Source: Methanolobus bombayensis
GTDB taxonomy: Archaea; Halobacteriota; Methanosarcinia; Methanosarcinales; Methanosarcinaceae
DNA: 64,000 nucleotides
Assembly (NCBI RefSeq): GCF_017873415.1
Contig: NZ_JAGGKD010000001.1
Coordinates: 124,001 to 188,000, forward strand
Direction: 5' to 3'
The notes under the pieces are model-generated. The model did no database searches and had not been told where the DNA came from. It saw nothing but the letters and a program-made list of their open reading frames with translations. Below, in pieces: positions 1 through 64,000 of this stretch (position 1 is the first letter of the stretch; each line of letters begins with the position of its first letter). The position numbers and the translations under genes are program-made.

Positions 1-2
1 CA

Positions 3-2036
3 TTATATTTCATTTATCAGGTCATGAGATATGCCTATCATTACATTCTGTCCTTTCCACTTTCCCCCGCTGAATCTCAAAACCACTGGAACAAGTGATT
101 GGTCTTTAGCTATTAGTGGAAAATTGAAGTATGATATCTCTTCATCGATTATATTAAAAAAGACACGGGCCGCTTCAAGATACCGTTTATGCGGTATCAT
201 TGAGATAATGTTTACTCCAATAAGTTCTTCTGCAGAATACCCCAACCTTCTTGATACTGCAGAGTTATAATTCAAAATACAACCCTCTAGATCTACTATT
301 ATCAGAATATCATCTAAAGCTTCAAAAATACCCTGAAGGTCATTAACATTATTCTGAAGCTCGATCTCAGATATCATGCGATTAATAAATCCACCTATCT
401 GTGAGGCAACGTTTTCAAGAGAATTCCTGGAATCGTTAGAGATCTCGTTTTGACTGTGGGACATCAGCTTTATCATGGCAATAACATCATCCCCATATTT
501 CAATGGGATAAGTGCTGTAAAATTCAACATTTCATCTGGTGATTCTGTAGCGGTCATTGCACATATTTCTGAGTGATCTTTGTAGACTATTTTCCCCATC
601 ATGACCAATTTTGTAAGTAAAGAGTTTGAATTATAATACGATGTATTCTCGATATATTCGGAAGATAATCCCTTGTGTGCTACTATATTCAGGCTTCCTG
701 TGGATGTATCAACAATATACAGACAACCACAATCAAAAGGATCCATCTGGAGGGTCAGTTCCAGTAACTGTTCATAGGTTTCCTGTATATTTTCATTGAA
801 TGCGAGGACGTTTCCAAGTTCACATTGAAGTCTCATGAATCCATTTGATTGGATACTGCTGGTGATATCAACAATAATTCCTTCAATGAACTCTATCTTG
901 CCCTCATCACGTTGAATAAAAGTTCTTTCGTTCACCAGACGAACTTCACCTGATTTTGTCAGGATTCTGTATTCCTGATCAAAGCATGTCTGATCAGATT
1001 CTATGAACTCTGTGGATCTGGCTTGAACTGTTACCAGGTCATCCGGATGGATAATTTCACCGTAAAGAAGTTTACCAGATGTGAAATCTTCTGCAGAATA
1101 TCCGAATTGCCTTATGTTCTCTGACACAAACTCTACCGGCCAATTATGTTCGACCTTCCATAGGAAAACAATCATCGGACTGCTATTAACAATATTTCCA
1201 AGAGCTTGCTGCATTTCATTTGAGTGCTTCAGTTCATCTGTATATTTCTTGAGTGCTTCTTCGGAGTTCTTACGCTCGGTAATATCGCGAACAAAAGAAA
1301 AAATGTATTGAACATCTTCAAATTCCAAATAGCTTAATGAGATCTCTACAGGAAAGATTCTTCCATCTTTTGTGTAGTGTTTAGATTCCATTTGCAATGA
1401 TCCTTGTTGTTTAACTTTATTCCACAGATCATTCCATTTGTTCTCTGGAAAATCCTGACTTATGTCGAAGACTTTCATTGAAAGCAGTTCTTCCCGTGAA
1501 TAACCATAATTATTACAGACAGCTTCATTAACGAACATGAAACTGGCATCAGGAGCTATCCAGAAAGCAGGTTCCATGCTGTGATCAATTGAATGCTGCA
1601 TAAGGCGGAGATTTTTTTCTACCACTTTACGTCTGGTTATATCACGACTAAAAGAGAATACATATTCAAAATCTTTGTACTGCAGATAACTATATGTGAT
1701 CTCTACGGGGATTACATTCCCTTCTTTTGAAATATGGATCGTTTCCACGGTTCCTATCTGCGCTTTTTTCATAAGGTCCCATTGCCCTTTCCACATATTC
1801 TCTGAAAAATAAGGGTCGATATCAAAGACCTTCATTGAAAGCAGTTCTTCCCGTGAATAACCTAATTCATCGCATGTTGCTTCATTGACATATATAAAAC
1901 TAGCATCTGAAGTGATCCATGAAATAGAATCAATACTATGATCAATTGAATATTTTGAGAAAAACAAAGCGTTTTCTTCATCTATATGTTCTATAGTGCT
2001 ATTATCGGGTTTTGTGGAATGCATTTTGTAGCCCAT
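3..2036 (-). CDS. Multi-PAS/GAF sensory protein without kinase domain
   Basis: 677 aa, soluble, no membrane segment. Reading from the N-terminus I see two closely similar PAS domains (about residues 30-145 and 149-265, each ending in the PAC-type motif RDITRRK or RDITERK, so an internal duplication), a third PAS (about 275-395), a GAF-like region (about 400-550) and a fourth PAS (about 565-672). The chain ends there: no HisKA, HATPase or output domain. The stop TAA (5-3) overlaps an ATG at 3-1 (TAATG), so a translationally coupled gene starts exactly at the window edge; it is likely the partner kinase or output protein (inference). It diverges from the methyltransferase at 2709, a layout reminiscent of methanogen sensor genes beside methyltransferase genes. 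Ligand and partner unknown. ATG at 2024 is an alternative start. Confidence 0.85.
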   Translation of the reverse strand: MGYKMHSTKPDNSTIEHIDEENALFFSKYSIDHSIDSISWITSDASFIYVNEATCDELGYSREELLSMKVFDIDPYFSENMWKGQWDLMKKAQIGTVETIHISKEGNVIPVEITYSYLQYKDFEYVFSFSRDITRRKVVEKNLRLMQHSIDHSMEPAFWIAPDASFMFVNEAVCNNYGYSREELLSMKVFDISQDFPENKWNDLWNKVKQQGSLQMESKHYTKDGRIFPVEISLSYLEFEDVQYIFSFVRDITERKNSEEALKKYTDELKHSNEMQQALGNIVNSSPMIVFLWKVEHNWPVEFVSENIRQFGYSAEDFTSGKLLYGEIIHPDDLVTVQARSTEFIESDQTCFDQEYRILTKSGEVRLVNERTFIQRDEGKIEFIEGIIVDITSSIQSNGFMRLQCELGNVLAFNENIQETYEQLLELTLQMDPFDCGCLYIVDTSTGSLNIVAHKGLSSEYIENTSYYNSNSLLTKLVMMGKIVYKDHSEICAMTATESPDEMLNFTALIPLKYGDDVIAMIKLMSHSQNEISNDSRNSLENVASQIGGFINRMISEIELQNNVNDLQGIFEALDDILIIVDLEGCILNYNSAVSRRLGYSAEELIGVNIISMIPHKRYLEAARVFFNIIDEEISYFNFPLIAKDQSLVPVVLRFSGGKWKGQNVMIGISHDLINEI

Positions 2037-2163
2037 TTGTTATTTGATTAAGTATGGTCTTTACCAATATGAACTGTCAATGCTGATACTTTGAATCATG
2101 ATATTTTTTATTTAATTATATTATTCGATTTGTACTTTATAAGAATATCACTAATTTAGATTG

Positions 2164-2185
2164 TCTTTTCACATGTATGAAAAGA
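2164..2185. repeat. Inverted repeat, 8-bp arms
   Basis: TCTTTTCA and TGAAAAGA are perfect inverted arms around the hexamer CATGTA. The repeat lies about 130 nt upstream of the sensor gene start and about 545 nt upstream of the methyltransferase. It could be an operator or a transcript hairpin; nothing in the sequence decides between them. Confidence 0.5.
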
Positions 2186-2300
2186 GACCGAATGTTGCCC
2201 CACGTTACATAGATGATATAATTGATTTTAGCTGATAAATAGCATTTTAACAAAAATATGTGTTTTTTCAGACCAATAGTATTATATATTGTATTAACTT

Positions 2301-2315
2301 TTGCACAAAGTGCAA
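2301..2315. repeat. Inverted repeat TTGCAC-aaa-GTGCAA
   Basis: Perfect 6-bp arms around AAA in the sensor/methyltransferase control region. Its half site TTGCAC resembles the TTGCGC core of the palindrome at 2560-2573, so both could be read by one regulator (inference). Confidence 0.45.
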
Positions 2316-2559
2316 CTAATATGCAATGAATAATTTTAATGTCATCCTTTTTTTAAATTTACTTGTTTTTTGATAGCAATCTTTCATCTGCTATTAATAA
2401 TTTTTCCTCGTCCTGGTAAGGTAACAAGTTCTCTATAAAGTTTAAGCATTACGATTTCGCAACTCTATAATAACACATATTATATTCTATTATTATTCTA
2501 CGATGTTGTGTTTTTTACTTCTTCTCCAAAATGAGTTATATATTATTTTTGGTACACTC

Positions 2560-2573
2560 GCATTGCGCAATGC
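2560..2573. promoter_or_regulatory. 14-bp perfect palindrome abutting the TATA box
   Basis: GCATTGC/GCAATGC is a perfect palindrome. It ends one base before TTATATTTT (2574-2582), so it covers the position where the BRE and TFB binding would lie. That is a good place for a repressor or activator of the methyltransferase operon (inference). Confidence 0.55.
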
Positions 2574-2582
2574 TTATATTTT
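2574..2582 (+). promoter_or_regulatory. Putative TATA box of methyltransferase operon
   Basis: TTATATTTT centred near 2577 predicts transcription starting near 2603, just before the hairpin at 2606. This implies a leader of about 105 nt. Prediction only. Confidence 0.5.
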
Positions 2583-2605
2583 GATTTTTTTAGACTTTTT
2601 AATTA

Positions 2606-2635
2606 GGACAAAAACTACGCTCAAAAGTTTTGTCC
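2606..2635 (+). other. 5'-leader hairpin
   Basis: GGACAAAA pairs with TTTTGTCC and, after one bulged A, CT pairs with AG. This makes a 10-bp stem with a 9-nt loop. It would form the extreme 5' end of the predicted transcript and could stabilise the mRNA or serve as an operator. The Shine-Dalgarno (2691-2698) lies outside it. Confidence 0.5.
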
Positions 2636-2708
2636 GGGAAATAACATGAAAACAACGAAAAACGCGCAATATATTGGTATTGTAGGTGTAAAAGGAGGTA
2701 AAGAATTA

Positions 2709-3785
2709 ATGACACAAAGAATGACATCGCCTGAACGAATGATGGCTGTTATGTCTGGAAAAAGACCTGATCGTGTACCAGTAATTCCCTTTGCATTAGG
2801 ATACTCTTCACAGGTTACTGGTGTATCTCTGGGTGATTGGTATGCGGATGGTGATAAATGCTTTGAGGCTCAGTTTGCTTCAATGCGTTTGCACGGTTAT
2901 GAAGAAACACCAATGTACGGATATGCATCTATGGGAGCTTTGGAATTTGGTGGTGAGATCGAATATCCATATGGAAAAGGTCAGGGTGCTCCGTTTGTCA
3001 AGAAACATCCTGTGAATACTATTGAAGATATTGATAAGCTTCAAGTGCCTGATTTTGAAAAGGAATTGCCTGGTGCATATAAGCAAGCTGATAAATTAGC
3101 TTCCAGATGTGCTGAGATGGGTATGCCTGTTTCCGTACAGGTAGGAAGTACTTTCACTGCGGCATCAGTTGTTGCCAATACTTCTGAGTTTATTAGCTGG
3201 CTTCTTATGGAACCGGATGCGGCTCATTTACTGCTTGGTAAAGTATGTGATATGTTCATCAATGCCATAGATTATTTTGTTGACAAATATGGTGCACAGA
3301 AGATGCTTCCATTTGACGGAGGTCCTTCTGAATCTAACACACTGATATCTGCTGAAATGTTTGAAGAGTTCGCATATCCATATATGAAAAGGATACATAC
3401 CCATCTGAAAGAAGCAGGCGTTAATTCCGTACTCATGCACCCATGTTCAGACCAGAACAAAAATATCCCTCACTATGTGAAACTAAGAACTGAGATGGAC
3501 TGGTCTGGAAAATATGTCTGGTTGTTTGGTCCTGAAACACCTGTAAAAGCTCAGATAGAAGCATTCGGTGACCACGATGTGGTTTGTGGTAACATCAATC
3601 CTTCCCTCTTCCTCACAGAATCATATGAGGATCTGGTGGAGATCTGCAAAGAGAACATACTTGAAGGAATGCATTCTCCTTCGGGATATATGCTGGCTGC
3701 AGGGTGTGAATTCCCTCCACATGCCCCTCCTATTAAATTAATGGCTATGATGGATGCTGCGGAAACATATGGGAGGTATGAATAA
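2709..3785 (+). CDS. Corrinoid:coenzyme M methyltransferase-like protein (UroD family)
   Basis: Start set at ATG 2709 because AAAGGAGG (2691-2698) lies 10 nt upstream; this gives 358 aa. It belongs to the uroporphyrinogen decarboxylase superfamily branch containing MtaA, MtbA and MtsA, zinc enzymes that move a methyl group between a corrinoid protein and a thiol such as coenzyme M. The zinc ligands are visible as His244-x-Cys246 (MHPC) and Cys333 (AAGC). True UroD enzymes lack this pattern. The next gene encodes a corrinoid protein 58 nt downstream, so the pair probably forms a methyl-transfer module. The substrate cannot be read from sequence: methylated thiols, amines or methoxy compounds are all possible, and an MtsA-like role is only one option. 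Confidence 0.85.
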   Translation: MTQRMTSPERMMAVMSGKRPDRVPVIPFALGYSSQVTGVSLGDWYADGDKCFEAQFASMRLHGYEETPMYGYASMGALEFGGEIEYPYGKGQGAPFVKKHPVNTIEDIDKLQVPDFEKELPGAYKQADKLASRCAEMGMPVSVQVGSTFTAASVVANTSEFISWLLMEPDAAHLLLGKVCDMFINAIDYFVDKYGAQKMLPFDGGPSESNTLISAEMFEEFAYPYMKRIHTHLKEAGVNSVLMHPCSDQNKNIPHYVKLRTEMDWSGKYVWLFGPETPVKAQIEAFGDHDVVCGNINPSLFLTESYEDLVEICKENILEGMHSPSGYMLAAGCEFPPHAPPIKLMAMMDAAETYGRYE

Positions 3786-3843
3786 ACATTCATTATTTTT
3801 CAAAGTTTAATTTTCATATTTGAAAGTACATGGGAGGATAAAT

Positions 3844-4494
3844 ATGTCTGACAGGGAAATCTTGAACAAGCTAAGTGACAGGCTGGTCAATCAGGATATA
3901 GAAGGCTGTAAAACCACAACCTTGGAAGCTCTTGATGCGGGTATCAGTGCTTTTGATGCGATAAATGAGGGTCTTTCAGTGGGCATGAAAATCGTTGGTG
4001 ACAAATATGAATTAGGGGAACTTTATCTCCCTCATATTATGATGTCCGCAAAAGCTATGGATGCCGCAATGGAAATTCTCACTCCGATCCTTGAAAAAGA
4101 AGGTACAGGTGAAAATATCGGAACTGCTATCACATTTGTACAGGAAGGTGATATCCACGAAATAGGCCATCGTTTGGTTTCTATTATGCTGGGTGTTAAT
4201 GGTTTCAATATAGTTGACCTTGGAGTGGATGTATCTAACAAAACTATTATCGAGGAGATTAACAAGCATAACGGTGACAAAATACTTCTTGCAGGTTCTG
4301 CACTGATGACAACTTCAATGCAGGGTCAGAAAGACACTGTGACTGCTATTGAAGAACAGGGGCTTCGAGATTCCGTTAAGATAATGTTTGGTGGCGCACC
4401 GGTTTCTGAAAAGTGGGTTAAGGATATTAGGGCGGATGCAACGGCAAAGAATGCAGCAGATGCCGCCCGTGTTGCAGTAGAACTTATGAAATAA
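3844..4494 (+). CDS. Methyltransferase corrinoid protein (MtbC/MtmC/MtaC type)
   Basis: 216 aa from ATG 3844, with GGGAGG at 3832-3837 six nt upstream. The N-terminal helical cap (about 1-90) is followed by a Rossmann-like B12-binding domain. The lower-ligand motif D103-x-H105-x-x-G108 is intact, so His105 should coordinate cobalt. It carries the methyl group between a substrate-specific methyltransferase and the UroD-family enzyme encoded just upstream. No RamA-like reactivase is seen nearby; one must be encoded elsewhere. The cognate substrate is unknown. Confidence 0.9.
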   Translation: MSDREILNKLSDRLVNQDIEGCKTTTLEALDAGISAFDAINEGLSVGMKIVGDKYELGELYLPHIMMSAKAMDAAMEILTPILEKEGTGENIGTAITFVQEGDIHEIGHRLVSIMLGVNGFNIVDLGVDVSNKTIIEEINKHNGDKILLAGSALMTTSMQGQKDTVTAIEEQGLRDSVKIMFGGAPVSEKWVKDIRADATAKNAADAARVAVELMK

Positions 4495-4598
4495 AAATCC
4501 ACTTTCATTTCATATTTTATTGTCTGTTTGCACATTTATTGAATTTCATTATCGAATATTTTGATTGAAAATTTGGAAATGACTAATTACTCCAGAGG

Positions 4599-6041
4599 TT
4601 AGGATGATTCTCTTCTCCATCTCACACCGTCTTTTCCATCTTCGATAATGATACCTTTCTCCTGAAGTTCATCACGTATGGAGTCAGCCTTTACCCAGTC
4701 TTTTTCAGCACGTGCTTTTTCCCTGATTTTGATCAGTTCATTGATATCCTCATCTGAAATTCTGCTGTCCTGTTCTTCTGAACCGGAATTGCTGTCGTCT
4801 TCAAAGATTCCAAGCACTTGATTTATTTCCGAATAGAAATCCAGCACATTTTCAAGGGAGGATTTTCCGGGTTTTTCATTTGCTATTATAGAATTGACCT
4901 TACGGCTGAATACGAAAAGATTACCAATTGCTTCCCTTGTATTGAAATCATCATCCATGGAATCTACAAATGCAGATCTGTTTTCATCGATCAGGTCTGA
5001 TATGCCGCATTCATCGTCATTATCCGGTGCTTCATAGATAGCGTGTTTTACGTTTGAGATCGTATTCAATAATCTCTTTCTTGCTCTTCCTGCTTCTACA
5101 AGTGCATCCTCACTGAAATCTATGGTGCTTCTGTAGTGAGTATAAACAATAAAGAACCTGATAGTCCCGGGGGAGAATTTAGCAAGAACCTCTTTGATGG
5201 TAAAAAAGTTTCCAAGAGACTTTGACATCTTCTCCTTATCAATTGTAAGAAAACCATTGTGAATCCAGTACTTACTGAAAGGGTGCATTCCTGTGCAGCT
5301 TTCGGATTGGTGTATCTCTGCTTCATGGTGAGGGAATATGAGGTCAAGTCCTCCGCCATGAATATCCAGTTGCTCAGAGCAGTATTTCATGGACATTACT
5401 GAGCATTCGATGTGCCATCCCGGTCTTCCTCTTCCCCAGGGACTATCCCACCCCGGTTCGTCTTCAGGAGAACCTTTCCAGAGTACAAAATCAAGCTGGT
5501 ATCTTTTATCATCTTCAACATCAACCCTGCATCCGGAACCTTCCATTAAACCTTCAACTGTCTGGTGGCTCAGTATCCCTATTTTTTCAGGAGAACTATT
5601 GAGGTCATAGTACACATTTCCTTTCGGGGTCGAGTAGGCAGCACCATTGTCAATAAGTCTGGTTACTGTATCAATGATGTCTTTAATGTGTTCTGTCACT
5701 TTGGGACGGACATCAGGGTCAATAACTCCAAGCGCCTGCATGTCCTCTTCAAAAGAAGCTGTGAACTTTCTTGAAAGTTCAAAAGTATCTTCATCACTCT
5801 CTTTCGCCCTGTCTATTACCTTGTCATCGACATCAGTTATATTTGAAACATAATTGACATGGTATCCTCTGTATATAAGATAACGTCTGATAACATCAAA
5901 AGAAACATAACTTCTGGCGTGTCCCAGGTGGCAGTGGTCATAAACTGTGGGTCCGCAGACGTACATATTAACTTCATTTCCTTTTAAGGGTACAAAATCC
6001 TCTGTTTCTCTTGTCAATGTATTGTAAACTCTAAGCACCAC
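4599..6041 (-). CDS. cysS: Cysteinyl-tRNA synthetase
   Basis: Class I synthetase that charges tRNA-Cys with cysteine. The HIGH-type motif reads CHLGHA near the N-terminus, the KMSKS motif KEKMSKS is present, and the zinc-site residues typical of CysRS (CGPTVYD, HIECS, HHEAEI) are visible. The start is GTG 6041 (480 aa); a second GTG follows at 6038. The open frame continues upstream to 6122, but that part is a tRNA gene, so the extension is not coding. AGGTG lies 6 nt before the GTG. Only 22 nt separate the start from the tRNA-Cys 3' end, so tRNA and synthetase are probably co-transcribed. Methanosarcinales often also use the SepRS/SepCysS route; it is not encoded here. Confidence 0.95.
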   Translation of the reverse strand: MVLRVYNTLTRETEDFVPLKGNEVNMYVCGPTVYDHCHLGHARSYVSFDVIRRYLIYRGYHVNYVSNITDVDDKVIDRAKESDEDTFELSRKFTASFEEDMQALGVIDPDVRPKVTEHIKDIIDTVTRLIDNGAAYSTPKGNVYYDLNSSPEKIGILSHQTVEGLMEGSGCRVDVEDDKRYQLDFVLWKGSPEDEPGWDSPWGRGRPGWHIECSVMSMKYCSEQLDIHGGGLDLIFPHHEAEIHQSESCTGMHPFSKYWIHNGFLTIDKEKMSKSLGNFFTIKEVLAKFSPGTIRFFIVYTHYRSTIDFSEDALVEAGRARKRLLNTISNVKHAIYEAPDNDDECGISDLIDENRSAFVDSMDDDFNTREAIGNLFVFSRKVNSIIANEKPGKSSLENVLDFYSEINQVLGIFEDDSNSGSEEQDSRISDEDINELIKIREKARAEKDWVKADSIRDELQEKGIIIEDGKDGVRWRRESS

Positions 6042-6063
6042 AGTAAACACCTGATAAATAAAA

Positions 6064-6136
6064 TGCCGAGAGAGAGATTCGAACTCCCGAAAAACCGCTC
6101 TGCAGGCGGTCACATTAGCCACTCTGTCATCTCGGC
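6064..6136 (-). tRNA. tRNA-Cys (GCA)
   Basis: A 73-nt cloverleaf read on the minus strand: acceptor GCCGAGA/TCTCGGC, D arm ACA/TGT, anticodon stem ACCGC/GCGGT with loop CTGCAGA (anticodon GCA), T arm GGGAG/CTCTC with TTCGAAT loop. CCA is not encoded. The discriminator base 73 is A, whereas tRNA-Cys normally has U73. T at -1 could pair with A73, leaving the next base T as a displaced discriminator. The gene sits directly upstream of cysS in the same orientation. Confidence 0.92.
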
Positions 6137-6263
6137 AAGTTGTTATAATAAGATTTTAAAAATCCTATACAGCATACTCTATTAATCTATTTATGCTTTC
6201 TTGTTAATTCAGTTTGGAAATTATTTACATGATCTTCAATATATGGTGGCCCAACAGTAAAAA

Positions 6264-6273
6264 TATTTATATG
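6264..6273 (+). promoter_or_regulatory. TATA box candidate for the sensor kinase operon
   Basis: TATTTATATG in the 292-nt gap (6137-6428) between tRNA-Cys and the large kinase. It predicts transcription from about 6298 and a leader of about 130 nt. I see nothing else recognisable in the gap. Confidence 0.4.
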
Positions 6274-6428
6274 CAATAATGTTCAATAGTTACTCCATTG
6301 GTATAGTGTATTATTATGTGTTTTCTCACCTTATTCCTGCTTTCAGGGTCAGTAGGCAACTGTTTTCATGGCAGCTTTAAGGTAGAATTCTAGTTCAATT
6401 GTCTCTGACAGAGTATGTCTAAAGCAGA

Positions 6429-9400
6429 ATGAAGGAGTGTCAAAGGGAGATGTCTTCTGGATCTGAGAAGACTTTGAGTGATCTGCCACGTATGGGTCAG
6501 GCTCACATTGCGTTGCTGGGTGCAGCATTCACATTAGTTCTATTGATACTGATTCTCTGGCAGGCCAGTACAATATATGAGGAAAATCTGATATTTAGCA
6601 AGCAAGCCGAGATAGATACACAATTGTTGTCTAGTGGCAACTCTCTGGAAAACCAGATATATCAGTATTTTTCCCTTCTGGAAGGTCTTGATGCATTTGC
6701 CAGGGCAAATCCCACAGAAGAGGCAATGAATAAGCATTTTCCTTTATTTGCTTTCGGCTTGTATTCCGGGTCACCAGCTATTCGATCTATTGAGATATAT
6801 ACTAATTTTTCAGAAACCTATGTTTATCCGGTAACAGGTAATGAAGTTGCAGTTGAAAGGACAATGGCTGATCTGATCAATGATGAGCGGCCATTGGTTC
6901 GTGATGATGTACAGGGTGCAATCCATACCCGGCAAATGGTAGTTACCGGACCTTATGAAATGCAGCGCGGTGGTCAGGGAATTGTAGCTCGTCAGGCTGT
7001 TTACATCAATGATTCTCTGTGGGGCATCGTTTCAATTGTCATCGATGTACCGTCTTTGCTGAGTGAGTCCGGTTTGGTTTCAGGTACTGAACACATAGAA
7101 GGTATGGCTTTACGTGATGATTCCGGACAGTTGCTTTTTGGATCGAATGGAACATTTTTATTGGAGCCGCTTATATATTCTGTTGCTCTTCCATCAGGCA
7201 GCTGGGAACTTGCTGCTGTTCCGAAAGGCGGATGGGAGAATTCTGTTGCCGATACTCAGGGGATATTTGAAAAAGGTGGTATCATCATTGTTCTTCTTTT
7301 AACATTACTTGTCTATCTTCTGCTGAACTATGGTGTTTCTCTTAAAACACAAGTATCTGAACGCACTGCTTTACTCAAAGAATCTGAAAACCGTTATCTT
7401 CATCTCACAGATACCGCAAGGGATTTTATAATTGTTCATGACCTGGAAGGAAGAATTCTATATGCAAATAGAATAGCTGTGGAGTTCAGTGGCTATAGTG
7501 AAGACGAACTCCTCTCTAAGAATGTAACTCAATTTGTTGCTCCTGATGAAATAGAAAAGATGATAAACCGCAGGTATCAGCGTATTGGGGATGACCGGGA
7601 GAAGTACCTTTATGAAACAGTATTCATTGACAAAAATGGAAATGAGATTCCTGTTGAAGTTAGCTCTGTTCCAATGGAAGGAAAGAATGGCAAGCCTAGC
7701 ATTCTCATTATAGCACGTGATATCACTGAGCGTAAAAAGACTCAGAGTGATCTTCTAAAATCGGAGGAAATGTTTGCCACAGTATTCAACACTGTACCTG
7801 ATGGTATTATGCTTTCTACTTTTGAAGGAGAGATTATTAGTGTTAATGAAAGTTTCCTTAAAAATCAGGGTTTTTTGCAAAATGAGCTGCTTGGAAGCTC
7901 TATATGTGATATAAATTTGTGGATAGATTCTGATATTTGTGAAGAGTATATGGAGAAGTTAAATTTCCATGGTTTTGTCAGAAACTTTGAGTCTGAAATA
8001 ATTACAAAAACAGGTGATATACACCCGGTTATCATTTCAGGGGACATTATTCCAACTAATGATGAAAGATACATATTGACAGTATTCAGGGATGTTACTG
8101 ATATTAAACATACAGAGGATGAATTGAAGAGAAGCAAATCCCTGCTTGATGAAGTAAGTGAGATAGCAAATATCGGAGGATGGAGTCTTGATGTTTCCTC
8201 CGGTAATATCACCTGGACTCCGGAAGTATTCAATATCCATGATATGGAACCCAGGGATTCAGTAGATGTAAAAGAAGCTATTGATTACTATGCTCCAGGT
8301 TCCAAAGAAATCATCAGCAAGGCTGTTAAAGATGCCGTTGATAATGGTGAACCTTATGCTCTTGAACTCGAACTGATAACTTCAAAAGGAAAGCATAAAT
8401 GGGTTCGTGCAAGTGGTCGGCCTGTTTTTACTGATGGAAAAGTAACGAAACTTATCGGTTCTTTCCAGGATATTACAGAGCGAAAGAATGTCGAGCTTGC
8501 TCTTCTTGAACAGGAGCAATTGCTAAAAGAAATGGGAAACGTTGCAAAAATAGGCGGTTGGGACTTTGATGTTAACTCCGGTACATCAACATGGACCAGT
8601 GAGGTTGCAATAATACATGATCTTGACCCTGACATAGAAGCCAATGTAGACCTTAGTTTGAAATCTTATACTCCTGAATCCCGTGAAATCTTATCTGAGG
8701 CATTTAACAATGCTGTTGAAAAAGGAGAACCTTATGACCTTGAACTTGAATTCATTTCTGCAAAAGGTGTTCATAAGTGGGTACGAACCGGTGCACAGCC
8801 TATTTTCATTGATGACAAGGTTGTCAAAGTTGTTGGATTTTTGCAGGATATTACACATATCAAAAAGGTGGAGTTTGAACTCCAAAAACAGGGAGTTCTG
8901 CTTGATGAAGTTGGTGATATTGCAAAGATAGGTGGCTGGGAATTTGATGTAAGTACAGGAGAAGGTACCTGGACACCTGAAGTTGCCAGAATTCACGGGT
9001 TAGACCCTGATGATCCTACAAGTAAGGATGTTGGTTTAAGTTTCTTTGTATCGGAATCAAAAGAGAAAATCCAGACTGCTATCCGGGATGCTATTGAAAA
9101 AGCACAGCCCTATGATCTGGAACTGGAGCTGATATCTGCAGATGGTGTCAATAAATGGGTACGTACTCTTGGACGTCCGGTTCTGGAAGATGGCAAAGTT
9201 GTAAAACTAACCGGTTCCATGCAGGATATCACTGATAGAAAACTGGCTGCTGACAGATTGCTTGAGAGTGAGCTTCGAGTAAAAAAGAAGCTTGATGCTA
9301 TTTTAGAACCTGAGGGTGATTTAGGGGAACTGGATCTTGTCGATATCATTGACATCGAAACCCTGCAATCGATAATGGATGAATTTTACCGGCTCACAAA

Positions 9401-11543
9401 TATAGGAGGGATGGCAATACTTGACCTCAAGGGTAATGTTCTGGTAAACATTGGTTGGCAGGATATTTGCACAAAGTTCCATCGTGTTCATCCCGAGACC
9501 TGCAAACATTGTATTGAAAGTGATCTTGAACTTACTAGGGGTGTAGAACCAGGGACATACAAGTTCTACAAGTGCAAGAACAATATGTGGGATATGGTGA
9601 CTCCCATAGTTCTGGGTGGTATCCATATAGGTAACCTCTACGTTGGGCAATTTTTCCTTGATGATGAAGAGATACCCTATGACACATTCAGGTTACAGGC
9701 AAAGAAATATGGTTTTGATGAAAAGGAATACTTAGAAACTCTGGACAGGGTTCCACGCTGGAGCAGGGAAAAAGTGGATTCATTGATGACCTATTATTCT
9801 CTTCTTACCAATCTAATATCCACTTTAAGTTATAGTAATGTCAAGCTTGCAAGAACCCTGAACGAACGCGATGAACTGCTTGCCTCACTGCGTGAGAGTG
9901 AAGAACGCTTCCGTGCAACATTCGAGCAGGCTGCAGTTGGAATGTGTCTGGCCAACATGGATGGTTTTTTAATCCAAATGAATCAGCGTTTTTGTGACAT
10001 AACAGGTTATGGTCATGAGGAACTTATCAGGATGAATTTTGCCGATGTTACCTATCAGGAAGACATAGGTAAAGAATTATCCATGGTTGAAGAGCTGGTT
10101 TCAGGAGAAAGAAATGACTATTCTATTGAAAAGCGTTATGTTCGCAAGGACAAGAATATAATATGGGTTAAAGTTACTGTTGCAATTGTAAAATCTTCTG
10201 ATGGTAAACCTCTGTATTTTATCGCTATGATAGAGGATATTGATTCCAGAAAGCAGGCTGAAGCAGAGATTCTTCAATACAATGAACGTTTGAATATGCT
10301 TCACCATATAGATACGGATATTATTTCTTCTGTATCCAGTGAAAAGATTGCAGAAAAAGTTGTAAAACAACTGCGGAAACTTGTTCCATGTGATTCTGCC
10401 CGTTTGAGATTGTTTGATGCGAGCACAAAACAAGCTGTAATTCTGGCGGCGGACTCAGATAAGCCAACTAAATTATCCACAGGGACACACAACTCCATTG
10501 ATTCTTTCTTATTATTTGATAAATTGCTTTCTGGAGAAACATTACTTATACCTGATATTAACAAACAAATTAAAAGCGGCACTCAAATTTCAAATGTAGT
10601 TCTTGAAGAAAACATTAGATCATGCCTGGTTGTACCACTTATTATTGAGGATGAATTAATAGCTATTCTGAATCTTTCATCCACAGAATATGATTTCTTT
10701 ACAAAGGAACATGAGCAACTTGTAGAAGAGGTAGCTAAACAGCTTTCAATAGCTCTGCACCAGTCTAAGCTCAGGGAGCAGATTAGCCAGCATGCAGACG
10801 AACTTGAACAGCGTGTGGTTGAACGTACTTCACAGCTTGAAGCTGCCAACAAGGAACTTGAAGCTTTCACCTATTCTGTTTCACATGACCTGCGTGCACC
10901 TTTGCGTGCAATTGATGGTTTTTCGAGGATCATAACAGAGGATTATGAATCAAATCTGGATGATGAGGGAATGCGTCTTCTCAATGTTATAAGAACCAAT
11001 ACACAAAAAATGGATAAATTGATTACTGATCTCCTGGGGCTTTCAAGGGTCGGAAGAAATGAAATGAATTGTGTACAGGTGAATATGAGATCGCTGGTCA
11101 GTTCTGTGCTCAATGAATTGATGGCAAATGAAGAAAAAGATAATTTCGTGTTCAATGTTTCTGATATTCCGGATAGTTATGCAGATTCGGCTCTTATAAA
11201 ACAATTATGGACCAATCTTTTGTCCAATGCCATTAAATACAGTTCTACACAGGAAAAAGCAATCGTAGAAGTTGGTTCTTACACCGAAGATGGTATGAAT
11301 GTCTACTATATAAAAGACAATGGTGTGGGATTTGATTCCAAATATGTGCATAAGCTCTTTGGTATATTCCAGCGTTTGCACAGTGAGAAAGAATTCCCGG
11401 GAACAGGTGTGGGACTTGCAATTGTTCAGCGTATAGCTAAAAGACATGGTGGGGATGTCTGGGCAGAAGGTGAATCAGATAAAGGAGCTACATTTTACTT
11501 TTCATTACCTGTAAAAGATGGAGGAGATATGTGTGGAGAATGA
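6429..11543 (+). CDS. Membrane-bound multi-PAS sensor histidine kinase
   Basis: 1704 aa. Order: membrane helix (about 28-50), extracellular CHASE-like sensor (about 55-280), second helix (about 283-305), PAS (318-436), PAS (443-557), three near-identical PAS repeats (from 572, 698 and 824), a PocR-type ligand domain with several cysteines (about 968-1134), PAS (1154-1276), GAF (1285-1447), HisKA with phospho-acceptor His1486 in SVSHDLRAP, and HATPase with N-box NLLSNAIKYS and a G-rich lid (to about 1695). It should autophosphorylate in response to an external ligand plus intracellular cues; the ligands are unknown. It overlaps the receiver gene at 11518 by 26 nt, so the two are coupled and are probable phospho-partners. 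A later ATG at 6450 is possible. Its size and PAS number are at the high end even for methanogens. Confidence 0.93.
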   Translation: MKECQREMSSGSEKTLSDLPRMGQAHIALLGAAFTLVLLILILWQASTIYEENLIFSKQAEIDTQLLSSGNSLENQIYQYFSLLEGLDAFARANPTEEAMNKHFPLFAFGLYSGSPAIRSIEIYTNFSETYVYPVTGNEVAVERTMADLINDERPLVRDDVQGAIHTRQMVVTGPYEMQRGGQGIVARQAVYINDSLWGIVSIVIDVPSLLSESGLVSGTEHIEGMALRDDSGQLLFGSNGTFLLEPLIYSVALPSGSWELAAVPKGGWENSVADTQGIFEKGGIIIVLLLTLLVYLLLNYGVSLKTQVSERTALLKESENRYLHLTDTARDFIIVHDLEGRILYANRIAVEFSGYSEDELLSKNVTQFVAPDEIEKMINRRYQRIGDDREKYLYETVFIDKNGNEIPVEVSSVPMEGKNGKPSILIIARDITERKKTQSDLLKSEEMFATVFNTVPDGIMLSTFEGEIISVNESFLKNQGFLQNELLGSSICDINLWIDSDICEEYMEKLNFHGFVRNFESEIITKTGDIHPVIISGDIIPTNDERYILTVFRDVTDIKHTEDELKRSKSLLDEVSEIANIGGWSLDVSSGNITWTPEVFNIHDMEPRDSVDVKEAIDYYAPGSKEIISKAVKDAVDNGEPYALELELITSKGKHKWVRASGRPVFTDGKVTKLIGSFQDITERKNVELALLEQEQLLKEMGNVAKIGGWDFDVNSGTSTWTSEVAIIHDLDPDIEANVDLSLKSYTPESREILSEAFNNAVEKGEPYDLELEFISAKGVHKWVRTGAQPIFIDDKVVKVVGFLQDITHIKKVEFELQKQGVLLDEVGDIAKIGGWEFDVSTGEGTWTPEVARIHGLDPDDPTSKDVGLSFFVSESKEKIQTAIRDAIEKAQPYDLELELISADGVNKWVRTLGRPVLEDGKVVKLTGSMQDITDRKLAADRLLESELRVKKKLDAILEPEGDLGELDLVDIIDIETLQSIMDEFYRLTNIGGMAILDLKGNVLVNIGWQDICTKFHRVHPETCKHCIESDLELTRGVEPGTYKFYKCKNNMWDMVTPIVLGGIHIGNLYVGQFFLDDEEIPYDTFRLQAKKYGFDEKEYLETLDRVPRWSREKVDSLMTYYSLLTNLISTLSYSNVKLARTLNERDELLASLRESEERFRATFEQAAVGMCLANMDGFLIQMNQRFCDITGYGHEELIRMNFADVTYQEDIGKELSMVEELVSGERNDYSIEKRYVRKDKNIIWVKVTVAIVKSSDGKPLYFIAMIEDIDSRKQAEAEILQYNERLNMLHHIDTDIISSVSSEKIAEKVVKQLRKLVPCDSARLRLFDASTKQAVILAADSDKPTKLSTGTHNSIDSFLLFDKLLSGETLLIPDINKQIKSGTQISNVVLEENIRSCLVVPLIIEDELIAILNLSSTEYDFFTKEHEQLVEEVAKQLSIALHQSKLREQISQHADELEQRVVERTSQLEAANKELEAFTYSVSHDLRAPLRAIDGFSRIITEDYESNLDDEGMRLLNVIRTNTQKMDKLITDLLGLSRVGRNEMNCVQVNMRSLVSSVLNELMANEEKDNFVFNVSDIPDSYADSALIKQLWTNLLSNAIKYSSTQEKAIVEVGSYTEDGMNVYYIKDNGVGFDSKYVHKLFGIFQRLHSEKEFPGTGVGLAIVQRIAKRHGGDVWAEGESDKGATFYFSLPVKDGGDMCGE
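8142..9275 (+). repeat. Three tandem PAS-coding repeats, 378-nt period
   Basis: Within the large kinase gene, units beginning LLDEVSE (8142), LLKEMGN (8520) and LLDEVGD (8898) are exactly 126 codons apart. They share IGGW, TWT-EV, DLELE-like and HKWVR blocks. The exact period shows in-frame tandem duplication of one PAS module. Confidence 0.85.
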
Positions 11544-11979
11544 AGTGGAAATTGTACTGGTAGAGGACAATCAAAATGATGTTGAATTAACTCTAAGAGC
11601 ATTGAAAAAGAATAAAATCTCAAACAATGTTGTTGTTCTTGGGGACGGGGAACAGGCTCTTGATTACCTGTATGGCAGAGCTGAGTTTGAGGCTCGAAAC
11701 GCAACCTCGAATCCACGTCTCATTTTACTTGACCTTAAACTTCCAAAAATGGATGGTCTTGAGGTTCTGAAAGTAATAAAAAGTGATCCGGATAAAAAAA
11801 TGATTCCTGTAGTAATGCTCACCTCATCGAAAGAAGAATCTGATGTTGTCAAAAGTTATAGTCTGGGTGTTAATAGTTACATTGTAAAACCTGTGGATTT
11901 CGATAATTTTGTGGAAGCAATTCGTAATATTGGTTTCTACTGGTTATTGATGAATGAATGTGCATTTAAGAAGGATTGA
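11518..11979 (+). CDS. Single-domain response regulator (Rcp1-like)
   Basis: A receiver domain only, 153 aa from ATG 11518 or 148 aa from GTG 11533. The GTG has GGAGG (11520-11524) 8 nt upstream and may be the true start. The acidic pocket (VLVEDNQND), phospho-acceptor Asp in LLDLKLPKMDG, Thr/Ser switch (MLTSS) and Lys (IVKPVD) are all present. It has no output domain, so it likely relays phosphate or binds a partner. It overlaps the kinase gene upstream and is 3 nt from the hybrid kinase downstream. Confidence 0.9.
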   Translation: MEEICVENEVEIVLVEDNQNDVELTLRALKKNKISNNVVVLGDGEQALDYLYGRAEFEARNATSNPRLILLDLKLPKMDGLEVLKVIKSDPDKKMIPVVMLTSSKEESDVVKSYSLGVNSYIVKPVDFDNFVEAIRNIGFYWLLMNECAFKKD

Positions 11980-11982
11980 TGT

Positions 11983-13545
11983 ATGGAAAGCGAGCCTGAG
12001 ATACGCATATTGTTTGTAGAGGATGTCCCTCCGGACGCAGAGCTTGCAGAGAGGGTGCTGGCTAAAGACGGACTTGATTTTGTCTCAAGGAGAGTTGAAA
12101 CTGCTGATGAGTACCTGAAGGAACTCGAAGTATTCAGACCTGATATTGTTATCTCAGACTACAGTCTTCCTGTATTCGATGGAATAAGGGCTCTCAGATT
12201 ACTTCTGGAATATGATAAAAGTATACCTTTCATAGTTTTTACCGGCTCGATAAATGAGGAAACAGCAGTAAAATGCATGAAAGAGGGTGCAACTGATTAT
12301 GTCCTGAAGGACCGAATTAAAAGACTCCCTTATGCTGTCCGGGAAGCCTTGTCCAGTAAAACTGTTATGATTGCAAAAGAAAAGGCAGAACAGTCATTAA
12401 AAATAAGTGAGAAACGGCTTCAGCTTGCAATGGAAGTATCGGAACAGGGTCTGTGGGATTGGAATATGGATACCAATGAAGCATATTTCAGTGCTGAGTG
12501 GTACTATATGTTCGGGTATGGGCCGGATGAGCTTCCTCGTACATTTGATTCTTGGAAATCGCTGCTTCACCCTGAAGATAAGGAAATTGTTATCGAGAGG
12601 CTGATGGATCAGATTATGAACCTTGAAAGCTTTGAAATGGATTTCAGAATGCGCTCCAGTTCCGGTAAATGTATATGGTTGACCTGCCGTGGAAAACCAT
12701 TTGAAATTGACAATGAAGGCCGTCCACATCGTGTTATCGGCACATGCATCGATATCACTACAAGAAAACTTGCCGAAGAGCAAATGATACGTGCCAGGAT
12801 AGCGGCTGAAGAAGCAAATAAATACAAAACCGAATTGCTGGCAAACATTACCCATGAGCTTAAAACACCGTTAAGTTCGGTAATTGGTTTTTCTGATGTT
12901 TTGCTGGAAGGTATTTCCGGGAAGCTCACAGAGCTTCAGGAGGAGCAGGTTGATATAATAAACAAAAGTGGCAACAGGTTGCTGGAACTTATCAATAAGA
13001 TGCTCGACCTGTCGCGGATCGAATCAGGACGGATGGAACTTGTTTATGAAACCTTCAGTCCCAAATATATATTATCTGTGGTAGTTAACAGAACATTTTC
13101 CGTGGCAGCTAAAAAGAATATTTCTGTGAATACAACGATTGATCCTGAAATAGGAGAGATTAAGGCAGATCCGAATAAGTTAACAGAAATTATTTTTAAT
13201 CTGCTGGAAAACTCACTGAAATTTACAGAAGAAGGAGGGGCCGTAACAATAGATGCCAGTAAAGATGATTTTTATATTTATATTTCAGTTACTGACAGCG
13301 GTGTAGGCATTCTTAAAGAGGATCAGGAGAAGATATTCGAACCGTTTGTACAGGTAGATGGCTCCACAAGCAGGAAATACGGAGGAGCAGGTCTGGGATT
13401 AGTGCTTGTAAAAGAATATGCTAAAATGCACAATGGTGAGATTACAGTAGAAAGTGAATATGGTAAAGGCAGCACATTCACGCTTAAATTACCTGTCTGT
13501 CCGGTTGCAAATATGATCCATGATCCATTTAAAGATCAAGTATAG
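11983..13545 (+). CDS. Receiver-PAS-histidine kinase hybrid
   Basis: 520 aa, soluble. Receiver domain (about 5-125, phospho-Asp59 in VISDYSLP), PAS (about 140-265), HisKA (about 290-360, His in NITHELKTP) and HATPase (about 395-510, N-box NLLENSLKF and G2 box GGAGLGL). Having the receiver at the N-terminus suggests that phosphorylation from the upstream kinase gates this kinase. It is the last gene of a three-gene phosphorelay operon (6429-13545), converging with the next gene with only 2 nt between stop codons. No DNA-binding output domain is present in the cluster. Confidence 0.92.
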   Translation: MESEPEIRILFVEDVPPDAELAERVLAKDGLDFVSRRVETADEYLKELEVFRPDIVISDYSLPVFDGIRALRLLLEYDKSIPFIVFTGSINEETAVKCMKEGATDYVLKDRIKRLPYAVREALSSKTVMIAKEKAEQSLKISEKRLQLAMEVSEQGLWDWNMDTNEAYFSAEWYYMFGYGPDELPRTFDSWKSLLHPEDKEIVIERLMDQIMNLESFEMDFRMRSSSGKCIWLTCRGKPFEIDNEGRPHRVIGTCIDITTRKLAEEQMIRARIAAEEANKYKTELLANITHELKTPLSSVIGFSDVLLEGISGKLTELQEEQVDIINKSGNRLLELINKMLDLSRIESGRMELVYETFSPKYILSVVVNRTFSVAAKKNISVNTTIDPEIGEIKADPNKLTEIIFNLLENSLKFTEEGGAVTIDASKDDFYIYISVTDSGVGILKEDQEKIFEPFVQVDGSTSRKYGGAGLGLVLVKEYAKMHNGEITVESEYGKGSTFTLKLPVCPVANMIHDPFKDQV

Positions 13546-13547
13546 GA

Positions 13548-14105
13548 CTAAAATTCGTTAAAAAAATAATTGCTCCAGTCAATAGAACCCGGTCTGAACT
13601 CTTCTTCCAGCTCCTCAGTATTGCCGTATCGAAGTCCCCTGATTATTTTTCTGATATCCTTTAGTGTTTTGTCTTCAGTTCTGTTGCTGGTGTTAAGTTC
13701 AAAGACCTTCTCACACCACTCAACAGCTTCTGCAAGAATTATGTCCAGGGCTTCTGCTTCGAGATTTTCCCTTACCTTCTCTTCGGAATAATTCCTTTTT
13801 TGAAGCCTTTCTTTTAGTATTGCAGGGTCTGTCCTCAGTACAATTGCAATATCAGTTATGTGGTGTGAAAGGTGACTATCAACAATGGTCACAGGATATG
13901 ACCTGTCATGGAGCTCCAGAACTCTGTCATAAACCTGATCCATGTCAGCAACAACACAGTCTCTTTCAGTATCCACTTCTGAGTAGAGTTTATCTTTTTT
14001 GATCAGTTCGTTGAGATGGATTACCTGATAAAATCGATCCTCTTCAAGCAATCTGGTCACTGATGTTTTTCCGGTTCCCGGTGTTCCTGTGATACCGATA
14101 AGCAT
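13548..14105 (-). CDS. Adenylate kinase-like NTPase (AK6/Fap7 family)
   Basis: 185 aa with an N-terminal P-loop GTPGTGKT and the compact fold of the archaeal/eukaryotic AK6 (Fap7/hCINAP) group. In eukaryotes and archaea this family is an NMP kinase or ATPase acting in small-subunit ribosome maturation with ribosomal protein S11. The central VDSHLSHH block, rich in histidine, is typical of the family. It probably acts in the cytoplasm on ribosome assembly (family inference). Confidence 0.85.
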   Translation of the reverse strand: MLIGITGTPGTGKTSVTRLLEEDRFYQVIHLNELIKKDKLYSEVDTERDCVVADMDQVYDRVLELHDRSYPVTIVDSHLSHHITDIAIVLRTDPAILKERLQKRNYSEEKVRENLEAEALDIILAEAVEWCEKVFELNTSNRTEDKTLKDIRKIIRGLRYGNTEELEEEFRPGSIDWSNYFFNEF

Positions 14106-14154
14106 AGTTAAGAATAAACATCCTAGTGCTTAATTATTTTGATTCGATAGAACA

Positions 14155-14295
14155 TCAGTTTCCCTGAAGTCTGGAAGGTTCTATCCAGAATTCACGGTTT
14201 CTTGAAGAATCAACGGACTTTCGTGAACCTGTCCAGCGTTTTCTCCAGGAGGATTCCCATGGTTTATTTTTTGGATTAATGCCGTATTTTCCCAA
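14155..14295 (-). CDS. Small basic Trp-rich protein, 46 aa, unknown
   Basis: A TTG start (14295-14293) lies 10 nt after AAAGGAGG (14313-14306), followed by 46 codons and TGA (14157-14155). The product is rich in Arg, Lys, Trp and Ser: it starts MGKYGINPKNKPW, contains SSWRKRWTGSRKS and ends IEPSRLQGN. The composition is unlike random translation and suggests an RNA- or DNA-associated protein (inference). It sits between trpG and the Fap7-like gene on the same strand and accounts for the otherwise empty gap. I do not recognise the family. Confidence 0.6.
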   Translation of the reverse strand: MGKYGINPKNKPWESSWRKRWTGSRKSVDSSRNREFWIEPSRLQGN

Positions 14296-14403
14296 ATGAA
14301 TACTTCCTCCTTTGTGTTTTATATTTTATGAAATCACAGAGAATCCTCTACAATCTGAAACAAAAACGATTGCAGAATAAATTACTCTGCAAACATCAAT
14401 CAG

Positions 14404-14994
14404 CTAGTTCTTGTGCCTCTTCTCGGCTATTTTCAGGAAATTCTTGATGATCCATAGTCCTTCCTCGGTAAGTATGGACTCTGGATGGAACTGGACGCCG
14501 TATACAGGATATTCCCTGTGTTCAATTGCCATGATTATATCATCTTCTGTCTTTGCAGTGACTTTAAGGTCATCTGCCAGTTTCTCAATAGCAAGCGAAT
14601 GGTATCTTCCGGCCTTGAATTTATCTTCAAGTCCTTTAAAGAGCGGAGATTCCTCATGGCTGATGTCAGATGTCTTCCCATGTATTGGCCCTCCTTTTGT
14701 ATGACCGATGGTTCCACCGAATGCGGTGTTTATTGCCTGGTGGCCAAGACATACTCCAAGAACAGGTTTTTCCGGCCCTAATTCCCTGATAACATCAAGA
14801 CATGATCCAATGTCCTCCTTTTTGTGAGGTGTGCCCGGTCCGGGTGATATCACGATAGCATCAGGATTAATGTCCTTTACTTCTTCAAGGGAAATAGTGT
14901 TAGGAACGACCATGGTATCAGGCTCGTATATGGAAACATAGTCCACAAGATTCCAGACAAAAGAGTCTTTGTTATTTATGAACAATACTTTCAT
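14404..14994 (-). CDS. trpG: Anthranilate synthase, glutamine amidotransferase subunit
   Basis: 196 aa class I glutamine amidotransferase. The catalytic cysteine is Cys82 in GVCLGHQ; the His/Glu pair is in VQFHPES; the oxyanion block PGPGTP is present. It supplies ammonia to TrpE for anthranilate synthesis, the first committed step to tryptophan. It overlaps trpE by 4 nt (ATGA), so translation is coupled. It is the last gene of the trpDFEG operon; trpB, trpA and trpC are not in this window. Confidence 0.95.
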   Translation of the reverse strand: MKVLFINNKDSFVWNLVDYVSIYEPDTMVVPNTISLEEVKDINPDAIVISPGPGTPHKKEDIGSCLDVIRELGPEKPVLGVCLGHQAINTAFGGTIGHTKGGPIHGKTSDISHEESPLFKGLEDKFKAGRYHSLAIEKLADDLKVTAKTEDDIIMAIEHREYPVYGVQFHPESILTEEGLWIIKNFLKIAEKRHKN

Positions 14995-16562
14995 TGTTTT
15001 CCTCCTATTGCCTTTATCATTGCAGCCATTTTCCTTTCCGTTTCGTTGTACTCGTAAGTGGGATCCGAGTCCGCCACAATACCGGCTCCTGCCTGTACGT
15101 AAGCTGTGTTATTCTTGATAAGCACTGTCCTTATGACAATGGCAAAGTCAGCATCACCGTTCCATGAATAATAGCCTACGCCGCCGCCATATATGCCTCT
15201 GGATTCGGGCTCAAGGTCATCTATTATTTCCATTGCCCTTATCTTCGGAGCTCCCGAAAGTGTGCCTGCAGGGAATATTGCACGTGTGGCATCGAACTGG
15301 TCACACTCATCCCTGAGTTCACCGCTGACAGTACTTTCTATGTGCTGCAGGTGTGAGTATTTCACCACGCTCATGAGGTCATCAACTTTAACTGTTCCGC
15401 CCTGCGAGACCATTCTGACATCGTTACGACCAAGATCAACAAGCATCACATGTTCCGCACGTTCTTTCTTGTCATTGAGCATCTCCTGTGCCAGTTTCCT
15501 GTCCTCTTCATCATTCTTGCCACGTGGACAGGTTCCTGCGATAGGGTTGGTAATGACTTTCCTGTCAAAGACGGTCATGAGTGTTTCAGGACTCGCACCT
15601 ACAATACCTATGTCCTTGAAATTGAAGATGTACATGTAAGGACTCGGATTGATGTTCCTGAGCCTGATGTACAACTGAAGTGGTGTCTGCTTCATTTTAA
15701 CAGTGTACCTTCGTGCAGGAACAACCTGGAAAATATCACCGTCAATGATATGCTGTTTTGCAATCCTGACTGCTTCTTCATAGGTGGCCTGATCCACATT
15801 GGCAACAGGCTCATCTGAATCTGCTGCAGGAATGTCTTCACTGATACTTATAACTGCAGCCATCTGAAGTGACCTTTCCATAAGTTGAGCTTCAGATTCA
15901 GCATGTTCGTAAACTTCTTCAAGGTCGCTTGATTCTGTAACGAATGGTGTGATCACGATGTACGTTTCGTTTGTTATGTGATCAAAGACAAAGGTCTTTG
16001 ACATGATGGCAAAATGCATGTCAGGAACATCTGCATCAGGTTTCTTGTCCCTGTCTAACCATGAATCGTAAACAAGGTCGTAGCTGTTGTAACCTATAGC
16101 TCCTCCCAGGAAAGTCTGCCTGTCAAAGCGCGTCTGATTGAGCATCTGGGTTCCGGTGCTTGTGGGATATATTTTCCTGAAAGCTGCTAAGCAATCGTCA
16201 CCTTCGTTCACCTTTACCCTGAACTTGCCACCGATAAGTGATTCCACATCACCCATTGCCTTGAGCTTGTTGTAGATGTGTTTTGTAAGTTCGGAGTTCA
16301 TCTGGCACTCGATGGTGATGTATCTGTCTTTTATAGATACGACCATCTCAGGTTCGTAGCCTACAAATGAATACCTTGCATGCCTTTTTTCCTTCTCTAC
16401 GGATTCAAGTAGATAGGAATGTCCCGCGTTCTGCAGGGTTGCATAGAGCTGTAGCGGGCTGCAAATACTATCCACCTTTGTCATGAGCTGCACTATGGCA
16501 GGCTTCTGTGAATTTTCAACGAGGTTTTTGAATTCCTCTTTGTTAAGATCAAAATCAACCAT
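14991..16562 (-). CDS. trpE: Anthranilate synthase component I
   Basis: 523 aa chorismate-binding enzyme that makes anthranilate from chorismate with ammonia from TrpG. The LLES motif near the N-terminus (SYLLESVEK) is the known tryptophan feedback-inhibition site. The C-terminal chorismate-binding core shows PSPYMY, GASPE, IAGTCPRG and GTLSGAPK. It overlaps trpF by 8 nt upstream and trpG by 4 nt downstream. Confidence 0.96.
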   Translation of the reverse strand: MVDFDLNKEEFKNLVENSQKPAIVQLMTKVDSICSPLQLYATLQNAGHSYLLESVEKEKRHARYSFVGYEPEMVVSIKDRYITIECQMNSELTKHIYNKLKAMGDVESLIGGKFRVKVNEGDDCLAAFRKIYPTSTGTQMLNQTRFDRQTFLGGAIGYNSYDLVYDSWLDRDKKPDADVPDMHFAIMSKTFVFDHITNETYIVITPFVTESSDLEEVYEHAESEAQLMERSLQMAAVISISEDIPAADSDEPVANVDQATYEEAVRIAKQHIIDGDIFQVVPARRYTVKMKQTPLQLYIRLRNINPSPYMYIFNFKDIGIVGASPETLMTVFDRKVITNPIAGTCPRGKNDEEDRKLAQEMLNDKKERAEHVMLVDLGRNDVRMVSQGGTVKVDDLMSVVKYSHLQHIESTVSGELRDECDQFDATRAIFPAGTLSGAPKIRAMEIIDDLEPESRGIYGGGVGYYSWNGDADFAIVIRTVLIKNNTAYVQAGAGIVADSDPTYEYNETERKMAAMIKAIGGKQ

Positions 16563-17232
16563 TGATACACCTTGCTTCTTCTATAAACCTGCATACCTTT
16601 GCAGGGTCTTTCTTTCCATCTGTTTCCACACCTGAAGCTGTATCCACGGCAAAGGGCATTACCTTTTTAACCGCGCTCCTGACATTATCAGCTTTCAGTC
16701 CACCGGCCAGTATCACCGGAGCTTCCGTGTTCTCTACTACTTTTCTGCTTACAGACCAGTCGTGCACAAGTCCTGTGCCACCACTTGCGCCTGCCTTGCC
16801 GGAATCAAGAAGTATTCCGTCTATCAGGTCACTCTCGTAAAGGGAATCTATATCTGCCATCATTTCTGATGGCAATTCCCTGCATTCCACCGGCACGACA
16901 AATGTCCTGATTATCTTCTGGTGTGTGTTGTTACGTATGATAGCTATTTCATCTGCGCTGAGATTATTATGAAGTTGAACTACATCCGGGTTGACCTTTT
17001 CGATAAATTCCAGTGCTTCCTTGCCGCTTGATGGCATTATCACAAGCACCGAGTCTACAAAGAAAGGCACTTTTCTGACAAGTTCTGCGGCATTCTTTGC
17101 GTCCAGTTTCCGGGGTGTGTTTACAGGAACCTCTGTGATGAAACCCACAGCATCGGCTCCACAGGTTACTGCCAGTTCAATGTCCTCAGCAGTTCTCATC
17201 CCGCATATCTTAACTCTGGGTAGATGTTTCAT
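16555..17232 (-). CDS. trpF: Phosphoribosylanthranilate isomerase
   Basis: 225 aa TIM-barrel enzyme that converts phosphoribosylanthranilate to CdRP, the third step of tryptophan synthesis. The KICGMRT start with its catalytic Cys, the late catalytic Asp in LLDSGKAG, and LAGGLKADNV of the phosphate-binding loop are present. It overlaps trpD by 23 nt and trpE by 8 nt. Confidence 0.94.
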   Translation of the reverse strand: MKHLPRVKICGMRTAEDIELAVTCGADAVGFITEVPVNTPRKLDAKNAAELVRKVPFFVDSVLVIMPSSGKEALEFIEKVNPDVVQLHNNLSADEIAIIRNNTHQKIIRTFVVPVECRELPSEMMADIDSLYESDLIDGILLDSGKAGASGGTGLVHDWSVSRKVVENTEAPVILAGGLKADNVRSAVKKVMPFAVDTASGVETDGKKDPAKVCRFIEEARCING

Positions 17233-18247
17233 CTATGACTCCCTGAATATTGTCATCATCACTGAATTCTATCAGTTTTGCCAGTGCTTTGCCGCTGTCA
17301 AGAACTTCCTCTACCATAGGAACTGCTTCTTTGACTGAGGCTGCCTTTCCGGCAACATAAAGAGCTGCGGCTGAGTTCATTACGATGATATCTCTCTTCG
17401 GCCCCTTCTCACCATTTAATATTCTTATAATATCTATTGCATTCTCCTTAGGTGTGCCGCCTGCAATATCTTCTGGAGTTGTCCTGTTGATTCCAAGTTC
17501 TTCCGGAGTGAGTGTGTAGGTAGTTATATTTCCGTCTTTGAGTTCAGCAACGTATGTCTCTGAGAAATTGGATATTTCGTCCATGCCATCACCGTGGACT
17601 ACCATTGCCCTGTCAACTCCAAGCTTTTTCATTACCTGGGCAAAAGGCTCGCAGAGACTCCTGTCAAATACACCGACAAGCTGCACTTTTGCATTTGCAG
17701 GGTTTGTGAGTGGTCCTAGAATGTTGAAAACTGTCCTTACTCCCATTTCCTGTCTTATGGGTCCGACCCTTTTCATTGCAGGATGGAAGATCGGTGCGAA
17801 CATGAATCCGATTCCGTTCTTTTCTATGGATTCGGTTACTTCTTCAGGTGCTTTGTCTACTTTTATCCCGAGTTCTCTCAGGACATCGGCACTACCGGAA
17901 AGTGAAGTAATGGAACGGTTACCGTGCTTTGCAACAGCCACACCGGTTGCTGCGGTAACGATTGCAGAGGCGGTTGAGATATTGATTGTGTTGTGTTTGT
18001 CTCCTCCGGTTCCCACAACATCCACAAGTGCCCCCTCAACTTTCGGAGCAATTGTGTTTGCAGCTTTCTTCATGCCGGTTGCAAAACCCGCGATCTCATC
18101 CGGGGTCTCTCCTTTCATTTTTAGAGCAATGAGGAGACCACCTATCTGTGCGTCTGTGGCCTCTGTGAATATCTTTGTGATAGCGTCCTCAGCTTCTGTA
18201 ATTGTAAGGTCCAGTTTTTCACTTACTTTCTTGATGTAATCCTTCAT
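17210..18247 (-). CDS. trpD: Anthranilate phosphoribosyltransferase
   Basis: 345 aa type III phosphoribosyltransferase. The PRPP-binding motif VGTGGDKHNT and the KHGNRSITS and MGVRTVFNILGPLTNP blocks are intact. It joins anthranilate and PRPP. It is the first gene of the operon; GAGGGTG is the Shine-Dalgarno just upstream of its ATG. The promoter region carries a TGTACA palindrome (see separate entry). Confidence 0.96.
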   Translation of the reverse strand: MKDYIKKVSEKLDLTITEAEDAITKIFTEATDAQIGGLLIALKMKGETPDEIAGFATGMKKAANTIAPKVEGALVDVVGTGGDKHNTINISTASAIVTAATGVAVAKHGNRSITSLSGSADVLRELGIKVDKAPEEVTESIEKNGIGFMFAPIFHPAMKRVGPIRQEMGVRTVFNILGPLTNPANAKVQLVGVFDRSLCEPFAQVMKKLGVDRAMVVHGDGMDEISNFSETYVAELKDGNITTYTLTPEELGINRTTPEDIAGGTPKENAIDIIRILNGEKGPKRDIIVMNSAAALYVAGKAASVKEAVPMVEEVLDSGKALAKLIEFSDDDNIQGVIDETSTQS

Positions 18248-18278
18248 GTTAGCACCCTCTAACGCAATAATGTATATA

Positions 18279-18288
18279 ATTGTACAAT
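18279..18288. promoter_or_regulatory. ATTGTACAAT palindrome in the trp promoter (TRP-box-like)
   Basis: A 10-bp perfect palindrome containing TGTACA (18281-18286) lies about 35 nt upstream of trpD, between a TATA-like run (about 18308-18319) and the start codon. TGTACA is the core of the TRP box bound by TrpY in Methanothermobacter. Whether this organism has a TrpY homologue is not shown here. Confidence 0.4.
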
Positions 18289-18413
18289 AGTGAGTAAAGA
18301 TGTCTAATATTATATATAGATTGTGGATTTCTCCAAAATAAAATAGTAAGAATATGCTTATTCAGGGAGCAGACCTGAGTTAACAGTAATTATGAAAAGA
18401 CAGATTATTTTCA

Positions 18414-20654
18414 TCATCGTTTCAGGACATCCATCATTTTGACCCATTTTCTGGTCACGATTACGGTTTTCCCGGTCTTTTTGACGATCCTCTCAGGGAA
18501 AACGCCGAGCAGGAAATTCTTGAGGAAAGGTCTGTTGGTGGTACCAATGAATACAATATCGTTTTCATCTGCTTCTGAAGCAATTGTTTTTATAACATTT
18601 CTGGAAACGAGGAATTTTTGTCTGGTTCTGACGTCCTGCAAGATATCCTGTATATCTTCGAAATAATGCATTGCCTGATCTTTGATCCTGGAGGTTTCAC
18701 CTACATGAAGCATTGTTATCATTGAATCTTCCTGTCCTGCAATATCATGGGCAAGTTCAGCAGCAAGTGAGGAATGCGGCCCGCCGGCGGTGGGGAGCAG
18801 GATATTTTTGACATGCTCGATCTTTTCCTTACTGAAACGTGTGATTGCAACATCGCATCTGGCTTTTAGCAATATCATATCTATAGTGCTTCCGAGGATG
18901 AAATCGCTTCTGAAAGTCCTGCCTCTCCATCCCATGAGAACCAGATCCGGCTTTTCTTCTTCAATGGTGTCAAGTATATTCTCGGATGCTTTTCTGCCTA
19001 CTTTTAAGATTCCACCTGCCGGAACATCCACGCTTTCCACGAGATCCTTGATAAAGTTCTTCTGTTTTTGCAGAGAATCATGTGCTGCAGAAAGAGGTGT
19101 TGATTCCGGGAGAGTTATTACTTCCAGAAAGATGATATGTGCATTCTTTGCTTTTGCAATAGAATGTGCCAGTCTTGCAAGTTTAGGTGCATTTGTCCTG
19201 TTTTTTACAGGAACGAGTATTTTATAGCCTTCAAGTTCCAGTGGCCTCTCCTCGTAGACCTTTCTTCTGCTGGGTAAACTCCTTTTTTTCAGTTCTTTTT
19301 GTGAGTACGAGTAATAGACAAAAGAACCTGAAACAAGCCATACAATTGCAACTGATATAATGAAAGCTGCATGCTCGATCTCTGTTACAAGGAAATACCC
19401 TATGGCAATCTGGGATATGATCGCAATGATTGGAAGATAAGGTACTAAAGGCATTTTGAAGGTCCTTTTTATGTCAGGCCTCCTGAATCTCAGGATTATC
19501 AGAACGGAATTTACCATTACAAAAAGAATAATGAACATTAGATCCGCAACAGCAGCTACGGCTTCTATGGGGGCAAGTGCCATCAACGCGATCAATATGT
19601 AACTTAAGAAAATTGCAAATTGAGGTGTTCTTTTCTTTTCGTTGATCATTGAAAGGGATTCTGGCAGATGTCCCATTCTTCCAAGAGCAAAAGCCACTCT
19701 TGATGATGAATATACCGTTGCGTTCATAGCACTTAGTGTCGAAACCAGACCTCCTATTATTATTACGATAGCACCTAATGGCATGATCTGGTCAGCAACT
19801 CTTATCATGCTGAATTCCCCCAGCTGTCCCAGATACATCCAGCTTGGTATGTCTGATTTGATAGAGCCAAGTAGTGCAAATGCAACGAGAATATAGATGA
19901 GCACTGCCGCCCAGAGGGATATAATAACTGCAAGTGGTATGTTCCTTTCAGGATTCTTAACCTCTTCACCACTTTGAACTATTATCTCATATCCTTCAAA
20001 GGCGATGAATGTGAATCCCATGGCAACAAGTATGCCAGTTACGCCATTTGGCATGAATGAAGGGTCAAGAGTAAATGAGGTTATCCAGTCAGGTTGTATG
20101 AGGGTCTTATATATTCCGAATCCAGCAAATACGACAAGGATGAATATTTTAAAAAGAGTAATGAATCCGCCGAATCTGCCACTTTCTTTTGCACCAAGGT
20201 AATTGAGGTATGTCATCAGCGTAACGATACCAACAGCTGATATTTTTATTACAGTGGCCTGTGGAACTGCCTCAAAACCCATGAACATTACAAGGAATTC
20301 TGAAAAAAATGCTCCGAATGTTACTGCATATAATGCGCAGGCAATTGCATGGGCTATCCAGTTTATCCATCCTGCAAAGAAGGCAAAGTAGTTCCCTAAT
20401 GCTTCTTTGATCCAAATGATGCCCCCGCCTGCTTCCGGAAGAGCCGCGCCAAGCTCGGCATATGCAAGACCGGTGAATGTAGCGATAACTCCGTTAAAAA
20501 GGAATGCAAGGAGCACTGCCGGACCTGCCAGTCCGGTAGCAAATCCTGTAAGTGCGAAGATGCCGGCTCCGATCATGCCGGCGATTCCTATCATTGTAAT
20601 ATCAAAAAGTGTCAGGTCCCTGCTAAGGCTGACACGAACCCTTTCATCATCCAC
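18414..20654 (-). CDS. APC-family amino-acid permease with C-terminal Usp domains
   Basis: 746 aa. Residues about 10-440 form an APC-superfamily transporter of about 12 membrane helices, beginning with the family motif IAGMIGAGIFALTG. From about 470 to the C-terminus are two universal-stress-protein (UspA-like) domains in the cytoplasm, with the glycine-rich nucleotide loop visible in LMGWRGRTFRSDFILGST. This transporter-Usp fusion is known in archaea and cyanobacteria; the Usp part probably regulates transport by nucleotide binding (inference). Substrate not readable. It lies just upstream of the trp operon on the same strand and has its own TGTACA-containing promoter region. Confidence 0.9.
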   Translation of the reverse strand: MDDERVRVSLSRDLTLFDITMIGIAGMIGAGIFALTGFATGLAGPAVLLAFLFNGVIATFTGLAYAELGAALPEAGGGIIWIKEALGNYFAFFAGWINWIAHAIACALYAVTFGAFFSEFLVMFMGFEAVPQATVIKISAVGIVTLMTYLNYLGAKESGRFGGFITLFKIFILVVFAGFGIYKTLIQPDWITSFTLDPSFMPNGVTGILVAMGFTFIAFEGYEIIVQSGEEVKNPERNIPLAVIISLWAAVLIYILVAFALLGSIKSDIPSWMYLGQLGEFSMIRVADQIMPLGAIVIIIGGLVSTLSAMNATVYSSSRVAFALGRMGHLPESLSMINEKKRTPQFAIFLSYILIALMALAPIEAVAAVADLMFIILFVMVNSVLIILRFRRPDIKRTFKMPLVPYLPIIAIISQIAIGYFLVTEIEHAAFIISVAIVWLVSGSFVYYSYSQKELKKRSLPSRRKVYEERPLELEGYKILVPVKNRTNAPKLARLAHSIAKAKNAHIIFLEVITLPESTPLSAAHDSLQKQKNFIKDLVESVDVPAGGILKVGRKASENILDTIEEEKPDLVLMGWRGRTFRSDFILGSTIDMILLKARCDVAITRFSKEKIEHVKNILLPTAGGPHSSLAAELAHDIAGQEDSMITMLHVGETSRIKDQAMHYFEDIQDILQDVRTRQKFLVSRNVIKTIASEADENDIVFIGTTNRPFLKNFLLGVFPERIVKKTGKTVIVTRKWVKMMDVLKR

Positions 20655-20701
20655 TTTAAAAATCTAAATTCTGATTGTAAAAATACTTTTTCATGGATCG
20701 G

Positions 20702-20707
20702 TGTACA
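20702..20707. promoter_or_regulatory. TGTACA in the permease promoter region
   Basis: A TGTACA hexamer about 48 nt upstream of the APC permease start, at a place similar to the TGTACA upstream of trpD. A six-base match alone is weak, but its position in two neighbouring amino-acid promoters suggests shared control. Confidence 0.3.
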
Positions 20708-20764
20708 AATATCTTAGAACATTCACAAGCTATAGAAATATGAAAGATGTTCATTACCTGCAGG

Positions 20765-21070
20765 TCAGGTCAAACCTTCACAGGTAGACCTTCCTTTTTC
20801 AGTCAGTCGGTATGATTTCATATTCATGCTTCTGGAGGAAAGTTCAGGGCCCGCACAGACCTTTGAACAGCCCTTGCAGCCACCGGTACATCCTGTCGCA
20901 TTCTCTATGCAGCATTCAATATCGCCCTTTTTCTCCATTATATGTAGTAGATCTCTGAACTCATCCTGCCGCAGGTTGAGCCTGTCAGCAATGGTTCGGA
21001 TGGTGAGATTCTCTCTTGAATCCATCATCGTTGCCATTCTTTTCAGGAAATATCTGTAACCAACTACCAT
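20765..21070 (-). CDS. feoC: FeoC-like winged-helix protein with cysteine cluster
   Basis: 101 aa. An N-terminal winged-helix segment (about 15-55) is followed by a short Cys-rich loop, CTGGCKGCSKVC plus a preceding CC pair, of the kind that binds an Fe-S cluster in FeoC-type regulators. The ATG at 21070 overlaps the stop of the membrane-protein gene (TAATG), so translation is coupled and this start is favoured. As the last gene of the feo operon it probably senses iron or oxygen and modulates FeoB stability or transcription (family inference). Confidence 0.75.
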   Translation of the reverse strand: MVVGYRYFLKRMATMMDSRENLTIRTIADRLNLRQDEFRDLLHIMEKKGDIECCIENATGCTGGCKGCSKVCAGPELSSRSMNMKSYRLTEKGRSTCEGLT

Positions 21071-21531
21071 TAAGCTCCCTCCCGGAATACCAGTACTTCG
21101 TTAAGTGAGAACTTGTCTTTCCAGTGGAATATTCCAAATAGTGAAATCAATCCAAGGTATATTCCAGGTCTGAAAGTTTCCATTACGTTCCATCCTTCGT
21201 AATCATCAGGAACGATAAGTGAGTCAAGCAGGTTTCCACCCATGATAAGCAGGTAAACTGCTGCAAATATAAGTGACATCAGGATTCCTACGTAAACAAA
21301 GGAGACTCCAGCGTTAATTCCCTGAAGCATCTCCCTGAGTCCGTTGAGGAATACTGCACCAATTACTACAAGACAGAATCCTCCAAGTATGTCTCCCGGA
21401 ATGAACAATAATCCTGCCATTCCCGTATCGATTCCAAGACCCTCTACAATGTGCAGGAGTCCGAAGAAAGCATACAGCACTCCCGCGAGTGCTGCAAATG
21501 CCATTTCTTTACTACCGTAACTTCTTTTCAT
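21070..21531 (-). CDS. Membrane protein of the feo operon, unknown function
   Basis: 153 aa with four to five hydrophobic helices (about 12-30, 38-62, 75-97 and 122-140), few charged residues and no known catalytic motif. It starts 34 nt after feoB and is coupled by TAATG to feoC. The context suggests an accessory to ferrous-iron import, for example a FeoB partner, but no family was recognised. Confidence 0.7.
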   Translation of the reverse strand: MKRSYGSKEMAFAALAGVLYAFFGLLHIVEGLGIDTGMAGLLFIPGDILGGFCLVVIGAVFLNGLREMLQGINAGVSFVYVGILMSLIFAAVYLLIMGGNLLDSLIVPDDYEGWNVMETFRPGIYLGLISLFGIFHWKDKFSLNEVLVFREGA

Positions 21532-21565
21532 ATCTATTATCTCCCTAATGTTTCAGGTCATAGTA

Positions 21566-23587
21566 TCAGGCCAGCAGCCCCATGCGTGTGCCGACCTGAT
21601 ATATCACAAATGCAAATACCCATGCCAGTGTGGTTCCGTAAGCCAGCTGGAACAATGTCCATTTCCAGGACCCTGTTTCTCTTTTAATCACACCGATGCA
21701 GGCGAAACATGGCACGTAAAGGAGGGTAAACACCATGAGCCCAAGCGCTGCAAGAGGTGTCATTGCTCCGGCTGCGAGTATATTTGAGAGATTCTCTTCG
21801 TTATCTCCTACTCCGTAAAGTACACCCATGGAACCAACCACGATTTCCTTTGCCACAACACCAAAGACCAGTGCCACTGCGATCTTCCAGTCAAATCCGA
21901 GTGGTGTTACAAGAGGTTCAAGTGCCTGTCCAATCATTCCGATCATGGATTCGGTTGTACCGTAAATCTCTTCGGATGCGAATGTTCCACTGCTTCCGGG
22001 AGCAGGAATTGATGCCAGCAACCATACACCGACCACACCGATGAGTATGATCGTACCTGCTTTCTTGAGGTATATCTTTCCTCGCTCCCACATGTGGATC
22101 AGACTTCCTCTGAGGGTTGGAATCTTATATGACGGGAGTTCCATGATGAAAGGTGTATCTTCACCCTTGAGGATGGTACTGCGCATGAGTTTTGCACTTA
22201 CAACTGCTACCAGGATACCAAGAGCATACAGACTGAAGATAACAACTCCTGCGTCTCTGCCAAAGAAAGCCCCGGCCAGGAGAACATAAACCGGAAGTCT
22301 TGCTCCGCAGGACATGAAAGGAGTTATCAGGATGGTTATGAGCCTGTCCCTGGTGTCTTCGATTGTACGGGTTGCCATGATGGCAGGCACATTACATCCG
22401 AATCCCATTACAAGGGGTATGAAAGATTTTCCATGAAGTCCTACCTTGCTCATGATCTTGTCCATTATGAACGCGGCCCTTGCCATGTAACCGCTATCTT
22501 CCATAAGGGATATCATGAAGAAGAGAAGGAGGATATTCGGGAGGAATATGATCACTGAACCTACACCTGCGATCATTCCTTCTCCTACAAGGGATGCCAT
22601 CCACGGTACAGGGATTACGGTTGTTGCTGTTTCTGCCATCCATCCGAAGAATATATCGATCATATTCATGAATGGGGTTGCAAAAGTGAAAGTTATCTCA
22701 AAAGCCGCCCACATCAAAGACAGGAATATGGGAATTCCCAGGACTTTATTTGTCACAACTCTGTCCACCATATCCGATCCGGTTAGACGGCATGTGTTGA
22801 TATTACAGACCTGTCTAAGCATTGTCTGTATGGTCTTGTATCTCTGGTCAGCAACCTTTGCCTCAAGAATTTCGGCATCGGTTTCGTTCAGTATTTTTTG
22901 TATTTCCGGGTAACTACCACTCTCCTTTGCTTTTTTGATTATATTCTCGTCGCCCTCAAGCAACTTTAAACTGAACCATCGTGAAGGATAATGTGCAAAA
23001 TAGGGGTCACTATCAAGAACAACTCCCAGTTTCTCCGCTCTCTCTTCGATCTGGTTGTCATAGTTGAATACATTCTCTGTGACCCTTGTCTTGTGTAATT
23101 CTTCTGTGACTGCATCAAGCAGTCCTTCTATTCCGGTTCCCTTGCTTCCTATTGTGGATATTACCGGGACTTCAAGGAATTCCTGCATCTTCTTTTCATT
23201 AATGTTGTCTCCCTTGGCCAGAGCGAGGTCTGTCATGTTAAGCGCAATTACAAGCCGCACACCAAGTTCCATCAACTGGGTTGTGAGGTACATGTTTCTT
23301 TCAAGGTTAGTTGCGTCAATGACCTGCACCACAACATCCGGCTTTTCTTCAATGATGAAATCACGGGCAATAATCTCATCAAGAGAGTACGCTGTAAGGC
23401 TATATGTTCCAGGGAGGTCAACTATCTCCATCATCACATCATTGTGCACTTTTTTACCTATCTTGCGTTCCACCGTAACGCCTGGCCAGTTTCCCACGTG
23501 CTGTTTGGAGCCGGTTATTGAGTTAAATATGGAAGTCTTTCCAACATTTGGGTTCCCTGCAAGTGCAATTGTTATTTTTTCTGTCAT
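21566..23587 (-). CDS. feoB: Ferrous iron transport protein B
   Basis: 673 aa. The N-terminal G domain has G1 GNPNVGKT (about 11-18), G3 DLPGTYSL and G4-like NMTD. It is followed by a helical GDI-like region and a membrane domain with two Gate repeats, around MGFGCNVPAIMATRT and the later LYVPCFACIGVIKRE. It imports Fe2+ across the cytoplasmic membrane using GTP (or NTP) hydrolysis. The length is slightly short of bacterial FeoB but complete. It lies between feoA (29 nt gap) and the unknown membrane protein. Confidence 0.96.
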   Translation of the reverse strand: MTEKITIALAGNPNVGKTSIFNSITGSKQHVGNWPGVTVERKIGKKVHNDVMMEIVDLPGTYSLTAYSLDEIIARDFIIEEKPDVVVQVIDATNLERNMYLTTQLMELGVRLVIALNMTDLALAKGDNINEKKMQEFLEVPVISTIGSKGTGIEGLLDAVTEELHKTRVTENVFNYDNQIEERAEKLGVVLDSDPYFAHYPSRWFSLKLLEGDENIIKKAKESGSYPEIQKILNETDAEILEAKVADQRYKTIQTMLRQVCNINTCRLTGSDMVDRVVTNKVLGIPIFLSLMWAAFEITFTFATPFMNMIDIFFGWMAETATTVIPVPWMASLVGEGMIAGVGSVIIFLPNILLLFFMISLMEDSGYMARAAFIMDKIMSKVGLHGKSFIPLVMGFGCNVPAIMATRTIEDTRDRLITILITPFMSCGARLPVYVLLAGAFFGRDAGVVIFSLYALGILVAVVSAKLMRSTILKGEDTPFIMELPSYKIPTLRGSLIHMWERGKIYLKKAGTIILIGVVGVWLLASIPAPGSSGTFASEEIYGTTESMIGMIGQALEPLVTPLGFDWKIAVALVFGVVAKEIVVGSMGVLYGVGDNEENLSNILAAGAMTPLAALGLMVFTLLYVPCFACIGVIKRETGSWKWTLFQLAYGTTLAWVFAFVIYQVGTRMGLLA

Positions 23588-23616
23588 TCTACCACCGTTT
23601 TCCTGATTTATCGGGG

Positions 23617-23853
23617 TTACTTGACAATCTCTACAAGAACAGTTTCAGCTTCCTTCTTCCGAAGCGAGAGGTTGTATCCTTTCAGTTTGAATTCAACCGG
23701 GTCGCCTAACGGTGCTCTTTTGATTACGTCTACTCTTGTACCGGGGGTAAGCCCCATATCCAGAATTCTTTTCCTAGAAGACTTCCGGCCTGTTACTTTC
23801 AGAACTTTTACTGAGGTTTCAGGTTCTATGAAATCCAGTGTTTTTTCATTCAT
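23617..23853 (-). CDS. feoA: FeoA-domain protein
   Basis: 78 aa SH3-like FeoA domain, the small cytoplasmic partner of FeoB. The family signature is visible as LDMGLTPGTRVDVIKRAPLG. First gene of the feo operon, with a candidate iron-regulator operator in its promoter. Confidence 0.93.
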   Translation of the reverse strand: MNEKTLDFIEPETSVKVLKVTGRKSSRKRILDMGLTPGTRVDVIKRAPLGDPVEFKLKGYNLSLRKKEAETVLVEIVK

Positions 23854-23876
23854 GTTATGACCTTTCGTTTGTTTAC

Positions 23877-23897
23877 TTTTAGTAGGTAGGCCTAAAA
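23877..23897. promoter_or_regulatory. DtxR/IdeR-like operator candidate upstream of feoA
   Basis: TTTTAG and CTAAAA form 6-bp inverted arms with 9 nt between them, a layout resembling sites of the DtxR/IdeR/MntR family. The minus-strand TATA box AGTATATACT (23908-23917) predicts initiation near 23886, inside this element. A bound metal repressor would therefore block initiation (inference). Confidence 0.45.
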
Positions 23898-24099
23898 TGA
23901 TTAATTTAGTATATACTCTTTTTGGTTAACTTATTTTTATTGCACAATATATTATGTATTGCTTATATGAATTTACTTAGAAATAACAATACAATTTGTC
24001 AACCATTTTTCGTGTAGCAGAGCTACAGAAGCTGTCATAATTATATATTAAAAAAGTAAAAATAGAATTAAAAATAGAAACAGAAAAAGCTGAAGTCCA

Positions 24100-25581
24100 T
24101 TACTGGACTTCGATCAGTTCATATATTTTGTCCATGTCAAGGCAGCTCTCAACTACACGGGCGAGTTCCTCATAGGCTTCGTCCTCTGTTGTCACGGTTT
24201 CAGGGTGATAATCCACGCCTTTCTTTTCAGTAAGGTAGATCATTAGGGCATGGCGGATGTTCTCATTTTCAAAAAGCCCGTGCAGGTATGTGCCCACCAC
24301 AGTTCCGCTCTCATCGATGCTGCCATCATCTCCGAATACTGTCCTGGGTGTCTTTGTTGCACCCATATGGATCTCGTAACCCCATATCTCATCGCCTTTT
24401 ATGTGCTTGAATATCGGTCCGTCAGCAACAATTTCCTTTTTGACCTGGACTGTTCTCTTTTTGTATTCGCCAAATGCTGTTTCGGTTTCCAGAAGTCCGA
24501 GACCTTCGTAATCTGCCTCAACTCCATTCTCAACACCGGAGTCATGGATGACTTTTCCAAGCATCTGGTAGCCACCACAAATTCCAAAGATAATTGCCTT
24601 ACCTTTGAGTTTCTTTATCTGAGCATCCATACCGCTTGACTGCAGGTCCAGGTAATCACTTACAGTATTCTTTGTGCCGGGAATTATAACACAGTCCGGG
24701 TTGCCCAGATTATCATCAAGGTCTACATACCTGACATTTGCTATTCTCTCAAGTGGTTCGAAATCAGTGAAATTTGATATCCTTGGGAGGCGAATTACTG
24801 CAATATCAACATCGTTGATCTCTTCATTCTCTTCCCTGCCTTTTTTCTTCCTGATTGCCATTGAGTCTTCAGAAGGTATTTTGAGCTTGTAATATGGGAG
24901 TACACCAAGTACCGGTACATCAGTGAGGTCTTCGAGTTGCTTCAGACCGGGTTCGAGAATTGCAGGATCACCTCTGAACTTGTTGATGACAAATCCTTTG
25001 AGTTTCTTGCTAACATCTTCCGGCAACAGTGCCTTTGTACCATAAAGGCTTGCAAAAACTCCGCCTGATTCGATGTCTCCCACCAGGATTATGGGTGCCT
25101 GTGTGATGCGTGCTGTCCCTATGTTGACTATATCCCGGTCATACAGATTTATCTCTGCGGCACCGCCGGCACCTTCCATGACTATGAGGTCGTATTCTGA
25201 TTCCAGTCTTCCAAGTGCACCTCTTAGTACGTCGTGCATTTCCTCGATGGAATCATAATAGTTTCCGGCGGATTTGTCTGCATATGGTTCTCCAAGTACG
25301 ATTACCTGTGATGTCCTGTCTCCTTTTGGTTTGAGAAGTACTGGATTCATATCTGCTGTGGGATCGACTCCGGCGGCTTTGGCCTGAATCGCCTGGGCAA
25401 TTCCGATCTCTTTTCCATCTTTTGTTATCCATGAATTCAGGCTCATGTTCTGGGCCTTAAATGGTGCAACCTTGTATTTTCTGGAGAGTATCCTGCAGAG
25501 TCCTGTGACCATTATGCTCTTGCCCACATCTGATGCAGTACCCAATACCAGTAATTTTTTAGCATTTTTTTTGTTTTCCAT
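24100..25581 (-). CDS. cobQ: Cobyric acid synthase
   Basis: 493 aa. The N-terminal ATP-binding amidoligase (P-loop TASDVGKS) and C-terminal GATase domain with Cys335 (IFGICGGYQ) and late His/Glu match CobQ/CbiP. It amidates four side chains of adenosylcobyrinic a,c-diamide using glutamine. It diverges from the cobalamin operon at 25696 across a 114-nt gap. The 246-nt gap to feoA holds the feo promoter and no visible gene. Confidence 0.95.
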   Translation of the reverse strand: MENKKNAKKLLVLGTASDVGKSIMVTGLCRILSRKYKVAPFKAQNMSLNSWITKDGKEIGIAQAIQAKAAGVDPTADMNPVLLKPKGDRTSQVIVLGEPYADKSAGNYYDSIEEMHDVLRGALGRLESEYDLIVMEGAGGAAEINLYDRDIVNIGTARITQAPIILVGDIESGGVFASLYGTKALLPEDVSKKLKGFVINKFRGDPAILEPGLKQLEDLTDVPVLGVLPYYKLKIPSEDSMAIRKKKGREENEEINDVDIAVIRLPRISNFTDFEPLERIANVRYVDLDDNLGNPDCVIIPGTKNTVSDYLDLQSSGMDAQIKKLKGKAIIFGICGGYQMLGKVIHDSGVENGVEADYEGLGLLETETAFGEYKKRTVQVKKEIVADGPIFKHIKGDEIWGYEIHMGATKTPRTVFGDDGSIDESGTVVGTYLHGLFENENIRHALMIYLTEKKGVDYHPETVTTEDEAYEELARVVESCLDMDKIYELIEVQ

Positions 25582-25695
25582 TGCAACCGCCCTAATAATA
25601 TTTTTGAATTTTCATACTATTTCGCAATAATGCAACAGTTTTATGAAGGGCAACTTATATCTACTTAACTCCAGTTTATCTTAGTTAGGTGGAAC

Positions 25696-26250
25696 ATGAC
25701 TGAACTTTTGCATGTAAGTGGAGGCCCTACAAAACCTGAGATTATCGCAGTTTCATTATCTAAACTTGATTTAGGGGATGGATGCAGATTTTTCGATATT
25801 GGTTGCGGAACAGGGGCCGTTTCAATAGAAGCTTCAAAAATGGTACGTGACATCAGTATATGCGCTATTGATGCAAGGGAAGAAGCCATTCGTGTAACGA
25901 AGAAAAATTTCGAAGCATTTAAGATGACCAACGCACAAGTGTTTTCCGGCGAATCATCTGAGATTCTGGAAAAACAGGAAGTTGGTTCTATAGATTGTGC
26001 ATTTATTGGTGGCACAAAGAATATTTCCCGTGTGCTTGAAGTGCTTGCCGAGAAAAAAGCAAAGAGTATTGTGTTGAATGCGGTCAGGATCGAGACTGTC
26101 GTAAACGTAATAAACAAGATGAAAGAACTTGACTTATTCGATGAGGTACTACATGTGATAGTATCTCGTGGCGCGCCGATTACCGGCGAAACTATGTTCA
26201 AACCGGAAAATCCGATATACATTGTTGTCGGCAAGTCCGGTAAAAACTGA
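25696..26250 (+). CDS. cbiT: Cobalt-precorrin C15-methyltransferase/decarboxylase
   Basis: 184 aa class I SAM methyltransferase. The SAM loop is FDIGCGTGAVS. The N-terminal block SGGPTKPEI is typical of CbiT, which methylates C15 and decarboxylates the C12 acetate of the corrin precursor. No CbiE domain is fused. First gene of the operon cbiT-cbiL-cbiF-cbiG-cobE-like-cbiH-cbiC. Confidence 0.93.
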   Translation: MTELLHVSGGPTKPEIIAVSLSKLDLGDGCRFFDIGCGTGAVSIEASKMVRDISICAIDAREEAIRVTKKNFEAFKMTNAQVFSGESSEILEKQEVGSIDCAFIGGTKNISRVLEVLAEKKAKSIVLNAVRIETVVNVINKMKELDLFDEVLHVIVSRGAPITGETMFKPENPIYIVVGKSGKN

Positions 26251-26301
26251 AGTTAACTTATGCGTTAAAATGTAATTATCTTTATTTAATGGTGATAAAA
26301 A

Positions 26302-26913
26302 ATGCTTGTAGGAGTAGGACTTGGTCCGGGTGATCCGGAGCTTCTGACATTGAAAGCTGTTGAAAGCCTGAAAAATGCATACAAGGTATATGTCCCCGGT
26401 CGCATGGCAGCTGATCTTGTGGCACCTTATGCAGAATCAGAGATTCTTGATTTCCCAATGCTGACCGATTATGATGTACTCAATGAAGTATGGAAAAAGA
26501 ATGCTGATATGCTTGCTGAGGAGTCAAAGGACAATCTGATTGTCTTTGGTCTTATTGGTGACCCGAATTTCTTCTCAACTTTCACTCACTTAAAACGTGT
26601 GATGAACAAATTCTATCCTGATGTTGAGACCGCAACAATTCCCGGTATCAGCTCAATCACATCTTTTGCTGCACAGACCGGTGCAGAGGTTGACTCCTCC
26701 TTTGAGGTAAGTGACGGTTCTGACAGTAAATACAGGATAAGGCTCAAGGCCAGCAGGCCACTTGAGATAATTGAATCTTATGAAAAGGACGGTTTTAACA
26801 AGTTCACTTTCTGCGAACGCCTGTTCAGTGACAGGGAAGTAATCATCACAGAAAGGGATCAGATTCCTGAAAAGGGCAACTATTTCAGCATAGTTTATGC
26901 ACAAAAGGAATAA
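26302..26913 (+). CDS. cbiL: Cobalt-factor II C20-methyltransferase
   Basis: 203 aa tetrapyrrole methylase. It begins with GVGLGPGDPELLTLKA, the SAM-binding signature, and has the YVPG and GDPNFFST blocks of CbiL, which methylates C20 before ring contraction. It follows cbiT by 51 nt and precedes cbiF by 16 nt. Confidence 0.92.
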   Translation: MLVGVGLGPGDPELLTLKAVESLKNAYKVYVPGRMAADLVAPYAESEILDFPMLTDYDVLNEVWKKNADMLAEESKDNLIVFGLIGDPNFFSTFTHLKRVMNKFYPDVETATIPGISSITSFAAQTGAEVDSSFEVSDGSDSKYRIRLKASRPLEIIESYEKDGFNKFTFCERLFSDREVIITERDQIPEKGNYFSIVYAQKE

Positions 26914-26929
26914 TAACAAGGTGAATTCA

Positions 26930-27673
26930 ATGACAGATAAGAAAGTCTATTTTGTAGGGTCCGGCCCGGGAAATGCAAAATACATTACTGTAATGGGCAA
27001 AGAGCTTCTCGAAGGGGCTGACCTTGTAATCTATGCAGGTTCCCTTGTAAATCCTGAAGTTGTAAATTATTGTAAAGGGGAAAAGATTGACAGTTACGGA
27101 CTTACCCTTGACGAAACTAACAAACTCATAGTTGATAATCTCGAAGCAGGTAAGAAGGTTGTAAGATTACACAGCGGTGACCCATCACTCTATGGTTCCA
27201 TCGTTGAACAGATCGAGGAACTCAAGAAATTTGATGTTACGGTTGAGATCGTGCCAGGTGTGTCATCAGTATTTGCAACAGCTGCAGCACTTCAGACACA
27301 GCTTACACTCAACGAGGTATCAGAGACTCTCATTATCACACGTCCTGCAGGTAAGACACTTGAGAAAGACCAGATCACTGAACTCTCAAGACATGGAGCA
27401 ACAATGGCAGTCTTCCTGGGAACCCAGAAGATCGAGCAGATCATGGAGAAGGTGGAATATCCTGATGACACTCCTGTTGCAGTTGTCTTCCATGCATCAT
27501 GGCCTGACCAGAAGATCATAAAAGGTACTGTTGCAGACATTGCCGGAAAGGTCAAGGAAGCAGGTATCAAGCGCTCTGCAATGATTCTCATTGGTGGCGT
27601 TGTAGAGCCTGTGGAATATGGTAACTTCGGGAGGTCTTACTTATACGGAGTGGCACAAGAACCTCTATCATAA
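26930..27673 (+). CDS. cbiF: Cobalt-precorrin-4 C11-methyltransferase
   Basis: 248 aa tetrapyrrole methylase. The start is set at ATG 26930 with AGGTG 6 nt upstream; an upstream ATG in frame would overlap cbiL and adds an unrelated tail. Motifs: VGSGPGNAKYIT, RLHSGDPSLYG and EIVPGVSS. The last 30 nt overlap the beginning of cbiG. Confidence 0.93.
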   Translation: MTDKKVYFVGSGPGNAKYITVMGKELLEGADLVIYAGSLVNPEVVNYCKGEKIDSYGLTLDETNKLIVDNLEAGKKVVRLHSGDPSLYGSIVEQIEELKKFDVTVEIVPGVSSVFATAAALQTQLTLNEVSETLIITRPAGKTLEKDQITELSRHGATMAVFLGTQKIEQIMEKVEYPDDTPVAVVFHASWPDQKIIKGTVADIAGKVKEAGIKRSAMILIGGVVEPVEYGNFGRSYLYGVAQEPLS

Positions 27674-28188
27674 CCTTTGAGAGAAATCTTGAGGTTGCAG
27701 AGCGACTGGCAGAACATCTGGATGCAGATATCCTGATGTTTAACAAAACCATCTTCAGAAAAGCATTTGAAGAATACGATGCTATCGTGGCAGTTTTCGC
27801 CACTGGAATTGTTGTCCGTGAGATAGCACCTCTTATAGAGGATAAGTGGAAGGATCCCGCAGTCATTGTGGTTGATTCTAACATGAATTTCGCAATTCCT
27901 CTGCTTGGTGGTCATCACGGTGGCAATGAGGTGGTCAGGAAGATCGCCGAGATCGGACCAGTACCTGTTGTAACTACTGCTACTGAGGTTCACAACAGGA
28001 ATTCTGTGGAAGGAATTGCCAAGTCCCTGGGCTGTGATATTGTTAACAAGCCGTCCACTGTTCAGGTGAATTGCGCTCTGCTTGATGAGGATGTTGAAGT
28101 CCTCGAAATAAAAGGTCCGAAGATCGTCATAGTCGGGGATGATGTTTCGGTCTTAAAAAGAGATGACGTAAAGGCTGAGAAGGAATGA
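27643..28188 (+). CDS. cbiG: CbiG N-terminal and central domains; non-canonical start
   Basis: CbiG opens the lactone ring of cobalt-precorrin-5A. The frame is open from the TAA at 27622-27624, but its first canonical start is ATG 27736. Recognisable family sequence (SIITFERN, VAERLAEHL) already lies upstream of that ATG. The only Shine-Dalgarno upstream, GGGAGG (27629-27634), is 8 nt before ATA 27643; starting there gives 181 aa. ATA initiation, recoding from cbiF or a sequencing error are all possible. Conserved blocks VFATGIVVREIAPL and GGHHGGNE are intact. The C-terminal CbiG domain is encoded by the next gene (ATGA overlap at 28185). Confidence 0.75.
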   Translation: MRSGTRTSIITFERNLEVAERLAEHLDADILMFNKTIFRKAFEEYDAIVAVFATGIVVREIAPLIEDKWKDPAVIVVDSNMNFAIPLLGGHHGGNEVVRKIAEIGPVPVVTTATEVHNRNSVEGIAKSLGCDIVNKPSTVQVNCALLDEDVEVLEIKGPKIVIVGDDVSVLKRDDVKAEKE

Positions 28189-28538
28189 TCATAGGTATCG
28201 GGGCCCGAAGGGGTATCGACTGTCAGGAGGCCATTGATGCAATAAGCAATGCACTTGAGGAGCTAGGAAGGGGCATTGATGAGGTCGAAGGGCTGGCATC
28301 AGCAAAACTGAAAGAGAACGAGACTGGACTGCATGAGGCAGCAAAAACACTCGGGCTAACTATTACATTCATAGATCACGACGAATTGAATAACTATGAT
28401 ACGCCGTCGGCTTCGCAGGCAAAACGCTTCGGGCTTACAGGTGTGGCAGAACCTGCCGCAATGGCGTTGTCGGAAAAAAAACAATTGATACTAAGGAAGA
28501 AAGTATATGGAAGGGTCACAATCGCAATCGCAGAGTAA
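28185..28538 (+). CDS. CbiG C-terminal domain / CobE-like protein
   Basis: 117 aa corresponding to the C-terminal CbiG (CobE-type) domain: GIGARRGIDCQE at the start and a GVAEPAA block near the end. In many bacteria this domain is fused to CbiG; here it is a separate gene overlapping the N-terminal part by 4 nt (ATGA), so both are likely made in equal amounts. Confidence 0.9.
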   Translation: MIIGIGARRGIDCQEAIDAISNALEELGRGIDEVEGLASAKLKENETGLHEAAKTLGLTITFIDHDELNNYDTPSASQAKRFGLTGVAEPAAMALSEKKQLILRKKVYGRVTIAIAE

Positions 28539-29298
28539 AGGAAAGCTTTACATTATCGGTATAGGTCCGGGCTCAGTTGAACAGCTCACAGTTAAGGCAA
28601 GGGATGTAATACTCACATCAGATTACATTGTCGGAAACGGTACCTATCTTGACCAGATGGCAAGCCTGCTGGACAAACAGGAGATTGTCCGCAGTGCCAT
28701 GGGTAAGGAAGTTGACCGCTCACGCAAGGCAGTGGAGCTTGCACAGAACAATGTCGTTTCCATGATAAGCGGTGGAGATGCAAACGTTTATGGAATGGCA
28801 GGGCTTGTCCTTGAAGTTGCAGAGCATGCAGGTCTTGATGTAGAGGTGGAAGTTCTCCCTGGTGTAACTGCAATTACAGCAGCAGCAAGTGTTGTTGGAG
28901 CGCCTATTGTCAATGACATGTGCACTGTAAGTCTCAGCGACCTTCTGACACCATGGGAAGTCATCGAAAAGAGACTTGATGCTGCAGCATCAGCAGATTT
29001 TGTCATGTCACTTTACAATCCAAAGAGCCGCCAGCGCAAATCAAATTTCTCAAAGGCAATTGAGATCATCAGAAAGTACAAGGATGACTCAGTTCCTGTA
29101 GCTCTCGTAAAAAATGCTCTGAGAGATAAAGATCAGGATTATGTTGTAACAACTCTTGGTGAAGTAATGGAACATAATGACTGGGTTGATATGAGCACAA
29201 CTATCCTTATAACAACAAACGACTCCCGTATATGGGATTCGCCTCACGGTAAGCGAATAATAACTCCAAGGGGGTATCATCGGAAATATGACTACTAA
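28507..29298 (+). CDS. cbiH: Cobalt-precorrin-3B C17-methyltransferase
   Basis: 263 aa tetrapyrrole methylase with GIGPGSVEQLTVKA at the N-terminus, SGGDANVYGMAG and the ring-contraction block SLSDLLTPWEVIEKR diagnostic of CbiH/CobJ. It overlaps the CobE-like gene by 32 nt and cbiC by 11 nt. Confidence 0.95.
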   Translation: MEGSQSQSQSKGKLYIIGIGPGSVEQLTVKARDVILTSDYIVGNGTYLDQMASLLDKQEIVRSAMGKEVDRSRKAVELAQNNVVSMISGGDANVYGMAGLVLEVAEHAGLDVEVEVLPGVTAITAAASVVGAPIVNDMCTVSLSDLLTPWEVIEKRLDAAASADFVMSLYNPKSRQRKSNFSKAIEIIRKYKDDSVPVALVKNALRDKDQDYVVTTLGEVMEHNDWVDMSTTILITTNDSRIWDSPHGKRIITPRGYHRKYDY

Positions 29299-30007
29299 AT
29301 CCAATAATAATGACACAAGTATTGAAGAACTTGTGGAGATGACAACTGAGATAGACCCAGAGCTTGTTTCTATCTGCAATGACCTTGGATCACAGACCGA
29401 TGAGGCCAAGGCAATTTACATGACAAGTCGTAACATTGCCCGAAAACTCGTAGGTGATGAAACATTAGAGGATAAGGTCAAACAGCGCTGTGTCACTTCT
29501 ACAGGTGACCCGGCAGTGGCAGATCTCATGCGCTTTGTGAACGATCCAATCAAGGCAGGTGTTGAGGCTATCAAAAAAGGTGCTCCTATTCTTGTTGACA
29601 TCAACATGGTCAAATCAGGTGTTACCAAGAGAGGTCACAATTGTGAGGTAATCTGTGTGCTTGACAAGGATGAAGATGCAGAATTTGCCAAAAAGTACGG
29701 TATCACAAGGACAGCAGCAGGTTTCCTTCAATGCAAGGATATTCTTGAAGGTTCAATTGTAGCCATTGGCAATGCACCATCTGCAGCATTTGCAGTGTGC
29801 AGGATGATCGAGCATGGCATCAAACCAGCTATTGTGGTAGGTACGCCAGTAGGCTTTGTCAATGCTGCAGAATCAAAGGAAGTTGTCAGGAACACACCGG
29901 TACCTTCCATCACATGTGTAGGAACACGTGGCGGAACGCCAATGGCAGTTGCCTGTGTAAATGAGCTCGTTGCAATAGCAAATGATGATGAATGTGTTAT
30001 TGACTGA
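29288..30007 (+). CDS. cbiC: Cobalt-precorrin-8 methylmutase
   Basis: 239 aa. Moves the C11 methyl to C12 to form cobyrinate. The STGDPAVADLMRF and VKSGVTKRGHN blocks, with the catalytic-type His, and GNAPSAAF are characteristic. Last gene of the cobalamin operon; cbiD, cbiE, cbiJ and cbiA are not in this window. Confidence 0.94.
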   Translation: MTTKSNNNDTSIEELVEMTTEIDPELVSICNDLGSQTDEAKAIYMTSRNIARKLVGDETLEDKVKQRCVTSTGDPAVADLMRFVNDPIKAGVEAIKKGAPILVDINMVKSGVTKRGHNCEVICVLDKDEDAEFAKKYGITRTAAGFLQCKDILEGSIVAIGNAPSAAFAVCRMIEHGIKPAIVVGTPVGFVNAAESKEVVRNTPVPSITCVGTRGGTPMAVACVNELVAIANDDECVID

Positions 30008-30037
30008 ACACATTCACTTTTCTGATTTTTCAATCGT

Positions 30038-30694
30038 TTATACCACATAAGCAGCTATATGGTTAGTGTAAACCATCCACAGTCCAACTATAATAAGCAC
30101 AACCCCTGCTCCTTTTTTTAGTTCAATATCATATTCTGATATCTTACTGAGCCTGTCGCCGGATATTTTAGCAGAATAGGCAATTATCAGCATTGGGATT
30201 GCAAAACCCATTGAATATATTATCAGAAGCCCTGCGCCATAAAATACGTTTCCCTCAAGTGCTACAAGGGTGAGTATTGATGCCAGTATTGGTCCCACAC
30301 ATGGTATCCATACTATTCCAAGAGACACTCCGATGACAATTCCTCCAATGAGTCCATTTCCTTCTGCATGGACTTTTCCGGTGTATTGTGACAGGGATGC
30401 AAATATATCTTTTTCCATTAGCATCGATGTACCCATAAAAATGATTATTAGCTCTGCAACAATTCTTAGTCCATCAAGATGGGGTAAAAAGTATTCTCCG
30501 AATGCTGATGCTGCAATACCCATTATAGTGAACGAGAAAGTAAGTCCTGCAATTATTGCCAGAGGGCGAAGCCTACTGTTACCTGTTGAATATGCAAGTA
30601 CAATAGGAAGCAAGGGTAATACACAGGGTGAGAGAACGCTCACAATACCTGCAAAAAAGGATGCCAGTGGAGTTAACGTGCCTGCATCGACCAT
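30038..30694 (-). CDS. CcdA-type membrane thiol-disulfide transporter
   Basis: 218 aa with six predicted helices and the two conserved membrane cysteines in SPCVLPLLPI and IPCVGPILAS. CcdA/DsbD-type proteins pass electrons from cytoplasmic thioredoxin to the outside of the membrane. Its ATG directly follows the stop of the thioredoxin-like gene (TAAATG), so the two are coupled. Confidence 0.92.
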   Translation of the reverse strand: MVDAGTLTPLASFFAGIVSVLSPCVLPLLPIVLAYSTGNSRLRPLAIIAGLTFSFTIMGIAASAFGEYFLPHLDGLRIVAELIIIFMGTSMLMEKDIFASLSQYTGKVHAEGNGLIGGIVIGVSLGIVWIPCVGPILASILTLVALEGNVFYGAGLLIIYSMGFAIPMLIIAYSAKISGDRLSKISEYDIELKKGAGVVLIIVGLWMVYTNHIAAYVV

Positions 30695-31180
30695 TTAATC
30701 AACTGCTGATCTCCTGTATTCTATTGCATTGTCCAGAGCATCTGTAAATGTACCTTTTGATGTCAGGCCGATGTGTCTTGCAGAAATCCTGTCTGTGGTA
30801 GTCTGTCCGTCATCTCCCATGTATATATATCCATTTTCGCTGTTTTCAACAATAATGAACGAGTCAGGGATTGAATATACGTTAAAACTGGCAGCAAGTG
30901 TTCCGGCTTTATCTGTATTAAGGTACACAACCGATGCTTTTCCTTCATATTCAAGTGAAATATCTGCCATTATGGGTTTTTGTGCGGTACATGCCGGACA
31001 CCATTCTGCTCCTATCTCTACCAGAACAGGTCCCTGTGCTACTAAGTCATCAAGTTCCTGTGCACCTGTGATTTCTATTACTGCACTATTCTCCATTGCT
31101 TCTTTATTGTCACCTATCATTCCTGCAACTATAAAGAGAACTGAAATTACAATTATTACTGGCAGAATTAGTTTATTCAT
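30695..31180 (-). CDS. Membrane-anchored thioredoxin-like protein
   Basis: 161 aa. One N-terminal membrane helix (about 4-22) acts as signal anchor, followed by a thioredoxin fold with active-site WCPAC. It most likely faces outside and receives electrons from the adjacent CcdA. The targets are exported or membrane proteins with disulfides (inference). Confidence 0.9.
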   Translation of the reverse strand: MNKLILPVIIVISVLFIVAGMIGDNKEAMENSAVIEITGAQELDDLVAQGPVLVEIGAEWCPACTAQKPIMADISLEYEGKASVVYLNTDKAGTLAASFNVYSIPDSFIIVENSENGYIYMGDDGQTTTDRISARHIGLTSKGTFTDALDNAIEYRRSAVD

Positions 31181-31230
31181 CTTATCACATTTTTGATTTA
31201 GGTTTTTTAGCTTTTGTCTGGCTTATATTT

Positions 31231-31252
31231 AAAGTATAATGATTTATACTTT
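31231..31252. promoter_or_regulatory. Inverted repeat, 9-bp arms, upstream of thioredoxin gene
   Basis: AAAGTATAA and TTATACTTT are perfect inverted arms around TGAT. A minus-strand TATA-like box (about 31222-31233) touches the repeat, so it could be an operator of the thioredoxin-ccdA operon. It might instead be a hairpin at the 3' end of the upstream reductase transcript. Confidence 0.4.
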
Positions 31253-31302
31253 GTGTATGCTTTTGTCACAAAAGAACAAAACCCATTATCAAAAAGAAAA
31301 TA

Positions 31303-31992
31303 TTATTGCTCAGGATCTACAAGAACCTTCCATTTAAGAAGAACACCTTCTTCGATTTTTTCAGTATCAATGAGCTCTAGTTTCTGTATCTCTTTTTCAG
31401 TGAAACCTTCACCATCTGTAAAAGTAGGCGCGCTTTTTCCACCAATTATCAGGTTTCCCACAAAAGTATATATCTCATCAACAAGCCCGCTGCATATCAT
31501 TCCCCAATTAAGTGTCGCACCACCTTCAACCATCAGACGTTCAATTCCCTGGTCTTTAAGTTCTGACATGGTTTTTTTGAGGTCTACTTTTTCCTTGCCA
31601 GCAACAAGAATTGTCGCCTGTTCCTTCAAAAGATTCACTTTATCCGCCGGAGCAGACTCAGAAACAATTATAAAGCGTTTTCCGGTTCCCTTTTTAAAGA
31701 TATCTGCAGTAAGTGGTGTTCTGGCTTGACTGTCAATAATTATTCTTGCTGGATTTTCTTCCTTGCCTGAACTGATCCTTTCTTTTTTGAGTTTGGGAGA
31801 TTTAACGGTCAGGCTTGGGTCATCAGCCAGTACTGTTCCAATACCTACCATTACTGCATCAGATCCTGCGCGCAGTTCATCCATGCGGTTAAAATCCACC
31901 TGTCCTGAAATTCTTACCTGCTTTCTTTCCTTTGTGGATATCTTTCCATCGGCAGACATTGCTGAATTTATAAATACAAATGGGCGTTCCAT
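31303..31992 (-). CDS. Diaminohydroxyphosphoribosylaminopyrimidine-type reductase (RibD-C family)
   Basis: 229 aa from ATG 31992 (MERPFVFINSAMSADGKIS); an ATG at 32034 would add 14 unrelated residues. The fold and motifs (SADGKIS, VGIGTVLADDPSLTV, MVEGGATLNWG) match the archaeal 2,5-diamino-6-ribosylamino-pyrimidinone 5'-phosphate reductase of riboflavin and deazaflavin synthesis. It uses NAD(P)H. Confidence 0.9.
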   Translation of the reverse strand: MERPFVFINSAMSADGKISTKERKQVRISGQVDFNRMDELRAGSDAVMVGIGTVLADDPSLTVKSPKLKKERISSGKEENPARIIIDSQARTPLTADIFKKGTGKRFIIVSESAPADKVNLLKEQATILVAGKEKVDLKKTMSELKDQGIERLMVEGGATLNWGMICSGLVDEIYTFVGNLIIGGKSAPTFTDGEGFTEKEIQKLELIDTEKIEEGVLLKWKVLVDPEQ

Positions 31993-32046
31993 TGGAATCA
32001 CTATAAAAAAAGATTGTATGGGTATGTAACCCATGATTGATTTATA

Positions 32047-32904
32047 TTAATTATCGTAGTTTACAATCGCTTTCATAATATTGCGGTCGCGCAGAAGCCC
32101 CAGGAATTTCTGGTTTGCATTGACGATTGGAATCTGGTCTATCTTATTCCTCTTCATCTTCAAAGCACATTCGCTGACTCCTGATATGTATGCAGCTTTT
32201 ACAAGATCACTGACCATGACATCCTTCACAGGGATATCAGGGACTTTGACCCTTGAAACACTGTAATAGATGCTCATGGTATCTCTCATGGATTCCCATG
32301 TCCATTCATCGTCGTCTGAACCATTGGACATATCTGACATCTCAACGGAATCTTCAATTACGCTGGCACTGATGATATCGCGGTCAGTGATTATTCCTAC
32401 AACTTCAAGATTACTGTCTATTACTGGTGCTGCTTTTGATTTTGCAAGCTCCATAACTCTTGCGGCAACATTTAGAGGAGTGTCAGTCCATATTGGCACA
32501 ACAGTTTTATTCATATATTGACCAACATGGTCAGTTATGTCAAGCTCTGCAATGGATGCAACGATATCTGCAACAGATATGATTCCTACAAGCTTTTCAT
32601 CCTTTACAACAGGCAATCTTCTAATGTTGTTATCCAGAAGGACCTTTGCAGCATAGACTATACTTTCTTCAGGGCTGATTACCAGCGGATCACGTGTCAT
32701 CAAAAGTGCAAGCTGTTCTTCTTCAGGGTTTTTCAGAAGGTTCGCTCTACTTACGATTCCTACAAGTTTACCATCTTTTAGTACAGGTAATCCGGACACT
32801 CTTTTTTCTTTGAGAAGAGTATGGACTTCATCTCTCGATCCTGGAAGAGTTGCAAAGGCAACTTCTGTCCTCATTATGTCAGAGATCTTGATGTTTTTTG
32901 GCAT
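32047..32904 (-). CDS. Four-CBS-domain protein
   Basis: 285 aa made of two CBS pairs (about 8-115 and 130-280), with the repeated patterns VxDIM, GLPVLKDGKLVGIVS and PVVKDEKLVGIIS. CBS pairs bind adenosyl nucleotides and act as energy or nucleotide sensors. No catalytic or DNA-binding domain. It lies 12 nt after the UspA gene, so both may form a small nucleotide-sensing operon. Confidence 0.88.
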   Translation of the reverse strand: MPKNIKISDIMRTEVAFATLPGSRDEVHTLLKEKRVSGLPVLKDGKLVGIVSRANLLKNPEEEQLALLMTRDPLVISPEESIVYAAKVLLDNNIRRLPVVKDEKLVGIISVADIVASIAELDITDHVGQYMNKTVVPIWTDTPLNVAARVMELAKSKAAPVIDSNLEVVGIITDRDIISASVIEDSVEMSDMSNGSDDDEWTWESMRDTMSIYYSVSRVKVPDIPVKDVMVSDLVKAAYISGVSECALKMKRNKIDQIPIVNANQKFLGLLRDRNIMKAIVNYDN

Positions 32905-32916
32905 ATTGGAAACTCC

Positions 32917-33375
32917 TTATTCTTCTTCCCCGGAATCGCCACGTACTACAAGTACAGGCACCTTTGAGTTCCTTGTGACCTTTTCTGCGACACTTCCAAG
33001 CAGGAATCTGTCAAATCCGGTCTTTCCGAGAGTTCCCATAACTATGAGGTCAATGTTGTTATTATCAGAAAATTCGATTATCTCATGACTTGGATTTCCT
33101 TCAAGGACCACGGTTTCAACATTAACACCTTCCTTCTTTGCAAGGTCTTCAACTGTCTCAGTTGCACCGTTTGCTTCTTTTTCGAGAAGCTCATACATCA
33201 TTTCCCAGCCTGCATCCATAGGGATCGATGCAAAAGCTGCAGTGTCAACAACATATCCTGCATACAATTTCGCACCACTCATTTTAGCAAGTTCAACACT
33301 GTGGAGAACTGCTTTCCTGTTTTGTTCGGATCCATCGGTTGCAATAAATATATTTTTATACAGAGTACTTGTCAT
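32917..33375 (-). CDS. Universal stress protein
   Basis: 152 aa single Usp domain beginning IFIATDGSEQN. The ATP-binding loop GTLGKTGFDRFLLGSVAEKV near the C-terminus matches the G-2x-G-9x-G(S/T) pattern. Cytoplasmic nucleotide-binding protein of unknown target. Directly upstream of the CBS protein. Confidence 0.93.
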   Translation of the reverse strand: MTSTLYKNIFIATDGSEQNRKAVLHSVELAKMSGAKLYAGYVVDTAAFASIPMDAGWEMMYELLEKEANGATETVEDLAKKEGVNVETVVLEGNPSHEIIEFSDNNNIDLIVMGTLGKTGFDRFLLGSVAEKVTRNSKVPVLVVRGDSGEEE

Positions 33376-33404
33376 TGTCCCTCTCCTTTGTGAATATTCC
33401 CTGT

Positions 33405-34511
33405 TTATATCATTACTGATAATATATCATCGGGTCGCGCTCTTCTTACAATTCCACTTATTGTTTCCCTTATCCCTGTGAGATTGTTAGAGTTCCCGTT
33501 AATGATCATTATTTTTGATTTATTTCCTTCCAGAATAGAACCTGTTTTCTCAAGTCCTAATATTGTTGCACCCATAAGTGTACACATCATAAATACTTGT
33601 CTGTCATCTATACCAAAAATTTTGGATAACATTTCCATCTCCGAGAACATGTTTGCTGAATTAAGCATTACGTTGTCGGTTCCCACTGCCACTTTTATGC
33701 CTTCATCAAGCATTTTTGTCACAGGTGCCATCCCTACTTCTGTTATAAAGTTTGATCTGGGGCAAACAACTATAGGTATATCATTTTCTGAAACTTTTTT
33801 GAGATCCTGTTTTTCTGCATGGGTCATATGAATAAGTATGTCGGGATCCAGTGACAGTGCCTTATCTATATCACTCCGGTCATTCTCTCCTGAATGTATT
33901 GCAAATGTTGCGCCATGTTTTGAAGCTTGTTCCCTTGCAGTTTCCAGTATGCTCATGTCCATGTCATTAGTACCACTCATTCCAAGGCCATCAGCATTTG
34001 CAAGCAAGTCGTGCAATTCAGCACTAAGCTTGTCTTCATCCTCTGTTTGCACGGGTCTGGCAAATATTCTTTCTTCTATCTCTGATGAATTAAGGGCTTC
34101 TTTTAGAAGATTGATTCCGTTGATGCCACCTTCTCTGAAATCTGCAAAGGCACATGTTCCTGTATAATTCATGTCACATATCGAACTTTTCATAGCTCCG
34201 ATCATTTCATCACGCGGTGTGCTGTTCAATATGCGGTGTTTAAGTCCGTCAGGTGGTTTAACAAGCTGACCCAGATCTCTTTTGACATAGTGTCCGATGG
34301 TTTCACCAAGTTCAGGATCCTTGCATACAGAGTCTCCTATATGGGTGTGTGCATTTACAAAACAGGGTGCGATGATTAGTTGTGAATCGGTTTTTTTTTC
34401 ATGCACTTCCTTGATGATACCGTCATCTATGACAATATAACCCTCAATGACCTCTGCATCAGGTCCGTATATTATTTTACCGGATATCGTTTGTTCCCAG
34501 GACATGGACAT
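33405..34511 (-). CDS. Amidohydrolase (deaminase/chlorohydrolase-like)
   Basis: 368 aa metal-dependent hydrolase: HxH in NAHTHIGD, later histidines in AIHSGEN and IHMTHAEK, and the late Asp in VGTDNVML. It resembles the SAH/MTA deaminase and chlorohydrolase branch, which removes amino groups from nucleosides or related compounds. The substrate is not certain. It diverges from the structured RNA at about 34609. Confidence 0.85.
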   Translation of the reverse strand: MSMSWEQTISGKIIYGPDAEVIEGYIVIDDGIIKEVHEKKTDSQLIIAPCFVNAHTHIGDSVCKDPELGETIGHYVKRDLGQLVKPPDGLKHRILNSTPRDEMIGAMKSSICDMNYTGTCAFADFREGGINGINLLKEALNSSEIEERIFARPVQTEDEDKLSAELHDLLANADGLGMSGTNDMDMSILETAREQASKHGATFAIHSGENDRSDIDKALSLDPDILIHMTHAEKQDLKKVSENDIPIVVCPRSNFITEVGMAPVTKMLDEGIKVAVGTDNVMLNSANMFSEMEMLSKIFGIDDRQVFMMCTLMGATILGLEKTGSILEGNKSKIMIINGNSNNLTGIRETISGIVRRARPDDILSVMI

Positions 34512-34586
34512 GAATTAATTGTTTTAATCCTTTATAAGCACATATCAGGTATGCACTCATTAAGTCAGTGTTTTCAAAACGTCATC

Positions 34587-34593
34587 TTTATAT
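34587..34593 (+). promoter_or_regulatory. TATA box of the 34.6-kb RNA gene
   Basis: TTTATAT centred near 34590 predicts transcription starting near 34612-34616, at or just inside the 5' strand of the closing helix of the RNA (34609). Confidence 0.5.
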
Positions 34594-34608
34594 GCCTGAC
34601 CTGTAGTA

Positions 34609-34797
34609 GATAATCATGCGTATTGTTAGGTCCTTGCATGAGAGCATGGCAGAGCCTATCTGTGATTGTATAGACAACCTCAATACGGAACACTGGATAG
34701 TGCGATAAAGCCTGTCACGAGGGAAACCGGGAAGGACAGCGGAAAATCCAATAGGATGATCTTCCGGAGTTAGTGCGCCAGACGACAGCATTATCCT
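34609..34797 (+). ncRNA. Structured RNA of unknown type, about 190 nt
   Basis: No protein frame explains this region. Helices seen by eye: closing GATAAT..TGC (34609-34619) with GCATTATC (34788-34797); CGTATTG (34619-34625) with CAATACG (34681-34687); AGGT/ACCT just inside; hairpin CATG-AGAG-CATG; hairpin CACT-GGAT-AGTG (34691-34702); CTGTC (34712-34716) with GACAG (34735-34739) capped by GG-GAAA-CC; CGGAA (34740-34744) with TTCCG (34762-34766) enclosing ATCC-AATA-GGAT. A TATA box lies upstream and a T-run (34813-34817) downstream. It does not show the conserved cores of RNase P RNA or SRP RNA. It may be a free ncRNA or a leader element of the DUF167 gene 57 nt downstream. Confidence 0.6.
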
Positions 34798-34853
34798 TCT
34801 TCTCATTCGGGTCTTTTTATTTGATCGATCTTTATATGGAGAATCTGGCAACA

Positions 34854-35177
34854 ATGTCTTTTGAGGATGCTTTAAAAAAGGTTGATTCCGGGGTCATTAT
34901 TGACATTGAGGTAACGCCGGGATCAAAATTTCTCTCTGTACCGAGTGGCTATAATCCCTGGAGAAAACGAATTGAGGTTCGTTTATCTCAGAATGCTCAG
35001 AAAGGAAAAGCAAATGAGCAACTTATTGCTGCATTAGCAGAGCTATTCGGACTTCGTAATTCTGATGTTTCTTTTGTTAACGGGATGCATAATTCAAAAA
35101 AATCACTTCTTTTGCAGGATGCTGACCATTCTCATGTTACTGAAGTTCTCAGGCATAAACTGTTTGATGATTCCTGA
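34854..35177 (+). CDS. DUF167/YggU-family protein
   Basis: 107 aa from ATG 34854, with ATG 34836 as an alternative. Small alpha/beta domain with the family pattern VTPGSK..., LSQNAQKGKANEQLI and DVSFVNG. Function unknown; widely conserved in archaea, bacteria and eukaryotes. It immediately follows the structured RNA. Confidence 0.88.
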   Translation: MSFEDALKKVDSGVIIDIEVTPGSKFLSVPSGYNPWRKRIEVRLSQNAQKGKANEQLIAALAELFGLRNSDVSFVNGMHNSKKSLLLQDADHSHVTEVLRHKLFDDS

Positions 35178-35247
35178 TGTGTCTTATGGTTTTGATTATT
35201 GGGTGCTGGACGTTTGGTTTGAATACTTTCACCTCGCTTGCCTTCTC

Positions 35248-35258
35248 TTAATATATAC
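35248..35258 (+). promoter_or_regulatory. TATA box of the 26-codon ORF
   Basis: TTAATATATAC predicts initiation near 35279, giving a leader of about 10 nt that contains the GAGGTG Shine-Dalgarno of the small ORF. Confidence 0.5.
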
Positions 35259-35289
35259 AGATGACAATCTAGTATCTGAGGTGAACTAC

Positions 35290-35370
35290 ATGGATGAATA
35301 TTTCGAAAACCTGGTAGAAAGAGCAAACTACTACGAACAGTTTGAAGAAGTCGTTCGCTATTACAAGTAA
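35290..35370 (+). CDS. 26-aa acidic small protein, unknown
   Basis: ATG 35290 follows GAGGTG (35278-35283) by 6 nt; stop TAA at 35368-35370. The product is acidic and aromatic (starts MDEYFENLVERANYY, ends VVRYYK), with spacing compatible with one amphipathic helix. Its last four codons and stop form the 5' arm of a 13-bp stem. Small regulatory proteins of this size exist in Methanosarcina (for example sP26, which acts on glutamine synthetase), but no relationship is claimed. Confidence 0.6.
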   Translation: MDEYFENLVERANYYEQFEEVVRYYK

Positions 35371-35449
35371 TTTCATTACGCCTGTCGTAACGAACCCCTC
35401 CAATCCCGAAACGTTTGCTTTCGATTGCGACAGGTCTTACTTGTAATAG
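35358..35449 (+). ncRNA. Large multi-part hairpin overlapping the small ORF end
   Basis: CTATTACAAGTAA (35358-35370) pairs perfectly with TTACTTGTAATAG (35437-35449). Inside, CCTGTCG (35381-35387) pairs with CGACAGG (35428-35434). Inside that, CAATC (35401-35405) pairs with GATTG (35423-35427), and GAAA with TTTC closes a 7-nt loop. A T-rich tract follows (35456-35475). It could be an elaborate terminator or the 3' domain of a dual-function RNA. Confidence 0.6.
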
Positions 35450-35565
35450 TAATCTATTTTTAACTTTGTTTTATTTAATGTTTTCAAAGGCCATGCTTTA
35501 ATTAAATGAAATGTAATTCTCAATTCGATTTATTTACTAATTAAAAAGCAACGGATTTTATCTAA

Positions 35566-36033
35566 ATGAGACCTAGAAAACCCGGTTCAAAAAGAAATTT
35601 AAAAGCTCCTATGGCAGTTTATGAGAAAAGAATGGAACAAGTGGATAAATTACTTGATGAATTACAGGACTTTGTCAATCAGGATTCTATTATTGTTGTT
35701 GAAGGAAAAAGGGATGTTATTGCCTTAAAATCTCTGGGTATAAATGGTAAATTCCGGCTGGCTACTCATCATTCTCTTATTAATTTCTGTGAGGATATGG
35801 CTAAGGCCGGAAAGCAAATAGTTATTCTTACTGACTGGGACCGCAGGGGGAACATACTTGCTGACAAGCTTGTTCAGAATCTGCAATCACTTGGCAATAA
35901 TCCCGATACAAGAATTCGTGATCTTATAATTTCTCTGGTTCAGAAAGAGATAAAAGATATTGAAAGCCTTCCTGGTTATGTCAAAAAACTAAGAGCCATC
36001 ACCACAGGTACAGATGTAAGGGATACTCTTTAA
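35566..36033 (+). CDS. Toprim-domain protein (UPF0292 type)
   Basis: 155 aa. The Toprim signature is complete: catalytic Glu in VVEGKRD and the DxD pair in LTDWDRRG. This small archaeal family is related to primase, RNase M5 and topoisomerase domains; substrate unknown. A basic N-terminus (RPRKPGSKRN) suggests nucleic-acid binding. Confidence 0.85.
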   Translation: MRPRKPGSKRNLKAPMAVYEKRMEQVDKLLDELQDFVNQDSIIVVEGKRDVIALKSLGINGKFRLATHHSLINFCEDMAKAGKQIVILTDWDRRGNILADKLVQNLQSLGNNPDTRIRDLIISLVQKEIKDIESLPGYVKKLRAITTGTDVRDTL

Positions 36034-36047
36034 GACAGTTCCACTTT

Positions 36048-36416
36048 TTAGTGGTGCTGGGGTTCAAAACTACGTTCAAATTCCGGATATAGTTCAGATT
36101 TGTCCATGAGTTCTTCATAAACGTCATGTCTTGGACTGACTATTACTACATGGGCAGGAGGATGTATTTTTCTTAATTTGCTGATTGCTGCACCTGCATT
36201 GTTGTCAAGTTCCACCAGTGCAGCAGAATTACATCTGGCCTTAAGTGGTACGCCTGCAACGCTGACAAGTAAATTATCTGCATAAACAGGTTCTATACGC
36301 TTTGGTTTTGATACGAACCTCATTCTCCCGTAATGCTCAAGATCATGTAATGCCACGTTGACTTTGTCGGCATTGTCACCCCGAATCACAGCAAAAGATT
36401 TAACTCCAATCCCCAT
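36048..36416 (-). CDS. DUF356 family protein
   Basis: 122 aa conserved methanogen protein; recognisable pattern SFAVIRGDNADKV and VVIVSPRHD near the C-terminus. No catalytic motif and no membrane segment. Function unknown. Converges with the Toprim gene, 14 nt between stops. Confidence 0.75.
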   Translation of the reverse strand: MGIGVKSFAVIRGDNADKVNVALHDLEHYGRMRFVSKPKRIEPVYADNLLVSVAGVPLKARCNSAALVELDNNAGAAISKLRKIHPPAHVVIVSPRHDVYEELMDKSELYPEFERSFEPQHH

Positions 36417-36605
36417 TCCAGAAAATCCCCTTGTGTAATTTTTTCATATATTTCTCTCATTGTATACGTTTTTTAGGCTCCCGCACCTAATATGCCTGGA
36501 TTTCCTAGCCTAGATATAGTTAAAACTTTTTACAGTAATAAACTTTTCTATTTCGGTAAATACAGGAATAGGGCCATAGTGAATATTATTATTCAGGGGT
36601 ATTTA

Positions 36606-37421
36606 TTATTTTCCAAGTTGTTTTGATCTGTTGGCAGACTCAATGACAGCATTCATAAAGGCGATTCGTACGCCATAATCCTCCAGAGTCCTGACACCTC
36701 TGATGGTAGTTCCTGCAGGTGAAGTCACCATATCTTTCAGTTCTCCGGGATGTGCTCCGGTCTCCAGGACCATTTTGGCAGCACCTAAAACTGTCTGGGC
36801 TGCAAGGATAAGTGCGCTGTTCCTGTCCAGTCCTTCATATACAGCACCGTCTGCCATTGCTTCGATAACCGGAAATATATATGCAGGCCCACTTCCTGAA
36901 AGCCCGGTTACTGCATCCATAAGATTTTCGGGAACCTGGATGGCACTCCCGACTGAACTCAATATCTCAAGAGCATCTTCTGCATCTTCCTTTGTTGCAT
37001 CTTTTCCTTGTGTTATTGCAGAAGCAGCTTCAGCAACAGTTGCGGCAATATTTGGCATAACTCTTATGACTCTTGTTCCTTCGTTAAACTCTTTCTCAAT
37101 ATCTTCCAGTTTTACACCAGCTGCAATTGAAATTATAAGCTTGTCAGAACTAACGTCGTCCTTTATGCCTGAAATTACTTTTTTCAGGATTTGTGGCTTA
37201 ACTGCAAGTACGATTATATCTGAATTGATGACCGTAACCGCATTATCGGTAGATACATTGACCCCTACATTCTTTTTGAGCTCATCAAGGGATGGCTCAT
37301 AGAGGTCACTTGCATATACATTTGAAGGGGCGAATAAACCGGCATTGCATATTCCTTTAATTAAGGCACTACCCATTTTTCCGGTTCCTATAAATCCCAG
37401 TTTTTTACCTTCCAGGCTCAT
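36606..37421 (-). CDS. proC: Pyrroline-5-carboxylate reductase
   Basis: 271 aa from ATG 37421, preceded by AGTGAT; an in-frame ATG at 37442 would add seven residues. Rossmann motif GFIGTGKMGSALI at the N-terminus and the C-terminal P5CR signature (SGSGPAYIF, TSPAGTTIRG). Makes proline from pyrroline-5-carboxylate using NAD(P)H. Downstream of the MBF1 gene on the same strand. Confidence 0.94.
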   Translation of the reverse strand: MSLEGKKLGFIGTGKMGSALIKGICNAGLFAPSNVYASDLYEPSLDELKKNVGVNVSTDNAVTVINSDIIVLAVKPQILKKVISGIKDDVSSDKLIISIAAGVKLEDIEKEFNEGTRVIRVMPNIAATVAEAASAITQGKDATKEDAEDALEILSSVGSAIQVPENLMDAVTGLSGSGPAYIFPVIEAMADGAVYEGLDRNSALILAAQTVLGAAKMVLETGAHPGELKDMVTSPAGTTIRGVRTLEDYGVRIAFMNAVIESANRSKQLGK

Positions 37422-37447
37422 TTTATCACTTTGGTAATTCACATTGT

Positions 37448-37939
37448 TTATTTTTTCTTGATGGTCACTATGTCCCCAAGAGTTGTTCCACGATTAAGTC
37501 TTTCACCAGTCCACTCGTTCTCGCCGGTTCTTTCGGTGAGCTTTATGTCAAGTACCTTCTCAATTTTCTGCCGGACATCATCTTCAGGTACGATCTCTTC
37601 ACGCTCTATCTTTTTAACAAGTGTTGCCTTTTCCTTTATTTTAGAAGCCAGTTGGTCATGTGACCATTTTTTCCTTTCTCTTGCCTCTTTTATTACCTGT
37701 CCGTATTCATCTACAAGTTCGTCAACGATCATTCCCGGTACTTTTTTGGGAGGTCTGCTGCCTCCTGATCTGGTAGCTGGCCCGCGTTGTACAGGTGCAA
37801 TTTTCTTTGACACCGGATTACGCTTACCTGCTGCATTTCCATGTTGTGAACATTTTCCACATACTGTTAGTTCACTACCGTCTATATTTATTTTAAAAGG
37901 ACCGCCTCTGATCTCGGCGCCACATATTTCACACTGCAT
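37448..37939 (-). CDS. Multiprotein bridging factor 1-like protein
   Basis: 163 aa. The N-terminal zinc ribbon (CEICGAEI and later CGKC) and C-terminal HTH_3 domain (about 75-130, REKVRE-like helix with KKWSHDQLASKIKE) match archaeal MBF1. Archaeal MBF1 is linked to translation and stress adaptation. It diverges from PAN across an 83-nt gap. Confidence 0.92.
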   Translation of the reverse strand: MQCEICGAEIRGGPFKINIDGSELTVCGKCSQHGNAAGKRNPVSKKIAPVQRGPATRSGGSRPPKKVPGMIVDELVDEYGQVIKEARERKKWSHDQLASKIKEKATLVKKIEREEIVPEDDVRQKIEKVLDIKLTERTGENEWTGERLNRGTTLGDIVTIKKK

Positions 37940-38022
37940 AGATCTTCAACTCATAAAGTGTCTAATCTCTTCTTTACGAAAGGGCTATATACCCTTTGCA
38001 CTTAAATAGTATTCGGAGGCAC

Positions 38023-39312
38023 ATGAGCGAGACCAGCGACAGTGACTTTGAGCACGGCAGGTATGATTTTACCTCTGTGAACAAAGCCGACTATGACTAT
38101 GTCGGTTCAGATAATGAGGAAGATTTTTCCAAATATCTGTTAGACCGAATGAGACAGCTAGAGTCCAGGAATAATCTCCTGAAGGAACAATGCGACCAGA
38201 TCGAATCTGAAAAACGTTTTGTTGAGAGCCAGAAGCTCAAATACGAACGTGAGGTACGCAGACTGCAGGCGGAAGTAGACCGTCTGAAAACTGTTCCTCT
38301 TGTAGTGGCAACAATAATGGATGTCATTTCAGAGGAAAAGGTTCTTGTCAGAAGCTCCACAGGACCGCAGTTCATGGTCAATGTTTCCCAGTACCTGAAT
38401 GAAGAAGCTTTAATTCCAGGTGCTAAAGTGGCATTGAACCAGCAGACACTTGCGATAGTGGAAGTTATTCCGGCCAGCGAAGACCCTGCAGTTTCAGCAA
38501 TGGAGGTATTAGAGTCACAGGATGTGGACTACGAAGATATAGGTGGACTTGATTCTCAGATACAGGAACTTATAGAATCTGTGGAATTACCACTGACAAA
38601 ACCGGAATCTTTCGAGCGTATAGGTATCACACCGCCAAAAGGTGTTCTCCTGTATGGTGAGCCAGGTACCGGAAAGACATTATTGGCAAAGGCCGTTGCA
38701 CACAGGACAGATGCCACTTACATTAGAGTGGTAGGCTCTGAACTCATACAGAAATACATCGGTGACGGTTCAAAACTTGTCAGGGAACTTTTCGAAATGG
38801 CAAGGAACAAATCTCCAAGTATCATCTTCATCGATGAACTGGATGCAATTGCCTCAAGACGTCTTAATGACACCAACGGTGCAGACCGTGAGGTTCAGAG
38901 GACACTTATGCAGTTGCTTGCGGAAATGGATGGTTTTGATAACAGGGGTGATGTAAGAATTGTCGCAGCCACTAACAGGCTGGATGTTCTTGATCCTGCG
39001 ATCCTGAGGCCTGGAAGATTTGACAGGATAGTCAATGTGCCGATGCCGGATGAGGAAGCACGTGCGAATATCTTCAGAATTCACACACGCTTTATGTCTG
39101 TTGCAGATGACATTGACTATGATAAACTGGCAAAACTTACTGAGAATTCAAGTGGTGCAGACCTCAACGCCATTGCCATGGAAGCAGGTATGCTTGCTGT
39201 AAGACTTGACAGGGAAAAAATCACTATGGATGATTTCCTTGAATCTGTACAGAAAGTAATGTCTAAGAAAGAAACTGAAAGAGAAGTTCTTCCGGATGGA
39301 ATGTTCATTTAA
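38023..39312 (+). CDS. pan: Proteasome-activating nucleotidase
   Basis: 429 aa from ATG 38023, with CGGAGG 4 nt upstream. Coiled coil (about 30-85), OB domain (about 90-150), AAA+ domain with Walker A GEPGTGKT, Walker [12 protein letters not shown] and second-region ILRPGRFDR. It unfolds proteins for the 20S proteasome. The C-terminus ends Met-Phe-Ile where most PAN proteins carry a hydrophobic-Tyr-X tail. Confidence 0.96.
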
Positions 39313-39360
39313 CATTCCCGCTGGTAAGTTACTTCACTATCTTTTTTCATACTATTTTTT

Positions 39361-39960
39361 GTGAATAGTACACAACATAATTTTCATATCAAAGATGAGA
39401 TTCGCATACTTGGTATAGATGATTCTGCGCTTATCAGTGATAAGATTACAATAGTAGGAGCCTTTTTTCGCGGTGGAAGATGGATTGATGGTGTACTTCG
39501 CTCAGAAGTTACCAGGGATGGTCTTGATGCAACCGATCGCATTGTTTCAATGGTAAACAACAGCAAACATTTGCCGCAAATACGAGCTATTATGCTTGAT
39601 GGTGTCACTTATGGTGGTTTCAATCCTGTGGATATAGTTAAACTTTATACTAGGACCAATGTTCCGGTAATCGTTCTGATGCGTGACTTGCCTGATTTTG
39701 ATAATATAGAAAAAGCTCTTTCGTTTCTGCCAGAATCTGAAACCAGGATGGAAATAATTAAAAAGGCCGGAAAGATAAGCAGTGTGGTTACAAAAGATAA
39801 TGATAATCCTGTTTTTTTCCAGTGTTACGGAATGGATCATGAAATTGCTGCAAAAATAATACAAATAACTTCGACAAGAAGTAATATCCCGGAGCCACTC
39901 CGGGTAGCTCATCTGATAGCAACAGGTATTGTTCTTGGGGAATCGAGAGGAAAGGCCTAG
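39361..39960 (+). CDS. DUF99 (UPF0215) family protein
   Basis: 199 aa, GTG start. The family pattern GIDDSAL near the N-terminus and IMLDGVTYGGFNPVD in the centre are clear. The fold is related to endonuclease V-type RNase H folds; function unknown. 48 nt downstream of PAN. Confidence 0.82.
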   Translation: MNSTQHNFHIKDEIRILGIDDSALISDKITIVGAFFRGGRWIDGVLRSEVTRDGLDATDRIVSMVNNSKHLPQIRAIMLDGVTYGGFNPVDIVKLYTRTNVPVIVLMRDLPDFDNIEKALSFLPESETRMEIIKKAGKISSVVTKDNDNPVFFQCYGMDHEIAAKIIQITSTRSNIPEPLRVAHLIATGIVLGESRGKA

Positions 39961-39982
39961 ATAAGGCCCCAAATCTCATTTT

Positions 39983-41326
39983 TTATTTTATTCTGTTAAC
40001 CAGGTCAACACCCTCATTCATAAGGGTGTCTGCTCTTTCCTTTGACTTTGATTCAGCAAATATCCTGATAATTGGCTCGGTACCGGAAGGTCTTATAAGC
40101 ACCCATCCGTCTTCATACCATATTTTAACTCCGTCTGTAGTGTCGACTTTATTCTCTCCTTCAAGAACTTCCTTCTTGACATGTTCCATGGTTCCCGGAA
40201 GGTCATCAATTCTTATTTTTGTCTTCGAGTTAAAGTATGCAGGCACACTTGCCGCAAGCTCGGAAAGTTTCTGTCCGTTTGCAATTATCTCCAGGAACTT
40301 TGCACATGCCATTGCTCCGTCACGGCAATACTGGTGTTCAGGGAAGATGAGCCCGCCATTCCCCTCACCTCCGAATACTGCACCAATTTCCATCATCTTA
40401 CGTGCCACATTGATAGAACCGACAGCTGTCCATGTAAGTTCAACATCCGCTTCCTTTGCAACATCAAGCATACGTGATGAGGAGCTTACTGGCGTGACTA
40501 TTGGTCCTTTATTCCTTGCAAGCACATATTTTGCCATCATTGCAAGTTGAATCTCCTCTTCTATGAAATTTCCATTCTCATCAAAGAACACTGCACGGTC
40601 TGCGTCTCCATCCTGGGCAACTCCCATATTAGCACCTGACTTCTTAACGATGTCTGCAAGTTCTGTGAGAACATCCGGGGTTGGTTCAGGATTTCTCCAG
40701 GGAAATGTACCATCGGTCTGTCCATTGATGGTTATTACTTCACATCCAAGTTTCCTTATCAGGAAGGGTAGTGTGACAGAACCTGCACCACATCCGGTAT
40801 CCACAACAACTTTGAATTTCTTTTCGCGGATTAGCTCGTGATCAACTGAATTGATAATTCCATTAATGTAGAACTCATTGGCATTGCTGTCATGGCGAAG
40901 GTCTCCTGTTTTTTCCCATGATGCAGCGTTGAATTCTTTGGAATAGTATAACTTCTCTATCTCTCGTTCTGCTTCACGTGACATCTCGCTGCCATCACCA
41001 GCGATAAGTTTGATTCCATTGTACTCTCTCGGATTATGGGATGCAGTTACAACAATTCCTGCGTCTGAATGCTCTTTCACATAGTATTGTACAGAAGGTG
41101 TCGGGCATATCCCTACATCGATCACAGTGAGCCCTGCTGAAAGTGCACCGGCAATAGCCGCTGATTTAAGCATTTCGCCGGAAGCCCTTGTATCTCTTCC
41201 AATGGCAACCGTGCCTTTAGAACCCATATAGGTTCCAAGACTTCTTGCAACATCAATTGCCAGTTGCGGAGTTATGTATTCGTTTGCTATTCCCCTTACA
41301 CCGTTAGTTCCAAAAAATGCCATCAA
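39983..41326 (-). CDS. glmM: Phosphoglucosamine mutase / phosphohexomutase
   Basis: 447 aa. FGTNGVRGIAN at the N-terminus, phospho-serine loop VTASHNPREYNG, metal loop DGDADRAVFFDE and sugar loop GGEGNGGLIFPE, then RPSGTEPIIRIF. It interconverts hexosamine 6- and 1-phosphates for UDP-GlcNAc and surface glycans. The SGTEP and GEGNGG forms favour GlmM over phosphomannomutase but do not settle it. Confidence 0.9.
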   Translation of the reverse strand: MMAFFGTNGVRGIANEYITPQLAIDVARSLGTYMGSKGTVAIGRDTRASGEMLKSAAIAGALSAGLTVIDVGICPTPSVQYYVKEHSDAGIVVTASHNPREYNGIKLIAGDGSEMSREAEREIEKLYYSKEFNAASWEKTGDLRHDSNANEFYINGIINSVDHELIREKKFKVVVDTGCGAGSVTLPFLIRKLGCEVITINGQTDGTFPWRNPEPTPDVLTELADIVKKSGANMGVAQDGDADRAVFFDENGNFIEEEIQLAMMAKYVLARNKGPIVTPVSSSSRMLDVAKEADVELTWTAVGSINVARKMMEIGAVFGGEGNGGLIFPEHQYCRDGAMACAKFLEIIANGQKLSELAASVPAYFNSKTKIRIDDLPGTMEHVKKEVLEGENKVDTTDGVKIWYEDGWVLIRPSGTEPIIRIFAESKSKERADTLMNEGVDLVNRIK

Positions 41327-41424
41327 TTATCACCGTTGTTAAAAGTATTGCATGTATACGTTAAAATCCTATTTTATGTTTTGTGACAATACGCTTAATA
41401 GTATATTCTCTATATTCTTAGCAA

Positions 41425-42225
41425 ATGGAAAATAAAAAGCTGGAACTATTGAAAAAAGGAATCTCTGAAAAAAAAAGTGCTGTCATTGCTTTTTCAGGGG
41501 GAGTTGACAGTTCTGTTCTTGCATCAATTGCATTCAATGAACTTGATAATAAAGCAACTGCTGTAACCATAAAAACCCACTCGTTTCCTGAAAGGGAGCT
41601 GAAATGTGCAAAAAAAGTGGCTGAAGAGATAGGAATTGAACACAAAATAGTTTATTTGAATGAACTGGAATTCCCTCTGATCTCTGAAAACAGCCCTGAG
41701 CGGTGTTATCATTGTAAGAAGGAAATTCTTCGGCTCCTAACCTCAGTTAAGGATGAGCTTGGATTTAATGTCATACTTGAAGGTAGTAATGCTTCAGATT
41801 CTGATTCATATCGTCCGGGAAAAAGAGCAATTGAAGAGATAGGCGATAAAGTCTATTCTCCTTTCGTTGAATTTGGTGTCAGAAAGGACGAGATAAGACA
41901 AATCGCATCGTTACTTGGACTTTCCGTTGCAGATAAAAGACCATCTCCATGTCTTGCTTCACGCTTTCCCTACGGTGATGCTCTTACTGAAAGGTCGATT
42001 AAAAGAGTTGAGCTGGCAGAGGATTTTCTAATCAGTCGGGGTTTTCAGGAATTAAGGGTAAGAGATCACAAAGGAATTGCACGTATTGAGGTTCCTTCTG
42101 CTGATATGGATGCACTTCTGGCTATGAAGAATGACATTGTATCACACATGAAGAAAATTGGATTTTCTTATGTTACTCTTGATATGGAAGGTTTCAGAAG
42201 TGGAAGCATGGATGAGGTGCTGTGA
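41425..42225 (+). CDS. larE: LarE-type ATP-dependent sulfur transferase
   Basis: 266 aa PP-loop enzyme: FSGGVDSSV near the N-terminus and Cys176 in SPCLASRFPYG, matching the sacrificial cysteine of LarE. LarE adenylates a nicotinic-acid derivative and gives up sulfur to make the nickel-pincer cofactor. An extra RCYHC pair (Cys94, Cys97) is present. larB and larC are not nearby, so the role may be another thiolation. Confidence 0.85.
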   Translation: MENKKLELLKKGISEKKSAVIAFSGGVDSSVLASIAFNELDNKATAVTIKTHSFPERELKCAKKVAEEIGIEHKIVYLNELEFPLISENSPERCYHCKKEILRLLTSVKDELGFNVILEGSNASDSDSYRPGKRAIEEIGDKVYSPFVEFGVRKDEIRQIASLLGLSVADKRPSPCLASRFPYGDALTERSIKRVELAEDFLISRGFQELRVRDHKGIARIEVPSADMDALLAMKNDIVSHMKKIGFSYVTLDMEGFRSGSMDEVL

Positions 42226-42351
42226 ATCTAATGATTAATGTAGTAGCATGATTTGGAATGAAGAATTAAACCTTGATTGCATCTGCAGTGCAACAGGTTT
42301 AATTGTAAATAATCTATTTTGTGTCTGGAAATTAGGTAAAAAGGCGATACC

Positions 42352-42888
42352 ATGTTAACATTAGGTATAGTTAATACATATGACAAGATTAAAGTGCTTG
42401 ATGCTCATTACAGAGCAATAGCAAGAGCTGCACCTATATGTTATGCATTTGGTTTTTCACTTGCTCTTTTTGATTTTCCTTTTAAGATGGATGCAGATGA
42501 ACTTGTGGAATTTGTTGCGGATAAAACAACAATCGGTGAGTCAGGGAAGTATCTGAAATTGCTGCATGAGAAAAAACATCTATTTGTATTCGACCTTCCA
42601 AAGAAAGGCTTCCAGCCACAATTCGGCTCGGTGGTTGTAACAACCTCTAAACCCGAAAAGAAATATGCTATCAATCCGGAAACCTTTGCAGATGAGGTTA
42701 TAAGTAACAGATCATTCCTTGTGCTTGTAGGACTTGGACGAAAAGGTCTTCCCAAATCTCTTTTTGCACTTTCAAAGCACCATTTGGATATCACTTCCCA
42801 AGGCGTTTCACTTGAAACTTGTACTGCTATTGGTTGTATTCCTTCTCATATCATGGGAATTGTTAATACAAAAAGTTCAGTAAAATAA
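42352..42888 (+). CDS. DUF531 family protein
   Basis: 178 aa methanogen-conserved protein; LTLGIVNTYDKIKVLDAHYR at the start and LVGLGRKGLPKSLF in the C-terminal half are typical. The glycine-rich C-terminal part and predicted alpha/beta knot resemble SPOUT RNA methyltransferases (inference). The 126-nt gap upstream holds no convincing gene. Confidence 0.75.
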   Translation: MLTLGIVNTYDKIKVLDAHYRAIARAAPICYAFGFSLALFDFPFKMDADELVEFVADKTTIGESGKYLKLLHEKKHLFVFDLPKKGFQPQFGSVVVTTSKPEKKYAINPETFADEVISNRSFLVLVGLGRKGLPKSLFALSKHHLDITSQGVSLETCTAIGCIPSHIMGIVNTKSSVK

Positions 42889-42928
42889 GTAGGGAACTTT
42901 ATTTAGTATCAATTGTATACTATGCTAC

Positions 42929-43672
42929 ATGCGTCTGAGCATTTTTTATTCAGGTGAATTTGGTAGGAAAGTTGTAGGTAATCTTGTCAACTCTGACAGT
43001 TTTTGTGTGTCATGTGGTGATCTATGTGACCATTGCCGTGAACCAAGGATGAGTTTTGCACCTATGATTGTAGGTCTGTTTGAGCTGCGAAGTGACCTTC
43101 CTGATTTTGTAGAGGATACGGATGAATATATTCCATCCAATCTCCCGGTTGCAGATCTGGTTATTGCCATTGACCTGCATCCTGACCTCATGATGGCTGT
43201 ACCTGATATTGCTCAGTCAAGCAGTGCAAAGGCCGTAATTATTCCTGTTGATGATTCTCGTCTTGTTCCTGCAGGTCTTACTGAACAGATAAGAAAAAAG
43301 CTGGAATCAGAGGACATAGAGTTTGAGTGTCCCAAACCTTTCTGTTCGCTGGATGTTACAGGCAAACCGACAATAGATGAGTTCGTCAAAATGGGATTTG
43401 GCCGTCCACAGCTTAGAATTGAAGTTGATCATGTTAATGGAATTTTCACTCACGTTGAGGTTGTCCGGGATGCTCCCTGTGGTGCAACGTGGTTCGTTGC
43501 CAAGAAACTGAAATGGTCTGATGTAAAGGATTACAAGGAAACAATCTCCAGTGCTCATCATTCCTATCCATGTACTGCAAGTATGGAAAAAGATGCACAG
43601 ATAGGCGATACCATTCTACATGAAGCCGGTTATATTATCAGAAAAAGCGTAGAAGAAGCTATGGATAATTAA
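42929..43672 (+). CDS. DUF166 family protein with N-terminal four-Cys site
   Basis: 247 aa. An N-terminal CVSCGDLCDHC motif could hold zinc or an Fe-S cluster, and a second Cys-containing block (CPKPFCSLD) lies near residue 130. The family is found in methanogens and relatives and lacks a proven function. 40 nt after the DUF531 gene; probably one operon. Confidence 0.78.
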   Translation: MRLSIFYSGEFGRKVVGNLVNSDSFCVSCGDLCDHCREPRMSFAPMIVGLFELRSDLPDFVEDTDEYIPSNLPVADLVIAIDLHPDLMMAVPDIAQSSSAKAVIIPVDDSRLVPAGLTEQIRKKLESEDIEFECPKPFCSLDVTGKPTIDEFVKMGFGRPQLRIEVDHVNGIFTHVEVVRDAPCGATWFVAKKLKWSDVKDYKETISSAHHSYPCTASMEKDAQIGDTILHEAGYIIRKSVEEAMDN

Positions 43673-43702
43673 TTTTAAAAAAGAAAATTTAAAGGAGTAA
43701 GT

Positions 43703-44149
43703 TTACTCCTTTCTGCGCTGCATTATGAATGCAAGTCCAATAATTGCTGCAATTGGCAGAGCAATTGTTGGGAATTCAGGAATTTCATCTCCTGGGTCAT
43801 CACAGAAACAGAATGTAACATGGCTAATGTCCTGGCCGGTTTCTAACACTCCATACCCATTGTATTCTCCTGGACAACCATATGTATATATATTGTCACC
43901 AGCAGCTCCACTTTTCACGAAAATTCCACATACTGGTCTTTCAGATTCCCAATCAAAAGATGTAGTAGTTGTGTTTGTAATAGTGACGCCAGCTTGAGTG
44001 GTACCATCAGCTACAGGCCATGGCTCAAACTTAGTATATTCAGCTCCTGTACAACCAGCATCTTCACAATCTTGCCATTCAGGTGCCGCAGTTGTCAACG
44101 GCACAATAGCTATTGCCAAAATCATTGCTATTATTAATATTTTCTTCAT
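43703..44149 (-). CDS. PEF-CTERM exported cysteine-containing protein
   Basis: 148 aa from ATG 44149, with GGTGGTG 5 nt upstream. Signal peptide (about 1-22), a 100-residue extracellular part with six cysteines (QDCEDAGC, PVCGIF, YGCPGE, CFC), then the sorting signal PEFPTIALP, a membrane helix and the basic tail MQRRKE. PEF-CTERM tags are processed by an archaeosortase and the product is probably lipid-anchored. Function unknown; no archaeosortase in this window. Confidence 0.88.
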   Translation of the reverse strand: MKKILIIAMILAIAIVPLTTAAPEWQDCEDAGCTGAEYTKFEPWPVADGTTQAGVTITNTTTTSFDWESERPVCGIFVKSGAAGDNIYTYGCPGEYNGYGVLETGQDISHVTFCFCDDPGDEIPEFPTIALPIAAIIGLAFIMQRRKE

Positions 44150-44344
44150 TGTGCACCACCACTCATTACAATTCATATTGAGTTGATATGTAATAGTCTC
44201 TTCTTCTTTGGATATATACATTTCTAATTTATGCAATATGTCATGATGATAATAATTATGATGAAATAGTTTTAAAAATTGGTCTAGTACTGCAATTTGC
44301 TTCTCCATTATCTATTTCAATTTAACAACCTAATAGGGCCTATA

Positions 44345-45472
44345 ATGGCTGACAAAGTTTCCATTGTAAAATGTGATGATTATTCTCGTTCAAAAGAGTG
44401 TGTCATGGAAGCACTTTCTATGATAGGTGGCCTGAAATCCATAATCTCTGAAGGTGATCGTGTTCTTCTAAAGCCAAATGTCCTTGCAGCACGCGAACCA
44501 GAGGATGCCGTAACAACTCATCCATCCATAGTTGCCGCAATGTGTGAACTGGTTAAGGATGCCGGAGGTATTCCTGTAATTGGTGATGGTGCCGGTATTA
44601 CCAAGCCTGGTGCAACAGCTCATGCATTCAGAGTATCAGGTATTGAGGATGTGGCAAAATCCCAGGGTGTACGATTGCTAAATTTTCAGACAGAAGGTTA
44701 CACTGAAATGGAAGTTCCGGATGCAATGCATTTTTCAACTCTTCATATCTCTAAAGCTATTAAGGACGCCGATGTGATTATTTCACTTCCTAAGATGAAA
44801 ACTCATGAGCTTACATATTACACAGGTGCTGTAAAGAATATGTTCGGTGTATTGCCACTCAAGACCAGAAAGGAAATGCACCTTCTAGGTGACAGGAAAC
44901 TCTTTGGTGAGGCTGTCGCTGATCTTTATTCGATAGCAAAACCCCATCTTGCTGTAATGGATGCAGTCTTAGGAATGGAGGGTAACGGTCCCTCTCATGG
45001 AACGCCAATAAAATCTGGTGTTATCATGGCATCTTATGATTGTGTTTCGCTGGATGTAATTGCTTCAGGTATCATGGGTGTCGAGCCGATGAATGTTCCA
45101 ACAACAGTTGCAGCTCTTGAACATGGGTTTGGGAACAGTGATCCTGAAGTAATAGGTATCGACCCAAAAGCAGTCACAAAGAAATACCAACCTTCCAGTG
45201 GTGGCATTCTCTTTAATCTGCCACCTTTTATTATACGGTTCTTTGGAAAGCAGTTTGAAATGAAACCAAAGATCAATACTTCAAAATGTGTACTTTGCGG
45301 TGCCTGTTCAATGAATTGCTCTGTGAAAGCAATCGATGAAGTAGGCGATCATTTGGAGATAAATAAGGATAAATGTATAATGTGTTATTGCTGCCGTGAA
45401 CTCTGCCCTGCAAATGCAGTCGATATTGACATGTCTTTTGTGGCAAAAATTATCACAACAATCAAAAGATAA
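44345..45472 (+). CDS. DUF362 protein with two [4Fe-4S] clusters
   Basis: 375 aa from ATG 44345; the open frame extends 16 residues upstream. DUF362 domain (about 5-300, with KPNVLA, SLPKMKTHE and GNGPSHGTP) followed by two ferredoxin motifs, CVLCGACSMNC and CIMCYCCRELC. These proteins are probably redox or metal-cofactor enzymes; substrate unknown. Converges with pheS. Confidence 0.87.
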   Translation: MADKVSIVKCDDYSRSKECVMEALSMIGGLKSIISEGDRVLLKPNVLAAREPEDAVTTHPSIVAAMCELVKDAGGIPVIGDGAGITKPGATAHAFRVSGIEDVAKSQGVRLLNFQTEGYTEMEVPDAMHFSTLHISKAIKDADVIISLPKMKTHELTYYTGAVKNMFGVLPLKTRKEMHLLGDRKLFGEAVADLYSIAKPHLAVMDAVLGMEGNGPSHGTPIKSGVIMASYDCVSLDVIASGIMGVEPMNVPTTVAALEHGFGNSDPEVIGIDPKAVTKKYQPSSGGILFNLPPFIIRFFGKQFEMKPKINTSKCVLCGACSMNCSVKAIDEVGDHLEINKDKCIMCYCCRELCPANAVDIDMSFVAKIITTIKR

Positions 45473-45528
45473 CTTCAGACAACCAGGTATTTCAAAACAA
45501 AATGAAAAAAGGAATTTGTATGTTCAGC

Positions 45529-47007
45529 TTAAAGTTGACATACTTCACTCTTGCGCAACCAGTCTATGTCAGAATGATACAACTGGCGAAGATCTTTAAG
45601 TCCGAGTTTCAGCATTGCAAGCCTGCTGACACCAAGTCCCCATGCAAGAACAGGATATTTTATTCCCAGTGGATGTGTAACTTCTTTCCTGAATACACCT
45701 GCTCCACCAAGCTCGACCCATCCAAGGCCGTCAACATACACTTCCGGCTCAACACTTGGTTCTGTGTATGGGAAGTATCCTGGTCTGAATCTCACGTCCT
45801 CAAATCCCATTCTGTGATAAAACTCAGAGAGGCATCCAAGAAGGTTAGAGAAAGACATGTCCCTGTCCATTACAACACCTTCAAGCTGCTCGAATTCTGG
45901 TGTGTGGGTCGGATCGATCGTCTCTCTGCGGTATGCCCTGTCAATTGAGAATGCTTTTACAGGGGCCTCGGGGTTGTCTGCAAGGTATTTGATTGTCAGT
46001 GCTGTGGTGTGGGTTCTGAGTACATTCTTACATGCAATCTCCTCACTCCACTTTCCTCCCCAACCGGTGGAACTGGTCTCCCCGCCGTTCTCGTGAGTTG
46101 CACATACCCTGTCCTTGTATTCAGCAGGAAGTTCTGATCTGCTGGAAAGGTGGAATGTGTCCTGCATTTCTCTTGCAGGGTGGTCCTGTGGCTGGAACAA
46201 TGAATCAAAGTTCCAGAATGAGCTTTGTACTGCTTCTCCCTTAATCTCGGTGAATCCCATATCAAGAAAAATACGTCTCATTTCATCAATGAGGCGCTGA
46301 TAAGGATGAATCTTTGCTCCGTAAATTGGTTTTGGAACTGTATGAACGTTATATGGTCTGAACTTTTTATTTTTCCACTCGCCGCTTTTCAGGATTTCTG
46401 ATGTAAGTTGTGCAACTTCTTCCTCAACAGTAATGCCTGCTGAAACAAGTTCCTGACCTTCTGATGTGATCTTTATTTTCCTTTGTTTGTTTTCACTTTT
46501 CACAACAAGCTTACGTTTCATAAGGTTATTGATGACTTTCTTGTCTGCTCCAAGTTCCTCAAATGTCTTTGCTTCACCTGCAAATGCTTCCAGAGTTTTT
46601 TCATCCTCGCCCTTTTCAGCATTGTCGGTTGGCACTATCATTCCCTTTTCAATTCCTGCCCAACCCTTGCGGCGCAGCCATCCTGTAGCAATGCCGGCAA
46701 CAGCAGGATTGAATTTGTCTTTAAGTTCATCCATTGAGGTCGGACCGGAAATAGAATCAATTATCTGTCTTTCAGGTAGTCCTTCCTGGGCATACTTCTT
46801 TCCTTCGTCAGTAAGTTCAAATATCTCTGTTACTGCTTCCTCTACATAGGCAAGTCCTTTCTCTTCAAGTAAAAAAGCAGCCTGCATTGAAGTTTCCATT
46901 TTCATTTCAGACTTCTCAGCAAGCTCATCCGGACTTGCGTCTTTTAGATTCTCCAATGCGATTAATACATTTTTCTCATTGGATGTAAGGTTGTACTGGG
47001 AGCTCAT
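45529..47007 (-). CDS. pheS: Phenylalanyl-tRNA synthetase alpha subunit
   Basis: 492 aa from ATG 47007, with AGGTG 5 nt upstream; GTG 47013 is also in frame. N-terminal winged-helix repeats typical of archaeal PheS (about 1-190) and a class II catalytic core with [15 protein letters not shown] near the C-terminus. It forms an alpha2-beta2 enzyme with PheT, which is encoded elsewhere. Confidence 0.95.
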
Positions 47008-47091
47008 TATCACACCTGTTAAATTGAGTTCGTAAATCCTGTAATTGTAATAATTGTAATTGTATTAGTTTGATTACTCATGCTTATGAGA

Positions 47092-48390
47092 TTATAGTCC
47101 GTATTCGTCAAGTCTGTCCTTTGCAACTTCACGCAGTTCCTGATGTTCTTTCAGGAACTTTTCTGTTCTTTCGGCTGCAAGGACTTTACAGTGTCCACAC
47201 ATTCTGGTTCCTTCTCGACATTCTGTGTATATCTGTGCAAGTTCCTCATCATCATCTACAAGGTGGAACAGGAACATTTCATAAACAGAACACTTCTCAG
47301 GTTCACCGCCAAGTTTTTTCTGTTCCTCTAGGGTAATTCTGCCACCGGTCTTAGCCCTTTTAACCTTCTTTGCAGCACCTTTTGGTTCTTCTGTAAGAGA
47401 AATATAACTATCAGGCACACTGCTTGACATCTTTCCACCCTGAAGTCCTGACATGAACCTGTGGTATGTTGACGAAGGCGGAACGAATGAGTACCCTCCA
47501 AATTCCATCTCCACATCTTGAACTACCTTCATGAGACTTTCAAAGTTATCCGCACTGAAAACATCAACATGTCCTTCAAAGAGCTTGGTTTTACCGGCAA
47601 TACGCTGGCTTAGTTCTTTAAGGGCTTCTTCAGGTGCAGCCTTGCTTCGGATACTGAAATATCTGTTTCCGTTCTTGTCTTCCCTGCCTTCTATCTTGAA
47701 CATATTCATCTTGTGTCCAAGTCCTCTTGTAAGCCTGATGTGAGGGTCCTGATCGGAACCTACAGGAATGACGGTTGGTTTTGGTCCTCCATACTCTTCA
47801 AGCTGAGGATGGAGTATGTCTGCACTCTGTGTTACAGCACTCAGCATGTGTGCAACATTTGTTTCACCTGTGAAACCGTAGATAGCACTGAGTTCTGAGT
47901 AATTTGCCTTTGAACTTAATTCGAATGCAAGGTCTTTGACCTGTTCAGATTTCGACTGGAAATAAATATGTCCGTTCGGTTCAAATCCAAGTGCAATCAG
48001 GCTGATAACGTATTCATTGATACCAATATCATTGCATTTTTCCCATGACATGCCTCTGACAGCATGGCTTTCACGGTCTGCAATTCCAACAAATGCATCA
48101 GCGCCCTGCTGCTGGTGCCAGATGATCTCTTCCATTACCATCTTATGTCCAAGGTGGATCTTTCCGGAAGGCATGAAACCGCTCATGACTGAGAATGGTT
48201 TGTTGTTGTTCATTGCATCAGTTATGCGATCATAGTTCCTGTGACCAAAGATTATCTTACGGCTCATGAACTTGTGTGGATTCTCAATCTCCCGGACCAT
48301 ATCATCAAATGGCTGGATACCAAATTCATCGAATAATTTGGAATAATCATCAATGTTCAATGCGCTCCAGGGGTCGATCTTCATGTTCAT
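47092..48390 (-). CDS. trpS: Tryptophanyl-tRNA synthetase
   Basis: 432 aa from ATG 48390, preceded by GAGG; an open frame continues 39 codons upstream. Class I synthetase with [10 protein letters not shown] (HIGH motif) and GGKMSSSVP (KMSKS motif), length typical of archaeal TrpRS. It lies directly downstream of pheS on the same strand of convergent layout; the 84-nt gap upstream of pheS contains a repeated TAATTGTAA. Confidence 0.94.
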
Positions 48391-48590
48391 ATGTTGCCTC
48401 TTAATCTCCTGTTTCTCGGATTTTTCATTTAGTGTCCGGCACTTCAAATTGTTAGTAAAAATACGTTGTGCTATGTAAAGGTTCTTATTGCATTTCGGTA
48501 AAAACATATAAAATTTGTTTGTTTTTCAGCACATATTTTATACCACTCCTGCTATATACTCACTGAAGTCAATTTCATGGGGAAAAGTCA

Positions 48591-49139
48591 ATGGACATAA
48601 CTTTCTTTCATTTTGCAGCATTATTTTTCGCTTCAATAACAATATATAATTTATATTCTGCACGTAAATATGGTGAAAGTTATCTGCCTGCTGTAGTGGG
48701 TACAATGTTGCTCATTTCATTAATTTTGTTAATAATTCTTCCCTGTCAATATGGGTGTATTCTTTTCATGCTCACTGGAATATTTTCTCTTTTAAATTAC
48801 AAGAAAATCTTAGGCATTCAGAAAGAAAAAATGAAGCGATTTGTGGGTGATTCAAAAGACAATGATTCACTGAAACTTATTGATTACTTCTTCGGGTGGA
48901 AACTACTTCATCGCTGGAATAAGAAATATGGTCCGAAAAAAGCTTCATTTATTAACTCCACAATAATGTGGGTATTCGGTATTGCGATTGCATATTTGTT
49001 CATTTATATCTGGCCAGATACTTTTGAGAATATGCGCCACAGTATTTTCCTTATTATGACAGTGGTCATGATTGGTTTTTACTGGCAGAATAAAAGACTG
49101 CTGGAAAGCCTTAAAAACAGCAATCCGGCAGAAGAATAA
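48591..49139 (+). CDS. Membrane protein, unknown function
   Basis: 182 aa with about five hydrophobic helices (about 4-20, 33-50, 53-68, 122-140 and 150-167) and a basic, charged cytoplasmic-type loop in between (about 70-118). No recognised family. Divergent from trpS across an 200-nt region. Confidence 0.65.
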   Translation: MDITFFHFAALFFASITIYNLYSARKYGESYLPAVVGTMLLISLILLIILPCQYGCILFMLTGIFSLLNYKKILGIQKEKMKRFVGDSKDNDSLKLIDYFFGWKLLHRWNKKYGPKKASFINSTIMWVFGIAIAYLFIYIWPDTFENMRHSIFLIMTVVMIGFYWQNKRLLESLKNSNPAEE

Positions 49140-49154
49140 AAAAGAAAACCAAGT

Positions 49155-50357
49155 TCAGCTCTGAATCTTATCAATATCATAAGGTTTTGATGCATCCTCA
49201 GGTATCTTATCAACAAGCTGAAGATACTCCTTTTCCTGCATCAGGCAGGTGCTGCGCTGCCCTCTGAAAGTCTTGTCCTTGCGTATTTTTGCCCAAATAT
49301 CCTTTATTGAACTGTCCTGTATGTTTCCGTAATGGAATGGGATGTACGGACATCCTTTTACAAGACCGTCAACACAGACGTGCATCCATCTCTGGCCTGC
49401 CATGCATCCGAGCATCTCTCCTTCAAAATAAGTGTTAGAAAAGATACGTGGCCCGCCTTTTGTAGAGTTTATGCGGTGGTACATCTCAAGCACTTTCTTC
49501 CTGTCAGCATTTGATATCACAGGGTCATCTTTCTTTTTCGGGACAGATTCCCATAATGAAAACTCATGTACGCCAAGTTCTTTCGCAAACTCGTACATTT
49601 CAGGCAGTTCATCAATGTTCTTTGGGGATACGTGGGTTGCCATTGTAACAAGTAATCCTGCATCAAGTCCCGTTCTTATGGCATTGGTTGCTATATCAAA
49701 AGCACCATCTAACCTTCTTACAGAATCATGTTTCTCAGCTTCAGTGGAATAGATACTGACCAATAGGTTATGTAATCCTGCTTCCTTGAGCCTGCGAGCA
49801 TTCTCAGGTGTCATCTCGGTTCCCGGAGTGTACATATTGACAATTGCGCGTTCTTTGTCAACATATTCGATTAGTTCATATATCTCTTCACGGAGCATCG
49901 GGTCGCCTTCTGTGAATACTATGACCATTGCACCCATGTCAAGCACATCATCTATCGCCTGTTTGATGGTTTCTATATCAAGGTCACCTTCTCCTCCACT
50001 GACCACACAGTGCTCGCAATTACATTTGCAGTTACGTGTTATCTCAAAGGAAACTGTTTCAGGTATGTATCTTCCAAGTGCGATCTGGGTCTCAGCCACC
50101 AGTAGGCGATTAAATGGTTTGCTTGGAATTGGTGGCAGCCATGTTGAAGCTATTACTTTGTCATCATCAACAAAAGCAGGTTTTTCTTCTTTCAGACGCT
50201 GGTTGATCTTTTTTAAAAAAGGTGCACATGCTTTTTTCAAGGTTCCATGTGCTTTAAGCTGAACAAAATCAGCTTTTTTGTCCATTTTAATTGAAAGTCC
50301 GGGTATTGAAACCAATGCAATGTCTTTGTTGTCTGAATTTTTATGATCGGCTTTCAT
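49155..50357 (-). CDS. Radical SAM protein with SPASM-like cysteines
   Basis: 400 aa. The canonical CxxxCxxC motif is present as CKCNCEHC (about residues 106-113), followed by a GG-x-EP-like stretch and, at the C-terminus, further cysteines (GCMAGQ, VCVDG, GCPY, STCLM) typical of an auxiliary-cluster SPASM/Twitch domain. Such enzymes modify peptides or cofactors; the substrate is unknown. It starts 5 nt after the KaiC-like gene, so both are translationally linked. Confidence 0.88.
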   Translation of the reverse strand: MKADHKNSDNKDIALVSIPGLSIKMDKKADFVQLKAHGTLKKACAPFLKKINQRLKEEKPAFVDDDKVIASTWLPPIPSKPFNRLLVAETQIALGRYIPETVSFEITRNCKCNCEHCVVSGGEGDLDIETIKQAIDDVLDMGAMVIVFTEGDPMLREEIYELIEYVDKERAIVNMYTPGTEMTPENARRLKEAGLHNLLVSIYSTEAEKHDSVRRLDGAFDIATNAIRTGLDAGLLVTMATHVSPKNIDELPEMYEFAKELGVHEFSLWESVPKKKDDPVISNADRKKVLEMYHRINSTKGGPRIFSNTYFEGEMLGCMAGQRWMHVCVDGLVKGCPYIPFHYGNIQDSSIKDIWAKIRKDKTFRGQRSTCLMQEKEYLQLVDKIPEDASKPYDIDKIQS

Positions 50358-50362
50358 TTACA

Positions 50363-51142
50363 CTATTCCCCTAAAATCGAAGATCGTTGTAGGGAGAACA
50401 CATCAGCTTCCTTGCCTATAACAGAATCGGATGAATAAACAAAAATGCCATTATCTGTAATCACGTATGGGCGAAGCACTTCATCGTGCTTTACACCTCG
50501 CATTTTTAATATCTCAAGGGATCTGATCCTTTCTCCACCAATCCTGAATACCTTAAGGCAGATAACTCCTTCGGCAAGGTACTCTTCGACACTGAAGTGA
50601 TCAGGGTTGATATTTGCTTCACTTGTTATGAGTGTAGTGCAATCAAAGTTCTCGATGTTCTTGATGAATTCAAGGATAATATGTCTTACATCCACAGGAT
50701 CAGGGGATATCTTCAGGGATGTCAGTGAATCTATGAATAGTCTTTTAGCATTGATCTCTTTCACACTTGCATAAATCTGTTTAAGAACGGTTTCCAGAGT
50801 TGCATTATCGTGATCGTGTTTATCGGGTTCCAGTGTTTTCTTAATGTAGCGTCCGTATGCTATTGGATCTGCCCTGATAATGCGGAGTCTGTTCTCTTTG
50901 ATGAGACGTTCCATGTCCCATCCATGCCTCCACATGTTTCGCATAATTCGGGCAGGTGTTTCTTCAAAAGTAACGTATACTCCCGGTTCATTGTATTGTG
51001 TAATGCCTGCATACAGGTATTGCGACCCAAAAGTGGACTTGCCTGCGCCAGGTCCTCCTGTCAGGAGTATGACATCGTTTTCAATAAGTCCGCCTTCTAT
51101 AAGCTCGTCAAATCCTGGTATTCCTGTAGGTACTCGTGCCAT
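50363..51142 (-). CDS. KaiC-like RecA-fold ATPase
   Basis: 259 aa single RecA-type domain with intact Walker A (GGPGAGKST, about residues 25-33) and Walker B (RLFIDSLTSL). Archaeal single-domain KaiC proteins often regulate signalling or gene expression, not circadian rhythm. Paired with the radical SAM gene. Confidence 0.88.
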   Translation of the reverse strand: MARVPTGIPGFDELIEGGLIENDVILLTGGPGAGKSTFGSQYLYAGITQYNEPGVYVTFEETPARIMRNMWRHGWDMERLIKENRLRIIRADPIAYGRYIKKTLEPDKHDHDNATLETVLKQIYASVKEINAKRLFIDSLTSLKISPDPVDVRHIILEFIKNIENFDCTTLITSEANINPDHFSVEEYLAEGVICLKVFRIGGERIRSLEILKMRGVKHDEVLRPYVITDNGIFVYSSDSVIGKEADVFSLQRSSILGE

Positions 51143-51262
51143 ATCTTTCCTCGATCTATTATTTTCGAGTAATTAAATATATTTACAGCACGAATATTAT
51201 ATAATAATTGCTTTTAAAAAAAACATCTAAAAAAGAAAAGAATTGATATCTGTATCCAGATA

Positions 51263-51871
51263 TCATACCCTTTCGGCAAATGCGAGGGTTCCACTTATTC
51301 TCTTGATTCTTATTTTGAGTGTGTCGCCCTTTGCGGCACCTGGTACAAAGATAGTAAACTTGTCAACCTTTGCAATTCCATCGCCTTTAGAACCAACTGC
51401 ATCAATACGAACATCGTATTCCCCGCCTTCTTCAATGGATTCCTGTTTAACAGGTGCACTTGCGCGCCTTTTCTTGACCGGTCTGTGTGCTCCGCAAGCT
51501 GCACACTTAAGCACAAGTACTCTGTCCATTTTGGTCAGCTGGGTGTCAGGTCTTCCACATTCGGAGCATATGACGAATTCTTCAACATAAGCTTCGATAT
51601 TTGTCTTTATCTGCTCCTTTGAGAATTTACCCTGGAACACTGCTCTGAGTCCATCTATCTTTCCTGCAGTTCCCATCTCACGTGTGAGATATTTCATCAC
51701 ATGGTCTGGTTCTCTGTTTATGACACTTACTATATTATTGAAGTTATCAAGGATAGTGGTCTTACCTTCCACCAGGATTTTTGGCTCAGGGATTACGAAA
51801 CGGTCATCCGTAGTCTCCATATCAGGTAAGTTTGCTATTGCACGATCCAGAAGCGCTTCGTAATCTTCCAT
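51263..51871 (-). CDS. Translation initiation factor aIF2 subunit beta with TRAM domain
   Basis: 202 aa from ATG 51871, with GAGGG upstream. N-terminal helix, central alpha-beta domain and zinc ribbon (CSECGRPD...CAACGAH) match aIF2-beta, which joins initiator tRNA delivery. The last 60 residues (from about 142) form a TRAM domain, an RNA-binding fold normally found in tRNA-modifying enzymes; this fusion is known in Methanosarcina-type archaea. 25 nt after rpl10e. Confidence 0.93.
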
Positions 51872-51896
51872 CTTAAATCCCTCTTTGTTATTTTGT

Positions 51897-52415
51897 TTAC
51901 TGCACAAGTTCCATGCCCTGGTCAACTACTATTCTGACAGGAGTTGGAAGTTTCTGGCCTGCTTTCCTGAGAGCATCTTTTGCTGCTGCAAAATGCTCCT
52001 TGTTTACAGAGATTGTGAATATCTTTTGCCCAACTGATACTCTTGCTGCGGTTCCTACATTCTTTCCGAATGCAGCACGCATACCACTGGATACACGGTC
52101 TGCTCCTGCTCCGGTAGCCTGTTTGTTCTCTCTGAGTACCTCATGAGGATATACTCTGAGTTTCATGTGGTATCCCACACGGCCTGCAGCAGCTACCATT
52201 GCCTTGTTGGCAGTAATACGTGCTGCTTCCAGTGCTGTGTGACGTAACTGGCATTTCTCTTTTACTACGAGTGTGACCTTTACCGGGAACTCAGCGCTCT
52301 TATTGCCCATGTCGTAGTGAATGATGTGGCTACCTGGCACACCACCCATGTATTTCCTTCTGGTATATGAGCGTTGTCTGACGTTCCTGTACATACTTGC
52401 TGGTTTTCTTACCAT
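51897..52415 (-). CDS. rpl10e: 50S ribosomal protein L10e (uL16)
   Basis: 172 aa, full length. Starts [20 protein letters not shown] and contains the [15 protein letters not shown] block characteristic of archaeal/eukaryotic L10e. Part of the large-subunit peptidyl-tRNA region. Cotranscribed with aIF2-beta. Confidence 0.97.
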
Positions 52416-52611
52416 GAATATAATCTCCTTGAATTGATTATTGTAATAAAGTCCGGCACATAACTATGATAGTACCGTTATTTTGCATCTGGATTTGTAC
52501 CTTGATTAATATGTATATATTTGTATTTGTTGATGTTGCCTCTCAACAATATGGATTAATCTCGATGGCTGTCCTCCTACTACCTTGGAGTTTATAAGTC
52601 TTATCACAGGT

Positions 52612-53697
52612 TCAAGGCTTGCTCTCCAACTGAGCGGCCAGAAGTCCAAAACAACCTGATATCATCATATTACCATAAGGTGAAGCAAAATGAAGTTTTT
52701 CCCACACAATGCTATTCCTTTTTTCCTGTTCCATGTCCATGAGGATGTTACGTCTGGGGCCTGTGATCATAATTGACTTTATTTTATCAAAACCTGGTGT
52801 TTTCCGTATATAACAACCATGTCCACCATCGTCGAAAATATCTTCAAAACTAAGTTTTCCATCGGCAAAATCATGAATATATTTTTGCAATTTGCCACCA
52901 TCCAGTGCTGAAGTGTGGTGCTCGAACAATGCCAAAACACGATTCTCGTTAACAATAGCAGCAAGCGTATGTCCGTTTCCTATATTCACAACAATGGCTG
53001 GCTGAGATGCATTCTGATCAAGCAAAGCACCGAATATTGCCGCAGGACCTGTGTCCATTATAATAGTATCATATATCTTATTCTGGTTTTTGAGATTTCT
53101 TGCAACAGATGCCATGCGGGTAAACTCTTCCGGCACAGAGTCTCCATGGTAAGCGAATTGCCCGAAGTTGCCACCTTCATCTATTAGTTTCTCAAATATT
53201 CTGAACCGATAGATGCGATTGCTTGCATGAGGTGAATTTCCATGGTCCTGAACAGCAACGGCAATTTTTTCGGGCATGCTGACGCCAAAACTGTAAAGAG
53301 CACTTGTGAGCGCATCTACATCCACGTCCTGAAGGACAATTTCCTGTGTATTTTCCGGAAGATTTTCAAGTTCCACGTCATTATCTACTATGTTTATGCC
53401 CATAGACCTGACTCTTTCGATGTCATCCTTGACAGTCAGCGCCGCTTTTTCAGTTGCATAGATTTTGTAACCTTTCTCCAGATGAGCTCTGATAGCTTTT
53501 ACCGAAGGTCCGCCGCCCATTATATCTCCTGATAGGAAAATATCATATCCTTTATTCGTTGCTTCTCTGATCTTTTCTGCAACAATGACTGTTGGTGAAG
53601 GCATTATCATCACAAGGCTGTTCTCTATTTCACGTTCAGTATCATAGAGTAGTATGTCCTGCGTTCCGGTTCCAACGTCTATAGCAAGTATTCTCAT
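52612..53697 (-). CDS. DUF1786 family protein (ASKHA-like)
   Basis: 361 aa. It begins ILAIDVGTGTQDILLYDTE, an ASKHA-type phosphate loop, and has VVNIGNGHTLAAI in the second half. The family resembles activators of glycyl-radical or corrinoid enzymes but has no proven function. It diverges from moaB by 47 nt. Confidence 0.8.
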   Translation of the reverse strand: MRILAIDVGTGTQDILLYDTEREIENSLVMIMPSPTVIVAEKIREATNKGYDIFLSGDIMGGGPSVKAIRAHLEKGYKIYATEKAALTVKDDIERVRSMGINIVDNDVELENLPENTQEIVLQDVDVDALTSALYSFGVSMPEKIAVAVQDHGNSPHASNRIYRFRIFEKLIDEGGNFGQFAYHGDSVPEEFTRMASVARNLKNQNKIYDTIIMDTGPAAIFGALLDQNASQPAIVVNIGNGHTLAAIVNENRVLALFEHHTSALDGGKLQKYIHDFADGKLSFEDIFDDGGHGCYIRKTPGFDKIKSIMITGPRRNILMDMEQEKRNSIVWEKLHFASPYGNMMISGCFGLLAAQLESKP

Positions 53698-53744
53698 GGT
53701 TATATCGAGTGTTTCTTATACTTTTTCAGGTATAAACACTTCGT

Positions 53745-54284
53745 ATGAGCAGTCCGTCAACAATGGAGCATAAAGAAGGAACCAAAAAAGCATATTCTTT
53801 TTACCTGGTAACCATTTCCAGTTCAAGATTCGGGGAATTCGGTACAGTTTCCTCTCCCGAAGATGCTAATGATGGTTCAGGTGAACTAATGGAAAAACTT
53901 GTAACTTCCAGTGGCCACAATGTTTCAAAATATGAATTGATTCCTGATGATTCCTCCCTTATCAAAGGTGCCATACATCGTGCTCTTGAATCAGATGCTG
54001 ATGTTATCATCACAAGTGGCGGAACGGGTCTTGCTTCAAAGGATGTGACCATTGAATCAGTAACTCCTCTTTTTGACAAGGAAATTCCGGGATTTGGCGA
54101 ACTTTTCCGTTCTAAGAGTATAGAACAGATCGGAAGTTCTGTTATTCTATCCCGTGCTGCAGCAGGTCTGCTGAAAGGTAAAATCATCTTCTGTGTTCCC
54201 GGATCGCCAAATGCTGTCGATCTGGCTCTGCGTGAAATAATTCTGCCTGAAACAGGGCATCTTGTGAAACATGCTCGCCAGTAA
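53745..54284 (+). CDS. moaB: Molybdopterin adenylyltransferase (MoaB/Mog family)
   Basis: 179 aa. MoCF-binding fold with ITSGGTGLASKDVTIE and GSPNAVDLA, the family signatures. It adenylates molybdopterin before metal insertion by MoeA (58318). Used for Mo or W enzymes such as formylmethanofuran dehydrogenase. Confidence 0.93.
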   Translation: MSSPSTMEHKEGTKKAYSFYLVTISSSRFGEFGTVSSPEDANDGSGELMEKLVTSSGHNVSKYELIPDDSSLIKGAIHRALESDADVIITSGGTGLASKDVTIESVTPLFDKEIPGFGELFRSKSIEQIGSSVILSRAAAGLLKGKIIFCVPGSPNAVDLALREIILPETGHLVKHARQ

Positions 54285-54389
54285 CCAAAAAAGGTTTATA
54301 TTGTATATTTTATTTAATTAGAATGTGTCAAAAGGCACATTTATATACGTTGATATTTATATTTGTAATGGAAGTAATGTTTGTTTGTT

Positions 54390-54416
54390 CTTTAGAGGAG
54401 CAGTAACTCGCTAAAG
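54390..54416 (+). other. Leader hairpin before the pseudo-ATPase gene
   Basis: CTTTAG (54390-54395) pairs with CTAAAG (54411-54416), with GAG/CTC inside. A TATA box (TTATATACG, about 54341) predicts initiation near 54368, so the hairpin lies in the 5' leader. The Shine-Dalgarno region at 54443 remains free. Confidence 0.35.
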
Positions 54417-54453
54417 GGCAAATCCTATATAGAATCCCAATGAAGAGGGAAAC

Positions 54454-55152
54454 ATGTCCGGCTACTCTTTAGGCATCAAGGAACTGGATGAGCTCTTAGG
54501 CGACATCCGGGAAGGAACCAATCTTATGATGATAGGTCCACCTATGAGCCGAAAAGATGATCTGCTGGATGCCATCATTTTTAATAGCCAGGACCCTTCC
54601 GGATCTGCAATCATTGTATCCACGCGTGAGCCCGGAGAGCGCGTTCTTGGATGGTTCGAGGATAATGGTCTGGACACATCTGCTGCTGATATCGGTGTTG
54701 TTGACTGTGTAACCAAAACGCTTGGGATGGGTGCTGCCGACACTGAAAAAATCAAAAGGGCATCAAGTCCTGTTGATCTTACGGGCATCGGTGTAAAGAT
54801 CAGTCAGTTCTTTGAAGAAATGCTGATGAAAAAGAAAAAGAAACAGGTTCATCTTTGTGTCAACTCATTGTCAACGATACTTATGTATTCCAACATACAG
54901 ACTGTTTTCAGATTCCTGCATGTTTTTACCGGACGTGTTAAAGCTGCAAACGGCTTTGGTCTTTATGTAGTTGAAGATGAAATGCACGATGCACAGACAA
55001 TAGCCACTCTGAAACAGCTTTTTGATGGCATGATAGAAATAAAGGCTGTCGGTGATGCGTATGCAATGAGAGTGGTGGGGATGACCTCAAAGCCTACTCC
55101 CTGGTTTGAGTACGACATTGATGGAACCAATATAACCCTGAAGAAAACATAA
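54454..55152 (+). CDS. KaiC-family protein with degenerate P-loop
   Basis: 232 aa with overall KaiC/RecA-like fold (SLGIKELDELLGDI at the start). The Walker A loop is altered: GPPMSRKD (28-35) has Met for Gly, Arg for Gly and Asp for Thr/Ser, and the Walker B Asp position is Asn (VHLCVNSLST). It likely does not hydrolyse ATP and may be a structural or regulatory partner of an active KaiC-like protein. Confidence 0.8.
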   Translation: MSGYSLGIKELDELLGDIREGTNLMMIGPPMSRKDDLLDAIIFNSQDPSGSAIIVSTREPGERVLGWFEDNGLDTSAADIGVVDCVTKTLGMGAADTEKIKRASSPVDLTGIGVKISQFFEEMLMKKKKKQVHLCVNSLSTILMYSNIQTVFRFLHVFTGRVKAANGFGLYVVEDEMHDAQTIATLKQLFDGMIEIKAVGDAYAMRVVGMTSKPTPWFEYDIDGTNITLKKT

Positions 55153-55309
55153 GGAATGCCATACCTGGCGACTACTTATCTTTTGTACTTGTTTTCAGTT
55201 TTTTGAGGCAACCTTGGTAATGTATGATGATCAATGGTCAGTTTCAAATACTCAGTAATCAACTGATGACATATAATCAATAAGCAATCAAAATTATCGG
55301 TGTATCATT

Positions 55310-55570
55310 ATGGATAAAGATAAATTATATCAGTTAAAGAAAGAAGGAACAAAAATCAAGCCTATTATAAATGTAGGCAAGAATGGAATAACAGATTCTG
55401 TAATAGAGGAACTCAAAAAGCAGGTCAAGGCCAATCGTCTTGTAAAGATAAAGATGCTCAGGACCAGCTCAGAAGCAGAGGATATCAAAACATCTGCTGC
55501 AAAGCTTGCAGAAGCAACAAATACAACCCTTATTGATGTAAAGGGTAGCACAGTTGTTCTCTACAGGTGA
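55310..55570 (+). CDS. YhbY/CRM-domain RNA-binding protein
   Basis: 86 aa single CRM domain (KPIINVGKNGITDSVIEELK and VKIKML). YhbY binds pre-50S ribosomal particles in bacteria; archaeal members are thought to act in rRNA or ribosome assembly. Confidence 0.9.
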   Translation: MDKDKLYQLKKEGTKIKPIINVGKNGITDSVIEELKKQVKANRLVKIKMLRTSSEAEDIKTSAAKLAEATNTTLIDVKGSTVVLYR

Positions 55571-55595
55571 TCAGAGACGATCCGTCTCTTCACTC

Positions 55596-55919
55596 TTATT
55601 TAAACCCTTCTCCTGATACAACTTCTACTTCCTGGACTACCATTAGAGCATTTGGTAACATCTCTTTTAGTTCGGGGATAATCTTTCTGATCTTTTCTTC
55701 TTTGTCTACTGCCTGAACGATTGCCGGCAGGTCTGTCCCAAGCCGCAGGACACTTGCTGTGTGAATCTTGTGATGAACACCATATCCTTCCATACAATGG
55801 TGAACAGTGGCACCTGCAATTCCCTGCTCCTTCAGGAACTCTATGACCGCATGATGTGCAGTTTTACCCTTATGCTTATCATTTTCACTCAAATAGATTC
55901 TCAAAAGTAATGTTCTCAT
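55596..55919 (-). CDS. DUF190 family protein
   Basis: 107 aa, PII-like alpha/beta fold: LLRIYLSENDKHKGK at the N-terminus and AVIEFLKEQGIAGATVHHCMEG. DUF190 genes are often linked to crcB; two crcB genes lie about 1.7 kb away. Possibly a fluoride-related regulatory protein (inference). Confidence 0.85.
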   Translation of the reverse strand: MRTLLLRIYLSENDKHKGKTAHHAVIEFLKEQGIAGATVHHCMEGYGVHHKIHTASVLRLGTDLPAIVQAVDKEEKIRKIIPELKEMLPNALMVVQEVEVVSGEGFK

Positions 55920-56073
55920 GTTTTCCCCTGAATACTTTGCTTGTTAATGCAAATGACATAATCTTACATTTTCTTTCTGGTTAATGTAATATCCGAATTA
56001 TTTTCTCTTCCAGAATACAGGTTGCAAGGCAATCTTAGTAAACTTTATAGCTTAAATGCCAATACCAATACTT

Positions 56074-56502
56074 ATGGAAAAAAACAATCTTACTTTCATT
56101 GCAGTGATAACTGTTCTGATTGTTCTGGGGATCGTGGGTGCCTATACGTACCTTGATCCGGATAGTGTGGATACTGGAGTAAATTCTTCCGAAGCTGTGT
56201 CAATTGTTGCAAATGATTCAATGGCAATTAATTATTCCGAAGATTATTTTCATGTAGAAGAATGGAGGGTAACAAGTACTGAACTTGTAGATTCAGTCCC
56301 TAACGGTACTACTGTTCAGGAGAATAGTGTCTGGAGGGTCAGGATCATGGAGCGCAGTTGTGCGTGTTCCGGCATTAAAGATCTATTTGTAATCGAAGGT
56401 TATGTGTCTGCTAATACAGGTGAACTTCTGGGTATAGAAACCAAATCCGTTCTGGAAAGTGAGTATGATAAAAAGACCTGTTCATCGACATCCTGTCACT
56501 GA
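56074..56502 (+). CDS. Membrane-anchored exported protein, unknown
   Basis: 142 aa from ATG 56074. The TATA box CTTTATAGC (about 56043-56051) predicts initiation almost at this ATG, so the mRNA is probably leaderless; the in-frame ATG at 56056 would be upstream of the start. One N-terminal membrane helix is followed by an exported domain with cysteines (ERSCACSG and a C-terminal KTCSSTSCH). It overlaps the thioredoxin-CcdA fusion by 38 nt and may be its redox client. Confidence 0.72.
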   Translation: MEKNNLTFIAVITVLIVLGIVGAYTYLDPDSVDTGVNSSEAVSIVANDSMAINYSEDYFHVEEWRVTSTELVDSVPNGTTVQENSVWRVRIMERSCACSGIKDLFVIEGYVSANTGELLGIETKSVLESEYDKKTCSSTSCH

Positions 56503-57580
56503 ACGAAATAAGAGTAGGTTTCTACTTGCATTTTTGTTTTCCTTGCTACTTCTTACTGGTTTATCCCAGGCTACGGTGTCAGTGGAATATTTCTACGAGC
56601 AGGGGTGTCTTAAATGTGAGCAGGCAGCACCTGTTATCGATGATGTGGTTTCCGGCTATCCAAATACTAACTTTAGTTCATACGAGATAAAATCAGCTTT
56701 CAGCCTGGCAAAAAATTATGGGGTAACAACCGTTCCCGCAGTTGTTGTAAATGGCAGTATTGTCATCAGTTACAATGACTATGAAGGTGACGTTGAGACA
56801 CTCAGTTCAATGCTTTCAGAGGCAATAGAAGCAGCTCCTGTTAGGAATTCTAATGCTGAATCAGACAAAATTAAAACCTTATCTGAAAGAACATTGGATG
56901 ATCAGACTCCAACTGTGATCTTCATTGCAGGCCTTCTTGCAGGTTTCAACCCATGCCTGATAGCTGTAATGGCATTTTTGGCATCAGCAATTGTGTCGTC
57001 AGGGGGTTCCCGCAAAGATATGCTGGTACTTGTCATTGGTTTCTGTGCCGGGATATTTGTAACTTACATGGTTGTAGGGTTTGGCATATTTAATACTATT
57101 AATTCATTCCCGGGGATAAGGGATATGATAACATCATTTCTGGTGGTACTTGTAGCTGTTTTTGGAATCTGGCACATCTATGATGCGTATTACATCAAGA
57201 AGAATTCAAAATCATCATTCAAGACTCCTCATTCTTTTGTGGATTTAATGAATCATGCTAGAGGTAAGAACATTCTTCTCATCTCTTTCATTGGTGGAGG
57301 AATATTCTCGCTTGTAAAAGCTCCCTGTGTGGGTGCTGTTTACCTGATGATCCTTGAAATGCTCCTTTCAGGCAGCAATACTGTGAATGCTGTGCTGTAC
57401 ATGGGTCTCTATAATTTTGCAGTTGTTCTGCCGATCCTGGTACTTGGTGCACTTCTTGCTTTTGGTCTGGATCCAGAAGCTGTTAATGATTTCAGAGAAA
57501 AAAGACGTGTGGAAGTTCGCCTGATAACAGGAGTTATATTGATCTTGCTGGCTGTGTTGCTGCAGTTGAATATCATATGA
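56465..57580 (+). CDS. Thioredoxin-CcdA fusion protein
   Basis: 371 aa from ATG 56465, with GTG 56459 as an alternative. Signal helix (about 15-37), a thioredoxin-like domain with CLKC active site (about 45-130), then a six-helix CcdA domain with the membrane cysteines in NPCLIAVMAF and KAPCVGAVYL. It joins in one chain the two activities that are separate genes at 30038-31180. A membrane electron relay to exported thiols. Confidence 0.88.
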   Translation: MIKRPVHRHPVTERNKSRFLLAFLFSLLLLTGLSQATVSVEYFYEQGCLKCEQAAPVIDDVVSGYPNTNFSSYEIKSAFSLAKNYGVTTVPAVVVNGSIVISYNDYEGDVETLSSMLSEAIEAAPVRNSNAESDKIKTLSERTLDDQTPTVIFIAGLLAGFNPCLIAVMAFLASAIVSSGGSRKDMLVLVIGFCAGIFVTYMVVGFGIFNTINSFPGIRDMITSFLVVLVAVFGIWHIYDAYYIKKNSKSSFKTPHSFVDLMNHARGKNILLISFIGGGIFSLVKAPCVGAVYLMILEMLLSGSNTVNAVLYMGLYNFAVVLPILVLGALLAFGLDPEAVNDFREKRRVEVRLITGVILILLAVLLQLNII

Positions 57581-57583
57581 CGG

Positions 57584-57937
57584 TCATTTGGAAATGAGGA
57601 TGTGTGCTAAAAACACTGCAAGAATGCATAACAAAAGGTTAAGTCCGATATTCATCAGGAAATATTTGTTCTCTCCCTCATCCAGAAGCCTGAAACTCTC
57701 GTATGCGAATGTGGAGAATGTGGTAAAAGACCCAAGCATTCCTGCACTTATCATGTAACGTAGTGACCCTTCCACAGAAGAGAATGTCAAAACTGCAAGT
57801 ATGAAGCTGCCAATAACATTCACTGAAAGTGTTCCTGCAGGGATACCATTTATTCTTGGGACAACACCGGAAAAAAGATACCTGAGGTTTGCACCGATAA
57901 AACCGCCGATTCCTATGAGAATGAGCTCATATGCCAG
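57584..57937 (-). CDS. crcB: CrcB fluoride channel, second copy; CTG start
   Basis: 117 aa if started at CTG 57937-57935, which follows GGAGG (57949-57945) by 7 nt and overlaps crcB1 by 11 nt. The first canonical codon, GTG 57823, would leave only 79 aa and delete the conserved GGFIGANLRY motif and the first helix. The frame is open back to TAA just before this point and contains no ATG, GTG or TTG upstream of 57823. Four helices in all. Fluc channels are dual-topology dimers; two different copies can form a heterodimer. Confidence 0.85.
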   Translation of the reverse strand: MAYELILIGIGGFIGANLRYLFSGVVPRINGIPAGTLSVNVIGSFILAVLTFSSVEGSLRYMISAGMLGSFTTFSTFAYESFRLLDEGENKYFLMNIGLNLLLCILAVFLAHILISK

Positions 57938-58325
57938 TTCCTTCCCTCCTTTTAATTATGTATATAACCAGTCCTCTTCCAGTGAAAATACCGGCAAGTG
58001 TCAGGATTATGTTTGCAAGAATGTTGACTGTAGCTTCAGCCATTTGCATCTGGAATGTCTGGACTGTGAATGTTGAGAAGGTGGTAAGTGATCCGCAAAA
58101 ACCAATTCCTATAAACATACGAGTTCTTGGTGATACAATTCCAAGGTACTCGGAGCTGTACATGAGAAAGCCGAGCAGTATGCTCCCAAGTACATTTACC
58201 ACAAGCGTGCCTGGTGAAGGAGTAAAGTATCCTGCTATAAGGAACCTTGATATTGCTCCTAAGAATCCTCCCATACCAACCATGAGAAGATCTAAGCTCT
58301 GGTTTTTCAGTTCGTTACTATTCAA
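57927..58325 (-). CDS. crcB: CrcB fluoride channel, first copy
   Basis: 132 aa, four membrane helices. GGFLGAISRF near the N-terminus and GFCGSLTTFSTF in helix 3 are the Fluc signatures (fluoride path). It exports fluoride from the cytoplasm. Overlaps moeA by 8 nt and crcB2 by 11 nt. Confidence 0.94.
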   Translation of the reverse strand: MNSNELKNQSLDLLMVGMGGFLGAISRFLIAGYFTPSPGTLVVNVLGSILLGFLMYSSEYLGIVSPRTRMFIGIGFCGSLTTFSTFTVQTFQMQMAEATVNILANIILTLAGIFTGRGLVIYIIKRREGTGI

Positions 58326-59502
58326 TTAACACTACGTCCACTTCACTTCCTTCTTCGCATCCTTCTACATTTTCCGGGATTATAACAAATCCGTCTGATT
58401 TTGCAATGGAACTAAGAATTCCGGCACCTGCTGTCATCAATGGATGAGCGATATCACCTTCCAGTATGACTCTTGCATAGCTGACATAACCTTCTCTGGA
58501 CAATATCTTACCGCTTAATGTGGCCTTTACTGTTGTGTCAGGTATCTCCGGTATATTCCCGGATTTTCTAAGTGCAGGTTTGCCAAACGCAAAAAGCGCA
58601 ACAAGTCCGGCTGCCGGATATCCGGGCATACACAGAACAGGTACGTTTTGCACAATTCCAAGAGCAGTGGGTTTTCCAGGGCTGAGTCCGACTCCATGGA
58701 CCAGTTTTTTGCCCAGTTTCTCCACAACAGACGGTACAAAATCTCTTTCTCCAACTGAGGTTCCACCAGAAACTACTATCATGTCAGCATCAAGATTTGC
58801 CTTAATGGCATCTTCAATTAGATCTGCATCTTCAGGAACGATATCACAATATTTTGCAGTACCTCCCCATTTCTCGACATATTCACCTATCATCAGGCTG
58901 TTGATGTCCAGTGTTTTACCTGGTGCTGGTTCTTCATCTCCGGGAAGTGGAAGCAGATCATCGCCAGTAGGTATAATTGCAACGACAGGTTTGGAATATA
59001 CTTTTACTTCACTGATTCCAAGGGACGCCAGCACAGCAATATCACATGGCCTGAGAATGTGGCTTTTGTTGAATATTATCTCATTCTTCCTGACATCTTC
59101 TCCGATATCACCAACATTCTTTCCGGGATGCACCTGTGCCCTGATCTCTATCATATCTCCAATAGAGATGGTGTCTTCCATCATCAGAACTGAATCAGCA
59201 TCATCTGGAACATAATCTCCGGTGTTTACTGGTGTACAGTTTCCTTCCATAATTTCATCGGATATCTGAAGCATAACAGGATTTGTAGGTGATGCACCTA
59301 TGAGGTCAGCAGACCTTACTGCAAATCCATCCATTGCGGAACGCCTGTAATGGGGTACATTGCGTGGTGCGAGTATGCTTGTGGAGAGCACTCTTCCGAT
59401 TGCAGACTTTGCAGGAAGTAACTCTGTCCTGTCAATACCATTTATCCCGGCAAGGAACATTTCCTTTGCCTCTCCGACATCTGTGCGTTCTCTGAATATC
59501 AT
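58318..59502 (-). CDS. moeA: Molybdopterin molybdenumtransferase
   Basis: 394 aa with MoeA N-terminal domain and MoCF domain (VSGGTSVGERDFV, SPGKPTALG). It inserts molybdate or tungstate into adenylated molybdopterin. Between moaD and crcB1 in one operon. Confidence 0.94.
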   Translation of the reverse strand: MIFRERTDVGEAKEMFLAGINGIDRTELLPAKSAIGRVLSTSILAPRNVPHYRRSAMDGFAVRSADLIGASPTNPVMLQISDEIMEGNCTPVNTGDYVPDDADSVLMMEDTISIGDMIEIRAQVHPGKNVGDIGEDVRKNEIIFNKSHILRPCDIAVLASLGISEVKVYSKPVVAIIPTGDDLLPLPGDEEPAPGKTLDINSLMIGEYVEKWGGTAKYCDIVPEDADLIEDAIKANLDADMIVVSGGTSVGERDFVPSVVEKLGKKLVHGVGLSPGKPTALGIVQNVPVLCMPGYPAAGLVALFAFGKPALRKSGNIPEIPDTTVKATLSGKILSREGYVSYARVILEGDIAHPLMTAGAGILSSIAKSDGFVIIPENVEGCEEGSEVDVVLIE

Positions 59503-59523
59503 TCAAGTACCTCTGTTATCAGT

Positions 59524-59805
59524 TCATCCGCCGGATACTGGTGGGAATACTCCGAGTTCATCGTCGTCGTTCAGGATGGTATCCAGTCCTTCCATATGCT
59601 TGATGTTGTTTCCGTTAAGGAATACATTGATGTAACCACAAAGTTTTGCATGATCTCCTGCTTCGAATATGAGTTCCTCAAGAGCAGGATATTGTTCTGT
59701 AAGTGAAAGGAGCACATCTTTGACAGAGTCTCCTGTGGTTGATAAAGAAGAAGTTTGTGCAATCTCTCTCAAGTTTGCGAATAGTTTTACTTTAACGCTT
59801 GCCAT
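59524..59805 (-). CDS. moaD: MoaD/ThiS-like ubiquitin-fold sulfur carrier
   Basis: 93 aa beta-grasp protein ending in Val-Ser-Gly-Gly. The C-terminal Gly-Gly is thiocarboxylated and delivers sulfur for molybdopterin; archaeal members (SAMPs) can also be conjugated to proteins. 21 nt upstream of moeA, supporting the cofactor role. Confidence 0.88.
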   Translation of the reverse strand: MASVKVKLFANLREIAQTSSLSTTGDSVKDVLLSLTEQYPALEELIFEAGDHAKLCGYINVFLNGNNIKHMEGLDTILNDDDELGVFPPVSGG

Positions 59806-59909
59806 GGGGACATTATTCCCGACGGATATATTATAAAACTAATCCTGTGAGGTCAAAAAGAATAAACTAATGGTCATAAAACAATGGTGGTAATTTTGTA
59901 AAAAAGTTC

Positions 59910-59987
59910 TGGTGGGATAGCGCGGATTTGAACCGCAGTCCAAGCGTCCCAAACGCTCGAGGATGGACCAAGCTACCCTACTATCCC
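59910..59987 (-). tRNA. tRNA-Pro (TGG), CCA encoded
   Basis: Minus-strand cloverleaf: acceptor GGGATAG/CTATCCC, anticodon stem GAGCG/CGCTT around loop TTTGGGA (anticodon TGG), T arm TGCGG/CCGCG with TTCAAAT loop. A73 and CCA (59912-59910) are encoded. A TATA-like box on the minus strand (about 60021-60034) lies upstream. No intron seen. Confidence 0.95.
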
Positions 59988-60176
59988 AATCAGATTCAGA
60001 AGGGTAGCTCTGCAATAGCATGTATTGTATAAAAAGTTTTCGTGATATCGGCCTGAGTGAATAATACAACAATATTTTCAAAGGCAAAAATACCGCCGAA
60101 TTTGCTCAGAAATCTGTTTTATCCGTGTTCTGTAAGCTTTTAGGTCACGGTTGTAAATGCCGCAACCTGACTTGCG

Positions 60177-60728
60177 TCATCCCCAGCGTTTGTAAACGTC
60201 ATTGTCAATATCCATGAGATCAAGTGCACGTCCGGCCATGGAATTCACAAGATCATCAATTGTCTGTGGTCTGGAATAAAAACCAGGGCATGCAGGCAGA
60301 ACAACTCCGCCGGCTCTTTCAAGTTTTAGCATATTCTCGAGATGGATCTGATTAAGAGGTGTTTCCCGTGGCATCAGAACAAGCTTTCTTCTTTCCTTCA
60401 GGCATACATCAGCAACCCTTCCAAGCAGGTTGTCAGACATTCCACCTGAGATCTCTCCCAGTGTTTTCATGCTACATGGGGCAACGATCATCCCATAGAA
60501 TTTATGAGAACCACTTGCTATAGGCGCTGTAAAATCACTCTCATCATACACAGCATCTGCAAGGCCTTCCACATAGGATAACTTGTAATCGGTCTCTATT
60601 TCCAGTATCTGTTTTGCAGCCTTTGTCATGACCAGATGTGTAAAAATATCAGTCTTTGAAAGAATTTCCAGTAACCTCACCCCGTAAGCAGAACCTGATG
60701 CTCCGCTGATACCTATCACTATTTCCAT
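60177..60728 (-). CDS. ubiX: UbiX flavin prenyltransferase
   Basis: 183 aa flavoprotein of the UbiX family: GISGASGSAYGVRLLE (FMN and prenyl-phosphate site), and late PRETPLNQIHLENML. It makes prenylated FMN for UbiD-type decarboxylases. Overlaps the next upstream gene by 1 nt. Confidence 0.95.
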   Translation of the reverse strand: MEIVIGISGASGSAYGVRLLEILSKTDIFTHLVMTKAAKQILEIETDYKLSYVEGLADAVYDESDFTAPIASGSHKFYGMIVAPCSMKTLGEISGGMSDNLLGRVADVCLKERRKLVLMPRETPLNQIHLENMLKLERAGGVVLPACPGFYSRPQTIDDLVNSMAGRALDLMDIDNDVYKRWG

Positions 60729-61087
60729 TAGAATCCCTCGCTAATAATAACTGAGAGTTCACTGATCATCTTTTGTGATGCAGAAACTATCTCTTCTATC
60801 TCATCTAGTGTAATGTTATCAAGATGAATACCCACTATGAATACGGAAGTTGCTTTGCAGGCTTTACTAAATTCTTTTGCACCATTCAGTGCTATCTCGG
60901 TTTCCCTGTGTCCGGGTGTTGTGATCACAGAAGAAGATGCTCTGTTTGACTCCTGGTCATAGGATCCAACTCCTACAGCTCCCACATGTTCGTCTCCACC
61001 TGTCAGGCTTGCAACATAATCGTCTCCAACATTTTTCCATTCAAGAACCAGATTTATTCCTGCTGCAATTTTTCGTATCTCTTTCAT
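60728..61087 (-). CDS. LpdD-like prenylated-flavin chaperone domain protein
   Basis: 119 aa. The sequence resembles the LpdD family linked to UbiD decarboxylases (TTPGHRETEIA, central GVGSYD). Coupled to ubiX by a TAATG-type overlap. It probably helps insert prenylated FMN into a decarboxylase (family inference). No UbiD is in this window. Confidence 0.7.
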   Translation of the reverse strand: MKEIRKIAAGINLVLEWKNVGDDYVASLTGGDEHVGAVGVGSYDQESNRASSSVITTPGHRETEIALNGAKEFSKACKATSVFIVGIHLDNITLDEIEEIVSASQKMISELSVIISEGF

Positions 61088-61088
61088 A

Positions 61089-62291
61089 TTATCCCTCTAT
61101 TTCAGTCAGGCGGAATTGTTTTGTGCTTTTCTTTACGTCAAAGAAATCCCTTGCTGCTTTAGCCACATCTTCACGATGTTCTTTTGGGGTATAGACGCCC
61201 ATCTTCCAGTTCTCACGGTGTGCCTGTTCAAGTGTGGCAACAACATGTGATGCCTCATCCAGTCGCAGCATTTTGTTATTAATTTTAACAAGTGCTTTCA
61301 TTTCAGCAATCTCAGGATTTTTCGGAATATCTATCAGGACACTTCCAGTATCGATGCCAACTTCTGATGCAATCTCGGCTTCAACTCTTTTGATGTTCTT
61401 CCGATGTCTTAGTACTCCTTCACCCACTTCCTCAAATCCAACGTACAGGGCCCTTTTGTAAAGTTTCCTGTTGTCAAGTCTCTGTGAAAGCTCTCCAGCA
61501 TAACCATCATCATTACGGATAATTTCCAGCAGTCTGGAATCATCCATCTTCCTGAGTTCAAAAGGACTTAGTGAATCTTTCTGAATAAGGTCATCCACAG
61601 CTCTTGTGAACATTGTCTCTGCAATCCTTGATACATGATGATAGTAAACAGAAGGATGCATCAGGAATCTGGATACCAGAAGTGATTCTGCTGCTTTTAC
61701 ACCACCTGCATTAACAACGAGTTTGTTCTCGTAGAATTTCATCTCATTGATGAGTCTCACATGGTCAACAAGACCAAAAGCAACACCTGTATAATGCGAG
61801 TCTCTCACAAGGTAGTCCATCCTGTCCACATCTATCTCGCTGTTGAGTATTTTTCCAAGGTCTGTTTTTCCCTGAATATGGTCTTCGATGGTTGCAGGAT
61901 TTAATCCATTATCACTGAGAATTTCTCCAAGCTCACCATTTTTCAGTATTTTACGGACATCTTCATGGTGCTGTCTAGTATAAAGTTTCGTAAGGTTTTC
62001 TGTTACATGGGAATATGGCCCGTGTCCAACATCATGAAGAAGAGCAGCAACTCTGAGTTCTTCCTTTTCATCATCTGTGACAGAATCTATCTTTCCGGTA
62101 AGCATAGTGGCAAGATGCATAACTCCCAGAGAGTGTTCAAAACGTGAATGGTTAGCTCCGGGGTACACGAGATTTGACAGTCCCAACTGGCTCAGTCTTC
62201 TAAGTCGCTGCATCTGCGGTGAATCAATGATAGATAATGTGAGCGGGTCAAGCTCAATATATCCATGTATAGGGTCGCGGATGACTTTCAT
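61089..62291 (-). CDS. HD-domain phosphohydrolase
   Basis: 400 aa. HD motif HDVGHGPYSHV and the preceding ANHSRFEHSLGV match SAMHD1/dGTPase-like metal phosphohydrolases; possible role in dNTP or cyclic-nucleotide turnover. One nt separates its stop from the LpdD-like start. Confidence 0.9.
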   Translation of the reverse strand: MKVIRDPIHGYIELDPLTLSIIDSPQMQRLRRLSQLGLSNLVYPGANHSRFEHSLGVMHLATMLTGKIDSVTDDEKEELRVAALLHDVGHGPYSHVTENLTKLYTRQHHEDVRKILKNGELGEILSDNGLNPATIEDHIQGKTDLGKILNSEIDVDRMDYLVRDSHYTGVAFGLVDHVRLINEMKFYENKLVVNAGGVKAAESLLVSRFLMHPSVYYHHVSRIAETMFTRAVDDLIQKDSLSPFELRKMDDSRLLEIIRNDDGYAGELSQRLDNRKLYKRALYVGFEEVGEGVLRHRKNIKRVEAEIASEVGIDTGSVLIDIPKNPEIAEMKALVKINNKMLRLDEASHVVATLEQAHRENWKMGVYTPKEHREDVAKAARDFFDVKKSTKQFRLTEIEG

Positions 62292-62366
62292 ACAACCTAC
62301 ATATACCTCATCTTATAATGATTTTGCACTCGTTTATGCTTCATGCTCTGTTTTCAGGCTAACCTA

Positions 62367-63302
62367 TCAGAAGTACATTCCATAGGAAGAGGCTGCTTCA
62401 TCAACAGAGCTTACTGCCAATCCTTTTCCAAGACCGTAACCGAAAGAATACAAAGCCTCATTGAGCTTCATTCCCAATATACCTGAAGATTGTCTTTTAT
62501 ACTCGTAGATGTCAGGCTCACCGGATATTCCTGCCATCTCTGCAGTAATATCTATGGCATCTTCCTGGGTTCCAACCATATCCACAAGTCCTGCTTTCTT
62601 TGCCTGGGATCCGCTGTATATCCTGCCGTCTGCAACCTTGTAGGTTTCTTCAAGGCTCATGTTCCTGTTTTCAGCCACCCAGGAAACAAAATCCTCATAG
62701 CTTTCGTTCACAATTGAACCCAGCATTTCCTTCTCTTCTTCTGTCATGGGTCTTGTGGGGGAGCCAATATCCTTGTATTCCCCGCTTTTGATTGTTGTAA
62801 CATTTATTCCAAGGTCATCCATCAGGCCGTAATAATGGATAATTTCCATCCTCACTCCGATATTTCCGACAAGTGACTGTTTTTCAGCTACTATGTAATC
62901 AGTGGATGATGCTGCCTGATATGCTGCGGACGCTGCCATGGATTCAATGTATGCCACAACAACTTTCTTTTCAGATGCTTCCTTTATCGCCCTTGCAAGT
63001 TTCTCACTGGCAATGGCTTCCCCGCCGGGAGAATTTATCTTAATGATAATGGCCTTAGTTCCATCATCTGCTTGGGCATCCTCTATCCATTCGATGTAAT
63101 CCTCAACTCCGGGTTGATAATCACTGAACAGGTCCTCTTCTGAACCTCCGGAATATATGGTTCCGTCAAGGTCTATTACTGCAATATCTCCTGATCCTTC
63201 TATCGGAACATGCATAATGGCTACAATTATCCCTGTGAGTACAAGGATCAAAATGGCTATGGCAAGAATACCATATACCAATATTTTACTTGATTTTTCC
63301 AA
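62367..63302 (-). CDS. sppA: Signal peptide peptidase SppA
   Basis: 311 aa, membrane anchored (helix about 8-30). Ser/Lys protease of the SppA family: NSPGGEA, nucleophile-type Ser in ESMAASAAY and general-base Lys in SGEYKDIGSPTRPMT. Cleaves signal-peptide remnants in the membrane. Confidence 0.92.
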   Translation of the reverse strand: MEKSSKILVYGILAIAILILVLTGIIVAIMHVPIEGSGDIAVIDLDGTIYSGGSEEDLFSDYQPGVEDYIEWIEDAQADDGTKAIIIKINSPGGEAIASEKLARAIKEASEKKVVVAYIESMAASAAYQAASSTDYIVAEKQSLVGNIGVRMEIIHYYGLMDDLGINVTTIKSGEYKDIGSPTRPMTEEEKEMLGSIVNESYEDFVSWVAENRNMSLEETYKVADGRIYSGSQAKKAGLVDMVGTQEDAIDITAEMAGISGEPDIYEYKRQSSGILGMKLNEALYSFGYGLGKGLAVSSVDEAASSYGMYF

Positions 63303-63411
63303 TTTCCCTTCTCCTTATTCCTCTGAAATATATTGTATTGATTTACGAGGTCTTTACTTATATAGATTGAACCGTATAACGAAACAAAACAGACAAAGAG
63401 GACGGATAAAG

Positions 63412-64000
63412 ATGATTATTTTTTCAGGGGGTACCGGTACCCCAAAATTACTGAATGGTCTTCGTGAAGTTTACCCGGAAGAAAAGATCACTGTTGTGGT
63501 GAATACTGCAGAAGATATATGGGTCTCAGGAAACCTGATCACTCCTGATATTGATACTCTGCTCTACATGTTCTCAGGGAGACTCGACACTTCAAAGTGG
63601 TGGGGTGTGAAGGATGACACATACCGAACCCATGAGGCCATGAAGGAACTGGGATATGATGAGGTTATGATGCTTGGAGATCTTGACCGTGCAACCCATA
63701 TAATGCGTTCTGATCAGATCAGGAGCGGCCTCACACTTACAGAAGCAACAATCGGTCTATCCAAATCATTCGGCGTAAAAGCTAATGTTTTCCCTATGTC
63801 CGATGATCCGGTTTCAAGCATGATAAACACGCCGGAAGGAAAGATGCACTTCCAGGATTTCTGGGTTGGAAAACATGGCGAGCCTGACGTTATGAGCGTA
63901 TGCCAGGAAGGCATTGAAAAAGCAAGCATTTCTCCGGCTGTTGTGGAAGCACTTGAAAGAGAAGATAATGTTCTGATAGGTCCAAGTAATCCAATAACAA
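63412..64000 (+). CDS. cofD: 2-phospho-L-lactate transferase, partial (runs off the right edge)
   Basis: 196 codons are visible from ATG 63412, with a Shine-Dalgarno-like GAGGACGG upstream. The start IIFSGGTGTPKLLNGL and the NTAEDIWVSG block match CofD, which joins lactyl phosphate to Fo to make F420-0. The gene continues beyond 64000. Confidence 0.93.
   Translation, partial: MIIFSGGTGTPKLLNGLREVYPEEKITVVVNTAEDIWVSGNLITPDIDTLLYMFSGRLDTSKWWGVKDDTYRTHEAMKELGYDEVMMLGDLDRATHIMRSDQIRSGLTLTEATIGLSKSFGVKANVFPMSDDPVSSMINTPEGKMHFQDFWVGKHGEPDVMSVCQEGIEKASISPAVVEALEREDNVLIGPSNPIT

Follow-up and report, generated by a model that had tools for sequence, protein, structure and literature searches.

Archaeal box H/ACA sRNAs have a set of defining features (PMC7991803, PMC4652768, PMC2584109). 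In Haloferax, three sites have been assigned to two H/ACA hairpins, with HP1 responsible for 2621 and HP2 for both 1956 and 1958 by alternative pairing, and these hairpins are related to stems II and III of Pf7 (PMC2584109). Pf7 / Pab40 (HgcG, RF00064) of Pyrococcus and Afu4 of Archaeoglobus are likewise multi-hairpin H/ACA sRNAs, in which the third hairpin guides modification of the E. coli U1915 equivalent (PMC2584109, PMC4652768). The equivalent helix 69 uridines of eukaryotes are guided by the H/ACA snoRNAs U19 and (in yeast) snR191 (PMC2584109), which can be regarded as functional analogues; eukaryotic H/ACA RNAs, however, have no kink-turn and carry an H box between their hairpins (PMC7991803), unlike the RNA considered here.

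This RNA is encoded in a stretch of 64,000 nucleotides from Methanolobus bombayensis (the window), and on its sequence it is very probably a two-hairpin archaeal box H/ACA guide sRNA for 23S rRNA U2586 and for U1917 and/or U1915 of helix 69. It shares with HP1 and HP2 of Haloferax and Haloarcula (Hvo1, Hvo2; PMC2584109, PMC4652768) the order of its two hairpins, the 23S sites that they are predicted to target (E. coli 2586; 1915, 1917) and the alternative pairing of hairpin 2. Compared by published description rather than by alignment, it differs from HP1/HP2 in its short spacer and in a helix over the second ACA box. Pf7 has three hairpins instead of two, and its Rfam model (HgcG, RF00064) gave no match at E <= 10 in 34300-35100.

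A structured RNA between the amidohydrolase and DUF167 genes

The gap in question is flanked by an amidohydrolase gene on the minus strand (PF01979) and a DUF167 gene on the plus strand (PF02594), and was originally predicted to hold a structured RNA gene of unknown type, either an archaeal ncRNA or a leader regulator. Of the elements named in that prediction, the TATA box, the perfect 7-bp stem (CGTATTG/CAATACG), the closing helix (GGATAGTGC/GCATTATCC) and the downstream T-run are all present (Table 1), while there is no support for a tetraloop hairpin at the supposed GAAA-capped stem, the bases of which are those of the hairpin 2 guide pocket (34719-34726).

Folding of the single sequence gave -53.5 kcal/mol (z = +0.34 versus shuffles, i.e. 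no better than chance), and on neither strand did the single sequence stand above its shuffles in folding energy. It is because of the comparative evidence that the structured RNA can be considered real; folding energy alone would not support one. Sequence search found homologues in 55 of 60 related genomes (a few of them as a weak match only), mostly as one strong copy per genome and with identity down to ~70% in the other families of the order. When 47 distinct homologues were aligned, 95.0% of the cells of a 39-pair structure were paired, versus 89.3% in shuffles and 29-38% when the structure was slid, 20 of the 39 pairs showed two-sided changes, and on no measure did any of 500 shuffles reach the real value, although the structure was read from the alignment and then tested by counting, so that the test leans towards it. 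An RNAalifold consensus was dropped, as it missed the closing helix and the hairpin 2 lower stem and paired the hairpin 2 guide bases with each other. Covariation was among the checks that had been proposed for the original prediction, of which the structured RNA is thus upheld (by covariation and homologues), whereas the unknown type gives way to the box H/ACA anatomy and targets set out below.

In most Methanosarcinaceae and in one further family the RNA is directly followed by the DUF167 gene on the same strand, which is what would be expected of a cis-acting leader or riboswitch of that gene. In two other families of the order, however, DUF167 does not adjoin the RNA, which is equally conserved there, and no conserved alternative structure overlapping the DUF167 gene start was found. 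A leader is therefore very improbable, and of the two options originally offered it is the archaeal ncRNA, as a gene with its own promoter, that is borne out. We infer its expression from the TATA box, which is conserved 29-34 nt upstream of hairpin 1.

Two hairpins with kink-turns and ACA boxes

Both halves of the RNA have the anatomy of an archaeal H/ACA guide: a lower stem, a pocket and an upper stem, a canonical kink-turn, an ACA/ANA box at a spacing of 14-16 nt, and bipartite complementarity to a target. The lower and upper stems of both hairpins covary. Core numbering is used below, in which position p corresponds to window position 34615+p.

Table 1. Features of the predicted guide RNA gene in window coordinates.
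Feature	Position	Strand	Evidence or remark
Predicted two-hairpin H/ACA sRNA, ~180 nt	34615..34797 (approximate ends)	+	Homologues, covariation, phylum-wide model matches
TATA box (TTTATAT)	34586..34592 (approximate)	+	29-34 nt 5' of stem P1 in most of 47 homologues
Hairpin 1, lower stem P1 (core 4-10/66-72)	34619..34687 (34619-34625 / 34681-34687)	+	Covariation
Hairpin 1, 5' guide arm GGUC (core 14-17)	34629..34632	+	Pairs GACC 3' of U2586-A2587 of 23S rRNA in 10/10 relatives
Kink-turn 1, 5' strand GA-G	34640..34642	+	A26, G27 invariant; G27-C45 paired in 47/47
Kink-turn 1, bulged strand C-UGU-GA	34660..34665	+	C45, U48, G49, A50 invariant
Hairpin 1, 3' guide arm AACCU	34676..34680	+	Pairs GGGUU 5' of U2586; AACC invariant in 47 homologues
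ACA box 1 (core 75-77)	34690..34692	+	Both A invariant; middle base C in nearly all homologues
Closing helix Pc, 5' strand GGAUAGUGC	34695..34703	+	7-11 bp in most Methanosarcinaceae, compensatory changes
Hairpin 2, lower stem (core 95-103/158-168)	34710..34783 (34710-34718 / 34773-34783)	+	91.8-99.3% of cells paired
Hairpin 2, 5' guide arm GAGGGAAA	34719..34726	+	GAGGG(U) pairs (A)CCCUC of helix 69
Kink-turn 2, 5' strand GA-C	34735..34737	+	G120, A121 invariant; C122-G139 paired in 47/47
Kink-turn 2, bulged strand G-GAU-GA	34754..34759	+	U142, G143, A144 invariant
Hairpin 2, 3' guide arm GUUAGU	34769..34774	+	UAGU-ACUA (U1917 mode), GUUA-UAAC (U1915 mode)
ACA box 2 (core 170-172)	34785..34787	+	Invariant in 47 homologues
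Closing helix Pc, 3' strand GCAUUAUCC	34788..34796	+	Same compensated helix
T-rich stretch, possible terminator	34809..34820 (approximate)	+	Read from sequence; exact form not conserved

In hairpin 1, 97.9% of the P1 cells are paired and four of the seven pairs show two-sided change. A pocket opens on both sides above this lower stem and is followed by an irregular upper stem, with a kink-turn in which the tandem G-A pairs are formed by G25 A26 with G49 A50, next to the closing pair G27-C45 and a bulge of U46 G47 U48. ACA box 1 follows two nt after the lower stem and lies 14 nt from the first base of the 3' guide arm; its middle base is free to vary, which is also the case in known ANA boxes.

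Hairpin 2 is built along the same lines. Its lower stem is a perfect 9 bp in Methanoperedens-type copies, with compensatory changes (GCCUGACAC/GUGUCAGGC, GCCUGGCGC/GUGCCAGGC, ACCUGACAC/GUGUCAGGU), and its upper stem (core 112-117/147-152) likewise has compensated pairs. The kink-turn consists of G120 A121 with G143 A144, the closing pair C122-G139 and the bulge G140 A141 U142. In the window, the distance between the 3' guide arm and ACA box 2 is 14 nt in the U1917 mode and 16 nt in the U1915 mode, while in Methanoperedens-type copies the 14 nt spacing applies to U1915.

By analogy with the known archaeal H/ACA RNP, L7Ae would bind both kink-turns, and each lower stem with its ACA box would be a docking site for Cbf5, Nop10 and Gar1, after which each pocket would pair with both sides of a 23S rRNA uridine for conversion to pseudouridine by Cbf5, with hairpin 1 presenting U2586 and hairpin 2 U1917 and/or U1915. 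The pseudouridylation, like the expression of the RNA, is predicted here from sequence. Matches to Cbf5, Nop10 and Gar1 are found in the genome of the window. The sole Gar1 match (G000:C12:37375-37635) contains one in-frame TGA, which could stem from the alignment at an end, from a sequencing error or from damage to the gene.

Predicted targets in 23S rRNA

As the genome's own assembly gave no rRNA match, the rRNA operons of ten relatives were used for the target search. E. coli numbering was set on an E. coli 23S gene a few nt longer than standard (offset +3 at helix 69 and +5 in domain V), and landmark-based numbers are given.

For hairpin 1, 406 universally conserved U columns were scanned and compared with 200 permutations of the guide letters. 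The two best columns were U2555 (A-loop) and U2586 (peptidyl-transferase centre), with scores reached in 0/200 permutations. The raw score is higher for U2555, which has the top raw complementarity in the ten relatives (7 + 5 pairs in close relatives) and lies 16 nt from the ACA box, i.e. within the 14-16 nt range, so that the RNA might be an H/ACA guide of which hairpin 1 modifies U2555 instead of, or besides, U2586. However, the extra bases by which U2555 gains its pairs (A59, C60) are not kept in distant copies or in one family of the order, whereas the AACC arm for U2586 is. The pairing with U2586, by contrast, uses GGUC (14-17) and AACCY (61-65), pocket bases that vary little or not at all, and places the target 14 nt from the ACA box; moreover, U2586 is known to be pseudouridylated in H. 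marismortui. Because the extra U2555 bases change in other families, U2586 is preferred. U2555, whose pairing is not conserved beyond close relatives, was rejected as the main target of hairpin 1, and a role for it is unlikely.

The arms of hairpin 2 fit two uridines of helix 69, with GAGGGU + UAGU for U1917 and GAGGGUUA + GUUA for U1915. The 5' arm reads GAGGGU in most other genera; in the genus of the window it reads GAGGGA, which leaves an A-A mismatch beside the target and makes the complementarity weaker. In seven relatives outside the GAGGGA group, chosen after the result had been seen, U1917 ranked first (0/300 permutations). In all ten relatives it was best when a third unpaired residue was allowed (3/300 permutations) and only third under the strict rule of two unpaired residues (76/300 permutations), the latter because of the GAGGGA of the window's genus. 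A third unpaired residue is used for Haloferax Hvo2, yet has been reported to be unfavourable in vitro (PMC4652768).

The predicted sites coincide with the three pseudouridines of Haloarcula marismortui 23S rRNA (1956, 1958 and 2621, equal to E. coli 1915, 1917 and 2586). Against known families, the only match in the window at Rfam 15 gathering scores is a tRNA, and around the gap nothing of relevance appeared at E up to 10, so that the Rfam comparison proposed with the original prediction left the RNA without a family. The statement that it is neither RNase P RNA (RF00373) nor archaeal SRP RNA (RF01857) holds as well, both being ruled out, with family-model matches elsewhere in the genome. 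The lack of any Rfam match even at E <= 10 would suit a structured ncRNA of a new class without relation to H/ACA guides, as would some invariant bases that guide pairing alone does not explain (e.g. CCUUG after the hairpin 1 5' arm). Such a class, however, would need two kink-turns, two correctly spaced ANA boxes and two pockets fitting known pseudouridine sites to have arisen by coincidence, and is very improbable.

The closing helix and the distribution of the predicted guide

With a covariance model built from the order of the window, full-length matches were found throughout the phylum (218 of 393 genomes). A GC-rich sequence and a long inter-hairpin spacer, as described for haloarchaea, mark some of the copies, which probably represent the haloarchaeal form. 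Among named records, copies were confirmed in Methanolobus, Methanosarcina and Methanoperedens; bacterial matches to the short pattern used on those records were discarded as chance. A plasmid search gave nothing. One genome of the phylum (G060) has two strong copies (C24:65087-65262, E = 5.6e-27; C9:181877-182053, E = 2.2e-25), compared to a single copy in nearly all others.

The closing helix Pc is an unusual feature of the lineage: it encloses ACA box 2 in most Methanosarcinaceae, is reduced to 2-4 bp elsewhere in the order, and in distant copies is not above chance. It is conceivable, though doubtful, that, by gaining Pc, the guide of Methanosarcinaceae acquired a variant of the H/ACA architecture particular to this lineage, with the hairpin 2 ACA box held in an internal loop (GAUAAA opposite ACA) and the 3' ACA presented inside a helix. 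If so, Pc would perhaps shield the 3' end or order the two Cbf5 complexes.

Further along the window, at 35292-35456 (plus strand), a 26-codon ORF (MDEYFENLVERANYYEQFEEVVRYYK) is followed by nested inverted repeats (CTATTACAAGTAA...TTACTTGTAATAG and CCTGTCG...CGACAGG). This element is conserved in sequence, peptide and CCCTCC-containing loop in 19/19 searched genomes of the window's genus, while blastn gave no match to it in other families. Either a small-protein gene whose 3' end is structured or a further small RNA may lie here.

Judged by its sequence, the RNA between the amidohydrolase and DUF167 genes is a new, un-catalogued RNA of a known type, i.e. the methanogen version of the guide described in salt-loving archaea; a paper naming it in Methanosarcina was not found in the open literature, which is no proof of absence. 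It would fill an annotation gap, since this guide RNA, widespread in a large archaeal phylum and usually present as a single copy, goes unrecognised by Rfam 15. The alignment lets evolution show the choice between alternative targets (U2555 or U2586; U1915 or U1917), and the predictions can be tested: three pseudouridines would be expected at the catalytic centre and the main inter-subunit bridge of the ribosome, in methanogens for which genetic systems exist.
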